From: Dehalobacterium formicoaceticum | GTDB taxonomy: Bacteria > Bacillota > Dehalobacteriia > Dehalobacteriales > Dehalobacteriaceae | Assembly (NCBI RefSeq): GCF_002224645.1 | Contig: NZ_CP022121.1 | Span: forward strand, 434,001 to 498,000 | Direction of reading: 5' to 3' | DNA: 64,000 nucleotides | Shown: piece by piece, positions 1 through 64,000 of the stretch | Layout of the letters: each line of letters opens with the position of its first letter | How positions within the stretch are numbered: the first letter of the stretch is position 1 | The notes under the pieces: model-generated | Seen by the model: only the letters and a program-made list of their open reading frames with translations | Told to the model about the DNA's origin: nothing | The model's database searches: none | Translations under genes and position numbers: made by a program

Positions 1-584
1 AATTCTGCAATAATGGGAATCAAACGGGCATTCAAAGCCGCCGTGACGGTACGTTCATGAAAGCCCAAGGTTGTGGTCAGCTGGTGGGCACAAACCACAG
101 GCAGATCCAAAAGCTCTTCCACGATTTCTTTAACCCTTAATTCGTGCTCAGGGTTGCGCACACTCAGATATCCGGAAATTGCCACAGCTTCCACCTTACC
201 TTTGAAGCTTAAAACCTTTTGTCTGATTTCCCCTTCATCCAAATCATCCAAGGACAAACCGTGAATATTATGTCCGCCCTTCAAGACCTCATAACATTGC
301 ACAGGCATCTTGTCAACGGGATCATGTCCAATTAATAATAAGCCCACAGGGCATCCCCTGCCTTCCACTGTCGCATTGGTAGCTAATGTGGTAGACAGGG
401 AGACGACGCTGATTTTATCGAATTCTTCAAATTTCATATTATCGATGCAATTCCTGATTCCTATAGTTAGATCTTCCCTGGTCGTAAGGGCTTTGGCTTT
501 ATTTAATACTTTTTTCTCATCCATCGCTACGATTACACCATCAGTGTAGGTTCCTCCCGTATCAATACCCAGAATAAATGACAT
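1..584 (-). CDS. Hydantoinase/oxoprolinase-family protein, N-terminal part (runs off the window)
   Basis: The reading frame starts at an ATG (584) behind GAGGGAGG and stays open to the window edge, giving about 194 residues. The first residues contain the acetate-kinase-like phosphate-binding motif GIDTGGTYTDG, followed by SLSTTLATNATVEGRG and later GYLSVRNPEHE, which are typical of the Hydant_A_N domain of HyuA, oxoprolinase and acetone carboxylase subunits. Such enzymes open cyclic amides or carboxylate ketones with ATP. The exact substrate cannot be read from this fragment. The expected partner, a HyuB-type subunit, would lie outside the window. Confidence 0.88.
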   Translation of the reverse strand, partial: MSFILGIDTGGTYTDGVIVAMDEKKVLNKAKALTTREDLTIGIRNCIDNMKFEEFDKISVVSLSTTLATNATVEGRGCPVGLLLIGHDPVDKMPVQCYEVLKGGHNIHGLSLDDLDEGEIRQKVLSFKGKVEAVAISGYLSVRNPEHELRVKEIVEELLDLPVVCAHQLTTTLGFHERTVTAALNARLIPIIAE

Positions 585-688
585 ATGCTGTTCCCTCCCT
601 CATACAATTTGCGGTTCAATTTAAATAAATGATTTTTTTATATTATATCATAATTTAACGATATTACTTGCATAGACAAGCATTTTTT

Positions 689-1567
689 TTAATATGGGGA
701 TTTGGGATAACCTAAACGAAAACAACCACGGGTTTCAATCCCGCCCACCCCATCAATACCCGTAACCGTGTTTGCTAATACATCATTTAAAGTGAGGGTC
801 TCTTTAATGGATGTATAGGCAATTTTCTCCACAATGAAAACCGGATCAAAGATATGTATGAAAACTCGTCGGGGAGAACTGGCAAAATTAGCACCGGCTT
901 TTAAGATTTCTTCATAATAGGATTGGCAGGCACCGGCGAAGATTACTAAATCATCTCTGCCGGGAATGAAACGCCGTGCCGCTTTCACCGTTTCAATGAA
1001 ATGCCGGGAATTACGGTAGCTATCCATACTCCGAAAATCAAAAGCATCCTTGGTTAACCCGTCATGGCCGGTAATGACCAAAATATCCGGCTGATGTTTC
1101 TGAAGGTAATGCAGGATCAACTTGGGCTGTTCTTGCTCGGGAATGCTAAAACCATGACAGGGAATTTTTAATTTTTGGTAAGCATCCAAGCATTTTTTTA
1201 AATATTCTTCATCCCCGTCAATATGCAATACTTTTCCCGGCATATCAAAGTACTCTGCTCCGTCCATCAGGTTTAAAGCATTGGAACGCCATACCCCATG
1301 ATCCCGTGAAATCCTGCGATTGGTCAGGATATGATTCAATTTTTCATTGTTTTGTTCCGCACTGACATTACGGTAACGATTATATTCCAAATTAACAATG
1401 GGCACCAAATCCTCCAGAGGGGCATCGGCCACCAAGCGAATATCCACCCCTTTTAGGATCGCGATCAGTTTGCCCGCCTGATTTTCATAGATGGCCTTGA
1501 CACGAAAGATGATATCGAAACCATAGGATCTCCTTGCGACAATATCTCCTGCCTGGATCTTGTTCAT
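689..1567 (-). CDS. yabG: Sporulation-specific protease YabG
   Basis: The 292-residue protein matches YabG (peptidase family U57) in length and throughout. YabG is made in the mother cell and processes spore coat or germination proteins. Conserved His168 (in TGHDG) and Cys214 (in GACQSYYE) are 46 residues apart, the same spacing as the catalytic His/Cys pair I recall for Clostridioides difficile YabG. An ATG nine codons upstream exists, but the start at 1567 has GGGAGGGGAG at the right distance. It lies at the end of the conserved rsmA-yabE neighbourhood, as in B. subtilis. Confidence 0.93.
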   Translation of the reverse strand: MNKIQAGDIVARRSYGFDIIFRVKAIYENQAGKLIAILKGVDIRLVADAPLEDLVPIVNLEYNRYRNVSAEQNNEKLNHILTNRRISRDHGVWRSNALNLMDGAEYFDMPGKVLHIDGDEEYLKKCLDAYQKLKIPCHGFSIPEQEQPKLILHYLQKHQPDILVITGHDGLTKDAFDFRSMDSYRNSRHFIETVKAARRFIPGRDDLVIFAGACQSYYEEILKAGANFASSPRRVFIHIFDPVFIVEKIAYTSIKETLTLNDVLANTVTGIDGVGGIETRGCFRLGYPKSPY

Positions 1568-1694
1568 CTGTCTCCCCTCCCGAATCTGTTTCATAATATA
1601 GTATGACCGCCTTTGTTTATTGGTGTGAGCACCGGAAGAGGAAAGATTTCATACCATATATTATCGTGTAATATTTAAGCGGAGAGTGAAAACC

Positions 1695-2510
1695 ATGTTT
1701 GCTGCTGTGATACCTGCTCAAAATGAAGATCTCCATATCCGGGAGGTGATCAATAATCTGCTGCAATTGTCACTGGATCTGATCATTCCCGTGGTTAACG
1801 GCAGTCAGGATCAAACCCTGAATATTTGTTTATCCTTTTCCTCACCGAAGCTTCATATCCTGCATACCCCCCTCCCTTTAGGCATTGATATTCCCCGGGC
1901 GGCAGGAGCCCATTTTGCTTATCAAATGGGGGCCCAAGGAGTTCTGTTTATTGACGGTGATATGAACGGAGATCTGTGCTTACCCCTTCAACAATTAATC
2001 AACTCCATAAAATCCGGAACTGACTGTGCCCTGACAAATTGTTACCCTTATATTCAATCCCGTCACCCCTTGGCTAGAAAAGTTTTAAAATATCGGGAAG
2101 TTTTGAACCGGGAGATTAACTTGTTTCATCAATTAGGCTTGGCTAGTCCTTCCCATGGACCCCATGCCATATCCAGGCTGCTCTTGGATTCCATTCCCGT
2201 TACCACCTTAGCCATTCCTCCTTTGGAAATTACCTGCGCCCAAATAACCGGGCTTCGTGTCCATGTCGCTGCAGCCATTCCCCACCTGTTATTAGGCTCC
2301 CGGGAGAAATCTCCACTGCACAACAAAATGGTAGCTGAAACCATTATCGGAGATTGTTTGGAAGCATTGGCTTTCCTGAAAGGTACTATTCCAGACCGCA
2401 AAGAGAAAGGCATCCTCTATGACGGCTACCATTCTTCACGTCGTTTTGATCTATTAGAAGGATTTCTAAATGATCAAGGGATAATCCAAATTTTTCACCT
2501 GGGCAAGTGA
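1695..2510 (+). CDS. Glycosyltransferase family 2
   Basis: The 271-residue protein has a GT-A fold N terminus: MFAAVIPAQNED, then VVNGSQDQT, and an FIDGDMNGD segment whose Asp87-x-Asp89 fits the metal-binding DxD motif. It has no membrane segment. The ATG at 1695 is preferred because GGAG lies 10 bases upstream; an in-frame GTG at 1686 would overlap that site. It is transcribed divergently from yabG. The acceptor and donor sugars are unknown, and a role in spore surface glycosylation is only suggested by its position. Confidence 0.8.
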   Translation: MFAAVIPAQNEDLHIREVINNLLQLSLDLIIPVVNGSQDQTLNICLSFSSPKLHILHTPLPLGIDIPRAAGAHFAYQMGAQGVLFIDGDMNGDLCLPLQQLINSIKSGTDCALTNCYPYIQSRHPLARKVLKYREVLNREINLFHQLGLASPSHGPHAISRLLLDSIPVTTLAIPPLEITCAQITGLRVHVAAAIPHLLLGSREKSPLHNKMVAETIIGDCLEALAFLKGTIPDRKEKGILYDGYHSSRRFDLLEGFLNDQGIIQIFHLGK

Positions 2511-2679
2511 ACTCGTTGATCAAAAGCTGAATAAAAAATAAACCTTTTAATCATCCCTAATCCAAATTATGTCAAATCACCCACCCATCCCCTAATGCAA
2601 TCAATTCCTTCTATCAGTATAATGTTCATGTCCGCCTATCAATGAATCGTTAGGCTAATCAAAGACAGGAGGAAATTGA

Positions 2680-3447
2680 ATGCATTTTTTAAAAAGATTC
2701 ATCACAACGTCACTCGTCAGCTTACTTCTAATTGCCGGCACGGGACAAGCCCTCGCTGCCCAATACACGGTTAAATCAGGGGATAGCCTTTATTCCATCA
2801 GCAAAGGCTATCAAACAACGGTGCAGAACTTAAAAAGCCTTAATGGTCTAACATCCAATAATCTCTACCCCGGCCAGTCCCTTAAGGTTCCTGCAGCAAG
2901 CAGCGGAACAAGCTATACCGTCAGAAAAGGGGATACCCTTTTTCTTTTAGCGAAAAGATTCGGTACTTCCGTAGCTTCTATAAAATCATCTAACGGTCTG
3001 AAAAGTGACGCCTTGTCCGTGGGCCAAAGATTGATTATAAAGGGATCCGGTGCCGCGGCAACCACTGCCTCCCGAGGTGCAGGAAACTACTCCCGCAGTG
3101 AGGTCATGCTGCTGGCCCGTTTAATTCACGGTGAAGCCCGAGGTGAGGCTTATCAGGGACAGGTTGCTGTTGGGGCCGTGGTATTGAACAGGGTGTCAAG
3201 CACCACCTTTCCTGATTCGATCTCCGGGGTCATTTACCAAAAGAACGAATTTTGTGTGGTTAATGATGGTCAAATTAACCTGAGTCCCAATGAAACTTCC
3301 ATTAAGGCGGCAGAGGATGCCATGAACGGCTGGGATCCGGCCAATGGAGCAATCTATTATTGGAATCCGACTAAAGCACCCAATAATAAGTTCCTTAACA
3401 GCCGACCTGTTGTGGCAAAAATCGGGAGTCATGTTTTTGCTAAATAA
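2680..3447 (+). CDS. LysM-containing SleB-like cell wall hydrolase
   Basis: The 255-residue exported protein has a signal peptide (residues 1-27, ending in ALAA), two LysM peptidoglycan-binding domains (about 28-71 and 78-121) and a Hydrolase_2 (SleB/CwlJ) domain from about 138 to the end. Glu152 in HGEARGE is the expected catalytic glutamate of SleB-type lytic transglycosylases, which cleave cortex peptidoglycan in germination. LysM-SleB proteins also act as general or sporulation autolysins, so the precise stage is uncertain. AGGAGG sits just upstream of the ATG, and a good terminator follows. Confidence 0.9.
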   Translation: MHFLKRFITTSLVSLLLIAGTGQALAAQYTVKSGDSLYSISKGYQTTVQNLKSLNGLTSNNLYPGQSLKVPAASSGTSYTVRKGDTLFLLAKRFGTSVASIKSSNGLKSDALSVGQRLIIKGSGAAATTASRGAGNYSRSEVMLLARLIHGEARGEAYQGQVAVGAVVLNRVSSTTFPDSISGVIYQKNEFCVVNDGQINLSPNETSIKAAEDAMNGWDPANGAIYYWNPTKAPNNKFLNSRPVVAKIGSHVFAK

Positions 3448-3467
3448 GGCAAATTTAACTAAAATTA

Positions 3468-3509
3468 AAACACTCGGGTTTTCATTTGAATTTACCCGAG
3501 TGTTTTTTT
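3468..3509 (+). terminator. Rho-independent terminator after the LysM-SleB gene
   Basis: A perfect 12-bp stem (3468-3479 with 3494-3505) around a 14-base loop is followed by a T run. It lies 20 bases after the stop codon of the hydrolase and before the convergent rsmA gene. Confidence 0.9.
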
Positions 3510-3550
3510 CTTTAACTTTTGCCGTTAAGAAAAATAGGATTCTTGACGTA

Positions 3551-4426
3551 TTAGGCAGTACCTTTATCGGACAGATGATTGGCAAGGACTGCGAATTCCG
3601 CCAAGCTTAAGGTCTCTCCCCTTCTTTTGGGGTCCAACCTGCTCATTTCAAGCAAGTGCTGCCATTCTTCTTTATTCAAGGGGTAACCAGAGTTAGACAA
3701 AGCATTTAAAAGCGTCTTCCTTCTCTGGCCAAAAGCTGCTTTTACCAAGGCAAAAAAAATCTGCTCATTTGTTACCACCACGGCAGGGCGTTCTCTTTTG
3801 TCCAGTCTGATCACCGTTGATTCCACCTCCGGCTTTGGATAAAAGACTGTAGGCGGCACCGTGGTAATCAACTGCGGCTTACAAAAGTACTGAACTCCAA
3901 TGGAAAGAGCTCCATAATCCTTGGTTCCGGGAAGCGCCGCCATACGCCGGGCAACCTCCTTTTGGACCATTAAAACGAGAGAGGAAAAATGAAACCCTCC
4001 CTCTAATAATCGCATGATAATGGGGGTGGTGATATAATAAGGCAAATTAGCGACCACCTTGTAGGGAATGGCCCTCTTGCCCATCTGCTCCTGCACCAGT
4101 AGGTCAAAATCAACCTTGAGGGCATCCCCGTGCACCACATGGACATTAGTTTTTTCTCTGAAAATATCTTGCAAAACATCAATGAGACCCCGGTCGATCT
4201 CCAGGGCGATTACCCCGGCTGCCTTTTCTGCCAAACCTTGGGTCAAGGCCCCGATACCTGGGCCAATCTCCACCACCACCTGGTTATCCTTGATCTCTGC
4301 AGCCTCCATAATTTTTTCAATAAATTTTGGCTCAATCAAAAAATTCTGACCCAAGGTTTTATGCATGCGCAGACCGTATTTATTAATGATTTCCCGTGTC
4401 ATGCTGGGTGTTGCAATCCGATCCAT
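3551..4426 (-). CDS. rsmA: 16S rRNA (adenine1518-N6/adenine1519-N6)-dimethyltransferase
   Basis: The 291-residue protein is a full-length RsmA (KsgA), the SAM-dependent enzyme that dimethylates two adjacent adenosines in helix 45 of 16S rRNA. It shows LGQNFL (25-30), the SAM-binding motif VEIGPGIGALTQ (52-63) and the catalytic motif NLPYY (127-131), then a C-terminal helical domain. It lies between yabE and yabG as in Bacillus, but no rnmV/M5 gene sits beside it. Confidence 0.97.
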   Translation of the reverse strand: MDRIATPSMTREIINKYGLRMHKTLGQNFLIEPKFIEKIMEAAEIKDNQVVVEIGPGIGALTQGLAEKAAGVIALEIDRGLIDVLQDIFREKTNVHVVHGDALKVDFDLLVQEQMGKRAIPYKVVANLPYYITTPIIMRLLEGGFHFSSLVLMVQKEVARRMAALPGTKDYGALSIGVQYFCKPQLITTVPPTVFYPKPEVESTVIRLDKRERPAVVVTNEQIFFALVKAAFGQRRKTLLNALSNSGYPLNKEEWQHLLEMSRLDPKRRGETLSLAEFAVLANHLSDKGTA

Positions 4427-4567
4427 AGTTTCCTCCCCAAAATTGATTCCCTGATTCCTATATCATAGATTTTACTGATTGCTGCCAAAATATTTAAATA
4501 AAATTTAGCACCAGACTTAATTGTCCCTTTACTTCCAACCTTTAAATGCTATCCAGTTTAAAAGTAC

Positions 4568-4605
4568 AAAATAACCCTTGAAACGATGGTCCCAAGGGTC
4601 ATTTT
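4568..4605 (-). terminator. Terminator of the yabE-like gene
   Basis: An inverted repeat (4568-4580 with 4593-4605; one G-T pair) lies just beyond the stop codon at 4624. Read on the minus strand it ends in TTATTTTG, a moderate U tract. Confidence 0.7.
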
Positions 4606-4623
4606 ATCATTGATTTCATTGAT

Positions 4624-5628
4624 TTAATTTAACACATAAACCTGCACGGACTTGCGTCCCCAGTTAAGGCATTGCTGTTCTGTGGGCATAAACAGATCGA
4701 CTCGATTACCTTTGATGGCCCCACCTACATCTTCTGCCCGACCATAGCCATACCCCTCAACATATAGCTTGCTGCCCAAGGGAATCACTGACGGATCCAC
4801 AGCGATGGTTCCTACCTTGGGGCTCGTTCCTGTCTTGGTTCGATTTCCTGTGTGTGTATAAGCACTGGCACTGACACGTAACGATTTGGAGTAGTCAAAT
4901 CGGTCTCCTCCCCTTTCTGTACTTCCTCCCCGTGAGGCCAGCTGCATGGTACCCTGGGCAATCACTTCATTGACCGGCTTTTTGATGGTTTTTGTTTCCA
5001 CCACTTTATGAGCAATCTTTTGTCCGTCTTGATATGTAACTTTAATTGTATCTTCCCTAACGCCATTTTGGCCTTTTTGGACGACACGGCGCTTGCCCCG
5101 TTCTAAGGAGGCATCATTTTTCTTCTCCACCTGATAAGCCAAAGCCTGCTTTTTGGTAATGAGTTCCTCTTTAATCCGGTTAATAACAATGGGCGTTTCT
5201 TTTTGTACTAATTGGGATAAGGCCGGTTGCACCAAATCCTTACTCTCGATGTTGATTTTGGCTTTCGCTAAAACCTCCTCCACCTTCATTGGTGTTGTTA
5301 AAACCTTTGTCTCTTTGCCATCAGCTTTAATGACGACCGGAAAGGCTCTGGTAATCTCAATTACCTGTCCTTCCTTCAACTGAGTTGTCATCCCTGGCTG
5401 TACCAGATCTTCAGGATTAATCTTGATGTTTCTCTCAGCCAGTAAATCGGTAACATCCGCTTTAAATGTTCTTGCTTCTGTCCGAACTCCGTCATCCACG
5501 ATTACAACTTCTTTTTCCATTACTGCGTAGGCTGCATACCCCATAATGATCAGCAGTACTGCAACTAATGACAACGATGCAAATTTAACCCATCGAGGAT
5601 GACCTAGTTGCGCTGAAGCGTTTTCCAT
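4624..5628 (-). CDS. yabE: YabE-like DUF348/G5/3D-domain cell wall protein
   Basis: The 334-residue protein has one N-terminal membrane segment (about 16-38), two DUF348 repeats (about 41-140; the motifs LAERNIKINPEDLVQP and LAKAKINIESKDLVQP mark them), a G5 domain (about 150-225) and a C-terminal 3D domain (about 245-334). The 3D domain has the Asp residues expected of MltA-type lytic transglycosylases (TIAVDPSVIPLG, DVGGAIKGNRVDLF). These Rpf/Sps-like enzymes remodel peptidoglycan during growth resumption. The position next to rsmA matches Bacillus yabE. Confidence 0.92.
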   Translation of the reverse strand: MENASAQLGHPRWVKFASLSLVAVLLIIMGYAAYAVMEKEVVIVDDGVRTEARTFKADVTDLLAERNIKINPEDLVQPGMTTQLKEGQVIEITRAFPVVIKADGKETKVLTTPMKVEEVLAKAKINIESKDLVQPALSQLVQKETPIVINRIKEELITKKQALAYQVEKKNDASLERGKRRVVQKGQNGVREDTIKVTYQDGQKIAHKVVETKTIKKPVNEVIAQGTMQLASRGGSTERGGDRFDYSKSLRVSASAYTHTGNRTKTGTSPKVGTIAVDPSVIPLGSKLYVEGYGYGRAEDVGGAIKGNRVDLFMPTEQQCLNWGRKSVQVYVLN

Positions 5629-5727
5629 GGTTTTTCCCCTCCGTTTTCCTCAAAAGTAAGGTAGGATTATTTTACTTTGTTTTGGCCATGTTGTCAATCT
5701 TCCTGACATTATATGCCATTTTGCAGG

Positions 5728-7122
5728 TTAATATGCCCCACTTTTCTTGAATACTACCATAACCGTTTTGTAGATGATTTTTATGTCTAACCAGAGGGAC
5801 CAGTTATCAATATATTTGGTGTCTAATTTGACAATCTCTTCGAAATCAGTGATCTGGCTTCTGCCGCTAATTTGCCACAAGCCGGTAATCCCTGGTTTGA
5901 TGCTGATTCTGCGCCAATGATGGTTCTCATACTTGGCGACCTCATCTAATGTAGGAGGTCTGGTACCTACCAGACTCATCTCACCTTTCAATACGTTGAG
6001 AAATTGGGGTAGCTCATCCAGACTGGTTGCCCTCAAAAATTTACCAACTTTAGTAACCCGGGGATCCTCTTTGATCTTAAACATCATCTCGTCTCCCATC
6101 TCGTTTTGGGACATAAGATCCTTTTTCTTATCTTCTGCATCCACAGTCATGGAACGAAACTTATACAATTTGAATACCCGGCCATTCATGCCCATTCTAT
6201 CCTGGGTAAAAAAAACAGGTCCCCTGGACTCTAATTTGATGGCAGGGACAATGAAGAAAGCCAAAAAGGTTGTACCCAGCAGTCCAACCAATCCTCCAGC
6301 CAGATCAAAGCACCGTTTATAGAATAATTGATAGGCATCCAAACAAACGGAATGGAAAGTAAGCTTAGACAAAGTACCAATACTGGACAGGCTGATTTGA
6401 GAGATTTTAAACTCTGAAAACTCCAACGCTATGCTGGTGGTTACGCCCATTTCCTCGCACATTTTAGCATATTTCCTAATATCGGCGAAATATGGGGACG
6501 GAACCGTAAAAATAACCTCATTGATCTCTGTACTCCTTAGAAGTTGATTCAAATCCTGCATCAACTTTTCATCTTTTAAATTATAATAATCCGGTTCTTG
6601 ATCCAAATTAATTTGTTTTACGATATGAAGCAACATATCAGTCATCTTAATAAAATGCATATACTTGGCTGTGATCACATCATGGCCAATAAAAACCACC
6701 TTTTTTTTTCGTCTCAGGCCAAATTTTTTAGCCAAATCAAAATAAAGATATCGTTCAAAAAGTACTAAAACAATCGTTGAGCAGATAAAAATACCGAAAA
6801 AGAGACGGCTTAAGGTATGAAACTTGATAAAGAAGGTCATTGCCGCTGTATTCAGAGCGGACACAAAGGTAGCAAATAGGACATTACGCAAAATTCGGTC
6901 CCGATACTTGAAGATGGTAATATCATACATTCCTCGGGCATACATGGTATAAATCCAGGAAGTGATAAAGATGAATAAAATCCAAATGTATTCAAAAAAA
7001 CCCGCCAGAAAAGTAAATCTCCCTGCAATATAATATGAAACCATATAAGAAATGACAATAAAAATAATATCCATTAAATATTGTCTTATATTTAAAAGGG
7101 AACGGCTGTTAAAACGATACAT
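5728..7122 (-). CDS. Undecaprenyl-phosphate sugar-phosphotransferase starting exopolysaccharide synthesis
   Basis: The 464-residue polyprenyl-phosphate glycosyl-1-phosphate transferase (WbaP/WcaJ type) has about four N-terminal membrane helices, a central CoA-binding-like region, another helix, and the C-terminal bacterial sugar transferase domain with SRGPVFFTQDRMG, KFRSM and SLDELPQFLNVLKGEMSLVGTRPP. It puts the first sugar phosphate on the lipid carrier at the membrane. The ATG at 7122 is chosen because GGGAGGATATC precedes it; the longer frame overlaps the upstream gene. It closes the minus-strand exopolysaccharide cluster. Confidence 0.94.
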   Translation of the reverse strand: MYRFNSRSLLNIRQYLMDIIFIVISYMVSYYIAGRFTFLAGFFEYIWILFIFITSWIYTMYARGMYDITIFKYRDRILRNVLFATFVSALNTAAMTFFIKFHTLSRLFFGIFICSTIVLVLFERYLYFDLAKKFGLRRKKKVVFIGHDVITAKYMHFIKMTDMLLHIVKQINLDQEPDYYNLKDEKLMQDLNQLLRSTEINEVIFTVPSPYFADIRKYAKMCEEMGVTTSIALEFSEFKISQISLSSIGTLSKLTFHSVCLDAYQLFYKRCFDLAGGLVGLLGTTFLAFFIVPAIKLESRGPVFFTQDRMGMNGRVFKLYKFRSMTVDAEDKKKDLMSQNEMGDEMMFKIKEDPRVTKVGKFLRATSLDELPQFLNVLKGEMSLVGTRPPTLDEVAKYENHHWRRISIKPGITGLWQISGRSQITDFEEIVKLDTKYIDNWSLWLDIKIIYKTVMVVFKKSGAY

Positions 7123-7168
7123 GATATCCTCCCTTTGTATGGATTCGCTGTCAATTAAAAACTTATTT

Positions 7169-8392
7169 TTACAGTCTGTATGTACCCTCAAGATCACAAA
7201 TATTTCTCGTATCCAGAATCACTTTCCCTTTTAGCTTGTGCATATTGTCGATAATCTCTTTATGACCCACAAGAATGACCAGGAAATCTACCTCCCTAAG
7301 AAAGTAATCCAAATCATAATACTGATTCGCAACCACATCTTCTTTAACCATGGGATCGTATATTTTTACTAAATTTCCACAAAGATGTCTTTCCATACAA
7401 TCAAGCATTTGAAGAGTAGGGCTCTCACGCATATCATCCACGTTTTCCTTATAAGTAAGCCCGTATAATCCGACCCGGCTCACATCCCTCATTCCATTTT
7501 CTTTCATAATGTCATGAATACGTTCCAGGACAAATTCAGGCATGGAATCATTGATTCTCCTGGCGGCAAGAATGATATTAGCCAATCCTGGGTAATCACC
7601 AACAAGAAACCATGGATCAACGGAAATACAATGACCCCCTACACCCGGACCCGGCTTTAAAATATTAACGCGGGGGTGTCTATTAGCAATGCGAATAATC
7701 TCATAGACATCCATATTGTCTACATGACAAATTTTCACCAGTTCGTTGGCATAAGCAATATTGATATCACGGTAGGTATTCTCAACAACCTTCGTCATCT
7801 CTGCAGTTTTAATATCTGTAACAATTATTTCTCCCACACAAAAGGAATCATAAATCGCTTTTACCTGTTCCCCAACATTTAGGTGATCCGCACCAATGGT
7901 ACGAGCATTATGTTTCAATTCATAAAGCATATTACCCGGGATAATTCTTTCCGGGGCATGGACAAGATGAATATCCTCCCCAGGCACAAAGCCCCCCGCT
8001 TCAACAATGGGACGTATTTGTTTGTCAATCGTACCAGGGGAGACAGTGGATTCAATGATGACAATTGCTCCTTTTGTACAAACTTTCATGACGCTCTGCA
8101 TCGCTTTGATAAGATATTGAGGGTCTATTTTCTTACTAAGCTTATCGTAAGGTGTTGCCACCGATAAAATATAGGTATCTGTCTTCATATAATCTTCGCT
8201 GAATCTAATCCCTGCCTTGACTGCGGCATGAAACAGTTCGTCCAAGCCTTGCTCTTTAAATGTTGTTTGCCCTAGATTTAGGGTATTAACGATTTCTTGA
8301 TTGTAATCAGTACCCACAACTTCCCATCCATGTGCTGCCAACATTAATGCCGTTGGTAATCCAATATAGCCTAGTCCTATTACATTAATCAT
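7169..8392 (-). CDS. wecC: UDP-N-acetyl-D-mannosamine dehydrogenase-like nucleotide-sugar dehydrogenase
   Basis: The 407-residue protein has an N-terminal NAD-binding site (GLGYIGLPTA, 6-15), the middle domain Lys/Asn set (KVVENTYRDINIAYANE, 201-217) and catalytic Cys255 in GPGVGGHCISVDPWF. This signature favours the WecC group, which oxidises UDP-ManNAc twice to UDP-ManNAcA, over UDP-glucose dehydrogenase. Its start overlaps the end of wecG by 4 bp, so translation is coupled. The 2-epimerase that would supply UDP-ManNAc is not in the window. Confidence 0.92.
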   Translation of the reverse strand: MINVIGLGYIGLPTALMLAAHGWEVVGTDYNQEIVNTLNLGQTTFKEQGLDELFHAAVKAGIRFSEDYMKTDTYILSVATPYDKLSKKIDPQYLIKAMQSVMKVCTKGAIVIIESTVSPGTIDKQIRPIVEAGGFVPGEDIHLVHAPERIIPGNMLYELKHNARTIGADHLNVGEQVKAIYDSFCVGEIIVTDIKTAEMTKVVENTYRDINIAYANELVKICHVDNMDVYEIIRIANRHPRVNILKPGPGVGGHCISVDPWFLVGDYPGLANIILAARRINDSMPEFVLERIHDIMKENGMRDVSRVGLYGLTYKENVDDMRESPTLQMLDCMERHLCGNLVKIYDPMVKEDVVANQYYDLDYFLREVDFLVILVGHKEIIDNMHKLKGKVILDTRNICDLEGTYRL

Positions 8393-9165
8393 TGTCCAAC
8401 CTCTTTATGTTTTTTTCTGAAATATTTTGTTTTATAAACTAAGATGATATATTTGGCATTACCAATTATATATCGTTTCCACATTCGCCTCGGCTCTTGG
8501 AAAAAACGATAGAGCCATTCCAAGCCCTTCTTCTGCATCCAGACCGGAGCCCTGCTTGTCATGCCGGCTACAATATCAAAGCTGCCTCCCACACCCATGA
8601 CAAAGGGAACCTTCAACTGATGCAAGTATTTGTTAATCCAGAACTCTTTTTTAGGGGAAGAAAAAGCGACAAATAAAATATCAGAATTAGACTGGGCAAT
8701 CATGTTGACAATTTCAGGTTCTTCAGCTTCATTAAAATATCCGTTTCTGATCCCTGCAATCTTCAGGTTGGAGTATTTTTCTTCAAAGGTGCGCTTCACT
8801 TTAGCAACAACTTCTTCTTTAGCACCAAAGAGAAAGATACGATAGCCCTTGTCATTTGAGATTTCCACCAGTTTTAAAAATAAATCAATCCCTGTAACTC
8901 GTTCTTTTAATGGGATATCTAGCTTTTTAGCCGCCCAGACGATGGAAGCACCATCAGCATTAATGAGGGGACATGAATTGACAATCTCGGTTAATTGCCT
9001 GTCCTTTTGCATTAAATTCACTTTTGATGCATTGATTACCACATGCTGAGTCGGATTTCTTTCTGAAATAATACGTTCAATTTTATGAACAGTTTCATCA
9101 AAGCTGTATACATCTACATAAGTATTAAAAATTTGATACCGTCTATTTTTGTCCGAAGATTCCAT
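8389..9165 (-). CDS. WecG/TagA/CpsF family glycosyltransferase
   Basis: The 258-residue GT26 protein shows the family motifs VVINASKVNLMQKD, NADGASIVWAAKKL, ERVTGIDLF and FVAFSSPKKEFWI. Family members add ManNAc or ManNAcA to a GlcNAc-PP-undecaprenol acceptor (TagA in teichoic acid linkage units, WecG in enterobacterial common antigen). Because wecC follows directly, addition of ManNAcA as the second sugar is plausible. The C-terminal basic tail (YKTKYFRKKHKE) fits peripheral membrane binding. Confidence 0.92.
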   Translation of the reverse strand: MESSDKNRRYQIFNTYVDVYSFDETVHKIERIISERNPTQHVVINASKVNLMQKDRQLTEIVNSCPLINADGASIVWAAKKLDIPLKERVTGIDLFLKLVEISNDKGYRIFLFGAKEEVVAKVKRTFEEKYSNLKIAGIRNGYFNEAEEPEIVNMIAQSNSDILFVAFSSPKKEFWINKYLHQLKVPFVMGVGGSFDIVAGMTSRAPVWMQKKGLEWLYRFFQEPRRMWKRYIIGNAKYIILVYKTKYFRKKHKEVGQ

Positions 9166-9482
9166 AGTATTTACTCCTATAAATTCTCTCTAATGAAACT
9201 GATCATCATGATTTTTCTCTTTGGCTTGTATCCAATGCTCTTTCCAGATAATACAAATCTTTTTTACATTTATTAGTTTATTTCATGTCCTCATTATTCT
9301 ACTAGATTATCGACAAAAAGTCACTGTATTTTCTATTTTTCAACCTATTTCGGCAACTACGATTAGTATCATTTTGGAGGAATAAAAAAGGTTCTGTAGA
9401 ATTATAGATTATTATATAGAGTTCTTGGTTTAGTAGAAGTTAGTTATTAGATAAATCATCCTAAACCGTTGGAGGAATATGT
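9166..9482. other. Divergent intergenic region between wecG and the heparinase-like gene
   Basis: These 317 bases separate divergent genes and are strongly AT-rich. A GGAGG at 9471-9475 is the ribosome binding site of the plus-strand gene. I found no convincing riboswitch or terminator here, and no promoter pair that stands out from the AT-rich background. Confidence 0.5.
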
Positions 9483-11375
9483 TTGGGCAATTTATGGTGG
9501 TATATAAACCGCATGAAAGCAATGAGCCTTATGGAAATTCTTTGGCGGTTACAGCAAAAACAAATACATAAAAAGGAAAGAAAAGCTTTTGGGAATAGTA
9601 AGATTTCCGTTACGAATAAGGTTTTTTATAAAAGGTTGGAGCGGCTGAATATAGACGAAGCCCGACTGGGACTTAATTTATCAAATCATAAATATACATC
9701 AAAAAAGATAATCGCCTTGTTTGATGTATTTGAATATGAACTTTACAAGAAAAACTGGCATGCTGGATTTCAAACGAAAAATAAATGGCCATTAAAATTT
9801 TCTTATGATTTAGATTATAAACAGCGGGTTGACATTGGAGACGTAAGAACAAACTGGGAATTAAACAGACACTTTCAATTCCCACTACTGGCTAAAGGTT
9901 GCTTTGTCACGAAAGACCCGGTATATATGAATGAATTGGTCGATTTGTTTGATGATTGGACCGAAAAGAACCCTTTTCTCTATGGGGTATCCTGGACAAG
10001 CATCATGGAAGTTGCCATCAGAACAAATTCCTGGATATTCTGCTACTGTTTCCTTAAGCAAGTGAAGGATGCTCCGACCAGGATCCTTGAAGAACTTAGA
10101 GTGGGCATCATCAACATGACTGAATATATTGCCAATCATTACTCCAGGTTTTCATCAGCGAACAACCATGTTATTGTAGAAGCTTATGTAATTGGCCTTT
10201 CCGGGATCATTTTTGATTATGAACCTTGGATTACAATAGGGATCAGCATCTTGGATACAGAGATCCTGCGCCAGAATTATGCTGACGGAATAAATAAAGA
10301 GCTATCCCTGCATTATCAAGCTTTTGTTATGGAAGCTTTGGGCCTGTTCATCCGAGTTATGAAATTCAATCATATTGAAGTTCCAATAACTTGGTTTGAT
10401 ATCTTAAAAAAAATGAGCCGATATGTCTCAAATTGTATCGGTAAATTTGGTGAAGTTATTGTCTTTGGCGATAACGATGAGGGGAAAATATTAGATCTTC
10501 AAGGAGAGATGATTAACTATTATCATTATGTTCTTGAATTGATGAGCATGTTGTTAGAAGAAAGATATGTTGACTTGTCTAATGTTCATGAAAACATAAG
10601 TTGGATATTTTCAGACAACAACATTTCCGAAGCTAAAAATAAAGTGCTTTATGACAATTCTAATTGTATCTGTTATCAAGAAGGCGGTCATACGATTTTA
10701 AAAAGCCGCGATAGAAGCATACTAATTGGCATTGACCACGCCGCTCTTGGATTTGGGCCGATTGCAGCCCATGGACATGCAGATGCATTGAGTTTTCAGA
10801 TGTTTGTAAATGGTTTTCCGGTATTCGGGGATCCCGGTACATATAATTATCATTTTACTCCAGAGGATAGGGACTATTTCAGAAAAACGATCAATCATAA
10901 TACGGTTACTATTAATGACAGAGACCAATCAGAAATGCTGGGGGCATTTTTATGGGGCAAGAAAGCAAACACCAAGATTAACAATTGTATATTTAACGGG
11001 AGCGAGGCAATCATTGACCTTTTCCATGACGGATATGCTCCTGTTATTCATTCAAGACGATATCAATTTAATTCGGTAAATATCCTTAGGATTGAAGACA
11101 GAATTAAAAATATCCTTAATTCAGTCAATTGTATCTTGACGTTTATCTTAGGTCCCGGGTTTTGTGCTCAGGTAATCAATAATGATAAAATCGTAATTTC
11201 TAACGGAGCAAGGGAAGTCACCATGAATTTTTCGGGAACCCATGACTATGTCATTGAAGAAGATACAATGTGGTATTCTGATAAATATTTTAAAAGAGAA
11301 AAAGTGGTTGGCATCAGAATAAAGATAAGCACAAACAAAGATTGCACATTAATTACTACAATTAGTGTCAAGTGA
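9483..11375 (+). CDS. Heparinase II/III family polysaccharide lyase
   Basis: The 630-residue protein has an N-terminal alpha/alpha-toroid domain (Hepar_II_III_N, about 40-340) and a C-terminal beta-sandwich with the family signature HGHADALSFQMF and GDPGTYNYHF. These enzymes cleave uronic-acid-containing polysaccharides by beta-elimination. Homologues occur in capsule loci, where they trim or recycle the polymer. The start is a TTG at 9483, supported by GGAGG 7 bases upstream; the nearby ATG at 9479 is out of frame and soon stops. No signal peptide is evident. It is on the opposite strand to most of the cluster. Confidence 0.88.
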   Translation: MGNLWWYINRMKAMSLMEILWRLQQKQIHKKERKAFGNSKISVTNKVFYKRLERLNIDEARLGLNLSNHKYTSKKIIALFDVFEYELYKKNWHAGFQTKNKWPLKFSYDLDYKQRVDIGDVRTNWELNRHFQFPLLAKGCFVTKDPVYMNELVDLFDDWTEKNPFLYGVSWTSIMEVAIRTNSWIFCYCFLKQVKDAPTRILEELRVGIINMTEYIANHYSRFSSANNHVIVEAYVIGLSGIIFDYEPWITIGISILDTEILRQNYADGINKELSLHYQAFVMEALGLFIRVMKFNHIEVPITWFDILKKMSRYVSNCIGKFGEVIVFGDNDEGKILDLQGEMINYYHYVLELMSMLLEERYVDLSNVHENISWIFSDNNISEAKNKVLYDNSNCICYQEGGHTILKSRDRSILIGIDHAALGFGPIAAHGHADALSFQMFVNGFPVFGDPGTYNYHFTPEDRDYFRKTINHNTVTINDRDQSEMLGAFLWGKKANTKINNCIFNGSEAIIDLFHDGYAPVIHSRRYQFNSVNILRIEDRIKNILNSVNCILTFILGPGFCAQVINNDKIVISNGAREVTMNFSGTHDYVIEEDTMWYSDKYFKREKVVGIRIKISTNKDCTLITTISVK

Positions 11376-11379
11376 CATA

Positions 11380-11808
11380 CTCCCACCACCTACGCTAACG
11401 CTTAGCGGTAGGGGCTTCTTGGGACGTACCAGCTAACGCCAGTATAATTACCAAGCTAACCCCGTTTGCCCAACGGTTCTATCTATTAGATTTAGGCTAT
11501 ACCGAGCAAGCGTCGGCCTTCATTTCTGATATTGATTGCAGCATTTATGTCACGGTCTAACTCTGTACCACAATTACTGCAAATCCAAACTCTATCATCT
11601 ATTACTTTACGCCGATATTTTATAACCAAGACGAGGTGATAATTCATCAAAAAGACTGAATGATTGTTATTGTCTAATTCCACAGTATTCACCGCCATAG
11701 ATAACTATACTACTGATTATATTATGGCAATATTTTCATGACAAGAACAAAACAAAGAGCGACAATTCATCCCCCACCTAAAGAGGTGGGAGGCTTCTTG
11801 TCGCACGA
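11380..11808 (-). mobile_element. Internally deleted IS200/IS605-family element
   Basis: About 430 bases keep both ends of an IS200/IS605 element but almost none of its interior. The right-side hairpin (11773-11790) is the left end when read on the minus strand; the imperfect hairpin 11389-11412 is the right end. Both hairpins adjoin an AAGAAGCC sequence, as expected for transposase-recognised subterminal structures. Between them is a fused tnpA/tnpB remnant. It lies directly after the stop codon of the heparinase-like gene. Exact ends are uncertain because this family makes no target duplication. Confidence 0.82.
11492..11698 (-). pseudogene. TnpA N terminus fused in frame to TnpB C terminus
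   Basis: The 68-residue frame begins with NNHSVFLMNYHLVLVIKYRR, the N terminus of the IS200 Y1 transposase TnpA, and switches near residue 35 (about 11593) to VWICSNCGTELDRDINAAIN, the zinc-ribbon and RuvC-III tail of the RNA-guided nuclease TnpB. The catalytic Tyr of TnpA and most of TnpB are gone, so neither activity remains. The two genes normally lie side by side in this order, so a single internal deletion explains the fusion. Confidence 0.9.
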
Positions 11809-11855
11809 GGTTAAAAAGGTTTAAAACGCAAATAAAAGAAAAAGTAGGTATCATC

Positions 11856-12920
11856 ATGACAGACAATAAGCTTAAAGTGCTTATGATCGGCCCAGACCCA
11901 AATGAAAAAGGTGGAATTGCTTCAGTTGTCAACCAATATTATGAAGCCGATCTGAACCAACTCATTATTTTGAAATATATTCCGACAATGAAAAGCGGGA
12001 CCAAACTTTTTAAATTCATGTATTTTATTAAGTGCATGATGCAATATATTGGAACGATTAAAAATTATGAAATCATTCATATTCATATGTCTTCGCGAGG
12101 CAGCTTCCGACGCAAAAAGTATTTTATAAAAATTGCGAAAATATTTGATAAAAAAATTATAATTCACCTGCATTCAGGAGAATTCCATCAATTTTACTAC
12201 AATGAAAGTAATGAAAAACAAAAGAATGTCATTAGGATGACATTCTCTTCAGCAAATAAAGTTATCGCCCTGTCTGAAGAATGGCGTGACTTTCTATCAG
12301 AGATCTGTGATATCAATAAAATAAGCATACTTTATAATTCAGTGCAACTCCCGGAAATAACTGATAAAAACTATGACAATGAGGATATTCTTTTTCTCGG
12401 CAGACTAAGTAAAGAAAAAGGAATTGATGATCTATTGGATATTTTCCCCCAAATTATTAATAGAAATAAAAATGCACACATGTACCTGGCTGGTGATGGT
12501 GATATTGATAGATATAAAACTATTTGTTTTAAAAAAGGCATTGAGAAACATGTAACTTTTTTAGGTTGGGTATCCGGATCCGAAAAGCAAGCATATTTAG
12601 CGAAATGCAGCATTTTTGTCTTGTCTTCCTACCATGAAGGGATGCCTATGTCTCTGCTTGAAGCAATGTCTCATGGATGTGCAGTTATTACCACACGTGT
12701 TGGAGGGATTCCCCATGTGATCGAAAACGAAAAAAACGGGTTATTAATTGATCCCGGTGATCGGAAGGCTTTAGCAAACTGCATCATAACTTTACTAAAC
12801 AATCCTTCTCTTAAAAAGACCTTGGGAGAAGCAGCCTATCTAACGATATATGAAAAATTTAATATCAATAAAACAAATTTAAGATTAATTCAATTATATC
12901 AGGAGGCTATGGAAGATTAG
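11856..12920 (+). CDS. Glycosyltransferase family 4
   Basis: The 354-residue GT-B enzyme has an N-terminal GPDPNEKGGIASVV loop, the donor-domain opening DILFLGRLSKEKGIDDLL, then HEGMPMSLLEAMSHGCAVITT, which holds the E-x7-E retaining motif, and GGIPHVIENEKNGLL. It probably adds one sugar to the lipid-linked repeat unit in the cytoplasm. It follows the heparinase-like gene on the plus strand, split from it by the IS605 remnant, and ends 2 bases before the convergent wzz gene. Confidence 0.92.
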   Translation: MTDNKLKVLMIGPDPNEKGGIASVVNQYYEADLNQLIILKYIPTMKSGTKLFKFMYFIKCMMQYIGTIKNYEIIHIHMSSRGSFRRKKYFIKIAKIFDKKIIIHLHSGEFHQFYYNESNEKQKNVIRMTFSSANKVIALSEEWRDFLSEICDINKISILYNSVQLPEITDKNYDNEDILFLGRLSKEKGIDDLLDIFPQIINRNKNAHMYLAGDGDIDRYKTICFKKGIEKHVTFLGWVSGSEKQAYLAKCSIFVLSSYHEGMPMSLLEAMSHGCAVITTRVGGIPHVIENEKNGLLIDPGDRKALANCIITLLNNPSLKKTLGEAAYLTIYEKFNINKTNLRLIQLYQEAMED

Positions 12921-12922
12921 TT

Positions 12923-13552
12923 TTAATTTTTAAGCTCGGCGACCTTCTTATTCATACTGCGCAGATAGTCAATAAAGATGACAAAAATAAAGGCAGCAAA
13001 TAAACTGAGCATAAAGGCTAGTACCCCATTAGTTACAATGTTAGGTGATACCGGTTCCACAGGCAATTGGGCAGCACCTAAAATAGCAATATTATCTACC
13101 TGAGTTAAAGCGACAATGCGCGTTTTTAAAACCTTGGCAATCGAATCCACAACGATTTGGGCATGATAGGGATTTAAATCCCGATAAGTGATGGTAAACA
13201 CCCGAGAATCTGAGAAAGATTCAAAATTGATTCTCTTTCTCAGATCATCAAGAGAAATACTCGTATCCCCGGTTATTTGTCTGGTAACCTCATTTTTTAT
13301 TTCATTTAAAACGCTATCGGTGTTTAAGATCTCCCGATAGTCATTAATGATCTCCCGACCAGCTATTAATTCGTCATAAAAATATTCCGAACCCGAATCA
13401 GGATTTTTTATAATCATCATGGAAACATTCGCTTCATACATTTTAGGGATTACCCAATAACTTAAAGCTGCCATTGTTCCTGCACATAGCAAAGCAAATA
13501 AGATCATGAAACCCAGACTTTTTTTTAATAACTGATAATAATGAATACTCAT
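12923..13552 (-). CDS. Wzz/YveK-type chain-length determinant protein
   Basis: The 209-residue protein has membrane helices near each end (about 11-33 and 172-195) around an extracytoplasmic domain, the usual Wzz layout. Motifs include SYWVIPKMYEANVSMMI and the proline-rich PVEPVSPN just before the second helix. Such proteins control polymer length and in Gram-positives pair with a tyrosine kinase; no kinase gene is seen in the window. The next gene upstream is a second, frameshifted Wzz. Confidence 0.88.
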   Translation of the reverse strand: MSIHYYQLLKKSLGFMILFALLCAGTMAALSYWVIPKMYEANVSMMIIKNPDSGSEYFYDELIAGREIINDYREILNTDSVLNEIKNEVTRQITGDTSISLDDLRKRINFESFSDSRVFTITYRDLNPYHAQIVVDSIAKVLKTRIVALTQVDNIAILGAAQLPVEPVSPNIVTNGVLAFMLSLFAAFIFVIFIDYLRSMNKKVAELKN

Positions 13553-13571
13553 TTCATGCCCTCCAGGATTT

Positions 13572-14182
13572 TTATTCTATGGAATTAATGATTATGTCCT
13601 TTATTAAAACAATCAAAAAAGCACATCCCATGGATACTACCAGAGCGAATGCAGCAAGTTTTTTAAGCGATAGCCCAATAGAGTAAGCAAAATAATTTTT
13701 ATTATCCACAATAATCAACACATTCTCTTGATAGTTTTCCATTATCTCCTGCTGGAGTACGTTGACGATTGATTCGAGTACCGAAGTGGCCTTTTCCGGA
13801 GCGGAATCACGATAACTGATGGAAAAGGTTCTTGCCCCGGGAGTATCATTAAAGATCATATCATCTCTGATACCGTCTTTGATTAAAGAGGGTTTCCCCG
13901 GGTTTAATGTAACCAATTCTTCTTGTACTTTTGCTGCGAAACCATCCGTTCTTATCAGGATTCGAATATCCTTGATCAGCTCCGTCCCCAGAAATAATTC
14001 TCTGGATGTATCTGCTCCATAATTAACCCATAATGTAATGCTCGCTTCATACTGTTTTGGTGCAAAATATTTATACCCCAGTAAAATAGTCGTAACTCCA
14101 AAATAATGAAAAAAATGATGAACAGGGCATTCCTTTTTAGTAAATTGATATAGTAGCTTATTTCCAAAATCAACGCCCCCAT
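13572..14182 (-). pseudogene. Second Wzz-like chain-length determinant, frameshifted
   Basis: Two overlapping frames together encode one Wzz-like protein. The first gives the N-terminal helix (NLLKRNALFIIFFI). After a run of seven T (minus strand, about 14107-14113) homology continues in another frame as YKYFAPKQYEASITLWVNYG and on to the terminal helix ending at 13572. Adding one base in the T run restores about 204 residues, the same size as its neighbour. This may be a real mutation, phase variation or a sequencing error. The initiation codon is also unclear: the ATG at 14182 lacks a good site, and a TTG at 14167 has GGGGG before it. Confidence 0.82.
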
Positions 14183-14185
14183 AAA

Positions 14186-15451
14186 TTAAGAAAATTCACG
14201 TTCTGTTCCCGGCGCCTTGATACATACTAAATATATACTGGTAAAGATAAAAAAGGCCAAATTAGGAGTGGTCATTACGTCTTGATAAAATATACCTGTA
14301 AATAAAGTCAGTAAACTAAATATTGCCACATAATGCTTTAAGCTATAAGCCCCGCTAAAATAAACAATCTTCACAGTCATCAGCACAATAAAGAGCAACT
14401 GAGCAGCAACTCCGGCAACCCCACTATCAATTAAGGTGTTAAATAATTGCGGTCGCGTCCCGCCAAATAAATTTCTGGCATAGTACTTTTCGCTGACTAT
14501 GCCGAAAGCTCCTGTTAGTTGCCCGGAAAACCCGGCACCAATTCCATAGCCAAAAGTTCGGGTAAGAGGTGATCTGTCAATAATATCATACGCGATCATA
14601 GTTTTATTATATCGTCCAATATCCTCACTATTTACTTCAGTCATATATTCCGTGAGATACTCCCTGGAAAATATCTCTGATACCTCCCGATGATAAACCT
14701 GGCGATACATGAAACTCGTCCCATAAAACAAGATAGCAGCACTAAGCACCATAAAAAGCACCTTAGTGACGGTAAATTTTTTCGTCACCCACAAGGTAAT
14801 GACAAACATGATCGGTATCATGACAAAAACAATTTTCGTCTCATTCAATCCAAGGGGCACAAAAAATAAAAAATACCAACCAAAAATACGTTTCCCTTGA
14901 GCCAGTCTTTGGCACAATTCAGAAAAAAATAGGATCAAAAGAAACAGAGACATAATACCGCTGGTGCCATAGCCATACAGCCCTGTTACTATATCCCCAG
15001 AAGGATTACTACTGGAAAATCTCTGGATAATAGAAACCGGAACAGAGATATAACCAATGATGCGCACAATATTATACATCTGATAAAAAACGCGGTCACC
15101 ATGATAATAGAGCAAAATAAGAAAAACAAAGACATATTTATATTGCCGCAATTGAAGCAGGATGACCATGATTTGATTACCATTCAAAAGAGCAAGTACG
15201 GCGCTAAAGACATAACTAAAACACAAAACCGAGACTGCAACAAGAGTGATACGGTCAAAGCCGATTTCAATGCGTTTCTTTTTTACTGCAACCAGAGAAT
15301 CGATCAGTAACAATAAAAAAACAAAATCGTCACTAATCTTGAACATGGTACTATCAGTTATTTGAAGCATCACCTGTGATAACATCGCAACAAGAACCAG
15401 TATGATAAACCGATAATTCAGACTCTCATCCCGTTTCATTATGTCTGCCAT
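14186..15451 (-). CDS. Wzy/O-antigen ligase-like polymerase
   Basis: The 421-residue protein is almost wholly membrane: about ten to twelve hydrophobic segments and one larger external loop (about 245-320; YHREVSEIFSREYLTEYM to ARNLFGGTRPQLFNTLID). A short motif, FGYGIGAGFSG, in the loop resembles those of O-antigen polymerases and ligases. In a locus with Wzx and Wzz it is the expected repeat-unit polymerase. Sequence divergence in this family makes the exact reaction uncertain. Confidence 0.82.
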   Translation of the reverse strand: MADIMKRDESLNYRFIILVLVAMLSQVMLQITDSTMFKISDDFVFLLLLIDSLVAVKKKRIEIGFDRITLVAVSVLCFSYVFSAVLALLNGNQIMVILLQLRQYKYVFVFLILLYYHGDRVFYQMYNIVRIIGYISVPVSIIQRFSSSNPSGDIVTGLYGYGTSGIMSLFLLILFFSELCQRLAQGKRIFGWYFLFFVPLGLNETKIVFVMIPIMFVITLWVTKKFTVTKVLFMVLSAAILFYGTSFMYRQVYHREVSEIFSREYLTEYMTEVNSEDIGRYNKTMIAYDIIDRSPLTRTFGYGIGAGFSGQLTGAFGIVSEKYYARNLFGGTRPQLFNTLIDSGVAGVAAQLLFIVLMTVKIVYFSGAYSLKHYVAIFSLLTLFTGIFYQDVMTTPNLAFFIFTSIYLVCIKAPGTEREFS

Positions 15452-15464
15452 TTGGGTTCCTCTT

Positions 15465-16496
15465 TTATAATTCTCTCTTATTTAAGATCTTCGTGAGCAG
15501 GATCTTTACCTTTAAGTAAGTAAGATCCATCTCTTTGATCACACCAACGCGTTTCAATTGATGCAAATCACATCCAGGGTAATTATGCCCCGGTTCTGTC
15601 GTAACCGCAGAAACATAGATTTCTTTGACTTTTTGCTCTATTTTTTCATCAACATCAGCCAGCTTACCATCAGGATACGCAAAATGAACGTCCTTTGAAA
15701 CTGTAATGCCAATAATTTTCTCCTTACTGACATAAAGCTCCTTTTCAAATTCCGGTAAGGCATTCTTGGCAAGAATCCGATGGGACACAGTGTGGGAACC
15801 AAAATCAATTCCCGCATCAGCCATCCTTTTTATTTCCTGCCAGGTTAATAATCCATTATCCTTTTTTTCTAAGGTCAAACCAATTTCATCAGCGATCTGC
15901 TTAATCATTGTATCCCTTTCCTTGGGAGCATTGTGTTTTATTTTTTGCATTAACGTGTATGCTAAATCCATCTTATCATTATTATTGCTTAATTTTGCCG
16001 ATATTCCCAGACAGGGAATATCCACTCGCTCTTGGTCAATGGATTTTACCAGCTGCTCTACTTGATCATGCCAAAGGGTTTCTCCTGTATCAATGTATCC
16101 TGTGGGCAAGTAAATCATAGGAGTCACCTGATACTTCTGAAAAACTACCATACCATGATCATAATTATTTCGATAACCATCATCAAAAGTACATACCAGA
16201 TAGTTATACTCTAATTCTTTTTCCGTTCTCAAGAGCCGAATACCCTCGTTTAAAGACACGCAACGATATTTCTTGGTGCAATACTTCATTTGTTTTTCAA
16301 AGGCAGCCGCAGTAACACCGAGGGAAGAAATAAAAACGTTTTTCCCCTGTTGAGCTTCCAACTTATGATAAGCCAGGATCACTACTGTTTTTTTTCTCTG
16401 ATATAGTAATGATAAAAGAAAATAAACACCTGTCCAATATATCAGCCAAGCCAGAATCTTCTTAAACATTTCTCTTCTTGCCCTTTTTTTCATCAT
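15465..16496 (-). CDS. Membrane-anchored polysaccharide deacetylase
   Basis: The 343-residue protein has an N-terminal membrane segment (about 15-30) and a NodB-type domain. YLVCTFDDGYRNNYDHG carries the catalytic and metal Asp pair, FGSHTVSHRIL the two metal histidines, and FAYPDGKL the third motif. It probably removes acetyl groups from GlcNAc or ManNAc residues of the polymer on the outer face of the membrane, as in PIA/PNAG systems. AGGAAGTGAC precedes the first ATG. Confidence 0.92.
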   Translation of the reverse strand: MMKKRARREMFKKILAWLIYWTGVYFLLSLLYQRKKTVVILAYHKLEAQQGKNVFISSLGVTAAAFEKQMKYCTKKYRCVSLNEGIRLLRTEKELEYNYLVCTFDDGYRNNYDHGMVVFQKYQVTPMIYLPTGYIDTGETLWHDQVEQLVKSIDQERVDIPCLGISAKLSNNNDKMDLAYTLMQKIKHNAPKERDTMIKQIADEIGLTLEKKDNGLLTWQEIKRMADAGIDFGSHTVSHRILAKNALPEFEKELYVSKEKIIGITVSKDVHFAYPDGKLADVDEKIEQKVKEIYVSAVTTEPGHNYPGCDLHQLKRVGVIKEMDLTYLKVKILLTKILNKREL

Positions 16497-16541
16497 GTCA
16501 CTTCCTGCTTACTCAATCAGTCTTATTAATGAAGCATATCT

Positions 16542-17414
16542 TTAGGTTTCTTCTGCAACCAGGGACAAGATATACTTTCCATATTCCGTCATGTGCAGTT
16601 GTTCCCCGATACGAAGCAACTGTTCCGTATTTATTAACCCTCTGCGCCAAGCGATCTCTTCCAGGCATGCAATGTATAAACCTTGTCTCAACTGTACGGT
16701 TTCAACAAATTCACTGGCCCGAAGAATCCCCTCCGGTGTTCCCGTATCAAGCCATGCCATACCTCGGCCAAACTCAATGACCTTCAATTTATTTCGTGCC
16801 AGATAAGCATTATTAACCGCTGTAATTTCCAACTCACCCCGAGGAGAAGGCTTAACATTATTGGCGATCTCCACTACACCTTGATCATAAAAATATAATC
16901 CGGGAACAGCGTAATGAGATTTCGGTTTAGCCGGTTTTTCTTCCAAAGAAATTACCTGTCTATTTTTATCAAACTCAACGACACCAAAATCAGAAGGATT
17001 TTTTACCCGATAACCGAAAATCACCGCCCCTTCTAAAGCTTCTTGGGCTTCCTGAAGATCTATGGTCAGATTTTGACCATAGAAAACATTATCCCCTAAA
17101 ATCAAGCATACCTCTTCTCCCTCAATAAACTTTTCTCCCAAGATAAATGCTTCCGCCAAACCTCGCGGATCAGACTGAGCCACATAGGACAGGGTAATAC
17201 CCAACTGGGAACCATCACCAAACAGTCTCTGATAATAAGGCAAATCTAGTGGAGTCGAAATAATTAAGATATCCTTTATCTTAGCTAACAGAAGGACTGA
17301 TAAGGGATAATAAATCATCGGTTTATCATAAATTGGCAATAGTTGTTTTGAGACCACCTGGGTCATGGGATATAATCTGGTTCCTTTTCCACCTGCCAGA
17401 ATAATTCCTTTCAT
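16542..17414 (-). CDS. rmlA: Glucose-1-phosphate thymidylyltransferase
   Basis: The 291-residue enzyme has the nucleotidyltransferase signature [17 protein letters not shown], then [28 protein letters not shown] and [20 protein letters not shown], all typical of RmlA. It makes dTDP-glucose from dTTP and glucose-1-phosphate. The ATG at 17414 has AGGTGAGGG just upstream and the conserved N terminus starts there. The dehydratase rmlB and the later rhamnose genes are absent from the window, so the end sugar may instead be an amino sugar made with the adjacent DegT enzyme. Confidence 0.95.
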
Positions 17415-17419
17415 TTCCC

Positions 17420-18526
17420 TCACCTCTCTAAAATGACCTGACAAATTCTTTTCACATCATTTAAATTAAGTGCCCCAAACAAAGGAAGGGTAAGGATCCG
17501 ATCACCGATGTATTTAGCAACCGGCGTTGCCTCTTCTTGATACCGTCCTTCGTAACAGGAAAAGCGGCTCGTTAAAGGATAAAAATATTTGCGTGCGAGA
17601 ATATCTTCCTTTTTCAAGGCCTCTACCACCTCATTTCGGGTTTTACCAAATTCCTTTTCATCAAAAAGAACAGGGAAATAGGCATAATTAGTAGTAACAC
17701 CCTTTTGAGGAGATAGATAGCTCAATCCTCTGATTCCATCCAAATACTCCCGATAGCAATCGACAATTTTTTTACGCAAAGCAATTTGATGATCAATATA
17801 ACGGATGTTGCATATCCCCATGGCCGCCTGAAACTCATTCATTTTTGCGTTTGTCCCAACTTCAGTGACATCTTCAGGAGATGAAATACCAAAGTTCTTT
17901 AAACGACTCAACCTTTCCTCATAACTACTGTCAGAAAAAGTCAGCGCCCCCCCCTCAATGGTATGGAAGACCTTAGTGGCATGAAATGAGAACATAGAAA
18001 TATCACCAAAGCGGCCAATGCCCTGTCCGTTAATTTTGACGCCAAAGGCATGAGCTGCATCATAGATCACCTTGAGACCATACTTCTTTGCAATTTGATC
18101 TATTTTCTCAACATTACATACTTGTCCGTAAACATGTACCGGAACTATAGCCGACGTTTTTTCGGTAATCAAAGCTTCCATCTTAGACGTATCTAAGGTA
18201 AAATCCATAGGACTAATATCACAAAAAACAGGTGTGAGTCCCTGACGTATCAAAGCATGGGTAGTCGAAGCAAAGGTAAAAGGAGTGGTTATAACCTCAC
18301 CGGTAAGCTGCAAGGTCTCGATTGCGCATTCCAAAGCCAGATGACCATTTGTAAACAAGCTAATATTTTTTACATTTAGATAATCCACCAGTAAACCTGT
18401 TAACTTCTGGTGCAAAGGTCCCATATTGGTAAGCAGGCCCGTATCCCAAATGGATTTGATTTCTGCAATATATTCTTCCACCGGTGGCAGGCTGGGAATG
18501 GTGACGGGAATTGATCGTGGCTTCAT
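17420..18526 (-). CDS. DegT/DnrJ/EryC1-family sugar aminotransferase
   Basis: The 368-residue PLP enzyme has the family motifs [33 protein letters not shown] (the Asp binds the PLP ring nitrogen) and [18 protein letters not shown], where the Lys of HATK forms the Schiff base. It transaminates a 3- or 4-keto nucleotide sugar. It ends 5 bases before rmlA, which suggests a joint route to a dTDP-linked amino sugar. Which keto sugar it uses cannot be told. Confidence 0.93.
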
Positions 18527-18558
18527 AATTACTCTCCCCTTGATCCTTCATGATATGA

Positions 18559-20028
18559 TCAACTTTTTTTTCTCAGATCTTTTATGGTGGCCAGAATATA
18601 TGTCAGGCTTTCCAACCTAAACAAAGATGCAGCAATGAAATAGAATGCTGCGCCAATACATATTTGCAAAAACAGGGATAAATAAAGATGGATTGGAAAC
18701 AAGGAAATAAGAAAAACCACCCCGCTCATGGCGATAGAAAGAAGTAACGCAGGCATAAGATCCCTAATCTGCTCCTGAAAGGAATAATGGAATAACTGCT
18801 TATTAGGCCAGGCATTAATGATTGTTCCAATGATGGAGCCCACGGCCTGTCCTGCCACCATGATATAAATCCCAAAGGGTATGGTACCTACAATGATTAA
18901 AATAAATAAACCTTTTTTAATGACTTCCAACTTCAAGAAAATATCGCTGCGTCCAACGGCTTTAAGTGCTTCTAAGTTTGCCGTATGAACAGGATAGAAT
19001 GCAAAAGAGATACAAAGAAGCTGCAAAAAAGGAACACATGGCAGCCATTTTTCTGTAAATAAAAGTAAAATCATGGGCTTGGCTACAATGCCCAAACCAA
19101 ACATCATAGGAAATACAATAAATGCACTGGAAAGCATCGTCCGCCGCATCATTGCTTTAACACGCAAAGGATCATTTTGGTGATGGGACAAGGCGGGAAA
19201 CATCACGCCGGTAATCGTACCATTAATGTTATTTACCAGCATTGCAGGGATACTCTGACCACGGTTGTAAAAGCCCAACATTGTTTTTCCATATAATTTA
19301 CCGATTACGAGAGGATAAATGTTGTTAAAAATCGTATCCAACAATCCTGAAAACAAAAGCTTTGAGCCAAAGCTGAAAAGAATCTTAAGCCTAAAAAAAG
19401 AAAACAATAATTGCGGCCGCCAGCATACACTCAGCCACAAAATAACAGTGGAAACCATCTGCCCTGCAATCTGAGAAAACACCAGACTCCAGATGCCATA
19501 ACCTTGATAGGCCATTGTTATTCCTACCGTACCCGAGGCAAGAATTCCTCCAATGCTTACCAAAAAACTCTTCTTAAATTTCATTTCCCGGGCTAAAACA
19601 ACATATTGAATGTTATTTAGAGCACCGAAAATGACAATCAAAGACAACCAACGAAATACCGGAGTGATGATAGGTTCTTGATAAAAATCGGCAATAAGAG
19701 GGGCCGTCCCCAGAAAGATCACGTAAAGAAAACCAGCAATAATCAGATTGATAAAAAATACCGATGAATAATCCGTTTCATCGACTTCTTCTTTTTGAAT
19801 GAGAGCCGATGAAAAGCCACCCTGCACAAAAGTATCTGCCACAGCAATAAAAACAGTGATCAAAGCGATAATTCCAAAATCCCGCGGCATCAATAAACGG
19901 GCTATAATAATGGAAATGATGAAATGAATGCCTTGGGTACCGCCCCGTTCTAAAAAGCGCCAGAACAGACTGCCTAAGACAGCATTTTTAAATTCTCTTT
20001 TATCAAGCTCTTTAATCGATTTAGTCAT
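18559..20028 (-). CDS. Wzx-type polysaccharide flippase
   Basis: The 489-residue MOP-superfamily protein has about twelve to fourteen membrane helices. The opening GSLFWRFLERGGTQGIHFIISIIIARLL and GFYNRGQSIPAMLVNNINGT are typical of lipopolysaccharide translocases of the WzxC/TuaB group. It moves the lipid-linked repeat unit across the cytoplasmic membrane to the polymerase. It lies among the glycosyltransferase genes in the same direction. Confidence 0.92.
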   Translation of the reverse strand: MTKSIKELDKREFKNAVLGSLFWRFLERGGTQGIHFIISIIIARLLMPRDFGIIALITVFIAVADTFVQGGFSSALIQKEEVDETDYSSVFFINLIIAGFLYVIFLGTAPLIADFYQEPIITPVFRWLSLIVIFGALNNIQYVVLAREMKFKKSFLVSIGGILASGTVGITMAYQGYGIWSLVFSQIAGQMVSTVILWLSVCWRPQLLFSFFRLKILFSFGSKLLFSGLLDTIFNNIYPLVIGKLYGKTMLGFYNRGQSIPAMLVNNINGTITGVMFPALSHHQNDPLRVKAMMRRTMLSSAFIVFPMMFGLGIVAKPMILLLFTEKWLPCVPFLQLLCISFAFYPVHTANLEALKAVGRSDIFLKLEVIKKGLFILIIVGTIPFGIYIMVAGQAVGSIIGTIINAWPNKQLFHYSFQEQIRDLMPALLLSIAMSGVVFLISLFPIHLYLSLFLQICIGAAFYFIAASLFRLESLTYILATIKDLRKKS

Positions 20029-20164
20029 AATAAAGTTGTGTCAAAGCTTGAGGTTTTACTTTAATAAACTGGTTCACGATGGTCATCTATCCTCCTAAAA
20101 TATTTATCTGACATCTCCCAGAGCCGCTTCCAGGTTACGAAAGAGAATGAAGTTGAGGGCATTG

Positions 20165-21166
20165 CTATTTTAGTGCTTGATGATGTTCGGTCTCAACACG
20201 TAACAGATGTTTCTTGACGGTGCGTCTGAAATTCTCATATAGATTATTCATTCCAGGTATATACCAGCAAAGGACGTACTCCATTTTATCCTTTAAAACT
20301 AATTGGTTAAACAGCTTTTTAATTTCTCCATCTTTTAAATAATGTTTGTCTCCTAATAGCGCACGTATTTCTGTACACCATTCCAATTTCTTCTTTTGAA
20401 CCTCATATTCCCACTTACCATGAGAAAATTCATTAAATCCATTTAATGTCTTGATCATTCCTTGGAGATGATGCACCTTGTCTTCCTTTGTAGACTCATG
20501 ATTGTATTTTGTAACCCATGAACCGGGAACCCAAAGATTGCGCACAGACATCACTTCATCCATATAACCAATTCTCCCAGAGGCCAACATCACTAAGGAG
20601 AAAGCAAAATCCCCTACCAGAGCTTCATGATAAAACTGGGGTGGATTTTTCATTAACTCACGAACATAGATCACTGAAGCTGTAGGACATTTAGGCCCTC
20701 CTCCATAGAAAAAATTATTCTCGGGCAAAATATGTGTTTTGTTAAAAGGACGTATATAAGCAACCCTGGTATTATTTCTCACATCGATGACCTCTGCGGC
20801 GTGAAAACACATGCTGCATTCCGGATGAGCTTCCATAAAGTCTACCTGTTTTTGTAGTTTCTGAGGATCCGTCCAATAATCATCCCCCTCACACTCGGCA
20901 ATATATTTACCGGAGGACTTTGCATAAACCCGGCGGTAGTTTTCTATCATGCCTACATTTTGATCTGAGGTGATTAATTTAATCTTTTCGGGATATTGAT
21001 TAGCATAGCTTTCTATGACTTTTCGCGTGCCATCTGTGCTGCAATCTTCCCCAATCAGGATTTCAAAATCAAAATCTGTTTGTTGCATTATAAAGCCTTC
21101 GATGGCATCCCCAATATAATTTTCATGATTGTAGGTAATACAAATCACACTTACCAATACAGCCAT
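20165..21166 (-). CDS. Glycosyltransferase family 2
   Basis: The 333-residue GT-A enzyme begins VSVICITYNHENYIGDAIEG and has FEILIGEDCSTDGTRKVIE and ECEGDDYWTDPQKLQKQVDFM, giving the DxD-like EGDD metal site. It has no clear membrane segment. It lies upstream of wzx in the cluster, after a 136-base gap, and probably adds one sugar of the repeat unit. An upstream AGGAACAT sequence is the likely ribosome binding site. Confidence 0.93.
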   Translation of the reverse strand: MAVLVSVICITYNHENYIGDAIEGFIMQQTDFDFEILIGEDCSTDGTRKVIESYANQYPEKIKLITSDQNVGMIENYRRVYAKSSGKYIAECEGDDYWTDPQKLQKQVDFMEAHPECSMCFHAAEVIDVRNNTRVAYIRPFNKTHILPENNFFYGGGPKCPTASVIYVRELMKNPPQFYHEALVGDFAFSLVMLASGRIGYMDEVMSVRNLWVPGSWVTKYNHESTKEDKVHHLQGMIKTLNGFNEFSHGKWEYEVQKKKLEWCTEIRALLGDKHYLKDGEIKKLFNQLVLKDKMEYVLCWYIPGMNNLYENFRRTVKKHLLRVETEHHQALK

Positions 21167-21186
21167 AGATATGTTCCTCCCACATT

Positions 21187-22329
21187 TTAATCCCCAGTAT
21201 ATATCTTTCTTAAATGGGCAATCAATACCTTTCCTTGCTCTTTCCAGGTATATCTCCTGCTAACAAAATTGCGCAAAAAATTTGATTGAGCATTCAAGAA
21301 TTCAACTTTCTCGCAAGCTTCAGTAATCCCACTGACAAAAGCATTCTCATCATCACCTTTGGTATAAATAATACCATCCATATCACCTAAAACATCTCGA
21401 TGAGCAGGTATTGGTGTCAGTAGCACAGGTTTGCCGCAAGCAAGATATTCAAATACTTTCAAGGGGCTGGACACATTCCATTCTAATCGATCCGGGAGCG
21501 GACTAACACAAATGTCAGCTTCATTAATTAAGCCTGGCATCGATTCATAAGGCTGGAGCCCCAGAAAACGAACATGCTCTTTCATGCCTAAATCATCTGT
21601 GCTTTTTTTAATAAACTCAAGCTCTGGTCCATCTCCTGCAATAGTTAAAAAAACATCATTTCTGCCATGCTGAATCACTTGGGCAAAAGCATTAATAAAG
21701 GTCAAAATGCCCCGCTTAATCGTGATGTGACCATGATAAAAGAAATGAATAGATTTTGCACCTTCTCTATTATTTGGCAAAATTTTAAACAACTCCGTAT
21801 TAACAGCAGATGACCAGATGACATAATCATGGAAATGGTGATTAAATTCTTTTTCCACTTCACTTTTTAATGTTTCAGAAATAAAGGAAAAACTGTCCGC
21901 ATCTTCCAGAAACCACTTGATCATAATCTTCCAAAAAATATATCGATCTAAATGGCCTTTCCATGAAATAATATCACAAGGCAGGGTGCGAAAGTCCAGA
22001 TGAACCTTGGCGTTTTTCTTTTTAGCCACAAGGGTAAGAGCTAAGGCAGCCGGTTGGCAAATTAATAAATCATCCTGTTGTAAATTTTTCATCAAATAAA
22101 GCAAGATGCGAAAAATTAAAATCAGGCGAAATAAAAAAGGAACTGCCGGTGCATAAATATATTGAAAAAGATAATTCAAATCTTCTGGGATGAATTTACT
22201 TTTCTTATAGCTGGTAATAAAACAAACCTCATATCCACTTTTTGCAAGTTCATTGCATATTTCGATGAAAGTTGATTTATCGGTCTTAAGATCAAAATAG
22301 TTTAAATCAGCCCAGAATATCCTTCTCAT
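21187..22329 (-). CDS. Glycosyltransferase family 4
   Basis: The protein of about 380 residues is GT-B: YLMKNLQQDDLLICQP, FFYHGHITIKRGILTFI, FLGLQPYESMPGLINEADICVSPL and FEYLACGKPVLLTPIPAHRDVL with the expected donor-site glutamate. The frame extends twelve codons further, but the ATG at 22329 has AGGA at a proper distance and begins MRRIFWADLNYFD. It is on the minus strand and is preceded, about 40 bases away, by a polysaccharide lyase gene. Confidence 0.88.
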   Translation of the reverse strand: MRRIFWADLNYFDLKTDKSTFIEICNELAKSGYEVCFITSYKKSKFIPEDLNYLFQYIYAPAVPFLFRLILIFRILLYLMKNLQQDDLLICQPAALALTLVAKKKNAKVHLDFRTLPCDIISWKGHLDRYIFWKIMIKWFLEDADSFSFISETLKSEVEKEFNHHFHDYVIWSSAVNTELFKILPNNREGAKSIHFFYHGHITIKRGILTFINAFAQVIQHGRNDVFLTIAGDGPELEFIKKSTDDLGMKEHVRFLGLQPYESMPGLINEADICVSPLPDRLEWNVSSPLKVFEYLACGKPVLLTPIPAHRDVLGDMDGIIYTKGDDENAFVSGITEACEKVEFLNAQSNFLRNFVSRRYTWKEQGKVLIAHLRKIYTGD

Positions 22330-22368
22330 ATTCCACATCCTGTCGTATGCTATATCTTTTTGCATATA

Positions 22369-23229
22369 TTATCTAATTTCAATGGAATCATAATATACTA
22401 CCCTTTTATCAAGGGACGAGTTCCCGGGATTTTCTTCCCAATCCCATTTATAGATTCCTAACTTCATATAAACGCCCTGTTTATCATTTTTAGTATTAGG
22501 CACTCCGGTTCTGGCAAAGATTCTCTTCCCATCTTTAAATATTTCCAACTGTGGTTTATGAGATCTTTCCCAGCCCCATTTAACATGAAAAGTCCAATCT
22601 ACCCATCTACCTTTATCGGCATTATATTCGCCCAAGGTTACATATTCAGATAATCTCTCATCCTTAATTCTTTCCTGGGTAGATAAAGGGGATTGGTCCC
22701 AGACCCGTCCAATTTGATAAAACCCGTTAATCGTCATCAAAGCTAAAGAAGGGGAAAGCCACTCTTCACCAAAATCAGGAACATCATGCCATTGAGCAAT
22801 AATTTCACCGCTGGAAGGATCGATTCCGTAGTCTTCATCCCCTCGTAAGGGAAGGAAAGTGCTAAAAGAGTACCAATGTTCTTCTAAAGCTGCTTCCATG
22901 GGAAGGGATATTTCGGCCCTTTTACTTTCATCAATATTAGGGTCATTTTCCCTTAATTCGACACGCAAAGAGGAATTTCCTGTCCTCGCCCGGTGATTAA
23001 TAATTTGAGCGGAATAATTACGATTAGCCAAACTTTGGCGCCATTCTTTCTTCAAATGTCCTGATTCAAAATCCTCTGAAAAAAGCACCGGCAGATCATC
23101 CGGCATAGACAGCTTCTTTGGCAGGTAATCCCCTATCCTCATGAAAAAACCGTTAAAAAACACCCCCAAAAATATGATGATCAGTAAACTCAACAAGCAT
23201 ATCTTTCTATTTCCCCTCATAACCCCCAC
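22369..23229 (-). CDS. Exported polysaccharide lyase (PF14099-like)
   Basis: The 286-residue protein has a basic N terminus and one hydrophobic segment (about 10-27), so it is exported or anchored. The rest is a jelly-roll like heparin lyase I/glucuronan lyase proteins: FSEDFESG, RAEISLPMEAALEEHWYSF, GEIIAQWHDVPDFGEEW, WVDWTFHVKWGW and VYMKLGIYKWDWEENPG. It probably cleaves a uronic-acid-rich polymer, perhaps the one made here. A close paralogue lies at 24587-25687, and this copy lacks the repeat region. Confidence 0.86.
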   Translation of the reverse strand: MGVMRGNRKICLLSLLIIIFLGVFFNGFFMRIGDYLPKKLSMPDDLPVLFSEDFESGHLKKEWRQSLANRNYSAQIINHRARTGNSSLRVELRENDPNIDESKRAEISLPMEAALEEHWYSFSTFLPLRGDEDYGIDPSSGEIIAQWHDVPDFGEEWLSPSLALMTINGFYQIGRVWDQSPLSTQERIKDERLSEYVTLGEYNADKGRWVDWTFHVKWGWERSHKPQLEIFKDGKRIFARTGVPNTKNDKQGVYMKLGIYKWDWEENPGNSSLDKRVVYYDSIEIR

Positions 23230-23255
23230 CTGCCTAAGAAATTCCCTTGATAATT

Positions 23256-24332
23256 TTACACAGATGTATCCGCATTAGAAAAATTAAGATTCAGCTTTCT
23301 AATTATCTTGGCAAATAGCAATAATACAGATGCCAGGAAGATATTACGGGATTTAAACGCCCAGTATTTACATTTAAGATCCAACGGCTTTGACTGCATG
23401 TCCTTCTTATTAATTTTTTTAATCGCACTTAAAACATTTTCATCATTGATGATTTCTAGCATTCTTTTTATTTTTTGTAATACATTGATATCCCTATAAT
23501 GCAAGATCTTAACCATTGAGTCATAAGCTAGTTCCAAGCACCTGATAGAAGCCAAAGATAAATAAGGAGCTGTCCCCATGCCCCAAAGCTGCATGCAGGC
23601 TAAAACTTTCTGGTGTAAATCCATTCTCAGTTGAAAATAGTTATTCAGTGAGCGACGACGGCTGCTGCCATAATAATTTCTATAATAATATAAAGGTTCA
23701 TCAATTTGAAAACAGCGCTTCATGTAGGTAAAAACATCCAAATAGAAATAATAATCTTCTTGTAAAAGAAGACCCTCCAGAAATAAAATTTTATTTTCCT
23801 CTAAAAATTTTCGATCATAAATTTTATTACAGCATGAGGTGAAAATTTCCCCTTTGATGACAGGTAAGTATATCTCTTCCCGGATATTAGATTGATCCAC
23901 GATTCCCGGCGAGATAAACATCTTTTCTTCTTGTTCTATTCGCCTCAGCGTAGAATCTTCGTAAAAGAAGCTAAAATTGCAGGATACGATATCGCAATGG
24001 TGCTCTTTGCCTGCATCATAAAGCACCTTAAACATGCTGGCATCGACCCAGTCATCGCCATCCACAAATCCAATATACTCACCCCCGGCACATTTAATGC
24101 CTGAATTTCGGGCAGCACTTAACCCAGCATTAGGCTGATGAATTACCTTGACACGAGCATCTTTTAAGGCATACTCATCACATAACCTCCCGCATTGATC
24201 CGTGGAACCATCATCAACCAAGATGATTTCGATGTTACTTAAGGTCTGCACCACCAAAGAATCAATACACTGATGTAAATATTTTTCCACATTATATATC
24301 GGAACTATTATACTTACCGCAGTAAATTCCAT
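23256..24332 (-). CDS. Glycosyltransferase family 2 (EpsJ-like)
   Basis: The 358-residue GT-A enzyme starts VSIIVPIYNVEKYLHQCIDSL and has EIILVDDGSTDQCGRLCDEYA, GLSAARNSGIKCAGGEYIGFVDGDDWVD with the DxD metal site. It is a standard capsule or exopolysaccharide transferase of the EpsJ type. It seems to be the first gene of the long minus-strand run ending at 5728. Its upstream region holds a palindrome over a possible -10 box. Confidence 0.94.
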   Translation of the reverse strand: MEFTAVSIIVPIYNVEKYLHQCIDSLVVQTLSNIEIILVDDGSTDQCGRLCDEYALKDARVKVIHQPNAGLSAARNSGIKCAGGEYIGFVDGDDWVDASMFKVLYDAGKEHHCDIVSCNFSFFYEDSTLRRIEQEEKMFISPGIVDQSNIREEIYLPVIKGEIFTSCCNKIYDRKFLEENKILFLEGLLLQEDYYFYLDVFTYMKRCFQIDEPLYYYRNYYGSSRRRSLNNYFQLRMDLHQKVLACMQLWGMGTAPYLSLASIRCLELAYDSMVKILHYRDINVLQKIKRMLEIINDENVLSAIKKINKKDMQSKPLDLKCKYWAFKSRNIFLASVLLLFAKIIRKLNLNFSNADTSV

Positions 24333-24436
24333 CAGATTCCTAACCTCATTTACTCTATATTAGCGCAATTTCTTAACGCGGCATGTAGGTTTCTTGCCAA
24401 GTTCTTCGAACAGCTAATGATGACTATCTATCCTAT

Positions 24437-24453
24437 TTGTGATTATATCACAA
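24437..24453 (-). promoter_or_regulatory. Perfect palindrome over a candidate -10 box upstream of the exopolysaccharide run
   Basis: A 17-bp perfect palindrome (TTGTGATATAATCACAA on the minus strand) contains TATAAT and lies about 105 bases upstream of the glycosyltransferase start at 24332. The half-site TTGTGA with TCACAA resembles CRP/FNR-family operators, but the spacer is 5, not 6. No good -35 box is seen at the usual distance, so an operator with a weak promoter is likely. Confidence 0.5.
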
Positions 24454-24511
24454 TGTCCATGGCTAAGAAATATTTACTCTATGATAATATATATTACAAG
24501 CCTTTCTTTCA

Positions 24512-24557
24512 AAAAAAGTAAGTCTAACCCATAAAAAATTGTTAGACTTACTTTTTT
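24512..24557 (-). terminator. Terminator of the riboswitch-controlled lyase gene
   Basis: A 17-bp perfect inverted repeat (24512-24528 with 24541-24557) has A runs on one side and T runs on the other, so it can act in both directions. It sits 30 bases after the stop codon of the lyase at 24587. Confidence 0.9.
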
Positions 24558-24586
24558 ATCCCTATCTTATTTTTCCTGTTAGAACA

Positions 24587-25687
24587 TTAATTTATTGAAA
24601 TCTCATCAAAATAAACAACTCTGTTATCGATTTTTGATATATCCGGATTTTCTTTCCAATCCCATTTATAAATACCTAATTTCATATATACGCCGTTTTC
24701 ATCATTGGTGGTATTCGGCAAACCATTTCGATCAAAAACTTTTTTGCCGTCTTTATATATTTCCAGGATAGGATCCTGGGATTCATGCCAACCCCATTTA
24801 ACATGAAAAGTCCAATCAACCCATTTACCTTTATCCTCAAGATAAGACCCAATGGTTTCATACTCAAAATTGCCTTTTCCCCTCATGGAGCTATTCGAAG
24901 AAAATTTAGCATCGTCCCAACATCTCCCAATTTCATAACCACCTCGGACAGTAGCTAAATATAGGGGGGGCGATGTCCATTCCTCTCCCTCATCAGGATA
25001 ATTATGCCACTGAACCAGGATTTCACCGCTATTATTATCCAAAGCGTAATCTTCGGTACCACCAAGGGGAAGGTAGGTGCTAAAGGAATACCAATGCTCT
25101 TCCAATGGGTCTTCCATTCCTAAAGCCAGTTCTGATCTTCTGCTTCCACTGACATCAGCATCCGTTTTTCTAAGTTCCATGCGTAAAGAATAATCTCCCT
25201 CACTGGCAATTGTGTCCACAACTTTAGCTGCATAGCTATTACGGGCAATTTCCTTGTTCCATTCCCTTGCAATACTTCCGGATTCAAAACCATCTAAAAA
25301 TAAATAGGTATCTTTTACCTCTTCCGGTTCTGTTACTACTTCTGGCTCCGTTACTACTTCCGGCTCCGTCACCACTTCCGGCTCCGTCACCACTTCCGGC
25401 TCCGTCACCACTTCCGGCTCCGTTACTACTTCCGGCTCCGTCACCACTTCCGGCTCCGTCACCACTTCCGGCTCTGTTACTACTTCCGGCTCTGGTAATA
25501 CTTCTGGCTCTGGTAATACCGGTGCCGGTTTTCTGTTCCTTTCAAGAAACTCAGCGTAATATGCCTTGATATCAAATCGTGATATACTGCTCTTTTTTAC
25601 CCTGGGAGCAGCAAAAGCACTGATCGTGCCTGCCAATAAGGTAATAATCAAAACAATTACCAGTCCCAAAATTTTTTTTGACTTCAT
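24587..25687 (-). CDS. Secreted polysaccharide lyase with Pro/Glu-rich tandem repeat, c-di-GMP-controlled
   Basis: The 366-residue protein has a signal peptide (1-27, ending SAFAA), a linker of about eleven six-residue units (mostly VTEPEV, about 59-123), and a polysaccharide lyase domain (about 127-366) close to that at 22369: SRRSELALGMEDPLEEHWYSF, GEILVQWHNYPDEGEEW, WVDWTFHVKWGW. The linker probably spaces the catalytic domain through the cell wall. AAGGAGGAG precedes the ATG; a CTCC four bases before it could pair with that site. Two cyclic di-GMP-I aptamers precede the gene. Confidence 0.9.
   Translation of the reverse strand: MKSKKILGLVIVLIITLLAGTISAFAAPRVKKSSISRFDIKAYYAEFLERNRKPAPVLPEPEVLPEPEVVTEPEVVTEPEVVTEPEVVTEPEVVTEPEVVTEPEVVTEPEVVTEPEVVTEPEEVKDTYLFLDGFESGSIAREWNKEIARNSYAAKVVDTIASEGDYSLRMELRKTDADVSGSRRSELALGMEDPLEEHWYSFSTYLPLGGTEDYALDNNSGEILVQWHNYPDEGEEWTSPPLYLATVRGGYEIGRCWDDAKFSSNSSMRGKGNFEYETIGSYLEDKGKWVDWTFHVKWGWHESQDPILEIYKDGKKVFDRNGLPNTTNDENGVYMKLGIYKWDWKENPDISKIDNRVVYFDEISIN
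25318..25519 (-). repeat. 18-bp tandem repeat encoding VTEPEV/LPEPEV units
   Basis: About eleven in-frame copies of an 18-base unit encode two LPEPEV, eight VTEPEV and a final VTEPEE. Several units are identical at the DNA level while others differ at synonymous sites (tcc/tct, acc/act), which suggests recent expansion by slippage or unequal exchange. Confidence 0.95.
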
Positions 25688-25823
25688 AATTTCTCCTCCT
25701 TTTTGGAGTCGAAATTACCATTGCAAATGGAATCCATTAACAGAAGAAACAACTTGTACAATCGGCAACTTAAAGGTTGACGGACTACAGAATATCATAC
25801 TGCAATTAACAGAATTTCGCGTG

Positions 25824-25910
25824 CAATTGGTAACCCGACTATCTTAGCTAAACACCTTAGACTCGTGGTTTTGCGTCCCTACCTTTCAGTAGGTTTGCCT
25901 TTTTCAATTG
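25824..25910 (-). ncRNA. Cyclic di-GMP-I (GEMM-I) riboswitch, proximal copy
   Basis: On the minus strand the sequence closes with a CAATTG/CAATTG P1 stem, then shows GGCAAACC, a CTAC-TGAAAG-GTAG hairpin with GAAA tetraloop, the invariant GGGACGCAAA joining segment, a second stem-loop containing a tetraloop-receptor-like CCTAAG/GTCTAAG element, and GTCGGGTTACC at the 3' side. Order and bases agree with the Vc2-type aptamer of Vibrio cholerae. It ends about 137 bases before the lyase start codon. Confidence 0.95.
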
Positions 25911-25970
25911 TCTTGCTAGAGTTAAATATCGTCTGACAATAAAATACAGCGGATCACCACAGCTTTCAAT

Positions 25971-26072
25971 ATTACCCTGGTAACCCGACCACCTTATCAA
26001 TCTTTTTTGATTTAAGGTTCGTTAGCTTTGCGTCCCTATCTTTTGATAGGCTCGCCTTTTTCATTTCATTGG
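25971..26072 (-). ncRNA. Cyclic di-GMP-I (GEMM-I) riboswitch, distal copy
   Basis: A second aptamer lies upstream of the first in the same leader: GGCGAGCC, hairpin CTATC-AAAA-GATAG, GGGACGCAAAGC, a long second stem (ACCTTA to GATAAGGT) and GGTCGGGTTACC. It keeps the core but differs from the proximal copy by an AAAA in place of the GAAA tetraloop and GCGAG in place of GCAAA. That may weaken its tertiary contact or change its affinity. Confidence 0.92.
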
Positions 26073-26092
26073 TTTAATTACCCACGGTAGTT

Positions 26093-26121
26093 AATTTACC
26101 ACAACAAATTTATTACGTCAA
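26093..26121 (-). promoter_or_regulatory. Sigma-A-type promoter for the riboswitch-lyase transcript
   Basis: On the minus strand TTGACG (26121-26116) and TAAATT (26098-26093) are separated by 17 bases. Transcription would start near 26086, just before the distal aptamer, so both riboswitches and the lyase lie on one transcript. Confidence 0.65.
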
Positions 26122-26254
26122 CATCGTTTATCATGTTTTAAGTTAATTTTAGTAAATTTACTGTTGATTTTGCTTTTAAACAAGCATCATTGCTTTTCTT
26201 TAACTTAAATTTTATTCAGACATTTTACCATCATTTGAACCTTCGTTTCTTGTA

Positions 26255-26284
26255 TTGCAAATCCTACCCCCAACATCATATAAT
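26255..26284 (+). promoter_or_regulatory. Candidate sigma-A promoter of the LCP gene
   Basis: TTGCAA (26255-26260) and TATAAT (26279-26284) are 18 bases apart, about 58 bases before the LCP start codon. The -10 is perfect and the -35 moderate. Confidence 0.55.
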
Positions 26285-26341
26285 GTAAATATGTATTCCC
26301 AGATTTAATTGACATAAATAAAATTTAAGGAGTTTGTAACC

Positions 26342-27307
26342 TTGAAAAAGAAGCGAATTATTGGCGTCATCTCACTCATTTTCCTCATTGTGGCCGGATC
26401 ATTCTTCATAATGTCCAGGTTTGGATTAACATTACCTGCACTTCTTTCCGGAGATCCTTTCAATTCCAAAGCATTACTGCTCCCCGATGATCCGGCGCCG
26501 CCCTCTGCTTCTTCTGATGGATCAGAAAGCAAAGATCCGGAGGAATTTCAAGATGTCCATTCCATTAATATTCTTTTATTAGGTATTGACCGGAATGAGG
26601 AAAGAGAAGAATATATGGGGGTATTTCGCTCCGACATGATCTCTTTGATTAAACTTGATTTAGATGATAATAATGTCAATGTATTAGCAATTCCAAGAGA
26701 TACCTACACCTATGTTCCTGTAGAAGGGAAAAAGGATAAGATTAACCATGCTTATGCTTATGGAAGCATGAATGATCAAGGGGTAGAAAGCATTTCCGAA
26801 GCGGTCTCTCAGTTTACCGGTTTACCTATCGATTACTATATTTCTCTCGATATGGGGCCCATACCGGATATTGTTGATGAAATTGGGGGTGTCGAGATAG
26901 ACGTTGAAATCGACATGAAAACCCACGGTGCCGATCTGTCCAAAGGTCTGCAGGTATTGAACGGACAACAGGCTTTTGATTACATCCATTGGCGCTATTC
27001 CGCCAACGGGGATATTGACCGTATGAAAAGGCAACAGAAATTCTTGAAAGCCTTATTTAAACAGCAAAAAGATTCCGGCAAATTAGTGGAAAGTGTCCGG
27101 ACGCTCTTGAGATACAAAGATAGCCTGGGTACCAATCTGACTCCGGCCCAGATGATTGCACTGGCCAAATTTGCTAATAAAGTCCCTAATGAAGGAGTAA
27201 ATTATTTCACAGTACCAGGTAATGCCCAAACGATTAAAAAGATCTCTTACTGGGTGCCGGATCTTGCTGCCACCAAAGAAATCATTGAAGCATCCTTTAT
27301 TGATTGA
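26342..27307 (+). CDS. LytR-CpsA-Psr (LCP) family glycopolymer transferase
   Basis: The 321-residue protein has a short cytoplasmic N terminus, one membrane helix (about 6-24), a low-complexity Pro/Ser stretch and an LCP domain (about 75-321) with RSDMISLIKLD, LAIPRDTYTYVP and KINHAYAYG, which carry the Asp and Arg residues that bind the polyprenyl pyrophosphate. LCP enzymes attach capsule or teichoic polymers to peptidoglycan. The start is a TTG with AAGGAG 9 bases upstream. It is the likely last step of the locus. Confidence 0.93.
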   Translation: MKKKRIIGVISLIFLIVAGSFFIMSRFGLTLPALLSGDPFNSKALLLPDDPAPPSASSDGSESKDPEEFQDVHSINILLLGIDRNEEREEYMGVFRSDMISLIKLDLDDNNVNVLAIPRDTYTYVPVEGKKDKINHAYAYGSMNDQGVESISEAVSQFTGLPIDYYISLDMGPIPDIVDEIGGVEIDVEIDMKTHGADLSKGLQVLNGQQAFDYIHWRYSANGDIDRMKRQQKFLKALFKQQKDSGKLVESVRTLLRYKDSLGTNLTPAQMIALAKFANKVPNEGVNYFTVPGNAQTIKKISYWVPDLAATKEIIEASFID

Positions 27308-27347
27308 TAATCTTATATTTAAAAGCCATCTATTCCTCCCTAAACAT

Positions 27348-27388
27348 TAAAAAACGCCTGTATTAGGGGCGGTCAGATAGGGATTTAT
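27348..27388 (+). other. Left attachment junction (attL-like)
   Basis: The host half is AAAAACGCCTGTA, and the element half holds GGGGCGGTCAG and ATAGGGATTTA. The element half resembles the inverted right junction base for base over most of 24 positions. The shared crossover is probably the TA at 27361-27362. Confidence 0.72.
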
Positions 27389-27397
27389 AATTCCTGA

Positions 27398-27438
27398 AAA
27401 ATTCGGCATAGTCGTTGATATTAGGCTATGCCGTTTTT
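27398..27438 (-). terminator. Bidirectional terminator at the island's left edge
   Basis: CGGCATAG (27404-27411) pairs with CTATGCCG (27425-27432). T runs follow on both strands, so it can end the recombinase transcript from the right and also stop read-through from the LCP gene. Confidence 0.75.
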
Positions 27439-27442
27439 TCGT

Positions 27443-29152
<1,710 letters not shown>

Positions 29153-29356
29153 CTACCTTGAAGAAGTCGAGTTGATTTCCGTGGGTTTATATGAACTATC
29201 TGATAACTTTGAAAGGCTTTTTGCGTTGACTGTAATCAGTCGTTTCAGCTTGGAATAGGCACTTTCCTTTGCTGAATCACTTACTCGTGATTCCACCACA
29301 TAGACCGTACCTCCGATATCGGATTTGGTTGTGCGGCTGTTACTTTGATTCTCCAT
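29153..29356 (-). CDS. TnpW-like small protein
   Basis: The 67-residue protein lies directly upstream of the recombinase. Its core, IGGTVYVVESRVSDSAKESAYSKLKRLI, resembles the small TnpW-family proteins encoded beside large serine recombinases in clostridial transposons. Function is unknown; a recombination directionality or regulatory role is a guess. The ATG at 29356 has AGGAGGTCACG in front, whereas the longer frame (to 29395) has no such site. Confidence 0.68.
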   Translation of the reverse strand: MENQSNSRTTKSDIGGTVYVVESRVSDSAKESAYSKLKRLITVNAKSLSKLSDSSYKPTEINSTSSR

Positions 29357-29431
29357 ATCGTGACCTCCTGTCCGATGTTTTGAAGGAACTGGCACTGAGC
29401 AGAATTGATGACTCAGTGCCTAATTTATTAT

Positions 29432-30331
29432 TTAAGCTTTTATTTGTAATATTTTTAGAGCATCCGGTTGAATTAGCTTGCCATCCAATCTTTCGTAAGC
29501 AGAAAAGCCAATTTGCCCCTGCAATGCATATAACTCACTTAATTTTTTTATTGTTATTGGTTGACGTTCAATCAGCCAGTAGTATGATAAATCTCCAAAT
29601 ACAATGCTTTTTGCTCCTGCTGATACTGTAGGCATATATGGAGAGGTAACTACAGGCTTTCCGAAGATGGTGTTATCTGAAGGATTCCACAGATAACTGC
29701 CGCTTGTATCCTTAAGGGTTCTAAGAAGCATAGCTGTATTATCGTGCATAATAAACACAGCGTTATTTCGGTATTCATCTTTTAATGAAAAGTACAGAGA
29801 GATGATCTCATCAAAAGAGATGGTACTATTGTCTGCTGTAGTTACATCTGCGTCTGCCGTAAGGATACCTGTTGGCTGAGTTGTGCCATTTCCATTAAGC
29901 AATGCATTTTCCTCAGCCTTACCAAAACGCTTCGCAAAATCACCCATCAGATATTTTTCAAGATTAAAGTTCATATCGGTGACGAATGAGCGGTTTAGCT
30001 TGACAAGAGATGCCAGCTTATATGATTTCACCAGAAACTGTGTAAATGTATCGGCACTTTCGGGGATTGGATCTCCGTCTTCAACCCAATCTGCTGTACC
30101 CGTTGAGGATACCGCTTGAATTTTACCTTCTGCAGAAGATAGATTGATAACAGTAGCAAATCTGCGGAATATATTTTCCTTTGCCAAAGTAGTGTTAAAG
30201 CCTTCTCTGAACTCATCTGGTGCGACATAGGCTCCTACATTATCAAAGCCCTCACTTAGATTTTGATTATTTTCTTCTTTTCCTTTCATAACATTCCAAA
30301 ACGCTCTATTATAAGTTGTTGATGTTGCCAT
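29432..30331 (-). CDS. HK97-type phage major capsid protein
   Basis: The 299-residue protein matches the HK97 capsid fold family in order: VAPDEFREGFNTTLAKENIFRR, WVEDGDPIPESADTFTQF, AEENALLNGNGTTQPTGIL, and a C-terminal FGDLSYYWLIERQPITI region. The usual N-terminal delta (scaffold) domain is nearly absent. No portal, terminase, protease or tail gene lies nearby, so it cannot make a virion by itself. It may be a relic or a capsid kept by a satellite-like element. A good ribosome site (TAGGAGG) precedes the ATG. Confidence 0.92.
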   Translation of the reverse strand: MATSTTYNRAFWNVMKGKEENNQNLSEGFDNVGAYVAPDEFREGFNTTLAKENIFRRFATVINLSSAEGKIQAVSSTGTADWVEDGDPIPESADTFTQFLVKSYKLASLVKLNRSFVTDMNFNLEKYLMGDFAKRFGKAEENALLNGNGTTQPTGILTADADVTTADNSTISFDEIISLYFSLKDEYRNNAVFIMHDNTAMLLRTLKDTSGSYLWNPSDNTIFGKPVVTSPYMPTVSAGAKSIVFGDLSYYWLIERQPITIKKLSELYALQGQIGFSAYERLDGKLIQPDALKILQIKA

Positions 30332-30504
30332 AATCGTTTACCTCCTAAATTAAAATGGATTGTGGGGTATATACCCCGTTTGAAACCGCGTTTTTTTACG
30401 CGTTGCCCCACGCCCGTTGTCCAGATGAAAAGGTGTGGAGATTTGACCTCCCCTAGGGGGACATGGAGTTGTATCCAGTGGTTTTAGTGGTTTTAGTGGT
30501 TTTA

Positions 30505-30600
30505 AGCTTTGTAGCAAGATGTAGCAGGTAAAAACTAAACTCTCTATACGAGAGCGATTTTTTATATAACCTGTTTTTCTTGCTACAAGCTGCTACACTG
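30505..30600. repeat. Inverted repeats between capsid and primase genes
   Basis: TGTAGCAAGATGTAGCAGG near 30510 is answered by CTTGCTACAAGCTGCTACA near 30580, so two 8-9-bp motifs occur on both sides in inverted form. A short CTCTATACGAGAG hairpin lies between. Three GGTTTTAGT units precede it. The region may be a regulatory site or replication origin for the primase. Confidence 0.5.
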
Positions 30601-30603
30601 TGT

Positions 30604-32928
30604 TTAAATAAGAAAAAATTCTTCTTCCGTCAGCTTGTATCCGATTAGCATTGTGGTCATTCCACCACCAGAACGTGGTCGTTTCCGTTCTACACGAGCG
30701 ATAGCTGTTAATGCCTGTTTAAAGTTTCTTGCATTCTCCGAATAACATCCATTGGCACTGCACCAACGCTGATACCGGGCATACACTTCGGATGTCCGCA
30801 CCTCACTATTAGGACTTTCCTCCAAGGCATCCTCGAAAAATAATGCTATTTTATCGCTGTCACGCTTATAAGCCTCCGTTGCTGTCTTAACGGAATCAGG
30901 TAAAGTCAAGCTTTCTTTCTTTAACAGCTGATAGCCTTCAATTAGCCAGTTGAGGATAGCACTTTGATTCTTTGGTTTGGCGAATTCGCGTTTTAAGTTT
31001 TTATCCTGCTCGCTTTCATCAAAGTGTCGTTCAAAAGGGATGATCACTACTCTGCCACTGGAAAACAGCGTCATATCCGTAATAACGGGCAGATAATTGG
31101 TGTTGATATACAGCTTAAACTTTGGAGAAAAGTCAAAAGAATTCTCATGTAGAAACCTTGCGTTGATGGTGTCACCACCCGTCATGCTTTTTACCTGTGC
31201 AGCATTTAGGACAAGTCCTCTGCTAGGTTCGGAGATATTCACAAAGCGTACTCCTGCAAGCCGGGCAATATCTTCACTTGGACTTGAACTGTTATTGTTC
31301 TTTTTCAGACTGATAGTCTCTGGCCTTGCGGTACAGCCATAACTGCCCAATACCTTAAGAACGCTCTCACATAGCGTACCTTTACCGTTTCGAGTTGTAG
31401 CACCATAGAGAACAAACAGGCATTCATACCGAGTGTCTCCGCTGATACTGTAGCCAAAGGCTTTTTGGAGGAATTTTGCCTTTTCCTCATCTCCGCTCAT
31501 AATCTCATGAATAAATCTATCCCATCGCTTACTTTTTGCTTCTGGGTCATATTTAACACCAGATATCTTTGTGAGTCTGTCCTCGCTGTTGTGGGGTTGA
31601 AAATCCATGGATGTTAAAAACAAGGTTCCATTGGAACAGTTGAGCACCTGCGGGTCTTGGTCAAATTCAGCCATTGATATGGGGTATACGCTCTGTGCAT
31701 CCTTAAGTACCGTTTCTCGGTATCTTCTTGACTGCCACTTTCGGCAATAGTCAATGTATGCCTTTCTTTGATGTTCATCCTGAATAGTCAAAGCATAGGT
31801 TAGCAGTTGATTAGCCAATGATTTACACATTTCCATTACTTTTAGATTACCGATATCAGGAATCCAAATGCCATTCTCATAGCAAAACCACATCTTCCTT
31901 TCAGGAACAAAGCGGGCAAAAGGTTTATAATAATCAGCAAACAGCCTGCTTGCCCCAATATCCGTCCAAGGGTAGCGACCGTTACTCTCAGGCTTAAAGT
32001 CAGTAAGAGAACATTCACCAAAATCCTCTGTAGCTGATGAACGCTTACCACCTGGCTTGTATATTTCAGTAGCATTTGCGATAGCTTTTTCTATGGTTAT
32101 CATTCCATAAGTACTGCCGGACTGTGGTCTATTCCATTTATCCCGCATTAGGCCGCTCTGCCGGAAAAGTCTGTCCATCTGCCCAATATCCCTGCCACAC
32201 CAAAATGCCAGCATACCGCAAAGTGCCAAATCAGCTTCACTGGCAGAAGCATAGCCTGATGTATCCCCCTGCCATAATGCTTTGAACCTTTCTCCATTTG
32301 CCGATTTTAAACCCTTCTCAATAACAGACTTGTCAGACAGATAGGATTGACTTTCTGTATCCAGAAGTTGCTTCACAGGGGTAGGACGCAGCATATACTT
32401 GTCTAGTATCATCTGTAGCTCATACGATTTCTCCGCTATATCACCATCTGCAAACATATTTCCCGTTACGGTAACAAAGCGGTTTGTTGCTCCAGCCACA
32501 TAGACCTCAACTCCCAGCTTTCTGTTGTTGATATAGTATTTTGTTTTGTCAAAGTTAAAGCCTGTGGCCTTAAAGAAAATATGAAGCCCTCTCCCAGATG
32601 GACTGTGTTCCATATAGCAACCACTAAAAGCCTCTACAATACTTTGGGCAATAGGTTTAAGCTTACCGCTGCTATCAAAGCAATCATCTAAGTCGATAAC
32701 ACAAATGTCATTACCTACCAAAAATCCCATACCGTCATAATCACTTATAGTAGCTATCGCCGAACTAAAATCTTTAAATGTACCACGTTGATTTGGTTTT
32801 GCCCTTTTTCTCGTTACTGGGTTATAGGGAACTTTGGTCTTTTTACCACTTCGCTCTTCATATTTCCAACAGCAAAACTGTGGCTTATCTTTAAGCATCT
32901 GCGGCAAGTTATCATATTGTGTTTTCAG
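30604..32928 (-). CDS. Primase/helicase of phage P4/D5 type
   Basis: The 774-residue protein combines an N-terminal archaeo-eukaryotic primase (VCVIDLDD-like segment ICVIDLDDCF and SPSGRGLHIFFKATG, about 10-165), a linker, and a D5_N/SF3 helicase (about 300-700) with Walker A GATTRNGKGT. It would start and drive replication of the excised island. The best start is a CTG at 32928: AAGGAGGTG lies 6 bases upstream and a stop codon is directly before it. TTG (32907) and ATG (32898) codons downstream have no such site. Confidence 0.9.
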   Translation of the reverse strand: MKTQYDNLPQMLKDKPQFCCWKYEERSGKKTKVPYNPVTRKRAKPNQRGTFKDFSSAIATISDYDGMGFLVGNDICVIDLDDCFDSSGKLKPIAQSIVEAFSGCYMEHSPSGRGLHIFFKATGFNFDKTKYYINNRKLGVEVYVAGATNRFVTVTGNMFADGDIAEKSYELQMILDKYMLRPTPVKQLLDTESQSYLSDKSVIEKGLKSANGERFKALWQGDTSGYASASEADLALCGMLAFWCGRDIGQMDRLFRQSGLMRDKWNRPQSGSTYGMITIEKAIANATEIYKPGGKRSSATEDFGECSLTDFKPESNGRYPWTDIGASRLFADYYKPFARFVPERKMWFCYENGIWIPDIGNLKVMEMCKSLANQLLTYALTIQDEHQRKAYIDYCRKWQSRRYRETVLKDAQSVYPISMAEFDQDPQVLNCSNGTLFLTSMDFQPHNSEDRLTKISGVKYDPEAKSKRWDRFIHEIMSGDEEKAKFLQKAFGYSISGDTRYECLFVLYGATTRNGKGTLCESVLKVLGSYGCTARPETISLKKNNNSSSPSEDIARLAGVRFVNISEPSRGLVLNAAQVKSMTGGDTINARFLHENSFDFSPKFKLYINTNYLPVITDMTLFSSGRVVIIPFERHFDESEQDKNLKREFAKPKNQSAILNWLIEGYQLLKKESLTLPDSVKTATEAYKRDSDKIALFFEDALEESPNSEVRTSEVYARYQRWCSANGCYSENARNFKQALTAIARVERKRPRSGGGMTTMLIGYKLTEEEFFLI

Positions 32929-33490
32929 TTATTTCACCTCCTTGCCTTTTATAAATGACCCGAAACGCTACTGTTCCAGAGGGTTTGCCTTGTTTGACAC
33001 AACCTCGTTATCTTACAAGGATTACGCTCGGAATTATCGTCATGGCATATTCTGCTTGAAGTATCTCTTGCATTTCGGGGTATTCAGTTGTCAAGGAGCA
33101 GTGAGAGAAAAACTATGCTTTTATTGGGGGATTATTTTTCCTCTCACCTTATAGCCTTGGTAGAGCACATTAGTTGAGGATTTTCTAAAAATATTTTTCT
33201 TCCTCATTCATAAGCGAAGAATTCTATTGATTCGAACCCCTAAAATAAAAAAACAGCTTGTCTTTTTTCTAAGGTAAAGACGGCTGTAATGCTTATGCTT
33301 TTGCTCGAATTTGAGCGAAAGTGGTATTAAATTTAAGAAGGCTGAATGCTGTAGTTTTGGATTTTTCAATTAGACTTTCCGACTTTTTTGTCTAAAAGTC
33401 TTGATTTGAACCCCTTTGATTAAATGCATAAATTAAAATTGTGATTAAAACAGATGAAAAATAATGTGAGATTAATTTTCCCTCATGTTT
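32929..33490. other. Gene-poor stretch upstream of the primase with terminator-like hairpin and short direct repeats
   Basis: No convincing gene is seen. The AAGGAGGTG of the primase is at its left edge. A minus-strand terminator-like hairpin lies at about 33247-33287 (ACAGC/GCTGT plus GTCTTT/AAAGAC, then seven T). Two 15-base near-identical sequences, TTGATTCGAACCCCT (33227-33241) and TTGATTTGAACCCCT (33402-33416), resemble the T-arm end of a tRNA but no tRNA can be folded around them. Confidence 0.5.
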
Positions 33491-33491
33491 T

Positions 33492-33780
33492 AAGGCAGAT
33501 GGGTCCTTTGATATTGAACGGTTTAAGGAATTTTTAAGTGATAAGATTGCTGTCACAGGAGAGGGTTATGAACTCAAGTTTTTGGGTAAAAACTATGCTC
33601 GATTGCTAGCTTCAATTGATACTACAACATTTGTTATGGCAGACGAGGAACATAACTCAAAACCAGAAAATATGAACAGTGAAAATATCTACATAAGTGG
33701 AGATAATCTTGATGGTTAAAGCATCTCTTGAAGTCATATTCACGTCAAGTTAAATGTATTTATATTGATATAATTTTGCA
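33492..33780 (+). pseudogene. Fragment of a type III-like adenine-specific DNA methyltransferase (Mod)
   Basis: A frame from 33492 to 33719 encodes FDIERFKEFLSDKIAVTGEG and, near its end, NSENIYISGDNLDG. After a one-base shift homology goes on as LKHLLKSYSRQVKCIYID. The joined order (ENIYISGDNLDALKHL..Y..KVKCIYIDPPYNTG) is that of type III Mod proteins just before the DPPY motif, where this copy breaks off. The catalytic motif and the rest are missing, so it is dead. Confidence 0.82.
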
Positions 33781-33847
33781 GAGATTGATACAAATTAATT
33801 ACATTGTGCTTAGGGGCGTGGAAACTCAAAAAGGGGTGTGCAGGGTA

Positions 33848-33875
33848 AAAGTCGAGAAATCTCGGCTATTTTTTT
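33848..33875 (+). terminator. Terminator upstream of the Mrp-type operon
   Basis: A six-pair stem (GTCGAG with CTCGGC, including one G-T pair) with an AAAT loop is followed by TATTTTTTTG. It insulates the next promoter from upstream transcription. Confidence 0.65.
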
Positions 33876-33897
33876 GTGTAAAAAAGGGAAGAGGTTA

Positions 33898-33925
33898 TTG
33901 ACATATGCCATAAAAGGGGTATAAT
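33898..33925 (+). promoter_or_regulatory. Strong sigma-A promoter of the Mrp/NifX operon
   Basis: A perfect TTGACA (33898-33903) and a perfect TATAAT (33920-33925) are 16 bases apart. It lies 44 bases before the start codon of the first gene of the operon and is one of the best promoter matches in the window. Confidence 0.85.
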
Positions 33926-33943
33926 AAGAATAGATGGCATATG
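33902..33943. promoter_or_regulatory. Operator: inverted repeat flanking the -10 box
   Basis: CATATGCCAT (33902-33911) and ATGGCATATG (33934-33943) form a perfect 10-bp inverted repeat 22 bases apart. One arm overlaps the -35 box and the other the likely transcription start. A repressor binding both arms would cover the promoter. The DUF134 HTH protein encoded second in the operon is the obvious candidate. Confidence 0.75.
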
Positions 33944-33969
33944 CCGGAAACTAAAAGGAGGTGAAAAAC

Positions 33970-34248
33970 ATGCCGAGAAGAGACGGAACCGGTCCAATGG
34001 GTGCGGGATCAATGACTGGAAGAGGATTAGGGCTTTGCACAGGTGCTAATGCAGTTAAGTACGGAGCTGGTCTCGGAATGGGATTAGGTCTTGGACTTGC
34101 TTGCAGACGTGGTTTCGGTCGTGGCTTTGGTAGAGGATTTGCATTTAACCATACCTCCTCAAAAACACAAAAAGAGCTGCTGAACGAACAGAAAACCATT
34201 TTGCAGGATCGACTCGAAGTTATTGATAAGCAATTGGAGAACCTATAA
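33970..34248 (+). CDS. DUF5320-like glycine/arginine-rich small protein
   Basis: The 92-residue protein starts MPRRDGTGPMGAGSMTGRGLG, the mark of DUF5320 proteins found beside Mrp and NifX genes in anaerobes. The first 60 residues are a Gly/Arg/Met-rich low-complexity region with two Cys; the last 30 are a predicted coiled coil (KTQKELLNEQKTILQDRLEV). Function is unknown. The ATG at 33970 has AAGGAGG at the right distance; a GTG at 33961 would overlap it. Confidence 0.85.
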   Translation: MPRRDGTGPMGAGSMTGRGLGLCTGANAVKYGAGLGMGLGLGLACRRGFGRGFGRGFAFNHTSSKTQKELLNEQKTILQDRLEVIDKQLENL

Positions 34249-34253
34249 TGAGC

Positions 34254-34291
34254 ATCAGAAATAACCGGAGGACGCTCTGGTTATTTCTGAT
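34254..34291 (+). repeat. Perfect 13-bp hairpin between the first two operon genes
   Basis: ATCAGAAATAACC (34254-34266) pairs fully with GGTTATTTCTGAT (34279-34291) around a 12-base loop. No T run follows, so it is not a simple terminator. It may set mRNA processing or stability, giving more of the first small protein. Confidence 0.75.
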
Positions 34292-34311
34292 TAGAATGGA
34301 GGTGATGAATT

Positions 34312-34689
34312 ATGGCGAGACCGATGAAGTGGAGAAAAGTTTGCTGTTTGCCTGAAAGTAATAGATTTGGGCCTCTTGATTCACCTGCCGACGCAGAAAA
34401 CCATGTAAATATGACTGTTGACGAATATGAAACCATAAGACTTATCGACTTGGAAGGCTTCACTCAAGAAGAGTGCGCCAAGCAAATGAATATTGCTCGT
34501 AGCACCGTTCAAGGCATTTATATCGAGGCCAGAAAAAAGCTGGCTGAATCTTTAGTAAATGGAAAGGTGCTTTTGATTGAGGGTGGCGAATACCGGCTTT
34601 GCAAAGGATTAGGGAATGGTTGTGGTCGTGGCTGTCATAGGCATAGGCGTGGAGGGCGCTTTACTGTTGATGAGGATAGAGGTGGTTGA
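34312..34689 (+). CDS. DUF134/UPF0251 family helix-turn-helix protein
   Basis: The 125-residue protein begins [21 protein letters not shown] and has the UPF0251 core [19 protein letters not shown], followed by a sigma-70 region 4-like HTH ([20 protein letters not shown]). The C-terminal tail is rich in Cys, His and Arg ([12 protein letters not shown]), so it may sense metal or an Fe-S cluster. It is probably the local transcription regulator. AATGGAGGTGATG precedes the ATG. Confidence 0.92.
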
Positions 34690-35096
34690 TCATATATTCA
34701 GAAAAAGTAATCGAGCATTTTATGTGTCCGCAAAATGCCCATAGTATGCCCGATGCAGATGCTGAAGGAAGCTACGGTGATCCTTCCTGCGGAGATTATC
34801 TGACCGTTTATTTAAAGGTGAAAGATAACCGCATAGAAGAAATCAGCTATCTTGTATTTGGTTGTTGTGCTTCAATTGCAACATCCAGTATGACATCGGT
34901 ATTAGCAAAGGGTAAAACCTTAGAGGAAGCATTGAATATTACGGAAGAAGATATTATCCAGGCTTTAGATGGACTTCCTGAAAATAAGGTTCATTGCTCA
35001 AATTTAGGTGTGAGTGCGCTACGCAGCGCAATTGAGAATTATTTAAACAAAAATAGAACGGAGGATTCTTATGAAAATAGCAATTCCAGTAGATGA
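34686..35096 (+). CDS. IscU/NifU-like iron-sulfur cluster scaffold protein
   Basis: The 136-residue protein has the scaffold fold with all three cluster-binding cysteines: [28 protein letters not shown] and [14 protein letters not shown]. The Asp beside the first Cys is also kept. It would build [2Fe-2S] or [4Fe-4S] clusters. The start is a TTG overlapping the TGA of the previous gene (TTGA), with GAGG and AGAGGTGG upstream, so translation is coupled. The last part overlaps the next gene by 26 bases. Confidence 0.9.
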
Positions 35097-35439
35097 GAAA
35101 ACTTTGGAGTCGAATGTATGTGTATCCTTTGGACGTACTCCCTATTTTCTTATTTATGATGTAGAAACTAAGGAAAGTATATTTATTGACAACAGTGCGG
35201 CAACAAGCACAGGAGGTGCCGGGATTAAAGCTGCACAAATAATAGTAGATAACAAAGCAAGTGCTTTACTCACTCCCCGCTTAGGTGCAAATGCTGCTGA
35301 CGTGCTAAAACCCGCTGAAATCAAAATCTATAAAACGGCAACTACTTCAGCCAAAAATAATATTGATGCTTTTATCGATGGGAAATTACCTTTGTTGGAT
35401 GAATTTCATGCCGGATTTCACGGGCACGGGGGCAATTAA
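35071..35439 (+). CDS. NifX/NifB-family cofactor-binding protein
   Basis: The 122-residue protein is a dinitrogenase iron-molybdenum cofactor domain protein: [36 protein letters not shown], and GAGIKAAQIIVDNKASALLT. Family members (NifX, NafY, the tail of NifB) bind Fe-S or Fe-Mo cofactor precursors. The His/Gly tail FHAGFHGHGGN could bind metal. The ATG has CGGAGG upstream. No nitrogenase genes are in the window, so nitrogen fixation is not implied. Confidence 0.92.
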   Translation: MKIAIPVDEKTLESNVCVSFGRTPYFLIYDVETKESIFIDNSAATSTGGAGIKAAQIIVDNKASALLTPRLGANAADVLKPAEIKIYKTATTSAKNNIDAFIDGKLPLLDEFHAGFHGHGGN

Positions 35440-35440
35440 T

Positions 35441-36298
35441 ATGAGAATAGCTGTGCTAAGCGGCAAGGGCGGCACAGGAAAAACACTGGTATCGGTGAAT
35501 TTAGCAGCGATAGCGAAAGCATCCACATATATAGACTGTGATGTAGAAGAGCCGAATGGACATCTGTTTTTTAAGCCTGAAGGAATTCAAGAAGAAGAAA
35601 TATCAGTAAAGATTCCAGAAGTTGATCATGAGTTATGCAATGGATGTCGAAAGTGCGTTGATTTTTGCAACTTTAACGCCCTTGCCTATATTAAAAACAA
35701 ACTGATTGTCTTTGACGATGTGTGCCACTCCTGCGGTGGCTGTATCTTGGTTTGTCCTGCAAGGGCACTATCAGAGAAAGCAAAGGTTATTGGCAAAATT
35801 AAAAAAGGTGTTTCTGGCGAAGTGGCGGTATGGACAGGAGTATTGAACACCGGTGAAGCTACGGGTATTCCTATCATAAAAAAGCTACTTGAGAAAAGTT
35901 CGGAAGTAAATAAGCAGACATTTATCGACTGTCCACCAGGAAGCGCTTGTATCGTGATGGAGAGCATCAAAGATGCGGACTATTGCATACTGGTGGCTGA
36001 GCCGACATTGTTTGGTGTTCATAACCTCAATATGGTATACGATCTGGTCAAGTTATTTAATAAGCCATTTGGGGTGCTTCTTAACAAATGTTTGGAAGGA
36101 GAAAATCCTGCTGAGAAGTTTTGCTTGGAAAAAAATATCAAGATTTTAGGCAGGATTCCATTTGACAATGAACTTGGAACCTTGAACTCAAATGCGGAAA
36201 TCGCCGTTAATAAAAATGAGGAATACCGGGAATTGTTTTCTTCTCTGCTTAACAATGTGACAAAGGAGGTGCAGCATGAAACAACTACTAATCCTTAG
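35441..36298 (+). CDS. MinD-superfamily ATPase with inserted 2[4Fe-4S] ferredoxin domain (first copy)
   Basis: The 285-residue protein begins MRIAVLSGKGGTGKTLVSVN, a deviant Walker A typical of MinD/NifH-like ATPases. From about 60 to 115 it has a ferredoxin insert with two four-Cys motifs (CNGCRKCVDFC and CHSCGGCILVCP), then a Walker-type DCPPGSAC. It is thought to use ATP to move electrons or clusters. The ATG at 35441 directly follows the nifX-like gene, with a GGGGG site; upstream in-frame codons belong to that gene's region. It overlaps the second copy by 23 bases. Confidence 0.93.
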   Translation: MRIAVLSGKGGTGKTLVSVNLAAIAKASTYIDCDVEEPNGHLFFKPEGIQEEEISVKIPEVDHELCNGCRKCVDFCNFNALAYIKNKLIVFDDVCHSCGGCILVCPARALSEKAKVIGKIKKGVSGEVAVWTGVLNTGEATGIPIIKKLLEKSSEVNKQTFIDCPPGSACIVMESIKDADYCILVAEPTLFGVHNLNMVYDLVKLFNKPFGVLLNKCLEGENPAEKFCLEKNIKILGRIPFDNELGTLNSNAEIAVNKNEEYRELFSSLLNNVTKEVQHETTTNP

Positions 36299-37151
36299 CG
36301 GTAAAGGCGGCACCGGAAAAACGACAATAGCAAGTGCGTTTATAAAGCTTGCTGATGCCAAAGCATATGCGGATTGTGATGTAGATGCGCCTAACCTGCA
36401 CCTCATTACCGGATGGAGTGTTAAACCTGCAAAAAAAGATTATTATGGGCTACCAAAAGCAGTGATAGATCCGGAACTTTGCATTAAATGCGATCAGTGT
36501 AGGCAAAACTGCCGATTTGATGCTATTTCAATAGATGAAAAATACAAAGTGGATCATTTCGCATGTGAAGGCTGCGGCGTTTGTGAGTATGTTTGTCCTG
36601 TGGAAGCGATAACTATGAAACCGGCAGTGGCCGGGGAATTGATGCTGTATTCTGATGGAGAAAAAGTTTTTTCAACAGCGCAACTAAAAATGGGCAGTGG
36701 TACCTCCGGAATGCTTGTAACTGAGGTGAAAAAGCAAATGAAGGCTGCGGCAGCCGATGCGGAACTTGCCATTATTGATGGATCTCCCGGAATAGGCTGT
36801 CCTGTCATCGCATCACTTAGTGGTGTGGATATGGTTTTGATAGTCGCAGAACCTTCTATATCAGGTATCAGCGATATGGAGCGCATTATAAATACAGCAG
36901 CGAAATTCGGGACGAAGACAGCGGTATGTATCAACAAATATGATACCAGCATTGAAAACACAGAAAAGATTGAACGGTTTTGTAAAAAACAAGGGCTGCC
37001 TTTTATCGGTAGGATACCTTTCGACTCCAATGCCGTGAAAGCGATTAATAATGGTCAAACCGTTGTAGATATAGACTGCATATCGGGGACGGCGGTTAAA
37101 GAGGTTTATCACAAAACAATGAATCTACTCTTTGAAAAAGGTGGTGGCTAA
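36276..37151 (+). CDS. MinD-superfamily ATPase with inserted 2[4Fe-4S] ferredoxin domain (second copy)
   Basis: The 291-residue paralogue of the previous protein has MKQLLILSGKGGTGKTTIAS, DCDVDAPNLHLI, a ferredoxin insert (CIKCDQCRQNCRFDAI, CEGCGVCEYVCPVEAI) and DGSPGIGCPVIASLSG. The two copies probably form a heterodimer, since they are always tandem in this type of cluster and their translation is coupled by overlap. AAAGGAGGTG precedes its ATG. Confidence 0.93.
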   Translation: MKQLLILSGKGGTGKTTIASAFIKLADAKAYADCDVDAPNLHLITGWSVKPAKKDYYGLPKAVIDPELCIKCDQCRQNCRFDAISIDEKYKVDHFACEGCGVCEYVCPVEAITMKPAVAGELMLYSDGEKVFSTAQLKMGSGTSGMLVTEVKKQMKAAAADAELAIIDGSPGIGCPVIASLSGVDMVLIVAEPSISGISDMERIINTAAKFGTKTAVCINKYDTSIENTEKIERFCKKQGLPFIGRIPFDSNAVKAINNGQTVVDIDCISGTAVKEVYHKTMNLLFEKGGG

Positions 37152-37155
37152 AGTC

Positions 37156-37977
37156 ATGCTTATTAAAACGTTGGTTGAAAACACCTCGATATCAAAAGAC
37201 TTTGGCAGCGAGCATGGCCTTAGCTTGTATGTAGAAACAAAAAAACACAAAATATTGTTTGATGTGGGCGCAAGCGATTTGTTTCTTCAAAATGCAAAAA
37301 AGCTTAATGTGAATATTGCTGATGTTGACTTTCTTGTGATTTCGCATGGACACTATGACCACGGCGGAGGGCTAAAAACCTTTTTGAAAGAAAACACAAA
37401 AGCCGAGGTATTTCTACATCGTCTCGCTTTTGAAAAGCACTATGCTATTCGTCCAAATGATGAATTGGAATTTGTCGGTCTTGATGAAGATCTGAAGCAA
37501 AACAAACAAATTATCCTCACGTCAGACCGTTTCTTTATTAACAGTGGAATCCAAGTATTCTCTAATATCGTCCAAAAAGAGCCACGCCCAAAATCAAACA
37601 GTGGTTTGCTCAAGGAATATAAGGGGCAAACGATAGCTGATATCTTTGCACATGAACAAAACCTCGTGGTAGAGGAAGACGGGAAAACCCTATTAGTAAC
37701 AGGCTGCGCTCATAATGGTATCATAAATATACTTGAGCATTTTCACACGCTAAAAGGCCGAATGCCGGGCTATGTGATAGGTGGATTTCATCTTTCCAGC
37801 CGCTCAGGCGGAAACGAGGACTCTGAAATGATAGATAGAATTGGTAAATACCTGATGGGTACACAAGCAAAGTTTTACACCTGCCATTGCACAGGTATCG
37901 AGCCTTATAAAAGGCTGAAAGCTATTATGGGTGATAGCATCAATTATCTGTCAGCAGGCAGTGAAATTGTATTTTAA
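37156..37977 (+). CDS. MBL-fold metallo-hydrolase (MptE/DHPS-like)
   Basis: The protein of about 273 residues has the metallo-beta-lactamase motif VISHGHYDHGGG, then VTGCAHNGIINILEH and YVIGGFHLSSRS, and TCHCTGIEPYKRL near the end. This matches the group annotated as 7,8-dihydropterin-6-methyl-4-aminobenzene phosphate synthase-like, whose real substrates are mostly unknown. The start at 37156 (MLIKTLVENT) lies just after the previous stop and has GGTGG upstream; an ATG at 37132 would overlap it. Confidence 0.9.
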   Translation: MLIKTLVENTSISKDFGSEHGLSLYVETKKHKILFDVGASDLFLQNAKKLNVNIADVDFLVISHGHYDHGGGLKTFLKENTKAEVFLHRLAFEKHYAIRPNDELEFVGLDEDLKQNKQIILTSDRFFINSGIQVFSNIVQKEPRPKSNSGLLKEYKGQTIADIFAHEQNLVVEEDGKTLLVTGCAHNGIINILEHFHTLKGRMPGYVIGGFHLSSRSGGNEDSEMIDRIGKYLMGTQAKFYTCHCTGIEPYKRLKAIMGDSINYLSAGSEIVF

Positions 37978-37994
37978 ATAAAAGGAGCAAGATT

Positions 37995-38834
37995 ATGAGC
38001 GAAAATTGCAATCAAAGCTGTAGCAGTTGTTCGGAGGACTGCGCAGAACGAAAAGAACAAAAAACGGATTTCTCCGAGAAGCTGCATGAGATGAGCAGTG
38101 TAAAAAAGGTTATTGGTGTTGTCAGCGGCAAAGGTGGTGTCGGTAAATCACTTGTTACCTCTATGCTTGCAGTTACCATGAACAGGATGAACTATCATAC
38201 TGCGATTCTTGATGCGGATGTCACCGGGCCTTCTATCCCTAAGGCATTTGGTATCAGGGAGAAAGCCTCAGGCAGTGAATTCGGTCTATTCCCTGTTAAA
38301 ACAAAGACTGGGATTGATATTATGTCTGTCAATTTGCTTTTAGAAAACGACACTGATCCGGTTGTCTGGAGAGGGCCAATTATTGCTGGCACAGTAAAGC
38401 AGTTTTGGACAGATGTTATTTGGAGCGATGTAGATTTTATGTTTATTGATATGCCACCGGGCACCGGCGATGTTCCCCTTACGGTATTTCAGTCTATTGC
38501 TGTTGATGGGATTATTGTTGTGACCTCACCACAGGAGCTTGTATCCATGATCGTATCAAAGGCTGTTAAAATGGCTGAGATGATGAATATCCCTATTATC
38601 GGTCTGGTGGAAAACATGTCCTACTTTAAATGCCCTGATAATGGAAAGGACTATCAGATATTTGGCGAAAGTCATATTGAAGAAATTGCCGAAAAACATA
38701 ATTTAAAGGTTCTTGCTAAGTTACCTATCGACCCAAAAATTTCGGCTGCATGTGACAAGGGTATGATAGAGCTTTTCGATGGCAATTGGTTTGAGCCGGT
38801 TGCAAAAATCTTAGAAAAAATGGAGGAAAACTAA
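37995..38834 (+). CDS. Mrp/NBP35-family iron-sulfur cluster carrier ATPase
   Basis: The 279-residue protein has a Cys-rich N terminus (CNQSCSSCSEDC), as in NBP35, then VIGVVSGKGGVGKSLVTSML, LDADVTGPSIPKAFG, FIDMPPGTGDVPLTVFQS and GLVENMSYFKCPDNG. The last region normally contains a CxxC pair; only one Cys is seen there (FKCPDNGKDY). Mrp proteins carry and deliver [4Fe-4S] clusters. AAAGGAGCAAG precedes the ATG. Confidence 0.94.
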   Translation: MSENCNQSCSSCSEDCAERKEQKTDFSEKLHEMSSVKKVIGVVSGKGGVGKSLVTSMLAVTMNRMNYHTAILDADVTGPSIPKAFGIREKASGSEFGLFPVKTKTGIDIMSVNLLLENDTDPVVWRGPIIAGTVKQFWTDVIWSDVDFMFIDMPPGTGDVPLTVFQSIAVDGIIVVTSPQELVSMIVSKAVKMAEMMNIPIIGLVENMSYFKCPDNGKDYQIFGESHIEEIAEKHNLKVLAKLPIDPKISAACDKGMIELFDGNWFEPVAKILEKMEEN

Positions 38835-38835
38835 A

Positions 38836-39195
38836 ATGCTGAAAATTGCAGTAGCAAGCGAAAATGGAATGGTGACTGAGCACTTTGGACATTGCGAAGG
38901 TTTCATGATTTTTGATACTGAAAATAATCAAATCATCAAAAGCGAAACCGTTGCTAACCCCGGGCATAGGCCTGGATTCTTACCTAACTTTCTTGCTGAT
39001 CGTGGTGTAAATGTCATCATCAGCGGTGGTATGGGCGGAGGCGCGGTTGAGATTTTTAATGAAAGGAACGTTGAAGTTGTTGTAGGAGCAAAAGGTGATG
39101 CTAAAGCAGCAGTAGAAGCGTACTTGCAGGGCTCCCTTAAATCTACTGGTTCCGTTTGTCATGAGCATCAGCATCATGATGAATGTGGGGAATAA
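38836..39195 (+). CDS. NifX/NifB-family cofactor-binding protein, second copy
   Basis: The 119-residue protein begins MLKIAVASENGMVTEHFGHC and has NPGHRPGFLPNFLADRGVN and GGMGGGAVEIFNERNVEVVVG, a dinitrogenase cofactor domain. It starts one base after the mrp stop codon (TGGAGGAAAAC precedes it), so the pair is coupled. The C-terminal HEHQHHDECGE tail is a likely metal-binding patch. It is the last gene of the operon and is followed by two terminator hairpins. Confidence 0.93.
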   Translation: MLKIAVASENGMVTEHFGHCEGFMIFDTENNQIIKSETVANPGHRPGFLPNFLADRGVNVIISGGMGGGAVEIFNERNVEVVVGAKGDAKAAVEAYLQGSLKSTGSVCHEHQHHDECGE

Positions 39196-39245
39196 GGTAC
39201 TTCTTTGTTGAAAACTCCGATACATGCATAGCTTAAATAATAATT

Positions 39246-39292
39246 AACTCCTCACCACTAATTTCTAAAATCGTGATGAGGAGTTTCTATTT
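39246..39292 (+). terminator. Terminator of the Mrp/NifX operon
   Basis: AACTCCTCACCAC (39246-39258) pairs with GTGATGAGGAGTT (39273-39285) with one mismatch, followed by a TTTCTATTTTA stretch. Confidence 0.82.
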
Positions 39293-39367
39293 TAGTTTTC
39301 TAATGCCAGAATCCCAGTTCCGTCTTTAAGGTGAACAGTTCATCATCATTGTCATAAACAGTAAAAC

Positions 39368-39412
39368 AAAGACTGCACTAAAGGTTTTATCCTTCGGTGC
39401 AGTCTTTTCTTT
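39368..39412 (+). terminator. Second terminator near the island's right end
   Basis: AAAGACTGCAC (39368-39378) pairs perfectly with GTGCAGTCTTT (39397-39407), followed by TTCTTT. It backs up the first terminator. Confidence 0.8.
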
Positions 39413-39454
39413 CAAGTCTCCGCTTGAAGAGAGTCGGTTAAAATTCACATGTTT

Positions 39455-39495
39455 CGTAAATCCCTATGTGAACGCTTCTTTACAGGCGTTTTTAT
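39455..39495 (+). other. Right attachment junction (attR-like)
   Basis: The element half holds TAAATCCCTAT and GAACGCTTCTT; the host half starts TACAGGCGTTTTT at 39481. The element half is an imperfect inverted copy of that at the left junction, and the host half is the exact complement of the left host half, with TA as the likely crossover. Confidence 0.72.
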
Positions 39496-39504
39496 TTTTA
39501 ATCG

Positions 39505-40212
39505 TTATTCAACTAATTCATATTTGTTAAGCATTTCTTTAATTTTCTTTTGCTCATTAAACATCATCACGTCAATTATGGATAGGTTGGGAACAAATTC
39601 ATCCTTGGCCTGGTGATACATGATATCACTGGTTTTTAAGAATCTAAGCTGCATCCCTTGGTTATTAAATTCCTCATGACTGTATAATTCCTTTCCACCA
39701 ATTGCATTAATATATAATTCTGCTTGTAAGATCTTGCATATATCTATAACCCTGTCTTGTCCTTTTAATCCTGGCGTCATTTCTATCTCCGAAGCAACGT
39801 AAATTTTAGTTTCAATAGATAAATATCTGCAAATCTCTTTGATTAAGTATTGCAGATATTTCGCCAGGTTTTCTTCATCCTGAGTAATAATCTTTTCCAG
39901 GACAGGGAAAACATCTTGATAATATGGTGCTTTTCTATATGCAGATTCAATCTTTCTCAGAATTTTATTAATATTGGAAGCATCGTTTAAAATTTCAATT
40001 TCATTGATGTATTTATTTGAACTTGCTTTGCGCAACGGCAAATTTATAAAATGACCTTCTCCGTTAATCAAAATTTTATTTCTGTGGATCCAGCCACCTT
40101 TGATGAAATTTACGTCATTTCGGATTACGTATCTGTCTACAGCATTAATTAATTGCCAATATCCAATATACGGAAAAAAATAAGGCTGCATAATACCGAC
40201 TTTTTCCCTCAC
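39505..40212 (-). CDS. WbqC-family protein
   Basis: The 235-residue protein has the WbqC signature VGIMQPYFFPYIGYWQLI, VIRNDVNFIKGGWIHRNKI, INLPLRKASSNKYINEI and YINAIGGKELYS. WbqC-like proteins occur in O-antigen and modified-sugar loci and may catalyse an acyl or formyl transfer or ligation; the activity is not settled. The best start is a GTG at 40212 with AAAGGGG upstream, which leaves a 17-base gap after the ATP-grasp gene rather than an overlap. Confidence 0.9.
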   Translation of the reverse strand: MREKVGIMQPYFFPYIGYWQLINAVDRYVIRNDVNFIKGGWIHRNKILINGEGHFINLPLRKASSNKYINEIEILNDASNINKILRKIESAYRKAPYYQDVFPVLEKIITQDEENLAKYLQYLIKEICRYLSIETKIYVASEIEMTPGLKGQDRVIDICKILQAELYINAIGGKELYSHEEFNNQGMQLRFLKTSDIMYHQAKDEFVPNLSIIDVMMFNEQKKIKEMLNKYELVE

Positions 40213-40229
40213 AACAAACACCCCTTTAT

Positions 40230-41249
40230 TTATTGGCAAGACTTTAACCTTACCGTAGTCATATCTTTGATACCAATCACACCGGGTTTAGCTTGTAAAG
40301 AGGACACTGCCACCTGCTCTCCCTTAAGCCAGCTTATAATTGCCTTGGGCAGATCGACGCCACCAATATGACTAAAAGGATATCCCCCGCCAAATCTTGG
40401 GTTCATCTCCAGCACAAAAGGAACACCCTCTACAAGGAAAGCATCCACATCAATAATCGAAATATGACCTAAATCCCTGCTAATTTTTTGCCCCGTTTCT
40501 TCTAAATCTTTATGCTCCACAATCTCAGCAAAATCCGTTTCCCCACCGCGCATTTCATATTTCTTTTTAATAGAAACACTCTGAAAATTTCCTTCCAAAT
40601 CGTTAATGATATCCAATCCATATTCCTCTCCGTTTAGTTTTTCCTGGATAATAACAGATCTCTTGGGATCTTGCTGGGAAACAACCTTAATATAGTTTTC
40701 GGCAATCTTTTTTTTCGTCTTCTGATGCAATACATATAATTCTTCCTGGTTATCTGCTTCAAAGATTCCCAAGGATCCAGCGCCCCATCTTGGTTTAATC
40801 ATTATAGGAAAAGATAGCTCATGGCATTTAACAGCCTCCAAGGCATCTTGAATGGAGAGAAAAGTACGGGGAGTATGGAAACCATGTTTTAATAAAAATT
40901 GATATGTTGCCCACTTATCATTACATACTGCAATAACTTCCTCGTTGGAAACAATAACCTTCACGCCAATTGATTCAAACTCCTTTTTCCTTTTTGATAA
41001 TATCGGCAAATCAATATCCAAGCGAGGGATAATTGCTCTGATATGATGTTTTCGACAATATTCCATTAGAAAGGGGATATACTCATCATCAAAAGATAAA
41101 GGAGTAATGACAGCTTTATCCGCATCCTGTAAAGCAATGGAATCTAAGTTGCTGTTGGCAGCATGAACTTGTCCATTTCTTCCCAAAACTTCTTTGAAAT
41201 AATGAACCAGATAACTTCGCCGACCGACGGCTGTTAACAAAATATTCAT
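40230..41249 (-). CDS. ATP-grasp enzyme (carbamoyl-phosphate synthase L-chain-like)
   Basis: The 339-residue protein has a Rossmann-like N terminus (MNILLTAVGRRSYLVHYF) and an ATP-grasp domain: KWATYQFLLKHGFHTPRTF, FPIMIKPRWGAGSLGIF, IIQEKLNGEEYGLDII and VLEMNPRFGGGYPFSHIGG with the metal-binding Glu and Asn. It forms an amide or ester bond via an acyl phosphate. Paired with wbqC it probably modifies a sugar with an amino acid or acyl group. The ATG at 41249 has AAAGGGGG upstream; the longer frame does not. Confidence 0.9.
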   Translation of the reverse strand: MNILLTAVGRRSYLVHYFKEVLGRNGQVHAANSNLDSIALQDADKAVITPLSFDDEYIPFLMEYCRKHHIRAIIPRLDIDLPILSKRKKEFESIGVKVIVSNEEVIAVCNDKWATYQFLLKHGFHTPRTFLSIQDALEAVKCHELSFPIMIKPRWGAGSLGIFEADNQEELYVLHQKTKKKIAENYIKVVSQQDPKRSVIIQEKLNGEEYGLDIINDLEGNFQSVSIKKKYEMRGGETDFAEIVEHKDLEETGQKISRDLGHISIIDVDAFLVEGVPFVLEMNPRFGGGYPFSHIGGVDLPKAIISWLKGEQVAVSSLQAKPGVIGIKDMTTVRLKSCQ

Positions 41250-41438
41250 CCATATTCCCCCTTTGTTTCCATTGCATATCCGGAAGAGATTTAATTCTGA
41301 TCCATCTTTAAAAGATAGGTAGTTATACGAAGAGCTTATCTCCACTCTTTATCAATTTTTATCCGGCGGTGTATGCCAAAAAAGAAGATCTGGTCTATCT
41401 TGTCAGGGACAAATGGACAACGCAAGAATACCAGACCT

Positions 41439-42230
41439 TTAGTCATGACATAAACTAAGCTCCGGGGCAATCTGATATACCTCCATGGCATTTTTCGTCG
41501 TTGCTTCCGCCAGCTTTTCCAGAGATATTCCCCGTAGCTCGGCAATTCTCTCTGCTACCAGACGCACCCTAGCCGGTTCATTTCTTTTGCCCCGATAAGG
41601 GTGAGGTGTCAGGTAAGGACAGTCTGTTTCCACCAGCAGTCGGTCCAGAGGTACCATCTTGGCCACTTCCAACAATTTATTGGCATTCTTAAAGGTTACC
41701 GGTCCGGCCATAGAAATATGAAACCCTAAAGTGATACACTGCCGAGCCATCTCCCAACTGCCGGAAAAACAATGGAATATTCCCCCATTGATTCCGCCCT
41801 TTTCTTCTTTGATGATCTGCATAGTGTCACCATGGGCTTCCCGATCATGAATCACAATTGGCTTTCCCAATTTTTTCGCCAAGCGAATCTGTTTGCGAAA
41901 AGCTTCCTGCTGTACATCCCGGGGGGAATGATCCCGATAATAATCGAGACCGATTTCCCCAATAGCCACTACTTCCGGTTCCCGGGCATAAACTTCAAGT
42001 TGATATAAGGAATCCTCATCAAGGGCGGTGGCATCATGGGGATGCAACCCAATTACCGCATAAATCCCCTTAAACCTTTTAGCAAGCTTGATAGCCTGCA
42101 CAGAGGAGGGCAGATCGTAGCCTACCGTAGCGATTCTTTTAACCCCCGCTTCGCCCGCCTGCTCAATCACTGCCTCCAGATCTCCGGCAAATGCCGGATC
42201 ATTTAAATGAGCATGGGTATCAAAGAGCAC
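41439..42230 (-). CDS. tatD: TatD-family metal-dependent DNase
   Basis: The protein of about 263 residues has LFDTHAHLNDPAF (metal His pair), GEIGLDYYRD, VIHDREAH and LLVETDCPYLTPHPYRGK, all markers of TatD/YabD. These are 3'-5' exonucleases or deoxyribonucleases in DNA quality control. A GTG at 42230 (giving MLFDTHAHL, the usual family start) has AGGTAGGTG at the right distance; a GTG four codons upstream is possible. It follows metG closely, as in B. subtilis. Confidence 0.94.
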   Translation of the reverse strand: MLFDTHAHLNDPAFAGDLEAVIEQAGEAGVKRIATVGYDLPSSVQAIKLAKRFKGIYAVIGLHPHDATALDEDSLYQLEVYAREPEVVAIGEIGLDYYRDHSPRDVQQEAFRKQIRLAKKLGKPIVIHDREAHGDTMQIIKEEKGGINGGIFHCFSGSWEMARQCITLGFHISMAGPVTFKNANKLLEVAKMVPLDRLLVETDCPYLTPHPYRGKRNEPARVRLVAERIAELRGISLEKLAEATTKNAMEVYQIAPELSLCHD

Positions 42231-42242
42231 GACTGTATTCAC

Positions 42243-44204
42243 CTACCTTACCGTCCCGCCGGGTGTGATTTCATCTATTGTAACCACTTCTAATTTGCCA
42301 TCGTGGGAGGCAGCCAAAATCATCCCCCGGGATTCTATGCCCCGGAGTTTTGCCGGTTTCAGATTGGCTACCACAATCACCTTTTTCCCTACCAATTCCT
42401 CCGGCTGATAATGTTCTGCAATCCCGGACACAACTGTGCGCACCTCATCTCCTACCTTTACGCTAAGTTGGAGGAGTTTATCCGCTTTTTTCACCTTCTC
42501 ACAGGATAATACTTCCGCCACTCGCAGATCAATCTTGGCAAAATCCTCAATGGTGATTTCCGGCATGATTTCTTCAATAGCTTCCTCTTTTTCTTCTGCC
42601 TGTGCCGACTCTTCCGGTACAGAGGCTTCAGAGACCTCTAAAGCCTCAGAGTCCTTTTCCAGTTCTTTAAGGTCAATGCGGGGGAAAATAGGATCTCCCC
42701 GATGAATCTTGGTACCGGCAGGGAATTTGCCCCAAAGCAAGCTGTCCCAGCCCATAATTTCTTCCTGTCCCTCTATACCCATTTGAACCCATACTTTTTC
42801 CGGGAGAGAAGGCATCATCGGCGTGCACATCACGGTGCATAAACGAATGACTTCGGCCAGATTGTAAAGGACCGTTTCTAACTTTTCTCTTCCTTGGGGA
42901 TCTTTGTTCAAACTCCAGGGGGCCGCATCATCGATATACTTATTGGCTTTATTGACCAATTTCCAAATTTCTGCCAATGCATTGCTAAATTCCAGCTTAT
43001 CCATGAGTTTTTCCACTTGGGCCGGGGTTGCTTGGGCCAAATCAATCAGTTCCTGATCAAATTCAGTTCCTGCTCCGGGAGCAGCTACTGTCCCCCCTAA
43101 AAATTTGTTCACCATTGCCGTGGAACGGCTGATGAGATTACCAAAATCATTGGCCAAATCGATGTTAATACGATTCACCAATGCCTCCTCAGAGTAATAG
43201 CCATCCTGACCAAAGGGTACTTCCCTTAATAAGAAATAACGGACGGCATCCACACCGTACTTGTCAATCAGCACCAAGGGATCAATTACATTTCCTTTTG
43301 ATTTGGACATTTTGCCGCTGTCCAGGAGCACCCAGCCATGGCCAAAGACCTTTTTGGGCAGCTCAATTCCGGCCGCCATTAGAATAATTGGCCAAATAAT
43401 GGTATGGAAACGCATAATGTCCTTACCTACTAAATGAACATCCGCCGGCCAGAACTTCCGGAATAAGGAATCATCCTCCATGCCATAGCCTAAAGCAGAA
43501 ATATAGTTGGTTAAAGCATCAAACCATACATAAATCACATGCTTCCCGTCAATAGGTACTGGAATCCCCCAGGAAAAAGTTGTTCGGGAAACACATAAAT
43601 CTTCCAGACCTTGCTTAACAAAATTGACCATCTCATGTTTTCGGGTGACCGGCTGAATAAAATCCGGATGCTCTTCAATATATTGTAGCAACTGATCGGC
43701 ATATTTGCTCATCTTAAAGAAGTAGCTCTCTTCTTTGACCAGTTCCACAGGACGACCGCAATCAGGACAGGTCTGATTTTCTGCCAGCTGACGCTGGGTA
43801 AAAAAGGTTTCACAAGGGGTGCAATACCATCCCTCGTACTCCGACTTATAAATATCCCCTTGATCATATATTCTTTTGAAGATCTCCTGCACGACCTTTT
43901 TATGTCTTTCCTCAGTAGTTCTAATAAAATCGTCATGAGAGATGAGTAACTTGTCCCATAAATTTCTAATGCCCGCTACAATCGTATCGACAAACTCCAA
44001 GGGTGCCTTTCCTGCCTCCTTGGCTTTACGTTCTATCTTTTGCCCGTGTTCATCCGTGCCTGTCAAAAAGCGCACCTCATAACCCTGCATCCTTTTATAA
44101 CGAGCCAATGCATCTGCTGCTACGGTGGTATAAGCGTGTCCAATATGTAAATTACCGCTGGGATAATAAATAGGTGTCGTCAGATAAAAGCTTTTCTTGG
44201 TCAT
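42243..44204 (-). CDS. metG: Methionyl-tRNA synthetase
   Basis: The 653-residue enzyme has the class I motifs YYPSGNLHIGHAYTT (HIGH) and KMSKSKGN (KMSKS), the zinc-binding pair CTPCETFF and CPDCGRPV, an anticodon domain, and a C-terminal tRNA-binding (Arc1p-like) domain from about 550 (IDLRVAEVLSCEKVKKADK). It charges tRNA-Met. GGAGG precedes the ATG, and a T-box leader lies just upstream. Confidence 0.98.
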   Translation of the reverse strand: MTKKSFYLTTPIYYPSGNLHIGHAYTTVAADALARYKRMQGYEVRFLTGTDEHGQKIERKAKEAGKAPLEFVDTIVAGIRNLWDKLLISHDDFIRTTEERHKKVVQEIFKRIYDQGDIYKSEYEGWYCTPCETFFTQRQLAENQTCPDCGRPVELVKEESYFFKMSKYADQLLQYIEEHPDFIQPVTRKHEMVNFVKQGLEDLCVSRTTFSWGIPVPIDGKHVIYVWFDALTNYISALGYGMEDDSLFRKFWPADVHLVGKDIMRFHTIIWPIILMAAGIELPKKVFGHGWVLLDSGKMSKSKGNVIDPLVLIDKYGVDAVRYFLLREVPFGQDGYYSEEALVNRINIDLANDFGNLISRSTAMVNKFLGGTVAAPGAGTEFDQELIDLAQATPAQVEKLMDKLEFSNALAEIWKLVNKANKYIDDAAPWSLNKDPQGREKLETVLYNLAEVIRLCTVMCTPMMPSLPEKVWVQMGIEGQEEIMGWDSLLWGKFPAGTKIHRGDPIFPRIDLKELEKDSEALEVSEASVPEESAQAEEKEEAIEEIMPEITIEDFAKIDLRVAEVLSCEKVKKADKLLQLSVKVGDEVRTVVSGIAEHYQPEELVGKKVIVVANLKPAKLRGIESRGMILAASHDGKLEVVTIDEITPGGTVR

Positions 44205-44246
44205 AATAAACCTCCAATCATTCGTCTTATTATTTCAGATAGCAAA

Positions 44247-44535
44247 ATAAAAAAACCTTCACCCATTGCAAGGGACGAAGGTAATCGTGGTACCACCCTA
44301 ATTCGTCTGTATTTCGCAATACAGACCTCACCAGGTAAAATTTATACCTGTATGCTTTGATAACGGGTATTTAACCCGGTTTTAAGCTAATAAGAGGCCA
44401 CTTAAGGGCTTCTCCTTTCACTTAACCCGCTCCGGGGCCATCTTCGTAAAAAAGTCATTACGGGCTTACACCTGATCCCGCTCTCTGTGAATGGCTTTAC
44501 CTGCTACTCTTCCCCATCATTGCAGCTTTCATATG
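44247..44535 (-). ncRNA. T-box riboswitch leader of metG
   Basis: On the minus strand the leader has the stem I features AGAGAG and GGTGTAAGCCCG, the conserved GGTGGTACCACG antiterminator sequence (44288-44299), and then a terminator hairpin (ACCTTCGTCCC with GGGTGAAGGT) ending in seven T (44247-44283). ATG triplets lie in the specifier region, for example in GAAGATGGCCCC, which fits tRNA-Met. Uncharged tRNA would prevent termination and raise metG expression. Confidence 0.93.
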
Positions 44536-44736
44536 ACTTTTAGCTAATTATATTGATCATTTAAAATTTTGTCAAGTTTCCCCAAACAACTTTTCTCAAG
44601 GTACCTTTTCCTGTATCTATATAAAACATAAAAAGATTTCTTAGTATCAGTAGGCGTTATCTATCGGATAAAGCCAACATATTATGGGACTTAATTATAG
44701 ATATTATAAAATTTGTCATAAAAACGAATATTTAGG

Positions 44737-44764
44737 TTGATATCTTGGTAATTTTTGTTATAAT
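44737..44764 (+). promoter_or_regulatory. Candidate upstream promoter of abrB
   Basis: TTGATA (44737-44742) and TATAAT (44759-44764) are 16 bases apart. It is about 160 bases before the gene. Confidence 0.5.
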
Positions 44765-44840
44765 TGAATTATCCTCAGGAACCATAAAATCCCTCCTAAA
44801 AAATAATTACCTGACTGGAGACAAAAATATCAAAAAAAGG

Positions 44841-44869
44841 TTGACTTTAGCTGGAATGCTTGGTATTAT
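44841..44869 (+). promoter_or_regulatory. Candidate promoter of abrB
   Basis: TTGACT (44841-44846) and TATTAT (44864-44869) are 17 bases apart and end 53 bases before the abrB start codon. Confidence 0.62.
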
Positions 44870-44922
44870 TTAGGCGAGGCGAATAATGTCGAAATTTGTT
44901 ATAAAAGGAGAGGTGTTTTGAA

Positions 44923-45174
44923 ATGATTAAATCCACAGGTATTGTTAGAAAAGTAGACGAACTGGGTCGGGTTGTTTTGCCCATCGAACTCAGAAGAACC
45001 CTAGGTATTGATGAAAAGGATGCTTTGGAAATCTATGTTGACAACGAAAAAATAATCTTGAAAAAGTATGAGCCTGCTTGTATTTTCTGCGGGAGTGCTG
45101 AAGACATACAACATTTCAAAGGTAAAAACGTTTGCCGCGAATGTGCAGCTTCCATGAATGCTGAAGCTGTATAA
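44923..45174 (+). CDS. abrB: AbrB-family transition-state regulator
   Basis: The 83-residue protein has the swapped-hairpin AbrB DNA-binding domain (STGIVRKVDELGRVVLPIEL, ALEIYVDNEKIILKKY) at residues 3-50 and a C-terminal CIFCGSAEDIQHF..CREC region with two Cys pairs, typical of clostridial AbrB. It represses post-exponential genes. It lies between metG and rsmI as in Bacillus. AAAAGGAGAGG precedes the ATG. Confidence 0.95.
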   Translation: MIKSTGIVRKVDELGRVVLPIELRRTLGIDEKDALEIYVDNEKIILKKYEPACIFCGSAEDIQHFKGKNVCRECAASMNAEAV

Positions 45175-45290
45175 TTAAACTTCCTCTCTAAAGATATAAC
45201 CATGATAGGGAATTTTTTACAGCTAAAGTCTAATGCGGTGTCTTGTTTAAGTTATTTAATGAGGCAAATGCATTTTAATGGAAAGAATGA

Positions 45291-45318
45291 GGACAGGCTC
45301 ATAAGCCTGTCCTTTTTT
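45291..45318 (+). terminator. Terminator of abrB
   Basis: GGACAGGCT (45291-45299) pairs with AGCCTGTCC (45304-45312), followed by six T. The rsmI stop codon on the other strand lies directly beyond. Confidence 0.9.
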
Positions 45319-45319
45319 A

Positions 45320-46156
45320 TTATGATTCCTCCAAACTGATGGTATAAACCTCATTCTTGGGGATTTTGTATTTTTGAGCCAGTACTTTAATCCCCTCTTT
45401 TTTTGTCATGCCCTCTTCAAGCAAACGGTTTAATTCTTCCTTAATTTCTGCTCTTTCCGGCTTTTCGGGCACTTTTTCCTCGCCTCCTGCCAGGATTAAA
45501 GTAAATTCCCCCTTGGGGGAATGCTCTTTAAAGTGTCCGATGATTTCCCCTAAAGATCCCCGGATCACCTCTTCAAATTTTTTGGTAAGTTCCCGTCCCA
45601 CTGCCCCTTGACGATCATCTCCCAGGTAATCCTTTAGCGTCTCTAAGGTATCGATAATACGATAAGGAGATTCATAAAAAATCATAGTACGGGTTTCTTC
45701 CTTCAATCTGGCCAACCGTACCTGCCTTTCCCGCTTACCTCGGGGCAAAAAGCCTTCAAAGACAAATTGAGCGGTAGGGAGTCCTGAAACGACTAAAAGG
45801 GATAAGGAAGCGCTGGGCCCCGGGATCGGGCATACTGTGACCCCCCGGGAGATGGCATCCCGGACAATTTCTTCACCGGGATCGGAGATCCCCGGCATTC
45901 CCGCATCGGAAACAAGGGCAAGAGATTTCCCTTGTAATAACAATGAAATCAGATAATCCCCTTTGACCATTTTGTTATGTTCAAAATAACTGGTTAAAGG
46001 GGTGTGAATATCATAGAAACTAAGCAGCTTTCTTGTATGGCGAGTATCTTCCGCCGCAATCAAGTCTACTTCTTTCAAGGTTCTTAAGGCCCTTAAGGAA
46101 ATGTCCTCCAAATTGCCGATGGGTGTCCCCACCAAGTACAAGATTCCTTGTTCCAT
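45320..46156 (-). CDS. rsmI: 16S rRNA (cytidine1402-2'-O)-methyltransferase
   Basis: The 278-residue SAM-dependent enzyme shows LYLVGTPIGNLEDISLRA, AAEDTRHTRKLLS, LVSDAGMPGISDPG and PGPSASLSLLVVSGLP, all RsmI (YraL/YabC) markers. It methylates the ribose of C1402 in the ribosomal P site. A short C-terminal helical region follows the catalytic domain. It is six bases downstream of the yabB-like gene. Confidence 0.97.
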   Translation of the reverse strand: MEQGILYLVGTPIGNLEDISLRALRTLKEVDLIAAEDTRHTRKLLSFYDIHTPLTSYFEHNKMVKGDYLISLLLQGKSLALVSDAGMPGISDPGEEIVRDAISRGVTVCPIPGPSASLSLLVVSGLPTAQFVFEGFLPRGKRERQVRLARLKEETRTMIFYESPYRIIDTLETLKDYLGDDRQGAVGRELTKKFEEVIRGSLGEIIGHFKEHSPKGEFTLILAGGEEKVPEKPERAEIKEELNRLLEEGMTKKEGIKVLAQKYKIPKNEVYTISLEES

Positions 46157-46162
46157 AAGCTA

Positions 46163-46921
46163 TTACCATTCTTCCTTTAATATTTTTCCTTGAAAAATTG
46201 CTGCCATTTCCTCTGAATAAACACCTGTTTTTTGATAGATAAAAAGAGGCGGCAAAATATGTACATCTCTTTTTCCGTTTTTAATGCCTTCAATCATTAA
46301 AATATTGGGTTCTCTGCCCAGCATAGGGTGTACGAACCTCATGCGTTTAGGCTCCAAACGATAGTCCCGCATCAGGGATATAATTTCCCCCAACCTGGCA
46401 GGTCGATGCACCAGAGCAAAGCGACCTTCAGAGTTAAGAAGGGCGGCTCCTTCTCGGATCACATCCTTCAGAGAACAATAAACCTCCGTGCGGGCTGCCG
46501 CCTTAACAGGGGACAGACTGATTTTTCCAGTTCCCATAGGGGCATAAGGGGGATTGCTCACCACCAAGTCAAATGAACCTTTCCCCAATTGAGCTGAAGC
46601 CTCTTTAATGTCGCCAACTTTAATAGTAATCTGTTGGTTAAGATTGTTTAATGACACACTCCTTTCGGCCATGTGCGCTACTTCCTCTTTCAGCTCCAGA
46701 CCGATAATGCTGGCATTACGCAGTCGGGCAGCTAACAACAATGGAATCACTCCTGTGCCGGTCCCTAAATCTACCACCCGATCCCCCGGTCTCAAAAGCA
46801 GGAAATCCGCTAAAAGGACGGCATCCAAAGAAAAACAAAACCAATTGGGATTTTGAATTATTTTTAAATTGCGCCACAACAAGTCATCTATGCGCTCCTC
46901 AGACTGACTCACCACACCCAC
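46163..46921 (-). CDS. tRNA1(Val) (adenine37-N6)-methyltransferase-like
   Basis: The 252-residue class I methyltransferase has DRVVDLGTGTGVIPLLLA as SAM motif I, GLELKEEVAHMA, and the catalytic LVVSNPPYAPMG tetrad (NPPY). This is the YabB/TrmN6 family, which methylates A37 of certain tRNAs. It lies one base after the end of yabA, in the conserved order yabA-yabB-rsmI. Confidence 0.92.
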   Translation of the reverse strand: MGVVSQSEERIDDLLWRNLKIIQNPNWFCFSLDAVLLADFLLLRPGDRVVDLGTGTGVIPLLLAARLRNASIIGLELKEEVAHMAERSVSLNNLNQQITIKVGDIKEASAQLGKGSFDLVVSNPPYAPMGTGKISLSPVKAAARTEVYCSLKDVIREGAALLNSEGRFALVHRPARLGEIISLMRDYRLEPKRMRFVHPMLGREPNILMIEGIKNGKRDVHILPPLFIYQKTGVYSEEMAAIFQGKILKEEW

Positions 46922-46922
46922 C

Positions 46923-47219
46923 CTATATCTCTCCAGAAGACTGGTTTTCTTTATTTAAAAAACTAACGCAAAAAAGACAATCCTCGGTACGTGCCCGCGC
47001 AAAATGGGCAGGGCAAACGTGATATCCTTCCTCATATAAACGAATCAGATTTTCAAAGCCTGCCCCTTGATCTTTTTTGGCATAGAGCTGGGCGCGCAAA
47101 AATTCATTCTGCTCTTCCAAATGATGAACGTGCCGCTGTATGGTTCGAATTTCCTCAATAAATTTTTGTACCTTTTCTTCCATTTCCCGAAGAGCTTGAG
47201 ATAACTCCACCGTCATCAC
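46923..47219 (-). CDS. yabA: DNA replication initiation control protein YabA
   Basis: The 98-residue protein has an N-terminal coiled coil (about 10-55) and a C-terminal zinc motif ([18 protein letters not shown]), the arrangement of YabA, which bridges DnaA and the DnaN clamp to prevent over-initiation. The start ATG overlaps the end of ricT by 4 bases. Sequence identity to known YabA is low in the coiled coil, but length, zinc motif and position all agree. Confidence 0.9.
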
Positions 47220-47929
47220 TCCTCATGTGTTTCAAATTCACCATCTTCTGCCACCGGGGCCCCGGATTTCTTCCGTCCGCATTCTCTATTTTCATAATCA
47301 TCGCTTTCATATTTCAAACAGCACATTAATCTTCCGCAAATGCCGGAAATTTTCGTAGGATTCAATGATAAATGCTGTTGCTTGGCCATACGAATAGATA
47401 CAGGCTGAAAATCCCCCAATATGGAATGACAGCAGAGAATGCGGCCGCAGGACGCCAAACCGCCCAACATTTTCGCCTCATCCCGCACCCCAATTTGCCT
47501 TAACTCAATGCGTGTTCGAAAAACTGCCGCCAAATCCTTCACCAAATTGCGAAAATCCACCCTGCCCTCAGCAGTAAAATAGAAGATAATTTTACTGACA
47601 TCAAAGGTATATTCCACATCTACCAGCTTCATAGGCAGTTCATGTTCTTGTATCTTCTGCTGACACAGTTTAAAAGCTTCCTTTTCCTTTTCTTTATTTT
47701 CCTGATAGACACAGGTGTCCTCCTCAGTTGCCTTTCTTAAAACGCTTTTTAATGGAGAAACCACTTCTTCTTCCGGTACCATTTTGGGTGCCACCACCAC
47801 GAGACCATACTCTATACCCCGGGCTGTTTCAACTACCACCCCGTCTCCGACGGTTAAATCCAACTCTTCGGGACTGAAATAATATATTTTTCCGGCTTTT
47901 TTAAACCGTACTCCAACAACCTTTTCCAT
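47216..47929 (-). CDS. ricT: PSP1-domain protein RicT (YaaT)
   Basis: The 237-residue protein starts [20 protein letters not shown] and has the PSP1 domain (about 60-190) with the Cys-rich region [16 protein letters not shown] and [14 protein letters not shown] that binds the [4Fe-4S] clusters of the RicAFT (Y) complex. That complex promotes RNase Y-mediated mRNA maturation and affects sporulation phosphorelay. It sits between holB and yabA as in Bacillus. Confidence 0.95.
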
Positions 47930-47930
47930 C

Positions 47931-48800
47931 TTATTCCTCCGCTTCTGACTGAAAATAAACTTGTATTCTTAATAATAACACATCGATCGCCAATCTAAAG
48001 TTGACGTTTTGTCTTAGGAGCTGCTGACTTTGTGCCACCTCTTGCGCCGCCCGGAAAGCCTGATCCGGTGATAATGGGCTGGTTAGCAACAGATCCCAAT
48101 AATCTTTATGGTGCACCATACCCTTTTCCTCGATGAGCTTGGCCACTCCAATATCCCGAAACCAGGTTACCAAACCCTCCAATAATCTCGGGACATATTC
48201 TTTATTTTTTTCCCACGTCTCAGATATTTTCAGCAGCTGAGCATAATCCATTTGTGGAAGACTTTGAACCAGGGTAACCACTTGATTCACATATTCATCC
48301 TGCTTTTCCCCTTCTACCGAAGGATCCTCCAGGACTTCTTCCCCAAATTTTATCACCTGGCAGCGGGAAAGTACAGTTGGTAAAATCTCATCTCCGTTTT
48401 CCGCCAGAAGAATAAAAATTGTTCCTTCCGGGGGTTCTTCCAACATCTTTAACATACTGTTCGCTGCAGAATGAGTCATCAGATCACCACCGGTCAAGAT
48501 CAGCACCTTATATTTCCCTTCGTAATTCTGATAACTGATTAATTTATGCAATTCCCGTCCCTGCTCTATTTTAAAGCTGGTTCCTAAGGGCTCTATGATC
48601 GTGACATCAGGATGATTGTCATGTTCAATCTTGCGGCAGCTTAGGCAGACCCCGCATGCCCTCCCTTCAATAGGGGAGAGGCAATTGACTGCCTTGGCCA
48701 GATCGACAGCGTTTGCCAGGGTTATCTTTCGTGGTCCCAAAAACAGATAAGCATGAACCATTAGATTTGATTTAACGGCTTGCTGTAATTGAGGGAGCAT
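47931..48800 (-). CDS. holB: DNA polymerase III delta-prime subunit
   Basis: The 289-residue clamp-loader protein has HAYLFLGPRKITLANAV, a zinc module CGVCLSCRKIEHDNHPD, AANSMLKMLEEPPEGTIFILL and the SRC motif (LPTVLSRCQVIKF). The P-loop is shortened: GPRK replaces the usual GPxGxGKT, which fits the known loss of ATP binding in delta-prime subunits. It lies between tmk and ricT. Confidence 0.95.
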   Translation of the reverse strand: MLPQLQQAVKSNLMVHAYLFLGPRKITLANAVDLAKAVNCLSPIEGRACGVCLSCRKIEHDNHPDVTIIEPLGTSFKIEQGRELHKLISYQNYEGKYKVLILTGGDLMTHSAANSMLKMLEEPPEGTIFILLAENGDEILPTVLSRCQVIKFGEEVLEDPSVEGEKQDEYVNQVVTLVQSLPQMDYAQLLKISETWEKNKEYVPRLLEGLVTWFRDIGVAKLIEEKGMVHHKDYWDLLLTSPLSPDQAFRAAQEVAQSQQLLRQNVNFRLAIDVLLLRIQVYFQSEAEE

Positions 48801-48835
48801 TTCATCACCAACTTAAATTAAAATAAGGATAATTC

Positions 48836-49516
48836 CTAACCATTAATAATATCTTTGACCTCTCGATAAACATCCTCGTGAATCTCCGGAATGGAACGCA
48901 ATTGATTTCCCTGTATACAGGAAACCTGCTTCCAACCGTATTTGGCCGCTACATAAAGGGAATTCTCATAGGAGCTTTTCAGATATAATTTATTTCTCTC
49001 ATGAATATCCTGTTTTACCCCGCCGGTGTATTTATTTTTTCTTTCTTCCATCAAGCGATTACTAAATTCCGTCGGCATATCCAGAAAGATCACTCCATCC
49101 GGAACCGGCAGCTTATAGATGTTAAATTCAAAATTCCATAACCATTCCAGATAGCGGTCCTTGTCTTTACCTTCCAGCTTCGCCCCCTGGTGCACCATAT
49201 TGGAGGTGGCATAACGATCCGCTAAGATAATGCCTCCCTGGGTATAAAAATCCTCCCAGATTGTTTTATAGGAAGCATAGCGATCCACGGTATAGAAGGT
49301 AGAAGATATATAGGGATCCACATCCCCAGGATTTTTGCCAAAATCACCGTTTAAATACATTTTTACTAAAGCAGAAGAAGGGCTTTGATAGTTGGGGAAC
49401 TCTACCTTTTTTACCGGATAAGACTCTTGCTCCAATCTTTGAAATAACAATTGGGTTTGAGTCGCTTTCCCGCTGCTATCCGCACCGCTCTCAATAATAA
49501 TTAATTTACCTTTCAT
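48836..49516 (-). CDS. tmk: Thymidylate kinase
   Basis: The 226-residue nucleoside monophosphate kinase has the P-loop ESGADSSGKATQTQL, DRYATSNMVHQGAKL (the DRY/DRF-type motif) and GVIFLDMPTEF. It phosphorylates dTMP to dTDP. The P-loop differs from the common EGxDGSGKTTQ, and the protein is longer than E. coli Tmk by about 13 residues, as in a distinct clostridial group. Position before holB supports tmk. Confidence 0.92.
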   Translation of the reverse strand: MKGKLIIIESGADSSGKATQTQLLFQRLEQESYPVKKVEFPNYQSPSSALVKMYLNGDFGKNPGDVDPYISSTFYTVDRYASYKTIWEDFYTQGGIILADRYATSNMVHQGAKLEGKDKDRYLEWLWNFEFNIYKLPVPDGVIFLDMPTEFSNRLMEERKNKYTGGVKQDIHERNKLYLKSSYENSLYVAAKYGWKQVSCIQGNQLRSIPEIHEDVYREVKDIING

Positions 49517-49539
49517 CGCTCAATCTCCCCATCCTGATC

Positions 49540-51009
49540 CTATTCTTTCAACACCGCCAAGATTTTTCCCGACGCATCCCCCGGCCCCTGAATATGGCCG
49601 CCCCAGCTCTTAATTTGATCTATCTGATCCAAAACCTCTCGGGTGATGATTTCCCCTGGTACTACCAGCGGAATGCCCGGCGGATAAGGACAAATGAACT
49701 CACCGGAGATATAGCCTGCCGCCTCCCACAAGGGAATTCTCATTTTAGGGGCATGCATTGCCTCTCCCGGCAAAAGGACCATTTTCCCCATTTGATACCT
49801 GAAATTTGAAGAAGTCCTTTTCCTCTTTCTTATGGGAAAACGGGCTGCTAAGTCTTGTAAAGCTCCCCATAAATACTCAATCTCTTCTTTGCCATCTCCT
49901 ATAGTCACGATTAAAAGTACTCCCTTTAAAGAAGCCATTTCCGGTTGAATACGGTAGGTATTCCTTAATTCCTCTGCCAGTTGATATCCGTTTAAACCTA
50001 AATCCGCGCTGTTTAACAGGATTTTACTGGAGTCAAAGCTTGTACAGCAGGATGTATTCAAAGATTCCTCATCTAAGCATTCCATCCCTTTAAGCTGTGC
50101 CACTTTGCGGCGAAACCACCGGGAAAGGTCTAAGATTTGCTCAGCCATCTGGGATCCCTTTTCCGCCCACTGCTTCCGTTGAGCATCAAGGGAAGCCATT
50201 AATAGATAAGAGGGGCTGGTGGATTGGAGCAGTGACAAATAATTTTTCAGAGGGAGATTCTGATCCTGAAGCAACAATAGACCGGATTGGGTGAAGGAGC
50301 CCATGGTTTTATGCCATCCTTGCACCGCAATTGCTGCTCCGCATTCCAAAGCTGCGGGGGGAAAAGAGGGAGAGAATTTGAAATGAGCCCCATGAGCTTC
50401 ATCTGCAATTAAAGGAATACCTGCCTCCTTGGCAATACTACCAATTCCATTTATATCTGATATCAACCCCTGGTAAGTAGGGTGCACCATCACCAAAGCT
50501 TTCCCCTGAGGATAAGTCCTGATCGCTTCTGCTGCTTGTTCCGGTGTCACTCCCAAAGGCATACCCCAATTTTCATCCATCTCAGGCTGAAGATAGACCG
50601 GCTTAGCTCCCGCCAGCATCACCCCTTCATACACACTCCGATGAGCATGACGCGGAATTATAATCGTATCTCCCGGCCGGCACAAGGCCATAATGGCTGC
50701 ATGAATTCCCGCGGTCACCCCGTTTACCAAAAAATATGCTTTTTGGGCACCCATCAAAGAAGCCGCTAAATTTTGCGCCGATTCTATAGGGCCTGTAGGA
50801 TGGTGCAGATCATCCAAACCCTCAATCTCTGTCAGGTCTAAAGAAAAAACCCCTTGTCCCAAATACGCCTGCCATTGGGGAAGAAGTCCTCTTCCCCCTT
50901 TATGACCGGGGACATGGAAGGGATGAAATTTCTTGCATTGATATTTTATCAGTTCCTCCAAAAGAGGAGCTGTCCTTTGGCTAATTTTCTTTACTTGCTT
51001 CATAGTCAT
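49540..51009 (-). CDS. Orn/Lys/Arg decarboxylase-family PLP enzyme (YaaO-like)
   Basis: The protein of about 489 residues is a fold-type I decarboxylase: FHVPGHKGGRGLLP near the start, FLVNGVTAGIHAAIMAL, LIADEAHGAHFKF, and VQGWHKTMGSFTQS with the PLP-binding Lys. The C-terminal domain ends with PPGIPLVVPGEIIT. It decarboxylates arginine, lysine or ornithine to a polyamine precursor; which one is not clear. Three ATGs compete (51051, 51033, 51009); 51009 gives a normal N-terminal length and has CAGG upstream, but this is uncertain. Confidence 0.9.
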   Translation of the reverse strand: MTMKQVKKISQRTAPLLEELIKYQCKKFHPFHVPGHKGGRGLLPQWQAYLGQGVFSLDLTEIEGLDDLHHPTGPIESAQNLAASLMGAQKAYFLVNGVTAGIHAAIMALCRPGDTIIIPRHAHRSVYEGVMLAGAKPVYLQPEMDENWGMPLGVTPEQAAEAIRTYPQGKALVMVHPTYQGLISDINGIGSIAKEAGIPLIADEAHGAHFKFSPSFPPAALECGAAIAVQGWHKTMGSFTQSGLLLLQDQNLPLKNYLSLLQSTSPSYLLMASLDAQRKQWAEKGSQMAEQILDLSRWFRRKVAQLKGMECLDEESLNTSCCTSFDSSKILLNSADLGLNGYQLAEELRNTYRIQPEMASLKGVLLIVTIGDGKEEIEYLWGALQDLAARFPIRKRKRTSSNFRYQMGKMVLLPGEAMHAPKMRIPLWEAAGYISGEFICPYPPGIPLVVPGEIITREVLDQIDQIKSWGGHIQGPGDASGKILAVLKE

Positions 51010-51139
51010 TGAACCTGCTGTTATCTTAATCATATTTTCGTCTCGATACAAGATGCATTTTTTTCGAAAATATCTATCTTAGATTATATCAGAATTTATC
51101 CCTAAAAGCACTGAGAAGAGTATCCCACACTCTTCTCAG

Positions 51140-51334
51140 CTAACTGCGTATTTCTGCCCTTCCAATCCATATTTTTTTTAAACAATTCTGTACATAAGGA
51201 TAATAAATATCCTCCGGATTTAGTGTGGCAATCATCTCCTCACAATATGGGCAAATAAAGTTCCCCTGGATAATCATACCTCTCGCATGCAGAGGCACGA
51301 TCTCGCTGCAAACTAAACACCTTATTTTCATCAT
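51140..51334 (-). CDS. gin: Sigma-G inhibitor Gin (CsfB)
   Basis: The 64-residue protein has two CxxC pairs (CLVCSEIV and CPYCEEMI) forming a zinc ribbon, as in Gin, the anti-sigma factor that holds sigma-G inactive until engulfment is complete. It heads the same conserved gene string as csfB in B. subtilis. A GGAATGGCCG sequence precedes the ATG pair. Confidence 0.88.
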   Translation of the reverse strand: MMKIRCLVCSEIVPLHARGMIIQGNFICPYCEEMIATLNPEDIYYPYVQNCLKKIWIGRAEIRS

Positions 51335-51427
51335 GAGCGGCCATTCCCTTTCTATGTGTATTCTACCCTTATAAACTATATTATTAAAACTGCTCCCGCC
51401 TGTGTCTGGCAGCTAATTATTTTCCCC

Positions 51428-52288
51428 TTAAAGCATGATCTTTGAGCTTGTACCATAATTTTGAGGAAAAAAGCTTGCACAAAATTCCCTGAGCAAGCAA
51501 ACTTTTTTATTTTTTCTTTGTATCCCGGCATAATCAATATAGGTATCCCCTGTCAGCAGCAATTCCGAGATGGGAACCACCTGATAGCCATCCTTCTCCA
51601 AGGCTGTTAACATAGGATCTAATGCATCCGGCGTGTATTTTCCTGCATTATGAAATAAAATAATATCCCCCGGCTTGATTTTGGTTAAAATTCGATTTTG
51701 AATTTCATTAGCGGACAAATCCTTCCAGTCCAAGGAATCCACACTCCATTGGATCGCCTTAAAACCCAATCGATCTACGGTGCGGATCACATTGTTATTA
51801 TAGTCTCCATAGGGCGGCCGAAAAAGTACCGGCTTTTGTTCTGTGGCATCATAAATCATTTGAAAGTTATCTTGTAGTTCTTTTTCCATCTGCGCTTCTG
51901 AAAGCTGAGTAAAATGGGGATGGGTAGCGGAGTGCATCCCGATTTCATGACCCTTAGAAGCAATTGTGCGTGCTACATCAGGATATTTTTCCAGCCAAAT
52001 ATTTACCAAAAAGAAGGTGGTCTTGATCTTGTGCTCTTCCATGATCGTCAATAGTTTTTCCGTATTCTCAATTCCCCAGGTGGCATCAAAACTTATGGCA
52101 ATCCTTTTGTCCGGCACATCTACACTATAAATCGGCAATAAACGAATAGTTTTTGAAACCATACTTACCAGATAATTCCTGCCCGTTAATTGTGCTGGCG
52201 CCAAAACAACGCCCGCCATCATCACCAGTAATATTGTCCCTGCCAGCCATTTATATTTACGTTTTCCCCTCATATCGATTACAATCAT
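51428..52288 (-). CDS. PdaB-like sporulation polysaccharide deacetylase
   Basis: The 286-residue protein has an N-terminal membrane segment (about 10-27) and a NodB domain: ISFDATWGIENTEKLLTI (the first Asp motif in the PdaB form), EIGMHSATHPHFTQ (zinc His pair), FRPPYGDYNNNV and GDIILFHNAGKYTPDAL. PdaB is needed for late spore cortex stability. The ATG at 52288 has GGGAGGGAG upstream. The C-terminal 30 residues (KKVCLLREFCASFF) extend past the usual end. Confidence 0.88.
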   Translation of the reverse strand: MIVIDMRGKRKYKWLAGTILLVMMAGVVLAPAQLTGRNYLVSMVSKTIRLLPIYSVDVPDKRIAISFDATWGIENTEKLLTIMEEHKIKTTFFLVNIWLEKYPDVARTIASKGHEIGMHSATHPHFTQLSEAQMEKELQDNFQMIYDATEQKPVLFRPPYGDYNNNVIRTVDRLGFKAIQWSVDSLDWKDLSANEIQNRILTKIKPGDIILFHNAGKYTPDALDPMLTALEKDGYQVVPISELLLTGDTYIDYAGIQRKNKKVCLLREFCASFFPQNYGTSSKIML

Positions 52289-52469
52289 AGAAATCTCCCT
52301 CCCACGCTTCATCACTAATATTTATGCAGATTTGCAGGGAATATGTATGAATAGGCAAGAAAAATAAGCTGTACCCCAGCGATTATTCAACCGCCGATGC
52401 AACAGCTCTTAAGATCACCTCGTATGAAATTGATATCAAGGACTACCGTTGTTTTTAATCAGTAATCAG

Positions 52470-52691
52470 CTATGATGCAGAATTATTTTTTCTATCGGAT
52501 AATATCTGTATAATTTGTTTGTTTGCCTCAATAACCTCATCTAATTGCTTAATGATTATTTCATTTTGCAGACGCTGATTCTCATCTCTCTTTTTACTAT
52601 TTTTGTAAATATTATATATTAGGAGCCCGATAAAAGCAATTAAGAATATATTTATTAAAGCCCATAGTAATTCACTAATGTTAATTGTCAC
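52470..52691 (-). CDS. Small single-pass membrane protein, unknown function
   Basis: The 73-residue protein has one membrane segment (about 7-28, LLWALINIFLIAFIGLLIYNIY) followed by a charged, amphipathic helix likely to form a coiled coil (EIIIKQLDEVIEANKQIIQIL). GGGAGGTTAAATAG precedes the ATG. I do not recognise the family. It is alone between pdaB-like and a secreted protein gene. Confidence 0.7.
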   Translation of the reverse strand: MTINISELLWALINIFLIAFIGLLIYNIYKNSKKRDENQRLQNEIIIKQLDEVIEANKQIIQILSDRKNNSAS

Positions 52692-52812
52692 CTATTTAAC
52701 CTCCCTGTTATGATTAGCTTTTAATATTAATACCTTCCCAGCACAATTTTAACTGAGAAGGTATTTTAAATCTTTATCCATTATAATCGGTTAAAATGTA
52801 TTAAAACTAATT

Positions 52813-53394
52813 TTAGTGGAATATCATTAAATAACCATCCAGACTTATTGTTTTTGAATATAATCTTACTGTCCCATTAACTAAAAGATAGTATTCTAAT
52901 TCCCCTTCAGCCCAAGCGTAAACATCCCTACCATTTGAATAAATTTCTGCGCCACGAGTCGTCTCATCCCAGTCAAACCCCAAGGTAAATCCTGTTATAT
53001 TTGTGAATGCTAAAGCTCTCGTAACTCGGTAGCCATCATCTGTAACTGTTACCTTTAAATCTACTTTACCATATAAAGGAACCCCAATTTGGTAAGAGTC
53101 AACTGTATAAGTTCTCGTGGCAAATGTCGAAGCATCTGAATTTATATTTTTTGATAAATCAATAACAATCGGTTTCTTTTCTTTCTTAGCATGGTCGTCT
53201 ATACTTTTGTTAATTAATTCTAAAAAATAAACCAGTTCTTTTTCATTTTTAATTTCTATTGGATTAACACCATTCGGAATTTCAGATACAGTCTTCAAAC
53301 CATATGCCTCAAAAATTTCATCATATGTTTGATCTTCAGATGCAAAGACATTTGGAACAAAAACGACGGTAAATAAGACACTCACTAAAAACAT
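52813..53394 (-). CDS. Secreted protein of unknown function (5' end probably frameshifted)
   Basis: The 193-residue product begins with a hydrophobic signal (FLVSVLFTVVFVPNVFA), then a short acidic region and a beta-rich C-terminal half (YTVDSYQIGVPLYGKVDLKV to TISLDGYLMIF). I do not recognise the family with confidence. The signal lacks its basic start. Upstream an ATG with GGGAGG (about 53435) reads MLRIMSK, then seven A; one extra A would join it to KNSNLVLIMFLVSV and give a normal signal peptide. A frameshift or sequencing error is likely. Confidence 0.75.
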   Translation of the reverse strand: MFLVSVLFTVVFVPNVFASEDQTYDEIFEAYGLKTVSEIPNGVNPIEIKNEKELVYFLELINKSIDDHAKKEKKPIVIDLSKNINSDASTFATRTYTVDSYQIGVPLYGKVDLKVTVTDDGYRVTRALAFTNITGFTLGFDWDETTRGAEIYSNGRDVYAWAEGELEYYLLVNGTVRLYSKTISLDGYLMIFH

Positions 53395-53489
53395 AATTAA
53401 TACAAGATTTGAATTTTTTTAGACATAATTCTTAACATTTTAAATTTACCTCCCTAATTAATCTTTTTATCTTAATTGAGTAATCTGGA

Positions 53490-53815
53490 CTGTTTTGAGC
53501 CACCTGTCCGGTCAAAGTGAGCCACCTTTCTGTTTTTGACTGAGCCACTATTCCGGAATAAGAAAACCAGTTGCCGCATTTATTCCACGATCCTCTTGAC
53601 AACGAGCCTCCACCGGCATATTTTCAGGCATCAGAGGCATCCCCCATGCGAGCATGGTTGATGCCTGGCGCATCAGCCTAACATGCCGGAACTCATTGTC
53701 AAGAGGCTTTCGCGGCATAAACGCTGGTTGGCTTTTCATCCCGGACAGGTGGCTCCCGCCACACCGGAATCGCGGCTCCGCCGCAACGGTATATTCACTT
53801 AATTTAGCCAAAACA
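53490..53815. mobile_element. GC-rich mobile-element remnant with GTGGCTCA repeats and a long hairpin
   Basis: About 325 bases are much more GC-rich than the neighbours. Three copies of TGAGCCAC (53496-53503, 53518-53525, 53541-53548), one followed by TGTCCGGTC and one preceded by CAAAG, recall the terminal repeats of IS21-family elements in Clostridia. No transposase reading frame remains. A nested inverted repeat fills the middle. The remnant call is an inference from base composition and repeats. Confidence 0.5.
53592..53706. repeat. Nested inverted repeat forming a 115-base multi-stem hairpin
   Basis: Four colinear stems pair around one axis: CCTCTTGACAA with TTGTCAAGAGG (53592-53602/53696-53706), CCGGCAT with ATGCCGG (53613-53619/53683-53689), CAGGCATCA with TGATGCCTG (53625-53633/53659-53667), and CCATG with CATGG (53644-53648/53653-53657). 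All pairs are perfect Watson-Crick. Either strand could form it. Confidence 0.85.
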
Positions 53816-53836
53816 ACTAATATTACAGAATTTTCC

Positions 53837-54056
53837 CCCCCTTTCTGTCCTCCTGGAGGTCGTTTATTATGTTATACTTCTAAAAAAAGGCCCTTACCTC
53901 CATGAAAGAAAATAATGTTTCCGGTCTTTCGCATCCATAAACTGGTTATATTACAAATTAAAGATGCGAAAGAAAAACGTGACCTGTTCATAACAATTAG
54001 CTGATCAAAATAGAATACTCTCACCCCTTTCCGTCTTCCTGGAGATCGTATATTAT
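53837..54056. repeat. Pair of about 34-base direct repeats flanking an inverted repeat
   Basis: The sequence at 53837-53870 recurs with a few differences at 54022-54056 (shared cores CCCCTTT, TCCTGGAG and TATTAT). Between them lies a perfect 11-bp inverted repeat, TCTTTCGCATC (53925-53935) with GATGCGAAAGA (53963-53973). No gene is seen in this stretch. Confidence 0.65.
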
Positions 54057-54074
54057 TTCGAAGAAAATGTAAAT

Positions 54075-54545
54075 TTATTCAATTAAAATATTATTTGAGT
54101 ATGAATAGATTGATTCGTCGATGCCGTTATCAGAGGCAGAATGGTGACATTTAACTCTATAATAGTATCCTCGTGAAACTGAATAAGAATACATTCCTTC
54201 CACTTGGCTTGTATTATTTTGCTTAAAGGTTCTTGATGTAACATCAACCCAGGAGGACCCGGTCCATCTTTGCAAATATGGTCTAACTGATAATTCATCT
54301 ACTGAAAACAACGCGGTAGTAATTCCATTCACAACAACACTGGCTGCAGAACCATTCTGTATCACTAAACAATCTCCAAGACCTAATAATCTCAGTGACC
54401 TTAAATCTATTGAATTTTCTACAAAATCATGATGTGGAGGGGGAACTGTTCTTGGTTGTGCAGCTATTACATTGCTCGTGTAAAGTAACATAAAGACACA
54501 TACAGAAATTCCTAAAGCAATTGTTTTTTTGAACATGATCATCAT
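54075..54545 (-). CDS. Secreted DUF6147-like protein
   Basis: The 156-residue protein has a signal peptide (about 1-29, ending VIAA) and a small beta-sandwich: LRLLGLGDCLVIQNGSAASV, VRPYLQRWTGSSWVDVTSRT, and the end YYYRVKCHHSASDNGIDES followed by YSYSNNILIE. This pattern matches DUF6147, secreted proteins of unknown role in Firmicutes. It lies downstream of the ECF sigma/anti-sigma pair and in the same direction, so it may be a target. Confidence 0.8.
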   Translation of the reverse strand: MMIMFKKTIALGISVCVFMLLYTSNVIAAQPRTVPPPHHDFVENSIDLRSLRLLGLGDCLVIQNGSAASVVVNGITTALFSVDELSVRPYLQRWTGSSWVDVTSRTFKQNNTSQVEGMYSYSVSRGYYYRVKCHHSASDNGIDESIYSYSNNILIE

Positions 54546-54597
54546 CCTTCAAAATTAGTTTCTATATATTAGATAATTAACCCCCATGTTAGGTTCA

Positions 54598-55356
54598 CTA
54601 ATTTTGAAGATTATTTGCAATTTTTTTTATTTCATCGGGTGTTAAGTAACCTTCTATACTATAAAATACCCCTTGATCAGCCCATTTTAGTATTACCATA
54701 TCATTTTTAAGCTTTATAATAGTGCCCTCTATCCCCCTAACCATTGTATTTTCAACAACAGTATCCTCTATATCAAAACTTACTCCCAAAGAGACATTAT
54801 CACATAAGCCCATTTCAGATATCATTAGCTGTTTATCAGAATATTTTAAAATAATCTTTACAATATCTTCTTCACCAATAACCTCAACATCTTTTAGGGT
54901 AACTCCTTCCGGGAGCCATCCTGGCATAAAGGGCTTAAATGGCAGTTTTCTTTTAGCATCTTCTAATGTTTTTTGAATTTCTGTCTCCTTATTTATTGGA
55001 GGCGGATTCATCTTGTTATTCGTAATAGTTGTATCTTGGCGATATACCTCAGAAATATTAAATATTGTATTTTCCAAAAAAGTTTCCACCCTTGTAAATA
55101 ACCGTATATTTAAAGCAGCTCCAATATTAGGGGATAATATTGAAGCCAGAAAAAAAATTAATAAAGCTGCAGCAGCACACGCCGTAAACCGTTTCACGAA
55201 AACGTGTCGGATAGTCTTGCACTCTATACCTATTTCCTGCATTATTCTATCTTTGGCTTCATCCGGTACCCGTTGATTATTAATCGCTACTTTTAAATTA
55301 TCTTGGATAAAATTATCTATTTCTATATCATTTCTAATGTCCTTATTCATTCTCAT
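54598..55356 (-). CDS. DUF4367 membrane protein, probable anti-sigma factor
   Basis: The 252-residue protein has a cytoplasmic N terminus (about 1-54), one membrane helix (about 55-75, FTACAAAALLIFFLASIL) and an extracellular DUF4367 domain (about 135-252; FMPGWLPEGVTLKDVEVI, EGTIIKLKNDMVILKWADQG). The start overlaps the end of the ECF sigma factor by 4 bases, typical of a co-translated anti-sigma partner. The signal sensed is unknown. Confidence 0.88.
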   Translation of the reverse strand: MRMNKDIRNDIEIDNFIQDNLKVAINNQRVPDEAKDRIMQEIGIECKTIRHVFVKRFTACAAAALLIFFLASILSPNIGAALNIRLFTRVETFLENTIFNISEVYRQDTTITNNKMNPPPINKETEIQKTLEDAKRKLPFKPFMPGWLPEGVTLKDVEVIGEEDIVKIILKYSDKQLMISEMGLCDNVSLGVSFDIEDTVVENTMVRGIEGTIIKLKNDMVILKWADQGVFYSIEGYLTPDEIKKIANNLQN

Positions 55357-55916
55357 CCCTCCCTCAATTTTAAACTTAATAAAGTTTCACTCTTATCAAT
55401 TATTTCTTTTAATTTTTTTCGGGCACGGAATAATCGGGATTTGACGGTGCCGTCGGGTACCCCAATCATTTCAGCAATTTCTGTTATTTCAAGATCATGG
55501 TAATATTTTAAAATCACTACTTCTTGCAACTCAATGGATAATTTCCCAACTACATATAATAATTCTTCTTGTAATTCATAAGTTTGATATATGCTTTCGG
55601 GTGTATTATATTCTACATTATTTTTTTCAGCAATTTCTTCTAATGCCATCGGGATGATTTTGCTTTTTTTCTTTAACATGGATCTAGCTATATTTAATGT
55701 TATTGTCGATAACCAAGGACCCATTTTTAGAGGATCCTTAAACTGGTAATACTTTTGAAAACAAGTTATAAATGTCTCTTGGCATATTTCCTCACTTAAT
55801 GAAATATCCTGAGTAATAGATAATGCGATTTTAAAAACCTGATTAAAATAAGTTTCATATATGTATTTCTGTAAGTCAGTCGAAATCGTATATTTCTTAT
55901 TAATCAAACTAATCAC
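55353..55916 (-). CDS. ECF-type RNA polymerase sigma factor
   Basis: The 187-residue sigma-70 family protein has region 2 (about 15-80; SLSEEICQETFITCFQKYYQF and GPWLSTITLNIARSMLKKKS) and region 4 (about 120-175; LSIELQEVVILKYYHDLEI and IAEMIGVPDGTVKSRLFRARKKL). It is a SigW-like extracytoplasmic-function sigma factor. It heads a minus-strand run with its anti-sigma and a secreted protein. Confidence 0.95.
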   Translation of the reverse strand: MISLINKKYTISTDLQKYIYETYFNQVFKIALSITQDISLSEEICQETFITCFQKYYQFKDPLKMGPWLSTITLNIARSMLKKKSKIIPMALEEIAEKNNVEYNTPESIYQTYELQEELLYVVGKLSIELQEVVILKYYHDLEITEIAEMIGVPDGTVKSRLFRARKKLKEIIDKSETLLSLKLREG

Positions 55917-56188
55917 CTTCTTTTGAATAGCCTTCAGATCCTCAAAAGCAGTTTATGCTTTCTTATGATGATGGTATTAAGCATACCTTCTCTGGCTTTT
56001 TTGTATTCAAGGTATAAAATATTCCAATCCCTTGGCATTATTACATAATTTACATATAAGTTTATCATGATTTTGGATTATTTACCACATTTGTTTATTC
56101 AATAAGCAACTGCCATTATATTCCTTGCTAAATAAAACAAAAAAGGGAACCTACCTGGTCCCCTAAACTTATACCTTCTGATATAGCC

Positions 56189-56215
56189 AAAAAGCACACC
56201 AAATAGTGTGCTTTT
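56189..56215 (-). terminator. Terminator of the rRNA unit
   Basis: AAAAGCACAC (56190-56199) pairs with GTGTGCTTTT (56206-56215) around a six-base loop, and read on the minus strand is followed by T residues. It lies just after the 5S gene. Confidence 0.85.
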
Positions 56216-56225
56216 ATAAATTAGA

Positions 56226-56342
56226 ACCTGGCAACGACCTACCCTCCCAGGGACCTGCGTCCCAAGTACTATCGGCGCTGGAGAGCTTAACTTCTGTGTT
56301 CGGAATGGATACAGGTGGGGCCTCTCCGCCATCATCACCAGG
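56226..56342 (-). rRNA. rrf: 5S ribosomal RNA
   Basis: About 117 bases on the minus strand start CCTGGTGATGATGGCGGAGA and hold the conserved CCATTCCGAACACAGAAGTTAA and GGGAGGGTAGG. The ends pair as CCTGG with CCAGG. Confidence 0.96.
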
Positions 56343-56550
56343 AAAAAGTATTCAGTTGGTTAGTTTGTTAGTTGGTTAGTGGTTAGGAAAATAATTAGCT
56401 AACCATCAACTACCTGGAACAATCTACAACTGTTCTCTCAAAACTACACAGTGAAGTCTTTTATGCTTAGGTTTCATTCAGTCTCCAGTCTTTGTAGACA
56501 TTGGCTTTTCCAATCCACTGTCTACTGTCCAACTGTTTACTGTTTTTTAA
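56343..56550 (-). other. 23S-5S spacer
   Basis: These 208 bases hold no tRNA. They contain short GTTAG/GTTGG runs and CTACTGTCCAACTGTTTACTG near the 23S end, which look like ordinary spacer sequence. Confidence 0.7.
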
Positions 56551-58846
<2,296 letters not shown>

Positions 58847-58948
58847 TGTCTATGGTAATCTAATAGTAGGCCACCGTAGTCATTGAAAAACCGGCCACAA
58901 TAGATTAACCTACTTGAGAGGAAATTCAACAGGTAGGGGCTGGGAGAG

Positions 58949-60538
58949 ATGATCACAATGAACATCAAGCAACAAATTTTAATGATGCATATTCATGAAG
59001 GGAAATCGCGCCGGGAAATTGCGAAAATAACAGGGATCAATCGGGACACCGTAGGAAAGTACATTGGACAATATGAGGAAGGGAGACAGCAATTATTGTC
59101 GAGCGGGTCGGCAGATATCCAGGCACTAGTCGACACCCTCACTTCTGCCCCCAAGTATACTGTGGGCATTCGACCCAAAAGAAAAATGACTGACGAGGTT
59201 GTGAACAGGATCCAGTTCTATCTTGACGAGAATGAAACTAAGCGAAATCAGGGGCGGCACAAGCAGCAAAAAAAAGCCATTGATATCTTTGAAGCACTGG
59301 AAGCCGAGGGTACTCAACTAAGTTACAGTACCGTTCTTCGAACCATTAGAAGCTTGGAACGGAAACCAAAGGAAGCGTTTATTAAGGCTCTGTATGAACT
59401 TGGAGACATTTGCGAATTTGATTGGGGTGAGGTTAAACTAAAAATTAATGGAAAATTTCAAGTTTTTCAGATGGCCGTATTCACAACGGCTTACGGGAAC
59501 TATCGCTTTGCTTATCTGTTCACCAAACAAACAACAGAGTGTTTTCAGGAAGCACACGCCCTGTTTTTCCAGCATATCGGCCAAGTGTATCGTACCATGG
59601 TGTACGATAACATGAAAGTCGCGGTGAAAAGGTTTATTGGAACGGAGAAGGAGCCGACGCAAGGATTGCTTCAATTGTCGCTCTACTATGGTTTTCAGTA
59701 TCGGTTTTGCAATATTCGCAAGGGCAACGAAAAAGGTCATGTGGAGCGAAGCGTCGAGGTCGTTCGCCGAAAAGCCTTCGCTTTTCGGGACGAATTTGAA
59801 TCCCTGGAGGAGGCAAATCAATATTTGCAGGATGTGTGCACTAAGCGTAATCGTAAGTCCCATGATGAGTACAACGGCCAGACGGCGGAGGAACGATTGG
59901 AAGAAGAGCGCCCCGCATTGCTGCCCACCCTTCCACCATTTGATGCAGCTCGCGTGATTTATGGACGGGTGAACAAATATTCCACCATCATCGTTGATCA
60001 GAATCGTTACTCAGTACCGGATCATTTGGTAGGTGAATCGATCATGATTAAAGCATATGCGACCCGGGTGCGATGCTTCCATCAGGAATCCTTGGTAGCG
60101 GAGCATGTGCGATTAACCGGCAACCACGAGTGGCGGCTTGATCTGAATCATTATTTGGATACGCTAAGGAAAAAACCTGGTGCATTTGCCGGTAGTGCGG
60201 CATGGCAGCAGGCTCCTAAAAGGATAAAAGAAATATACGAAACATATTATACCAAACAAGACAAGGAATTTATACAGCTATTGCAATATATTCGAGACGA
60301 TGTCCCATTTGCGGAAGTCGAGCAAGCTATTCGGGAGCTGGAGAAAATTCATCCGGCTCAAGTGACTACGGATAAAATTAAAGTGCTTTGTGCTAGGAAT
60401 CGTGACGCGATGCCTGTTGTTCAACCAAATCTCTCGAAAACGGGAAAAGAGATTGTAGAGCGGTCAGCACAGCAGCTTCGCATGTACGATGACATGTTTG
60501 ATACCCATACACCAAAAGCAAAGGAGGACGTTGCATGA
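58949..60538 (+). CDS. istA: IS21-family transposase IstA
   Basis: The 529-residue protein has an N-terminal HTH (IHEGKSRREIAKITGINRDTV), a DDE integrase core (about 145-275; CEFDWGEVKLKINGKFQVFQ, VYDNMKVAVKRF, KGHVERSVEVVRR supply the D, D and E) and a C-terminal beta-barrel (YSVPDHLVGESIMIKAY). It cuts and joins the DNA ends. GGGAGAG precedes the start. It looks intact. Confidence 0.95.
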   Translation: MITMNIKQQILMMHIHEGKSRREIAKITGINRDTVGKYIGQYEEGRQQLLSSGSADIQALVDTLTSAPKYTVGIRPKRKMTDEVVNRIQFYLDENETKRNQGRHKQQKKAIDIFEALEAEGTQLSYSTVLRTIRSLERKPKEAFIKALYELGDICEFDWGEVKLKINGKFQVFQMAVFTTAYGNYRFAYLFTKQTTECFQEAHALFFQHIGQVYRTMVYDNMKVAVKRFIGTEKEPTQGLLQLSLYYGFQYRFCNIRKGNEKGHVERSVEVVRRKAFAFRDEFESLEEANQYLQDVCTKRNRKSHDEYNGQTAEERLEEERPALLPTLPPFDAARVIYGRVNKYSTIIVDQNRYSVPDHLVGESIMIKAYATRVRCFHQESLVAEHVRLTGNHEWRLDLNHYLDTLRKKPGAFAGSAAWQQAPKRIKEIYETYYTKQDKEFIQLLQYIRDDVPFAEVEQAIRELEKIHPAQVTTDKIKVLCARNRDAMPVVQPNLSKTGKEIVERSAQQLRMYDDMFDTHTPKAKEDVA

Positions 60539-61314
60539 GTAACGCGCCGCGCAAGGCGTTTAAGGAAGCGATATTGGAATATAGCAAAGAACTGAGACTC
60601 CCTATGATTCGTAAGCATTTGGATGAGCAAGTTCGGGAGTCAACGCAGCAGGATGCCAGTTATGAAGCATTTCTGGCGCAGTTACTGGAGAAGGAATGTG
60701 ATGCTCGTCGGGAAGCCTCGCGGCATAATCGCATTCGTCTGGCTGAATTTACACATAAAAAGTACCTTGAAGATTTGGTCATCGCGGATTTGCCAGATGA
60801 TGCCCAAAAGAAGTTAAAGCAGCTGAAAACATTAGAGTTTATTCAGGAGGGGCGCAACATTATTCTGGCGGGGAACCCGGGAACAGGCAAGACGCATGTG
60901 AGTATTGGGCTAGGCTTAAAGGCCTGCCTGGAGGGATATAAAGTATGGTTTACAACTGTTCCCCTCCTCATTAACCGGATTAAAGAATGCCGAGCAGAGC
61001 AAACTCTTCGAGCCTTCCAGAACCGCTTTGAAAAATATGATTTGGTTATTGCCGATGAAATGGGTTATATATCTTTTGATAAGGAAGGATCTGAATTATT
61101 GTTTACCCATTTGTCGCTGAGGGCTGGTCGCAAATCGACAATCATCACAACCAACTTATCCTTCGAACGATGGGGTGAAATTTTTCAGGATCCCGTGATG
61201 ACGGCGGCCATGATTGACCGGTTGACGCATCAGTCATACATCGTCAACATGAATGGAAACTCGTACCGCATGAAAGAAACGAAGGAGTGGTTACAACAAC
61301 AGCAACTGGCATGA
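60535..61314 (+). CDS. istB: IS21-family helper ATPase IstB
   Basis: The 259-residue DnaC-like AAA+ ATPase has Walker A LAGNPGTGKTHVSIGLGL, Walker B LVIADEMGYISFD, and the IstB tail SFERWGEIFQDPVMTAAMIDRL. It selects the target and stimulates IstA. The start codon overlaps the istA stop (ATGA). The same protein, identical over its whole length, is encoded at 62980-63759. Confidence 0.97.
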   Translation: MSNAPRKAFKEAILEYSKELRLPMIRKHLDEQVRESTQQDASYEAFLAQLLEKECDARREASRHNRIRLAEFTHKKYLEDLVIADLPDDAQKKLKQLKTLEFIQEGRNIILAGNPGTGKTHVSIGLGLKACLEGYKVWFTTVPLLINRIKECRAEQTLRAFQNRFEKYDLVIADEMGYISFDKEGSELLFTHLSLRAGRKSTIITTNLSFERWGEIFQDPVMTAAMIDRLTHQSYIVNMNGNSYRMKETKEWLQQQQLA

Positions 61315-61330
61315 AGAAAAAAACAATAAC

Positions 61331-61374
61331 CCTGTATAAAGGTTTATCATGTTTTTGATAAACATTTATACAGG
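61331..61374 (+). terminator. Long hairpin after istB
   Basis: CCTGTATAAA and GGTTTATCA on one side pair with TGATAAAC and TTTATACAGG on the other around a short T-rich loop. There is no T tract at the 3' side, so it may block read-through weakly or protect the mRNA. Both element copies have it. Confidence 0.6.
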
Positions 61375-61518
61375 ATGTAACAAGCGATAGCGCGTTAGCA
61401 TTCATCGTGAAACAATGCTCTTTGAAAACTAAATATGCTTATGAAACGACTAAATTTTTTTTTCTTAGTGGCCGAAAATTAAATGACTATATGGCCTAAT
61501 TTTAAGTTGACAAATACA

Positions 61519-62171
<653 letters not shown>

Positions 62172-62444
62172 TTGCTTTGCAATGCATGTTTGCACTGCTT
62201 TCTTCTTTTGGTCTTTGGTTTTCATCTTTTCATGACTACTGACCAAATAACCTACTGATTACTCTTAGATGATGAATCCTAAGCATTTCTTTGTAATACT
62301 CAGCTCTCGCTGAGTTACCTTTTACTGCTTCACTGTGTAATTTTCAAAGAACAATTTTTTCTCGCATTCTTGCATTCTCAGGAACTCCGGTCCCTGAAAA
62401 CCAAACAGTACTTCAGCCTGATGTATCGACCTTAGGATACACTT
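62172..62444 (-). other. 16S-23S-type spacer without a 16S gene
   Basis: On the minus strand the spacer includes TTCTTTGAAAATTACACAG, a motif usual upstream of 23S genes in Firmicutes, and AACTCAGCGAGAGCTGAGT, a small hairpin. No tRNA gene is seen. Upstream of it the expected 16S rRNA is missing and protein-coding sequence begins instead. Confidence 0.75.
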
Positions 62445-62708
62445 ACTTAAATGCTTTTTAATGATGGGGGAAGTTTCCGCCTGGGTAAAGGTAACTCCGC
62501 TGCCCATGATCACCTGATCTTCTGTTTCTTTAATTTGGCAAAGATCTCTGATCCCACCCACATCCACAATGGTGCCCGGCATCTCCTTTTTTTGTAAATC
62601 CAAAATTAAATCTGTCCCGCCGGCCAGTATCTTCCCCTTGTTTTCTGCTAATAAGTTCAATGCTTCTTCTATGGTCCCTGGTCTAAAATATGCTTCCATG
62701 TGCAACAC
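62445..62708 (-). pseudogene. Truncated FAD-binding subunit of a xanthine-dehydrogenase-type molybdoenzyme
   Basis: About 88 residues match the N terminus of XdhB/CoxM proteins: MEAYFRPGTIEEALNLLAEN, KILAGGTDLILDLQKKEMPG (the FAD pyrophosphate loop AGGTD) and VIMGSGVTFTQAETSPII. The homology stops near 62445 and the frame runs on into rRNA spacer sequence, so about 190 residues are missing. AGGAGGTGG precedes a GTG at 62708 and an ATG at 62699. The gene was cut by a rearrangement. Confidence 0.82.
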
Positions 62709-62979
62709 TTGGCCACCTCCTATACCAAAATATATGACTCCATTTAGGTTCATTAATAAAGATTAAGGATTATCTATGTATTTGTCAACTTAAAATTAGG
62801 CCATATAGTCATTTAATTTTCGGCCACTAAGAAAAAAAATTTAGTCGTTTCATAAGCATATTTAGTTTTCAAAGAGCATTGTTTCACGATGAATGCTAAC
62901 GCGCTATCGCTTGTTACATCCTGTATAAATGTTTATCAAAAACATGATAAACCTTTATACAGGGTTATTGTTTTTTTCT

Positions 62980-63759
62980 TCATGCCAGTTGCTGTTGTTG
63001 TAACCACTCCTTCGTTTCTTTCATGCGGTACGAGTTTCCATTCATGTTGACGATGTATGACTGATGCGTCAACCGGTCAATCATGGCCGCCGTCATCACG
63101 GGATCCTGAAAAATTTCACCCCATCGTTCGAAGGATAAGTTGGTTGTGATGATTGTCGATTTGCGACCAGCCCTCAGCGACAAATGGGTAAACAATAATT
63201 CAGATCCTTCCTTATCAAAAGATATATAACCCATTTCATCGGCAATAACCAAATCATATTTTTCAAAGCGGTTCTGGAAGGCTCGAAGAGTTTGCTCTGC
63301 TCGGCATTCTTTAATCCGGTTAATGAGGAGGGGAACAGTTGTAAACCATACTTTATATCCCTCCAGGCAGGCCTTTAAGCCTAGCCCAATACTCACATGC
63401 GTCTTGCCTGTTCCCGGGTTCCCCGCCAGAATAATGTTGCGCCCCTCCTGAATAAACTCTAATGTTTTCAGCTGCTTTAACTTCTTTTGGGCATCATCTG
63501 GCAAATCCGCGATGACCAAATCTTCAAGGTACTTTTTATGTGTAAATTCAGCCAGACGAATGCGATTATGCCGCGAGGCTTCCCGACGAGCATCACATTC
63601 CTTCTCCAGTAACTGCGCCAGAAATGCTTCATAACTGGCATCCTGCTGCGTTGACTCCCGAACTTGCTCATCCAAATGCTTACGAATCATAGGGAGTCTC
63701 AGTTCTTTGCTATATTCCAATATCGCTTCCTTAAACGCCTTGCGCGGCGCGTTACTCAT
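62980..63759 (-). CDS. istB: IS21-family helper ATPase IstB, second copy
   Basis: The 259-residue product is identical to IstB of the first copy, with Walker A in GNPGTGKTHVS and Walker B in LVIADEMGY. Its ATG overlaps the istA stop codon. Identity shows the two elements are recent copies. Confidence 0.97.
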   Translation of the reverse strand: MSNAPRKAFKEAILEYSKELRLPMIRKHLDEQVRESTQQDASYEAFLAQLLEKECDARREASRHNRIRLAEFTHKKYLEDLVIADLPDDAQKKLKQLKTLEFIQEGRNIILAGNPGTGKTHVSIGLGLKACLEGYKVWFTTVPLLINRIKECRAEQTLRAFQNRFEKYDLVIADEMGYISFDKEGSELLFTHLSLRAGRKSTIITTNLSFERWGEIFQDPVMTAAMIDRLTHQSYIVNMNGNSYRMKETKEWLQQQQLA

Positions 63760-64000
63760 GCAACGTCCTCCTTTGCTTTTGGTGTATGGGTATCAAACAT
63801 GTCATCGTACATGCGAAGCTGCTGTGCTGACCGCTCTACAATCTCTTTTCCCGTTTTCGAGAGATTTGGTTGAACAACAGGCATCGCGTCACGATTCCTA
63901 GCACAAAGCACTTTAATTTTATCCGTAGTCACTTGAGCCGGATGAATTTTCTCCAGCTCCCGAATAGCTTGCTCGACTTCCGCAAATGGGACATCGTCTC
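63756..64000 (-). CDS. istA: IS21-family transposase IstA, C-terminal part
   Basis: About 80 residues at the C terminus of IstA are present (ending DMFDTHTPKAKEDVA), matching the first copy. The DDE core and N terminus lie beyond the window edge. Confidence 0.95.
   Translation of the reverse strand, partial: DDVPFAEVEQAIRELEKIHPAQVTTDKIKVLCARNRDAMPVVQPNLSKTGKEIVERSAQQLRMYDDMFDTHTPKAKEDVA

Follow-up and report, generated by a model that had tools for sequence, protein, structure and literature searches.

The lyase gene and its surroundings

The DNA analysed here, hereafter the window, is a stretch of 64,000 nucleotides comprising bases 434001-498000 of the single-contig, 3,766,545-bp genome of Dehalobacterium formicoaceticum. 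The relevant features, in window positions, are the following:

26342..27307, plus strand: divergent LytR-CpsA-Psr gene (PF03816, 2.8e-38)
26093..26121, minus strand: candidate promoter, TTGACG-17-TAAATT with an extended -10 (TG), 9/12 consensus positions
25976..26066, minus strand: distal c-di-GMP-I aptamer (RF01051, 62.1 bits), with an AAAA tetraloop and GGCGAGCC
25825..25908, minus strand: proximal c-di-GMP-I aptamer (RF01051, 82.0 bits, E 1.8e-16), with a GAAA tetraloop and GGCAAACC
25824..25910, minus strand: closing helix P1 of the proximal aptamer, in which CAATTG (25910-25905) pairs with CAATTG (25829-25824)
25709..25725, minus strand: TGCAATGGTAATTTCGA, a stretch complementary to TCGGGTTACCAATTGCA (3' strand of the proximal aptamer)
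25687..25717, minus strand: ribosome-site hairpin, which includes the first start-codon base and the Shine-Dalgarno sequence GGAGG
24587..25687, minus strand: secreted polysaccharide lyase of 366 aa, with a signal peptide, about ten PEVVTE-type repeats and a PF14099 domain
24511..24551, minus strand: probable intrinsic terminator after the lyase gene, judged from its sequence (AGTAAGTCTAAC ... GTTAGACTTACTTTTTTT)
22369..23229, minus strand: second PF14099 lyase (6.4e-34)
12923..24332, minus strand: exopolysaccharide genes (Pfam and NCBIfam), the second lyase among them

An earlier, sequence-only reading had proposed that the regulated gene encodes a secreted lyase within an exopolysaccharide locus. 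This was borne out by its PF14099 domain (5.4e-36; 124.9 bits, cut-off 29.9) and by the neighbouring genes for a Wzx flippase, RmlA and glycosyltransferases; Wzz-like and (weakly) Wzy_C-like proteins, a deacetylase and a DegT aminotransferase are also encoded there. The signal peptide was read from the sequence. No GEMM core was present in the 700 bases upstream of the second lyase gene. Elsewhere in the window, a T-box leader (RF00230, 112 bits; 44529-44268, minus strand) lies upstream of an ORF of 653 aa (44204-42243), and an IS21-like element with istA- and istB-like ORFs (58949-61314) splits a 23S rRNA gene (62171-56549); an identical copy of its istB-like ORF is located at 62980-63759.

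The predicted structure of the riboswitch-bearing lyase (mean pLDDT 69.8, pTM 0.75) has its best PDB match in the Trichoderma glucuronan lyase TrGL (2zzj; TM 0.71, E 1.9e-12), followed by heparin lyase I and PL7 alginate lyases. The likeness to TrGL, an endo-beta-1,4-glucuronan lyase, and to heparin lyase I (3ikw) lies in the predicted jelly-roll fold, and the position of TrGL Tyr200 is aligned in the window protein. The two differ in that identity is 17%, the fungal R-x-H-x-E motif (catalytic residues from PMC7601620) corresponds to R-x-E-x-R, the window lyase carries a His in a QWH motif, and the window enzyme is bacterial and encoded within an exopolysaccharide synthesis locus. Given the replacement of R-x-H-x-E by R-x-E-x-R, we can only infer the substrate: the lyase probably acts on a uronic-acid-type polymer, most plausibly the cell's own exopolysaccharide.

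Two c-di-GMP-I aptamers in one leader

Two RF01051 matches had been predicted on the minus strand, and Rfam cmscan placed them where expected (26066-25976 and 25908-25825), both above the gathering score of 35 bits. The proposed common core of the two copies (GGGACGCAAA and GGGTTACC) is indeed present, as are the proposed differences between them, GAAA in the proximal against AAAA in the distal tetraloop and GGCAAACC against GGCGAGCC. The tetraloop alone tells little, since another aptamer of the same genome, scoring 84 bits, also has AAAA. The distal copy deviates at two conserved A positions (in GGCGAGCC), and may bind more weakly.

In a clan-filtered Rfam scan, clan competition assigned the proximal aptamer to the sister family RF03167 (70.4 bits). 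The places of G20, A47 and C92 of Vc2 were located on the window aptamers through what we take to be the Vc2 sequence, and G, A and C stand there in both copies. In Vc2 these three bases contact the ligand (PMC4744006). Moreover, the contact segments GGC, GACGCA and TTACC/CTACC occur in both copies and in all seven aptamers of the relatives described below. An RF03167 (c-di-GMP-I-GGC) identity was rejected: the consensus of that model around A47 is GACGCGAA, in which G replaces A47, whereas both copies and the seven relative aptamers have A, and the RF03167 gathering score was passed despite this A. The c-AMP-GMP (GEMM-Ib) variant, which has A instead of G20 (PMC9481103), was likewise rejected, as both copies have G at that position. 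The bases at the contact places thus favour c-di-GMP over c-AMP-GMP and over GGC variants, and c-di-GMP is the putative ligand of both aptamers. In core sequence, P2/P3 layout and contact bases the window copies resemble RF01051 without difference; what differs is the regulated gene, a PF14099 lyase apparently undescribed as a target.

The genome contains four GEMM-I aptamers, the window pair and two singles, and encodes six GGDEF domains and one EAL domain. Both singles are followed by apparent terminator hairpins and have an integrase or serine recombinases nearby; they lie ahead of sigma-factor-like ORFs (L034 3930-4017, plus strand; L035 6403-6315, minus strand). The elements that carry them look integrative, and c-di-GMP may have a bearing on the activity of such elements. 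Outside apparent integrative elements, the genome thus has no GEMM-I other than the tandem pair. This fits the earlier suggestion that c-di-GMP acts on the degrading enzyme rather than on the synthase, which is supported for this genome with the other two GEMM-I in mobile elements.

A candidate promoter had been proposed upstream of the distal aptamer. It is present, but the density of such matches is at chance level (5, against 2.9 +/- 1.9 in shuffles). The proposed absence of an intrinsic terminator between the proximal aptamer and the lyase start was upheld: none was found on the minus strand between either aptamer and that start, and no U-tract directly follows either window aptamer in the sequence. 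A tandem of the serial-terminator type, or of the pseudo-cooperative type with independent platforms, was rejected, there being no terminator behind either aptamer and a single ribosome site.

The window lyase start codon lies about 140 bases behind the proximal aptamer. A CTCC ahead of the GGAG had been suggested to hide the ribosome site; the two are separated by a loop of five A bases and form the tip of a longer hairpin (25717-25687), in which TAATTTC pairs with GAAATTA in addition to CTCC with GGAG. The hairpin has a folding energy of -15.0 kcal/mol (shuffle mean -6.0 +/- 2.1), a stability equalled by 2/2000 shuffles. Its 5' arm is overlapped by TGCAATGGTAATTTCGA, which can form a duplex of -16.1 kcal/mol with TCGGGTTACCAATTGCA. 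The core part of this duplex (-13.8 kcal/mol) was equalled by 95/2000 shuffles; the match between the P1 strand and the stretch downstream is thus only modestly unusual, which weakens the switch model.

Folding calculations, which leave out tertiary contacts and the ligand and in which a state with P1 forced to form is a proxy for the bound state, gave a cost of 8.2 kcal/mol for opening the region from the Shine-Dalgarno sequence to the start when P1 was not forced and of 12.3 kcal/mol when P1 was formed. This rise of 4.1 kcal/mol was reached by one of 60 leaders with shuffled spacers, and the value for the closed state by none of the 60. The full anti-sequestor fold (-55.2 kcal/mol) is predicted to lie 4.4 kcal/mol above the best fold (-59.6 kcal/mol) and still has GGAG in a 4-bp stem. 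Free energy thus does not support the full anti-sequestor as the stable ligand-free fold, and it was kept only as a possible partial rearrangement. The weak point of the model is accordingly that a different fold is predicted to be more stable than the full ligand-free rearrangement, which makes the switch, as computed, graded and not all-or-none.

Recurrence of the pairing among Bacillota

The lyase was searched for in about 490 different Bacillota genomes, taken from 398 phylum-wide genomes, 43 of its own class, 83 of the G266 class and four of the G185 class. Its subfamily was found in four of these, namely the present genome, G266, G185 and G455, which belong to four different families. 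In all four, one lyase paralog and no other has a tandem GEMM-I array in the roughly 360 bases upstream of it, with two copies each in this genome, G266 and G455 and three in G185, all above the gathering score; the other five lyase paralogs of the four genomes have no GEMM-I upstream. A more distant homolog (43% identity) from a MAG of the cyanobacterium Richelia is likewise without GEMM-I. With so few GEMM-I per genome (4, 6, 19 and 4 in this genome, G266, G185 and G455), the pairing of tandem and lyase is not due to chance. That two tandem c-di-GMP-I riboswitches control the lyase, the central proposal of the sequence-only reading, is accordingly strongly supported, both by the pair directly upstream of the gene and by the recurrence of the arrangement in 3/3 of the other lyase genomes.

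One homologous exopolysaccharide cluster is common to G266, G455 and G185. A cluster shared by all four genomes was rejected, the one in the window being largely different: it overlaps with those of the relatives in the lyases, RmlA (G455), the LCP protein (G185), partial glycosyltransferase matches and little else. The window aptamers and expression platform are also unlike those of the three relatives. As judged by these sequence comparisons, the conserved feature is the association of tandem c-di-GMP sensors with a lyase. Orthology of the riboswitch-bearing lyases, and with it a single descent of the arrangement, is not supported by the tree, which groups paralogs by genome and not by riboswitch (moderate support). 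This grouping implies that the pairing arose repeatedly, or that it persisted while paralogs were homogenised.

Two of the relatives' lyases deserve separate description. The G455 paralog without a riboswitch (L050 16165-17031) has QWQN and GVCK where the other eight lyases have QWH and G[IL]YK, and from these motifs may be inactive. The riboswitch-bearing lyase of G185 (L051 4916-7393) has six CHB_HEX_C_1 / Fn3-associated repeats before its lyase domain; the spacer thus differs from the PEVVTE repeats of the window lyase, and the lyase domain is kept.

In G266, G185 and G455 the proximal aptamer is immediately followed by the Shine-Dalgarno GGAG, whose GAG can extend P1 by pairing with a CUC before the aptamer. 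Outside this CUC/GAG core, G455 has UU/AA where G185 has AA/UU, and G266 has the core only. The upstream copies of G185 retain the P1-extension helix via a G-U pair.

These leaders bear on whether control is exerted by termination instead of translation, with the folded aptamer and a U-rich tract of the relatives possibly acting as a weak terminator. U-tracts do lie right behind P1 of the distal copies in G266, G455 and G185; however, no intrinsic terminator was found on the coding strand behind the aptamers of any of the four leaders, and the window aptamers have no U-tract directly behind them, which makes transcriptional control quite improbable. Translational control, as had been suggested from the position of the CTCC, is supported by the folding results and by the P1 helix covering the ribosome site in the relatives.

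The same leaders also speak to the possibility that only the proximal aptamer works and that the distal copy is a decaying, functionless duplicate. Such decay would account for the lower score of the window distal copy, its lack of a GAAA tetraloop and its GGCGAGCC, and also for the upstream copies of G185, which resemble duplications of the whole unit with GGGG at the Shine-Dalgarno place. Two or three copies in 4/4 loci, all above gathering and with an invariant core, would however not be expected under drift, and a functionless distal copy is considered unlikely. Rather, the distal copy probably makes the response steeper or widens its range.

Direction of control and comparison with known systems

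Taken together, the data point, with somewhat better than even confidence, to a translational OFF switch in which the lyase is made at low c-di-GMP and both aptamers jointly control its translation. At high c-di-GMP the proximal aptamer would fold and P1 would close, so that the 3' strand of P1 would be unavailable. The Shine-Dalgarno sequence and start codon would then be locked in the hairpin 25717-25687, no lyase would be made and the matrix would be kept. At low c-di-GMP the 3' strand of P1 would be free to pair with TGCAATGG(TAATTT), in which TGCAATGG occupies 25725-25718, shortening or opening the ribosome-site hairpin; lyase would be made, and polymer would be freed or remodelled. In the relatives the same outcome would be reached more directly, with P1 itself pairing with the Shine-Dalgarno sequence: since the ligand stabilises P1, the ribosome site would be hidden in the bound state. 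The window platform is unlike that of the relatives, so that their direction need not carry over. We infer the OFF direction from both, and the models of the window leader and of the relatives alike favour translational OFF at high c-di-GMP.

The opposite direction, in which binding of c-di-GMP opens the ribosome site and the lyase trims, shapes or releases the polymer during synthesis, appears rather unlikely. Lyases and hydrolases in synthesis loci can act during polymer export, which counts in its favour. Moreover, many tandem c-di-GMP-I riboswitches are ON switches, for example the Bacillus thuringiensis triplet (PMC4759541). Against an ON switch stand the pairing of the ligand-stabilised P1 with the Shine-Dalgarno sequence in three relatives and the raised opening cost upon P1 formation in the window leader.

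On the favoured OFF reading, the detachment of slime is probably timed by the signal, with the lyase most likely blocked at high c-di-GMP. A broader proposal, which we put forward tentatively and at a little short of an even chance, is that tandem c-di-GMP-I aptamers and a matrix-cutting lyase form a recurrent Bacillota module, found in unrelated exopolysaccharide loci and with two expression platforms, in which several terminator-less aptamers act on a single ribosome site and even a slight drop in c-di-GMP would release an enzyme that dissolves the cell's own matrix. Whereas most work on c-di-GMP treats it as a switch for matrix production, the RNA sensor here sits on an enzyme predicted to dismantle it. 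It thereby becomes possible to test directly whether anaerobic Gram-positives disperse, via a polymer-cutting enzyme, in response to a fall in c-di-GMP, and the natural two- and three-aptamer leaders without terminators provide material for studying the role of extra aptamers at one ribosome site.

Tandem c-di-GMP-I riboswitches are common, with 347 doublets and 12 triplets in a survey that lists doublets and triplets only (PMC9481103). An array of five consecutive c-di-GMP-I aptamers was observed in a 6,441,270-bp genome of the same family (L036, G002:C1:3430000-3438000; minus strand 5454-4213), where it precedes tad-type genes and two Flp-like pilin ORFs; a similar AGCTCTATTTGG...AGAGCT stem comes after each of the five aptamers, and a scored terminator after at least three. 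The B. thuringiensis triplet Bc3-5, a set of serial transcriptional ON switches (PMC4759541), resembles the window in having a leader with at least two class I aptamers, as do the arrays of the survey (PMC9481103). Each Bc3-5 unit has its own terminator and acts as a transcriptional ON switch, whereas the window leader has no terminators, one ribosome site behind the last aptamer and a predicted OFF response.

The aptamer class and the tandem layout are therefore known, and the lyase target and its recurrence appear to be undescribed; no paper that appeared to describe the pairing of a c-di-GMP riboswitch with a polysaccharide lyase was found in the open-access library searched. The closest regulatory logic is that of Clostridioides difficile PPEP-1 (Zmp1, CD2830), which is controlled by a class I c-di-GMP riboswitch and strips adhesins at low c-di-GMP (PMC11477304). 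In both cases a secreted enzyme would free surface material at low c-di-GMP; PPEP-1, however, is an adhesin-cutting protease, whereas the window encodes a predicted polysaccharide lyase behind tandem aptamers and a translational platform. The lyase system would thus be a polysaccharide counterpart of the PPEP-1 protease.
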